Below are positions 1 through 5,632 of a stretch of DNA of 5,632 nucleotides, piece by piece (within the stretch, counting starts at the first letter, position 1; each line of letters begins with the position of its first letter). A program made the position numbers and the translations under genes. The notes beneath the pieces are model-generated. The model was not told the origin of the DNA and searched no databases. It saw only the letters and a program-made list of their open reading frames with translations. The stretch comes from an uncultured Holophagaceae bacterium (lineage in GTDB: Bacteria > Acidobacteriota > Holophagae > Holophagales > Holophagaceae), in contig CAIRAS010000060.1 of NCBI GenBank assembly GCA_903876615.1, positions 1 through 5,632 on the forward strand. The letters are read 5' to 3'.

Positions 1-1
1 A

Positions 2-553
2 GAGGGCCGCTGGCGGGACGCGGAGCCCGCCTTCCAGCGGGCCCTGGCCCTGGCTCCGGGTGACCCCGAGGTCGTCGCCCAGTGGCTGGACGCCCTGGAC
101 AGTCGCCCCGCCAAGAAGGCCCTGGGCGAGGCCGGGAAGAATGCCCGGCTTCGGGCCGAGGCCGCCCGCCTGCTGCCCGCTGCCCGCACCCGCGCCCGGG
201 CCGTGGCTGCCATCAGCGACGCCTACCTCCACGCCGGCCAGCCCGAGACCGCCTGGCAGGTGCTCCAGAATGCCCTCCCCCAGGTCGACGCCCCCAGCCT
301 GCTCCGCCTGCAGCTGGGCAAGGTGGCCGCCGTCAGCGGCCTCCACCAGCCCGAAGGCCTGGCCGCCCTGGACCAGGTGCTCCGCGAGCCCCTCGAAGGC
401 GGCTCCGCCGGCGCTCCCGGCGCCTGGTGGCGCAAGGGCCAGATCCTGCGGGATCTGGGACGTAACGACGAAGCCCGGAGGGCTGCCCAGGAGGCCCTGA
501 AGCTGGATCCGAGGCACCGGGGGGCAAGGGAGCTGATTGGGAAGCTGGGCTAG
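2..553 (+). CDS. TPR-repeat protein, C-terminal part (start outside window)
   Basis: The reading frame is open from base 2 and ends at TAG 551-553, giving 183 residues of a protein that begins left of the window. The visible part is made of helical repeats of tetratricopeptide type. The first repeat is GRWRDAEPAFQRALALAPGDP at about residues 2-22. Others are at about 70-93 (AYLHAGQPETAWQVLQNALP), 97-129, and 141-175, where the classic pattern is clearest (ILRDLGRNDEARRAAQEALKLDP). TPR proteins act as protein-protein scaffolds, and no catalytic domain is visible here. The composition is rich in Ala, Leu, Arg and Gly with G/C-ending codons, which matches the local base composition. An internal GTG at 203 could be mistaken for a start, but the repeat-like sequence continues upstream without a stop. 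The specific role is unknown. Proximity to pilA raises a pilus-assembly or secretion TPR protein as a possibility, but nothing in the sequence proves it. Confidence 0.8.
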   Translation, partial: EGRWRDAEPAFQRALALAPGDPEVVAQWLDALDSRPAKKALGEAGKNARLRAEAARLLPAARTRARAVAAISDAYLHAGQPETAWQVLQNALPQVDAPSLLRLQLGKVAAVSGLHQPEGLAALDQVLREPLEGGSAGAPGAWWRKGQILRDLGRNDEARRAAQEALKLDPRHRGARELIGKLG

Positions 554-555
554 AG

Positions 556-606
556 CCCCTGCCACTGACGCAGGGGAGCCACCCGACTGCCGCAGTGCGT
601 CAGTTT
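556..606 (+). terminator. Candidate terminator or alternative-fold inverted repeats after the TPR gene
   Basis: Two overlapping inverted repeats lie immediately after the TPR stop codon. CCCCTGC (556-562) pairs with GCAGGGG (570-576) around a 7-base loop. ACTGACGCA (564-572) pairs with TGCGTCAGT (596-604), enclosing a small ACTGC/GCAGT hairpin (586-590 with 592-596). The two main pairings share bases 570-572, so they cannot both form. The T run after the second arm is only three bases (604-606), so this is a weak intrinsic terminator at best. It may be a Rho-independent-like end or an RNA 3' stabilising structure. Confidence 0.4.
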
Positions 607-623
607 CGTGCACCCCATCGCCG

Positions 624-639
624 TAAGCATTAATGCTTA
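624..639. promoter_or_regulatory. Perfect 16-bp palindrome, candidate activator or repressor site upstream of pilA
   Basis: TAAGCATTAATGCTTA is a perfect palindrome over all 16 bases and stands out as AT-rich in GC-rich surroundings. It lies about 85-100 bp upstream of the predicted pilA transcription start. That is the usual distance for the binding site of a sigma-54 enhancer-binding protein. It is not long enough for a terminator and has no T tract. It could be a site for a PilR-type regulator or any dimeric regulator; the regulator is not identifiable from sequence. Confidence 0.45.
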
Positions 640-650
640 TCGCACCTAAG

Positions 651-666
651 TTGACTGATTGACTGG
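651..666 (+). repeat. Tandem 8-bp repeat TTGACTGA/TTGACTGG
   Basis: Two adjacent octamers, TTGACTGA (651-658) and TTGACTGG (659-666), are identical at 7 of 8 positions. They lie between the palindrome and the sigma-54 promoter of pilA. Short direct repeats 60-75 bp upstream of a sigma-54 start can be tandem operator half-sites. Chance is also possible with so short a unit. Confidence 0.35.
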
Positions 667-698
667 GTTTTGGAGGCATTTTCCGGGCCTGGGGGAGT

Positions 699-714
699 TG
701 GCACGGGGCTTGAT
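699..714 (+). promoter_or_regulatory. Sigma-54 (-24/-12) promoter of pilA
   Basis: TGGCACG (699-705), four bases (GGGC), then TTGAT (710-714) matches the RpoN consensus TGGCACG-N4-TTGC at every consensus base except the last, where A713 replaces C. The spacing between the invariant GG (700-701) and the G of the -12 element (712) is exactly canonical. Transcription would start near 725, leaving a leader of about 38 nt before the pilA ATG at 763. Sigma-54 control through PilS/PilR is well established for pilin genes in Pseudomonas, Myxococcus and Geobacter, so motif and context agree. Confidence 0.75.
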
Positions 715-762
715 ATGTAGTCCCCAGCGGCTAACGCCCACTCACGGTCAAAGGAGACCCTC

Positions 763-1281
763 ATGAAGAATCAGAAAGGCTTCACCCTCATCGAGCTGCT
801 GCTCGTGCTCGCCATCATCGGCATCATCAGCGCCATCGCCATCCCCGCCCTGCTCGGCCAGCGTTCTCGCGCCCGGGACAAGTCGTCGATTTCTAATGCC
901 GACTCCATCATCTCTGACGCTGTGTCGGGCTGGGACAAAGCCAAGGAATCTGGCACTGCCATCACAAGCACTGCTCTGTTCACTACGAATGTCTTGGGCA
1001 CGGCTGCGGCCCCGCTGGTTCCCCAGTTCTTCACTGCTGTAAATCCCTGGGGCACGACCGCTTTGGGCTATGCGGCCCTAGGCGCTGAAGCCGATGCCCT
1101 TGGCACCACCGTCAAAGCTGCTGCGATTGTTGGTACCTTGGGTCAGGTCCAGACCGGATTCCTGCCAGTGGCCGCCGGTGTCCCTGGTGTTTTCTCCTCG
1201 GCAGTTTACGTAAACAGCTCCTTCAAGGACAGCACGGCGACCGCCGTGAATAAGTATGTCAAGGTTGCCGGCCTCGAGTAG
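763..1281 (+). CDS. pilA: Type IV pilin (major pilin candidate, PilA-like)
   Basis: This encodes a 172-residue prepilin, the subunit that polymerises into type IV pilus fibres on the cell surface. The class III leader MKNQKG is cut by the prepilin peptidase after Gly6. Mature residues begin FTLIELLLVLAIIG, with Phe1 and the essential Glu5 (Glu11 of the precursor), followed by the hydrophobic helix through about residue 32 and a basic segment (QRSRARDK). The C-terminal globular part (about 60-172) is rich in Ala, Thr, Val and Gly and has no cysteines, so there is no disulfide-bonded loop as in Neisseria or Pseudomonas pilins. AAGGAG at 751-756 sits 6 bases before the ATG. Transcription is probably from the sigma-54 promoter at 699-714, and an intrinsic terminator follows, so the gene is likely monocistronic. 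Codons after about codon 40 are much less GC-biased than the first 40. A second pilin remnant lies downstream. The assignment as major rather than minor pilin is inferred from the dedicated promoter and terminator. Confidence 0.9.
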   Translation: MKNQKGFTLIELLLVLAIIGIISAIAIPALLGQRSRARDKSSISNADSIISDAVSGWDKAKESGTAITSTALFTTNVLGTAAAPLVPQFFTAVNPWGTTALGYAALGAEADALGTTVKAAAIVGTLGQVQTGFLPVAAGVPGVFSSAVYVNSSFKDSTATAVNKYVKVAGLE

Positions 1282-1299
1282 CTCTTAGCAAGCAGTTGG

Positions 1300-1330
1300 A
1301 AGGGGGGGCCTCGAGCCTCCCCTTTTTTTT
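1300..1330 (+). terminator. Intrinsic terminator of pilA
   Basis: A GC-rich hairpin pairs AAGGGGGGGC (1300-1309) with GCCTCCCCTT (1315-1324), with one G-T pair and a 5-base loop. T1323-T1330 forms an uninterrupted eight-T run. It begins 19 bases after the pilA stop codon. This is a textbook Rho-independent terminator and makes pilA a self-contained transcription unit. Confidence 0.93.
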
Positions 1331-1514
1331 CGTTGCTGCCTGCCAGCAGGGCACGGCGCCCCCAAGCGTTCGGGTGTAATGGCCGACAGGCCGCTGCAGG
1401 TTCCCACCGCGCTGAACGGGGGACGAGTCCCCTTCCCTCCGGAACGCACCTTCCGAGGGCTCCATCCATGGGAGGTGCCGAAGTGCGGTCATCCGGTCGC
1501 GGACAAATCGGCGC
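1331..1514. other. Intergenic stretch with no recognisable gene
   Basis: I see no credible gene here. Short open frames lack ribosome sites and family resemblance. It contains a near-perfect inverted repeat GGGGAC-GA-GTCCCC (1419-1432) and a small CCTG/CAGG hairpin near 1339-1350. I looked for the missing 5' part of the pilin remnant that follows (leader, FTLIE helix) and found no trace in any plus-strand frame. This is presumably where the deletion or replacement occurred. Confidence 0.5.
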
Positions 1515-1622
1515 GTCGGCGTGAGTGGCTACGTTTCAGTGGTGACTTACGTGAATGGATCATTCAAGGACTCTACCGGCACCGCCGTAAATGTTTTCGG
1601 CACAGGTATCGGCTTAGACTAG
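1515..1622 (+). pseudogene. 3' remnant of a second pilin gene (5'-truncated pilA paralogue)
   Basis: Read in the frame ending at TAG 1620-1622, this stretch encodes the C-terminus of a pilin closely matching the intact pilA next door. YVNGSFKDSTGTAVN aligns without gaps to YVNSSFKDSTATAVN of PilA, and both proteins end with the same number of residues after it (…GLD stop versus …GLE stop). Over the 35 codons from 1515, about 19 residues are identical. Codons differ at many synonymous positions, so this is an old paralogue rather than a recent copy or assembly artefact. The leader, the hydrophobic N-terminal helix and most of the globular domain are absent. No ribosome site or convincing start precedes it, so it is almost certainly not made into protein. 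A hairpin starts 19 bases after its stop, exactly as after pilA. A promoterless donor cassette is an alternative reading but has less support than simple decay. Confidence 0.8.
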
Positions 1623-1640
1623 GGCCTGTGGATCCTCGGT

Positions 1641-1663
1641 CGGGGGGCCCCGGAGTCCCCCCG
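1641..1663 (+). terminator. Hairpin after the pilin remnant, probably a decayed terminator
   Basis: CGGGGGG (1641-1647) pairs perfectly with CCCCCCG (1657-1663) around a 9-base loop. It starts 19 bases after the stop codon of the pilin remnant, the same spacing as the pilA terminator. It is not followed by a T run, so it should be a poor terminator now. Position and G-run/C-run composition suggest it is the relic of the paralogue's own terminator. Confidence 0.5.
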
Positions 1664-1799
1664 GCGCAGGTCTCGGCTTCGAGTTTTCACCCCTGCCTCC
1701 CGGGTGGGGCTTGTTCCCGTCAGGATTCCCTTCGCAACCCTGGAAGCCCCTCTGGGGTAAGAGGCGATACCATCAGGGCAGGCCTTCGAGGGGCAGCCA
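1664..1799. other. Upstream region of the ABC operon, no clear promoter
   Basis: No gene is visible. A short inverted repeat CACCC/GGGTG (1688-1692 with 1702-1706) and CCCC-TCT-GGGG (1747-1757) are present but weak. The best -10-like hexamer is TACCAT at 1768-1773, with no matching -35 box at the right distance, so I do not call a promoter. No sigma-54 motif was found here. The operon's promoter must lie in this region or further upstream past the remnant. Confidence 0.4.
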
Positions 1800-1805
1800 G
1801 GGAGG
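1800..1805 (+). promoter_or_regulatory. Ribosome binding site fixing the start of the ABC ATPase
   Basis: GGGAGG ends 9 bases before the ATG at 1815. An in-frame TTG at 1806 directly abuts this site and so is too close to be used, which decides for the ATG. Confidence 0.8.
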
Positions 1806-1814
1806 TTGGGCGAG

Positions 1815-2708
1815 ATGGAGTGGGTCATTCAAACATCAGGACTGAGCCTCCGCTACGGTCCAAGGCTGGTGGTGGATGGCTTGGACCTGCGGGTGCGCCC
1901 CCAGGCCATCACGGGCTTTCTGGGCCCCAATGGTGCCGGGAAGACCACCACCATTTCCCTGCTGCTGGGCTTGCTGAAACCCAATGGAGGCTCGGCCGAA
2001 GTGCTTGGCCTGCCCCCGGGCGCCCCCGCGGCCCTCGCCCAGATTGGGGCCCTGGTCGAATCGCCAGCCCTCTATGACCACCTCACGGGGCTGGAGAATC
2101 TGGAGATCACCCGGCTCATGCGGGACCTGCCCCGGGCCGAAGCGGATCGGGTGCTGGGCTTGGTGCAGCTCGTCCAGGATGCCCGGCGGCCGGTGCGGGA
2201 GTATTCCCTGGGCATGCGCCAGCGACTGGGTGTGGCCCTCGCCCTCATGGGGCAGCCCCGGCTACTGATCCTTGACGAACCCACCAACGGCCTGGATCCC
2301 GCGGGCATTCAGGACATGCGGGAACTGATCCGGCGTCTCCCTCTGGAGACCGGGGCTTCGGTGTTTCTCTCAAGCCACATGCTGGCCGAGGTGGAACAGG
2401 TGGCCCAGGATCTGGTGGTCATTCACAAAGGCAGGCTGAAATACCAGGGTCCCATGGAGCAGCTGGGCGCCCGGGAGCAGGTCGAGCTGGTGGTGCGCGT
2501 GGGGGACCCCGCTCAGGCGCAGGCAGTCCTGGCACAGGCGGGCTTCGCCTGCCAGGAGCGCGACGGCCGGGTGCTGATTCAGGCCGCGCTCGACCAGGCA
2601 CCCCGCGTGGCAGCCTCGCTGGTGGCGGGAGGCTGCGATCTCTACGAGCTGAGCCCTCACAAAGCCAACCTGGAGGCCCGCTTCCTGGCCCTGCTGGAGG
2701 AGGCATGA
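1815..2708 (+). CDS. ABC transporter ATP-binding protein, BcrA/CcmA type
   Basis: This 297-residue cytoplasmic ATPase powers the ABC-2 exporter formed with the two membrane proteins encoded next. Walker A is GPNGAGKT (37-44). The Q-loop region reads GALVESPALYDHLTGLENL, with Glu82 where many ABC proteins have Gln; this is a known variant in the bacitracin/lantibiotic-resistance branch. The signature is YSLGMRQRLG (130-139), also characteristic of that branch. Walker B is LLILDEP (150-156), followed by the D-loop NGLD and the switch His188 (SSHML). Residues from about 215 form a C-terminal extension, as in BcrA-like ATPases of about 300 residues, with the usual LEARFLALLEE ending. The stop TGA overlaps the ATG of the first permease (ATGA, 2705-2708), indicating translational coupling. 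The family exports or confers resistance to peptide antibiotics, or moves other hydrophobic substrates. The substrate cannot be read from the sequence. Confidence 0.93.
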   Translation: MEWVIQTSGLSLRYGPRLVVDGLDLRVRPQAITGFLGPNGAGKTTTISLLLGLLKPNGGSAEVLGLPPGAPAALAQIGALVESPALYDHLTGLENLEITRLMRDLPRAEADRVLGLVQLVQDARRPVREYSLGMRQRLGVALALMGQPRLLILDEPTNGLDPAGIQDMRELIRRLPLETGASVFLSSHMLAEVEQVAQDLVVIHKGRLKYQGPMEQLGAREQVELVVRVGDPAQAQAVLAQAGFACQERDGRVLIQAALDQAPRVAASLVAGGCDLYELSPHKANLEARFLALLEEA

Positions 2709-3469
2709 GCACCCCCCTGCGGGCCTGCTTCGCGGCGGAGCGGGTCAAGTGGCACAAGAGCTGGGTGCTGGTGGTGGCGGCCCTGGCGCCACTATGCCAA
2801 TTGGGTTTCCTGGGCCTCCTGTTCTGGTTCTCAGAGAGCCGGATCCGTCCCTTTCGGCCGGGCTTCCAGTTCTGGCTGGAGCTGAACTTCGTCACCTGGA
2901 ACCTGGTGGTCATGCCCGTTGTGGCAGCCCTGACCTGCGAGATCTCCTGGGAACAGGAGCGGGAAGCCCGGGCCTGGAACCGCCTGCTGACGCTGCCCAT
3001 CCCCCGGCGCACCCATTACCTGGTGAAAGTCCTGGGGCATGGCACCTTGGTCCTGTCCTCCCTGATCCTCTTCGGCCTGACCCTGCCCCTGATCGGCTTC
3101 CTTCTTCAGCTCAAGCCAGAGCTGCTGATGGGTCCTCTGCCCTGGAAACTCCTGGCTCGGTTCACGGGGTATTCCGTCCTGGCCCTGCTGCCGGTGGTGG
3201 CCTTCCAGACCTGGCTGTCCCTGCGGCTGCCCGGCTTCTGGATCAGCCTTGCCGCCGCCCTGGGCGGCAGCTGGCTCGCTGCGCGCCTGGTCGGGGCCAG
3301 CCTCCTGATCCACCTGCTGCCCTGGGGACTGGCCGCCCACATGGGCATCGTCTTCGAGCGCTGGCGGGTCCTGCCCTGGTCCAAGGCTTCCCTCGGTCTG
3401 CTGCTGGCAGCGGTCCTGGTGCTGCTGGGCACGCTTGATTTCTCCCGCCACCGGCAATCCCAGGCCTGA
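2705..3469 (+). CDS. ABC-2 type transporter permease, first subunit
   Basis: This 254-residue integral membrane protein has about six hydrophobic segments: 20-42, 58-78, 110-136, 150-172, 177-205 and 228-245. The charged stretch after segment 2, EISWEQEREARAWNRLL followed by LPIPRRTHYLVKVL (about 79-110), is the cytoplasmic loop typical of BcrB/LanE-type ABC-2 permeases, in the pattern E…ER…W..LL.LPI.R..Y…K, where the ATPase couples. It has the usual length for LanE/LanG-like permeases (about 250). The ATG overlaps the ATPase stop by 4 bases, and GGAGGAGG just upstream, inside the ATPase gene, serves as ribosome site. It should pair with the next gene product to form the membrane channel. Family identification is by pattern; the precise subfamily and substrate are not determined. 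Confidence 0.88.
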   Translation: MSTPLRACFAAERVKWHKSWVLVVAALAPLCQLGFLGLLFWFSESRIRPFRPGFQFWLELNFVTWNLVVMPVVAALTCEISWEQEREARAWNRLLTLPIPRRTHYLVKVLGHGTLVLSSLILFGLTLPLIGFLLQLKPELLMGPLPWKLLARFTGYSVLALLPVVAFQTWLSLRLPGFWISLAAALGGSWLAARLVGASLLIHLLPWGLAAHMGIVFERWRVLPWSKASLGLLLAAVLVLLGTLDFSRHRQSQA

Positions 3470-3474
3470 GGTGA
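3468..3474 (+). promoter_or_regulatory. Ribosome binding site fixing the start of the second permease
   Basis: GAGGTGA overlaps the stop codon of the first permease and sits 5 bases before GTG 3480. In-frame alternatives are TTG 3435, which lies inside the upstream gene without a ribosome site, GTG 3471, which overlaps this site, and ATG 3516, which would cut into the conserved N-terminus. Confidence 0.7.
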
Positions 3475-3479
3475 CCGCC

Positions 3480-4394
3480 GTGGGTTCCTTCTTCCGACAG
3501 CTGCACGCCGAATCGATGAAGCTGAGGCGCTCCGCCGCGCTAAGGGCCGTCTGGCTGCTCCCCCTGCTCTTCCTGCTGGTGGAGTTCCTGATCATCGAGC
3601 GGCCCCTTCTCACAGTCCGCCAGCTCACACCGGATCTTCACGCCAAATACGCCTCCCTCCAGCCCAAGGTTGTGGTGGCCTTGTGGGGTGGGTTCTTCCA
3701 TCCCCTGATGCTGGCCCTGCTCCCGGCCCTGGTCTTCCGGCCGGAGCACCGCTTCAAGACCTGGCGACACCTCCACGCCATGCCGCTGTCCCGGCGGGGG
3801 TTCTTCCTTGCCAAGGCCGTCCTAGTCCTGTTGATGATGGCGGCCCTGCTGGGCCTCATCGGGGCTCTCCTCTTCGCTGAAAGGGTGGCCCTGGGCTGGG
3901 TGAACCCTGTCCTGGCCCAGCCTTTCCAGGCTCTCTGGCTGGCGAAAATCCTGGGGAGTCTGTGGCTGAGCAGCCTGCCGGTGCTGGCACTCTACCTCTG
4001 GGTGTCTGATCGTATCAACAGTCTGGCCGTCCCCGTGGTCCTGGGCCTAGTGGGCCTTCTGTTGACCATCTCCCTGACGGGTCAGGAACTGCCCCAGCCC
4101 TGGAAGCGTGACCTCATCCCCTGGGTGCTACCCTACGCCGCCACGGAGCCGCTGATCCATGAGGGCCCCGCCCAACAGGAAGCCCACATGGCCGTCAGCA
4201 CTTTTAAAGAAGAGTTCGGTCAGCTGCGTCTACCCAGTGGCAAGAAAATCAAGGTTTATCAGAATGCACCCATCGAAGCGATCTTCCCGCCCCCGCCACC
4301 GACGCCAGCCTGGCTGCTGGCCAGCTTCAGCATTGGCGCAGGGATGGTCTTGCTGGGCTTGGGGTGGCTGGATGCTGGAAGACACCGAACTTAA
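3480..4394 (+). CDS. ABC-2 type transporter permease, second subunit
   Basis: This is a 304-residue membrane protein starting at GTG 3480. The start gives MGSFFRQLHAESMKLRRS, the usual amphipathic and basic N-terminus of this family before the first membrane segment. Hydrophobic segments lie near 21-40, 64-86, 110-133, 151-174, 182-200 and 278-297. The cytoplasmic coupling loop is RPEHRFKTWRHLHAMPLSRRGFFLAK (about 87-112), equivalent to the PIPRR loop of the first permease. Between segments 5 and 6 there is a long hydrophilic insert (about 203-276) ending in the run PPPPPTP (270-276). The partner permease has no such insert, and it probably faces the periplasm. Codons across 4200-4275 are noticeably less GC-rich than the rest. 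The gap after the first permease stop is 10 bases, so the two are in one operon and likely form a heterodimer. The substrate is unknown. Confidence 0.85.
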   Translation: MGSFFRQLHAESMKLRRSAALRAVWLLPLLFLLVEFLIIERPLLTVRQLTPDLHAKYASLQPKVVVALWGGFFHPLMLALLPALVFRPEHRFKTWRHLHAMPLSRRGFFLAKAVLVLLMMAALLGLIGALLFAERVALGWVNPVLAQPFQALWLAKILGSLWLSSLPVLALYLWVSDRINSLAVPVVLGLVGLLLTISLTGQELPQPWKRDLIPWVLPYAATEPLIHEGPAQQEAHMAVSTFKEEFGQLRLPSGKKIKVYQNAPIEAIFPPPPPTPAWLLASFSIGAGMVLLGLGWLDAGRHRT

Positions 4395-4405
4395 CTGCCC
4401 CTCAC

Positions 4406-4421
4406 GTGGCCTTTCTGCCAC
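4406..4421. terminator. Weak hairpin between convergent genes
   Basis: GTGGC (4406-4410) and GCCAC (4417-4421) form a 5-bp stem with a 6-base loop in the 57-base gap between the stop codons of the second permease and the convergent pilin gene. Neither strand has a following T run, so function as a bidirectional terminator is only suggested by position. Confidence 0.3.
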
Positions 4422-4451
4422 ACCGCTATACAGATCAAGCCAAGCTGAAGT

Positions 4452-4877
4452 TCATTTCAACCGGGCCAGTTCCGTCCCCGACTGGTTGGTCTGATAAGCC
4501 ACGGTGGTGGCGCTGATACTAGGGTCGAAGGCCGTAAGCGTGTAGGTCACGCCAGTGGCATCGATGACCAGCGTGTAGTTCATCTTGCTGCCGCCGAGGG
4601 TGCTGAGGGATGGAAGCAGGGCCGTGGCCTTGGCGTCCGCCGCGCCCAAGGTCCAGGCGTAGGTGTCCGCCGTGCCGTAGATGCCGTTCTCGGCCTTGCG
4701 GCTCTCCAGGGCCATCTGGACCACCTTCGCGTTGGAGATCGCATCCCCAATCACCCGGGCCCGGCGCCGCTGCCCCAGGAAGCTGGGAATGGCAATGCCG
4801 CTGAGGATGCCGATGACGGCCAAGACCAGCAGGAGTTCGACCAGGGAGAAGCCTCGGGACCGGTGGCGCTGGAACAT
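4452..4877 (-). CDS. Type IV pilin-like protein, second prepilin
   Basis: This is a 141-residue prepilin or pseudopilin on the minus strand. The start is ATG at 4875-4877, preceded by GGAGG (4883-4887 on the plus strand as CCTCC). The frame extends upstream to a TTG at 4904 but without support. The leader MFQRHRSRG is basic and 9 residues long, with cleavage after Gly9, giving FSLVELLLVLAVIGILSGIAIPSFLGQ with Phe1 and Glu5 (Glu14 of the precursor). The helix is followed by QRRRARV. The C-terminal half (MNYTLVIDATGVTYTLTAFDPS) looks like the beta-strand pattern of short pilins and minor pilins. There is no cysteine. It lies 38 bases after pilC on the same strand, so it is probably co-transcribed. 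The N-terminal third resembles PilA closely (both LLLVLA..GI.S.IAIP..LGQR.RAR) while the rest does not. It could be a minor pilin, an alternative major pilin, or a type II-like pseudopilin. Confidence 0.88.
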   Translation of the reverse strand: MFQRHRSRGFSLVELLLVLAVIGILSGIAIPSFLGQRRRARVIGDAISNAKVVQMALESRKAENGIYGTADTYAWTLGAADAKATALLPSLSTLGGSKMNYTLVIDATGVTYTLTAFDPSISATTVAYQTNQSGTELARLK

Positions 4878-4915
4878 GGGAACCTCCACGGCATTCAGTA
4901 GCAAGGAACGTGCGG

Positions 4916-5632
4916 CTAGTCCTTGCCGAACACGTTGGCCAGGTTGAAGATCGGCAGATACATGGCCACCACGATGAAGCCGATGATGCCGCCCAGCATG
5001 GCGATCATGACCGGTTCCATGAGGCTGGTGAGGTTGGCCACGGCGTTGTCCACCTCGTCCTCGTAGAAGTCGGCCACCTTGGCGAGCATGGCGTCCAGGG
5101 CGCCGGTGGCCTCGCCCACGCCCACCATCTGCACCACCATGGGCGGGAAGACCTTGGTCTCAGCCAGGGGGCCGCTGATGTTGCGGCCCTGCTCCACGGC
5201 GTCCTTGGACTTGAGGATGGCGTTCTGCACCACCATGTTGCCGGCGGTGCGGGCCGTGATGTCCATGCCCTCGAGGATGGGCACGCCGGAGCTGATCAGG
5301 GTGCCCAGGGTGCGGCAGAACCGGGCCACGGCCACCTTGCGGAGCACATCGCCAAGGATGGGCAGCTTGAGCAGGAAGGCATCAATCTGCAGGTGGCCGG
5401 GCGGCGTCCGGTAGTATTGACGCAAGCCCACGACCACAAGAACAATGGCGATGATGATCAGCCAGCTGTAGTTGATGAGCGCATTCGAGAGGGCCATGCA
5501 GACCAGGGTGGGGAAGGGCAGCTTGGCGCCCATGCCGTCATACATGGCCGAGAACACGGGGATTACCTTGACCATGATGATGACCACCACGGAGATGGCG
5601 ATGGTGATGACCGCCACGGGGTAGGTCATGGC
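4916..5632 (-). CDS. pilC: Type IV pilus platform protein PilC, C-terminal part
   Basis: The last 238 residues of an inner-membrane platform protein of the PilC/GspF family are visible. The gene starts outside the window, to the right on the minus strand. PilC sits at the base of the pilus machine and is thought to couple the PilB/PilT motor ATPases to pilin insertion and removal. The first visible residues (AMTYPVAVITIAISVVVIIMV) are the membrane segment that closes the first F domain. A second membrane segment lies near residues 51-70. The second cytoplasmic F domain spans about 103-205 (FCRTLGTLISSGVPILEG, then VGEATGALDAMLAKVADFYEDEV). The final membrane segment ends in IGFIVVAMYLPIFNL. 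These are family-defining motifs; full-length PilC is about 400 residues, so roughly 160 are missing. The Met at 5627-5629 is internal (AMTYP), not a start. The pilin gene follows 38 bases downstream. Confidence 0.95.
   Translation of the reverse strand, partial: AMTYPVAVITIAISVVVIIMVKVIPVFSAMYDGMGAKLPFPTLVCMALSNALINYSWLIIIAIVLVVVGLRQYYRTPPGHLQIDAFLLKLPILGDVLRKVAVARFCRTLGTLISSGVPILEGMDITARTAGNMVVQNAILKSKDAVEQGRNISGPLAETKVFPPMVVQMVGVGEATGALDAMLAKVADFYEDEVDNAVANLTSLMEPVMIAMLGGIIGFIVVAMYLPIFNLANVFGKD

Follow-up and report, generated by a model that had tools for sequence, protein, structure and literature searches.

Between the type IV pilin gene pilA and the ABC transporter gene that follows it, the DNA of an uncultured Holophagaceae bacterium carries a short segment, 1515–1622, that reads as the end of a pilin. 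The question raised by this locus is whether the segment is the remnant of a second pilin gene, and if so of which gene and by which route, or an element that still serves pilA. The window, i.e. the whole stretch of 5,632 nucleotides analysed here, has on its plus strand genes for a TPR protein, PilA, an ABC ATPase and two permeases, while its minus strand carries another pilin-like gene together with a T2SSF (pilC-type) gene, as assigned with Pfam. A homology search placed the loci closest to the window in Holophagaceae and Geothrix, and three of them (L001, L003 and L004) share its order TPR–pilA–ABC–permease–permease–pilin–pilC. Of 13 contigs bearing this pilA the longest measures 5632 nt, and the window is therefore probably a complete metagenome contig, so that the segment could in principle stem from an assembly error in which two genomes were fused. 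This is very unlikely, given that the genes on both sides keep the order of L001, L003 and L004, with identities of 88–93% for the TPR protein and 86–89% for the ABC ATPase.

Translation of 1515–1622 yields VGVSGYVSVVTYVNGSFKDSTGTAVNVFGTGIGLD followed by a stop codon. The sequence-only reading had claimed that this segment encodes a pilin C-terminus matching the last 35 codons of pilA without gaps, and the alignment bears this out: 19 of 35 residues are identical, the stop codon is shared, and the protein score of 87 lies above all of 1000 dinucleotide-preserving shuffles of the intergenic DNA scored in six frames (maximum 51). At the DNA level 64 of 108 nucleotides are identical (score 24, shuffle maximum 19) and different codons encode 11 of the 19 shared residues, in keeping with the many synonymous differences that had been described. 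The pilin homology begins at approximately 1515–1518. From 1282 to about 1515 nothing pilin-like rose above shuffle level in the three plus-strand frames, and the segment has neither a start codon nor an N-terminal helix and gives no N_methyl match in Pfam; the 5′ end is thus missing, as had been proposed. Judged by this significant homology, 1515–1622 is the 3′ stump of a lost second pilin gene. The features of the locus are collected in the table.

Table. Features of the pilA–ABC interval and its flanks (positions in the window)
Feature	Positions	Strand	Basis
Sigma-54-like promoter element of pilA, TTGGCACG-N4-TTGAT	698..714	+	Exact motif match, 48 nt 5′ of start codon
Open reading frame of the type IV pilin gene pilA, 172 aa	763..1281	+	Pfam N_methyl, E 1.1e-10; nearest of the 120 listed homologues (best of 1360) 76–81% identical
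Intrinsic terminator of pilA	1298..1330	+	12-pair hairpin and T run; fold z -2.58
Spacer, pilA terminator to stump, 184 nt	1331..1514	+	Only noise-level matches
Stump of second pilin gene (3′ end: 35 codons plus stop)	1515..1622	+	Translation, alignment, tree
G-C-rich hairpin, then 21-nt imperfect repeat of the stump's end, then TTTT	1634..1687	+	Repeat/inverted-repeat search
ABC transporter ATPase gene	1806..2708	+	Pfam ABC_tran; same gene 3′ of pilA in closest relatives

The element upstream of pilA matches all ten fixed bases of TGGCAC-N5-TTGA, a motif that resembles a sigma-54 promoter, and is the sole match in the window at up to three mismatches (mean chance expectation 1.23). In the relatives, 39 of 54 loci have one or more pilins preceded by nine or ten of the fixed bases, as are 45 of 113 pilins when all types are counted; shuffled regions reach at most eight; the element there mostly starts 45–68 nt 5′ of the pilin start. 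A hairpin and T run like those at 1298–1330 also stand 3′ of pilA in L001, L003 and L004. For the stump, the best promoter element found in 1335–1520 has six of ten fixed bases, which is shuffle level, and seven if 1282–1334 is included. The two pilin copies of L126 score 9 and 10 of 10, and later copies of tandem pilins score 9–10 in L126, L130, L147, L148, L162 and L163. Intact later copies nevertheless score 6–8 in L011, L017, L045, L139 and L161, so that the absent element argues only weakly for decay, and an intact later pilin copy may be viable without one. Expression of the stump would not be expected in any case, as no start codon with a pilin signal precedes it and the terminator of pilA stands upstream of it. 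With regard to base composition, GC3 is 0.60 in the stump, 0.71 in pilA and 0.81–0.90 in the ABC, TPR and minus-strand pilin genes, pilA (763–1281) thus lying below these three neighbours.

Whether relatives hold more than one pilin at such a place was read from the gene order of 54 loci in 53 genomes (14 via the closest-loci search and 39 of 77 family genomes). Two to four neighbouring pilA-type pilins occur in 13 of the 54 (L010, L011, L016, L017, L045, L126, L130, L139, L147, L148, L161, L162 and L163), and 12 of these have at least two complete open pilin frames, the second frame of L010 running off its contig. L157 and L159, each with two neighbouring same-strand pilins of which one is of the pilC-side type, and L164, with two pilins about 2 kb apart, were not counted as tandem. 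The three closest relatives, L001, L003 and L004, have a single pilin each, and where the same ABC gene follows directly 3′, eight of the nine measured loci have a single pilin, L126 alone having two. The arrangement in L126 is pilin–pilin–ABC with gaps of 127 and 119 nt, and the full-length tree gives the ABC-proximal copy a longer branch than the other (0.55 vs 0.11); the TPR neighbour was not found in the stretch fetched for L126, which resembles the window on the ABC side only. The earlier suggestion that the locus once held tandem pilins is thus favoured by the frequency of tandems in the family and disfavoured by the single pilin of most ABC-linked loci. As to an intact counterpart at the place of the stump, L126 has two open pilins ahead of the ABC gene and the eight other measured loci have one.

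Further copies of the stump were sought in several ways. As a protein query against the 77 family genomes it matched seven, six of which are ordinary pilin loci, and the match in G063 was rejected as a chance match in an unrelated stretch. A tblastn search of the 54 loci and the window with the listed pilins masked showed, apart from the stump itself, no further pilin stumps: the candidates with E < 1e-8 in L016, L130, L152, L155 and L158 proved to be frames of ordinary pilins missed by the motif filter (the one in L130 is truncated where the locus ends, and the one in L152 is interrupted by a gap of Ns), and weaker matches with E from 3.7e-5 to 0.008 were judged composition noise. Viral contigs contained no match to a degenerate DNA pattern of the stump, and scanning them with pilA gave four weak loci that were left unused.

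The parentage of the stump was approached by scoring it against the 120 listed homologues, the best of 1360, a set that includes the window's pilA and leaves out P0122–P0134. The top match was not pilA but P0014, with a score of 117, whereas P0005, the window's own pilA and P0003 scored 87, 86 and 86. P0014 is an intact, divergent pilin known from a 950-bp contig; it is identical to the stump at 22 of 34 residues, and the two have the common end N-V-F-x-T-G-I-G-x-D. A C-terminal tree pairs them with support 99/91, from few columns and with an unsettled bootstrap. In the full-length tree P0014 groups with the window's pilA and P0003–P0006 (89/92) on a long branch, at a fork that is not starred and a place that the tool calls unsure. 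The alignment shows that P0014 and pilA differ almost throughout and not just at the tail, and no close orthologue of it was found in the 77 family genomes (best 57%). The top match and the C-terminal tree in combination suggest that the parent of the stump was probably an already divergent pilin of the clade of pilA and P0003–P0006, and not a late copy of pilA. Of the duplication originally proposed, the second pilin gene is therefore retained, whereas simple copying of the neighbouring pilA seems improbable.

Divergence was measured over the 35 codons. Between stump and pilA, pS is 0.63 and pN 0.34; over the same stretch, pilA differs from L001 and L004 with pS 0.51 and pN 0.33, and from L003 with pS 0.82 and pN 0.38. 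The values for stump and pilA are ordinary for functional pilin pairs and agree with the claim that stump and pilA diverged under selection. Since the divergence of the stump is like that of open pilins, its function was probably lost after most of that divergence had accumulated.

From the stop of pilA to the ABC frame there are 524–525 nt in the window and 109–168 nt in the nine relatives measured (L001–L006, L009, L125 and L126), where the gap was measured from the ABC-proximal pilin and with ABC starts placed by hand from tblastn matches, which makes them estimates. In 77 family genomes, with up to eight candidates scored per genome, the intergenic DNA matched 71, but weakly and at scattered places (best per-genome E 0.0016), which was taken as noise, and it had no match in plasmids. 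Rfam matches in the window all fell below the curated scores, and an RNA element accordingly offers no explanation. The portion 1335–1514 is 69% GC. On the other side of the stump, its end (1598–1618) recurs 64 nt downstream at 1662–1682 with 18 of 21 nucleotides identical, and this repeat sits between the G-C-rich hairpin and TTTT as though inserted in an old terminator. A terminator scan reports nothing at 1634–1687 and the fold is no better than that of shuffles (z 0.38); perhaps the element would represent the disrupted terminator of the lost gene.

According to the main rival explanation, the stump would be the tail of a former resident pilA, left as a scar when the present pilA and its terminator were recombined in upstream of it. 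The stop of the stump lies 183 nt 5′ of the ABC frame, little above the range of the relatives, and the single pilin of eight of the nine ABC-linked loci points the same way. The recombination would have been anchored in the conserved upstream flank, and the region around 698–714, a possible anchor, indeed aligns strongly with L001, L003 and L004. Furthermore, pilA is strongly variable among close relatives, with 52–60% identity where the TPR neighbour reaches 88–93%. However, with neighbouring pilins in 13 of 54 loci an import is unnecessary, and the DNA flanking the stump on its 3′ side shows no alignment to that 3′ of pilA in L001, L003 or L004. Compared with L002, none of 300 shuffles aligned as well as this flank, and with L009 eight of 300 did. 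In view of both sides, we regard such a replacement as unlikely, albeit worth keeping in mind.

The account that we favour, and hold to be likely, is that a second pilin gene, one of a tandem pair, stood between pilA and the ABC gene and was lost, and that the stump is its dead remnant, approximately the final fifth. It draws on the 525-nt gap, the tandem pilins of the relatives and the significant gap-free match, as well as on P0014 as an intact divergent best match, the ordinary pS and pN and the scores of promoter-like elements. A tandem pilin pair would once have been present, and its downstream copy would have diverged, as the L126 copy nearest the ABC gene did in the one case seen. A deletion or replacement, rather than a crossover between both pilins, would then have removed the start and about the first 135 codons, a part whose absence is evident from the sequence, so that the last 35 codons and the stop remained. 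The upstream pilA, retaining its promoter-like element and terminator, is presumably the working gene. Against loss from a tandem pair stand the 184-nt spacer, which exceeds the 127 nt that separate the two pilins of L126, the placement of P0014, which uses just 35 codons, and the fact that L126 is the only one of nine ABC-linked loci with two pilins. Most likely, then, the stump is an ordinary relic of the way in which tandem genes come and go.

A broader reading arises from tandem pilins in two of the relatives. The pairwise table comprised 6441 pilin pairs that differed in length by no more than 120 nt and had over 100 codons aligned; same-locus pairs, listed only above 50% identity, numbered 17, and two of these (L148 and L161) were found to be recoded. 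The pair at L148:5537-6737 (G040:C1:2911536-2912736) is identical at 167 of 174 residues (96%) with pS 0.56 and pN/pS 0.055, and 73 of its 174 codons, as well as the stop codon, differ synonymously. The silent-site distance between its copies matches that of each copy from the G. limicola pilin (pS 0.55 and 0.61), to which the protein is only 83% identical. The pair at L161:5211-6293 (G049:C28:288710-289792) is 99% identical over 153 residues, with pS 0.49 and pN/pS 0.012, and the next relative of its copies in the set reaches 67%. By comparison, the lowest pN/pS among 4895 between-locus pilin pairs at pS 0.4–0.65 was 0.176, a control of non-independent pairs from which L162–L163 pairs and pairs outside that pS range were left out. 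The pairs in L162 and L163, whose pS is 0.09 and 0.02, have the look of simple duplications of recent date. Exact runs in the recoded pairs measure 23 and 26 nt and are not shorter than with shuffled codon order, which offers no hint that long runs as such are selected against.

From these pairs it could be argued that Holophagaceae have a birth-and-death pilin array, whose surviving neighbours keep the same protein while their DNA drifts or is driven apart synonymously, which would block recombinational collapse, and that the stump is one of its casualties. Lineages in which this fails would lose the second gene, as here, both this step and the cause of the recoding being presumed. The stump itself shows ordinary divergence, unlike the recoded pairs, and we consider its origin in such an array improbable. 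Its significance is more modest: it records a loss from a probable tandem pilin pair in Geothrix and kin and, as a small fossil, is of use chiefly in drawing attention to the gain and loss of pilins in Holophagaceae. Tandem pilins as such are already found in the family, where the stump is a real but ordinary case; the protein-identical, synonymously diverged tandem pilins of the two relatives may merit a study of their own. Judged by titles and listings, the literature yielded no account of pilin gene history in Geothrix and kin, and among the matches listed for tandem duplicates and synonymous change none concerned bacterial pilins by title.

Silent pilS loci are defined by tracts identical to the expressed gene, by alleles that carry such tracts and by several partial copies per genome. 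The sequence-only reading had raised, as a second possibility, that the stump is a promoterless donor cassette of this kind, giving pilA alternative C-termini through gene conversion, in the way that pilS of Neisseria serves pilE. The variable C-terminus that the stump covers, next to an open pilin gene, would fit such a role, as would P0014, an intact pilin with a stump-type tail, though one unlike pilA elsewhere. Nevertheless, the longest in-register run common to stump and pilA is 9 nt, no long direct or flanking repeats were found around the copies, the nearest pilA homologues P0003–P0006 do not have the stump-type tail, and besides the one stump in the window no other was seen in the 54 relative loci. 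The proposal thus finds little support, and we give it hardly any credence. The silent pilin loci pilS of Neisseria (PMC3547852, PMC3899283) resemble the stump in that they are partial pilin copies that contain the C-terminus and have no recognisable promoter. Unlike pilS, the window has one stump, with no long tracts or flanking repeats and no sign of conversion, and its identity to pilA is confined to the 64 of 108 nucleotides noted above. The other comparison is with the tandem pilins of Holophagaceae and Geothrix, in L126 and the 12 other loci, where members of the same pilin family likewise stand beside an open pilA-type gene and where L126, like the window, continues downstream with the run ABC–permease–permease–pilin–pilC. 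In those tandems at least two copies are open (the off-contig second copy of L010 aside), whereas in the window the second is a 35-codon stump.
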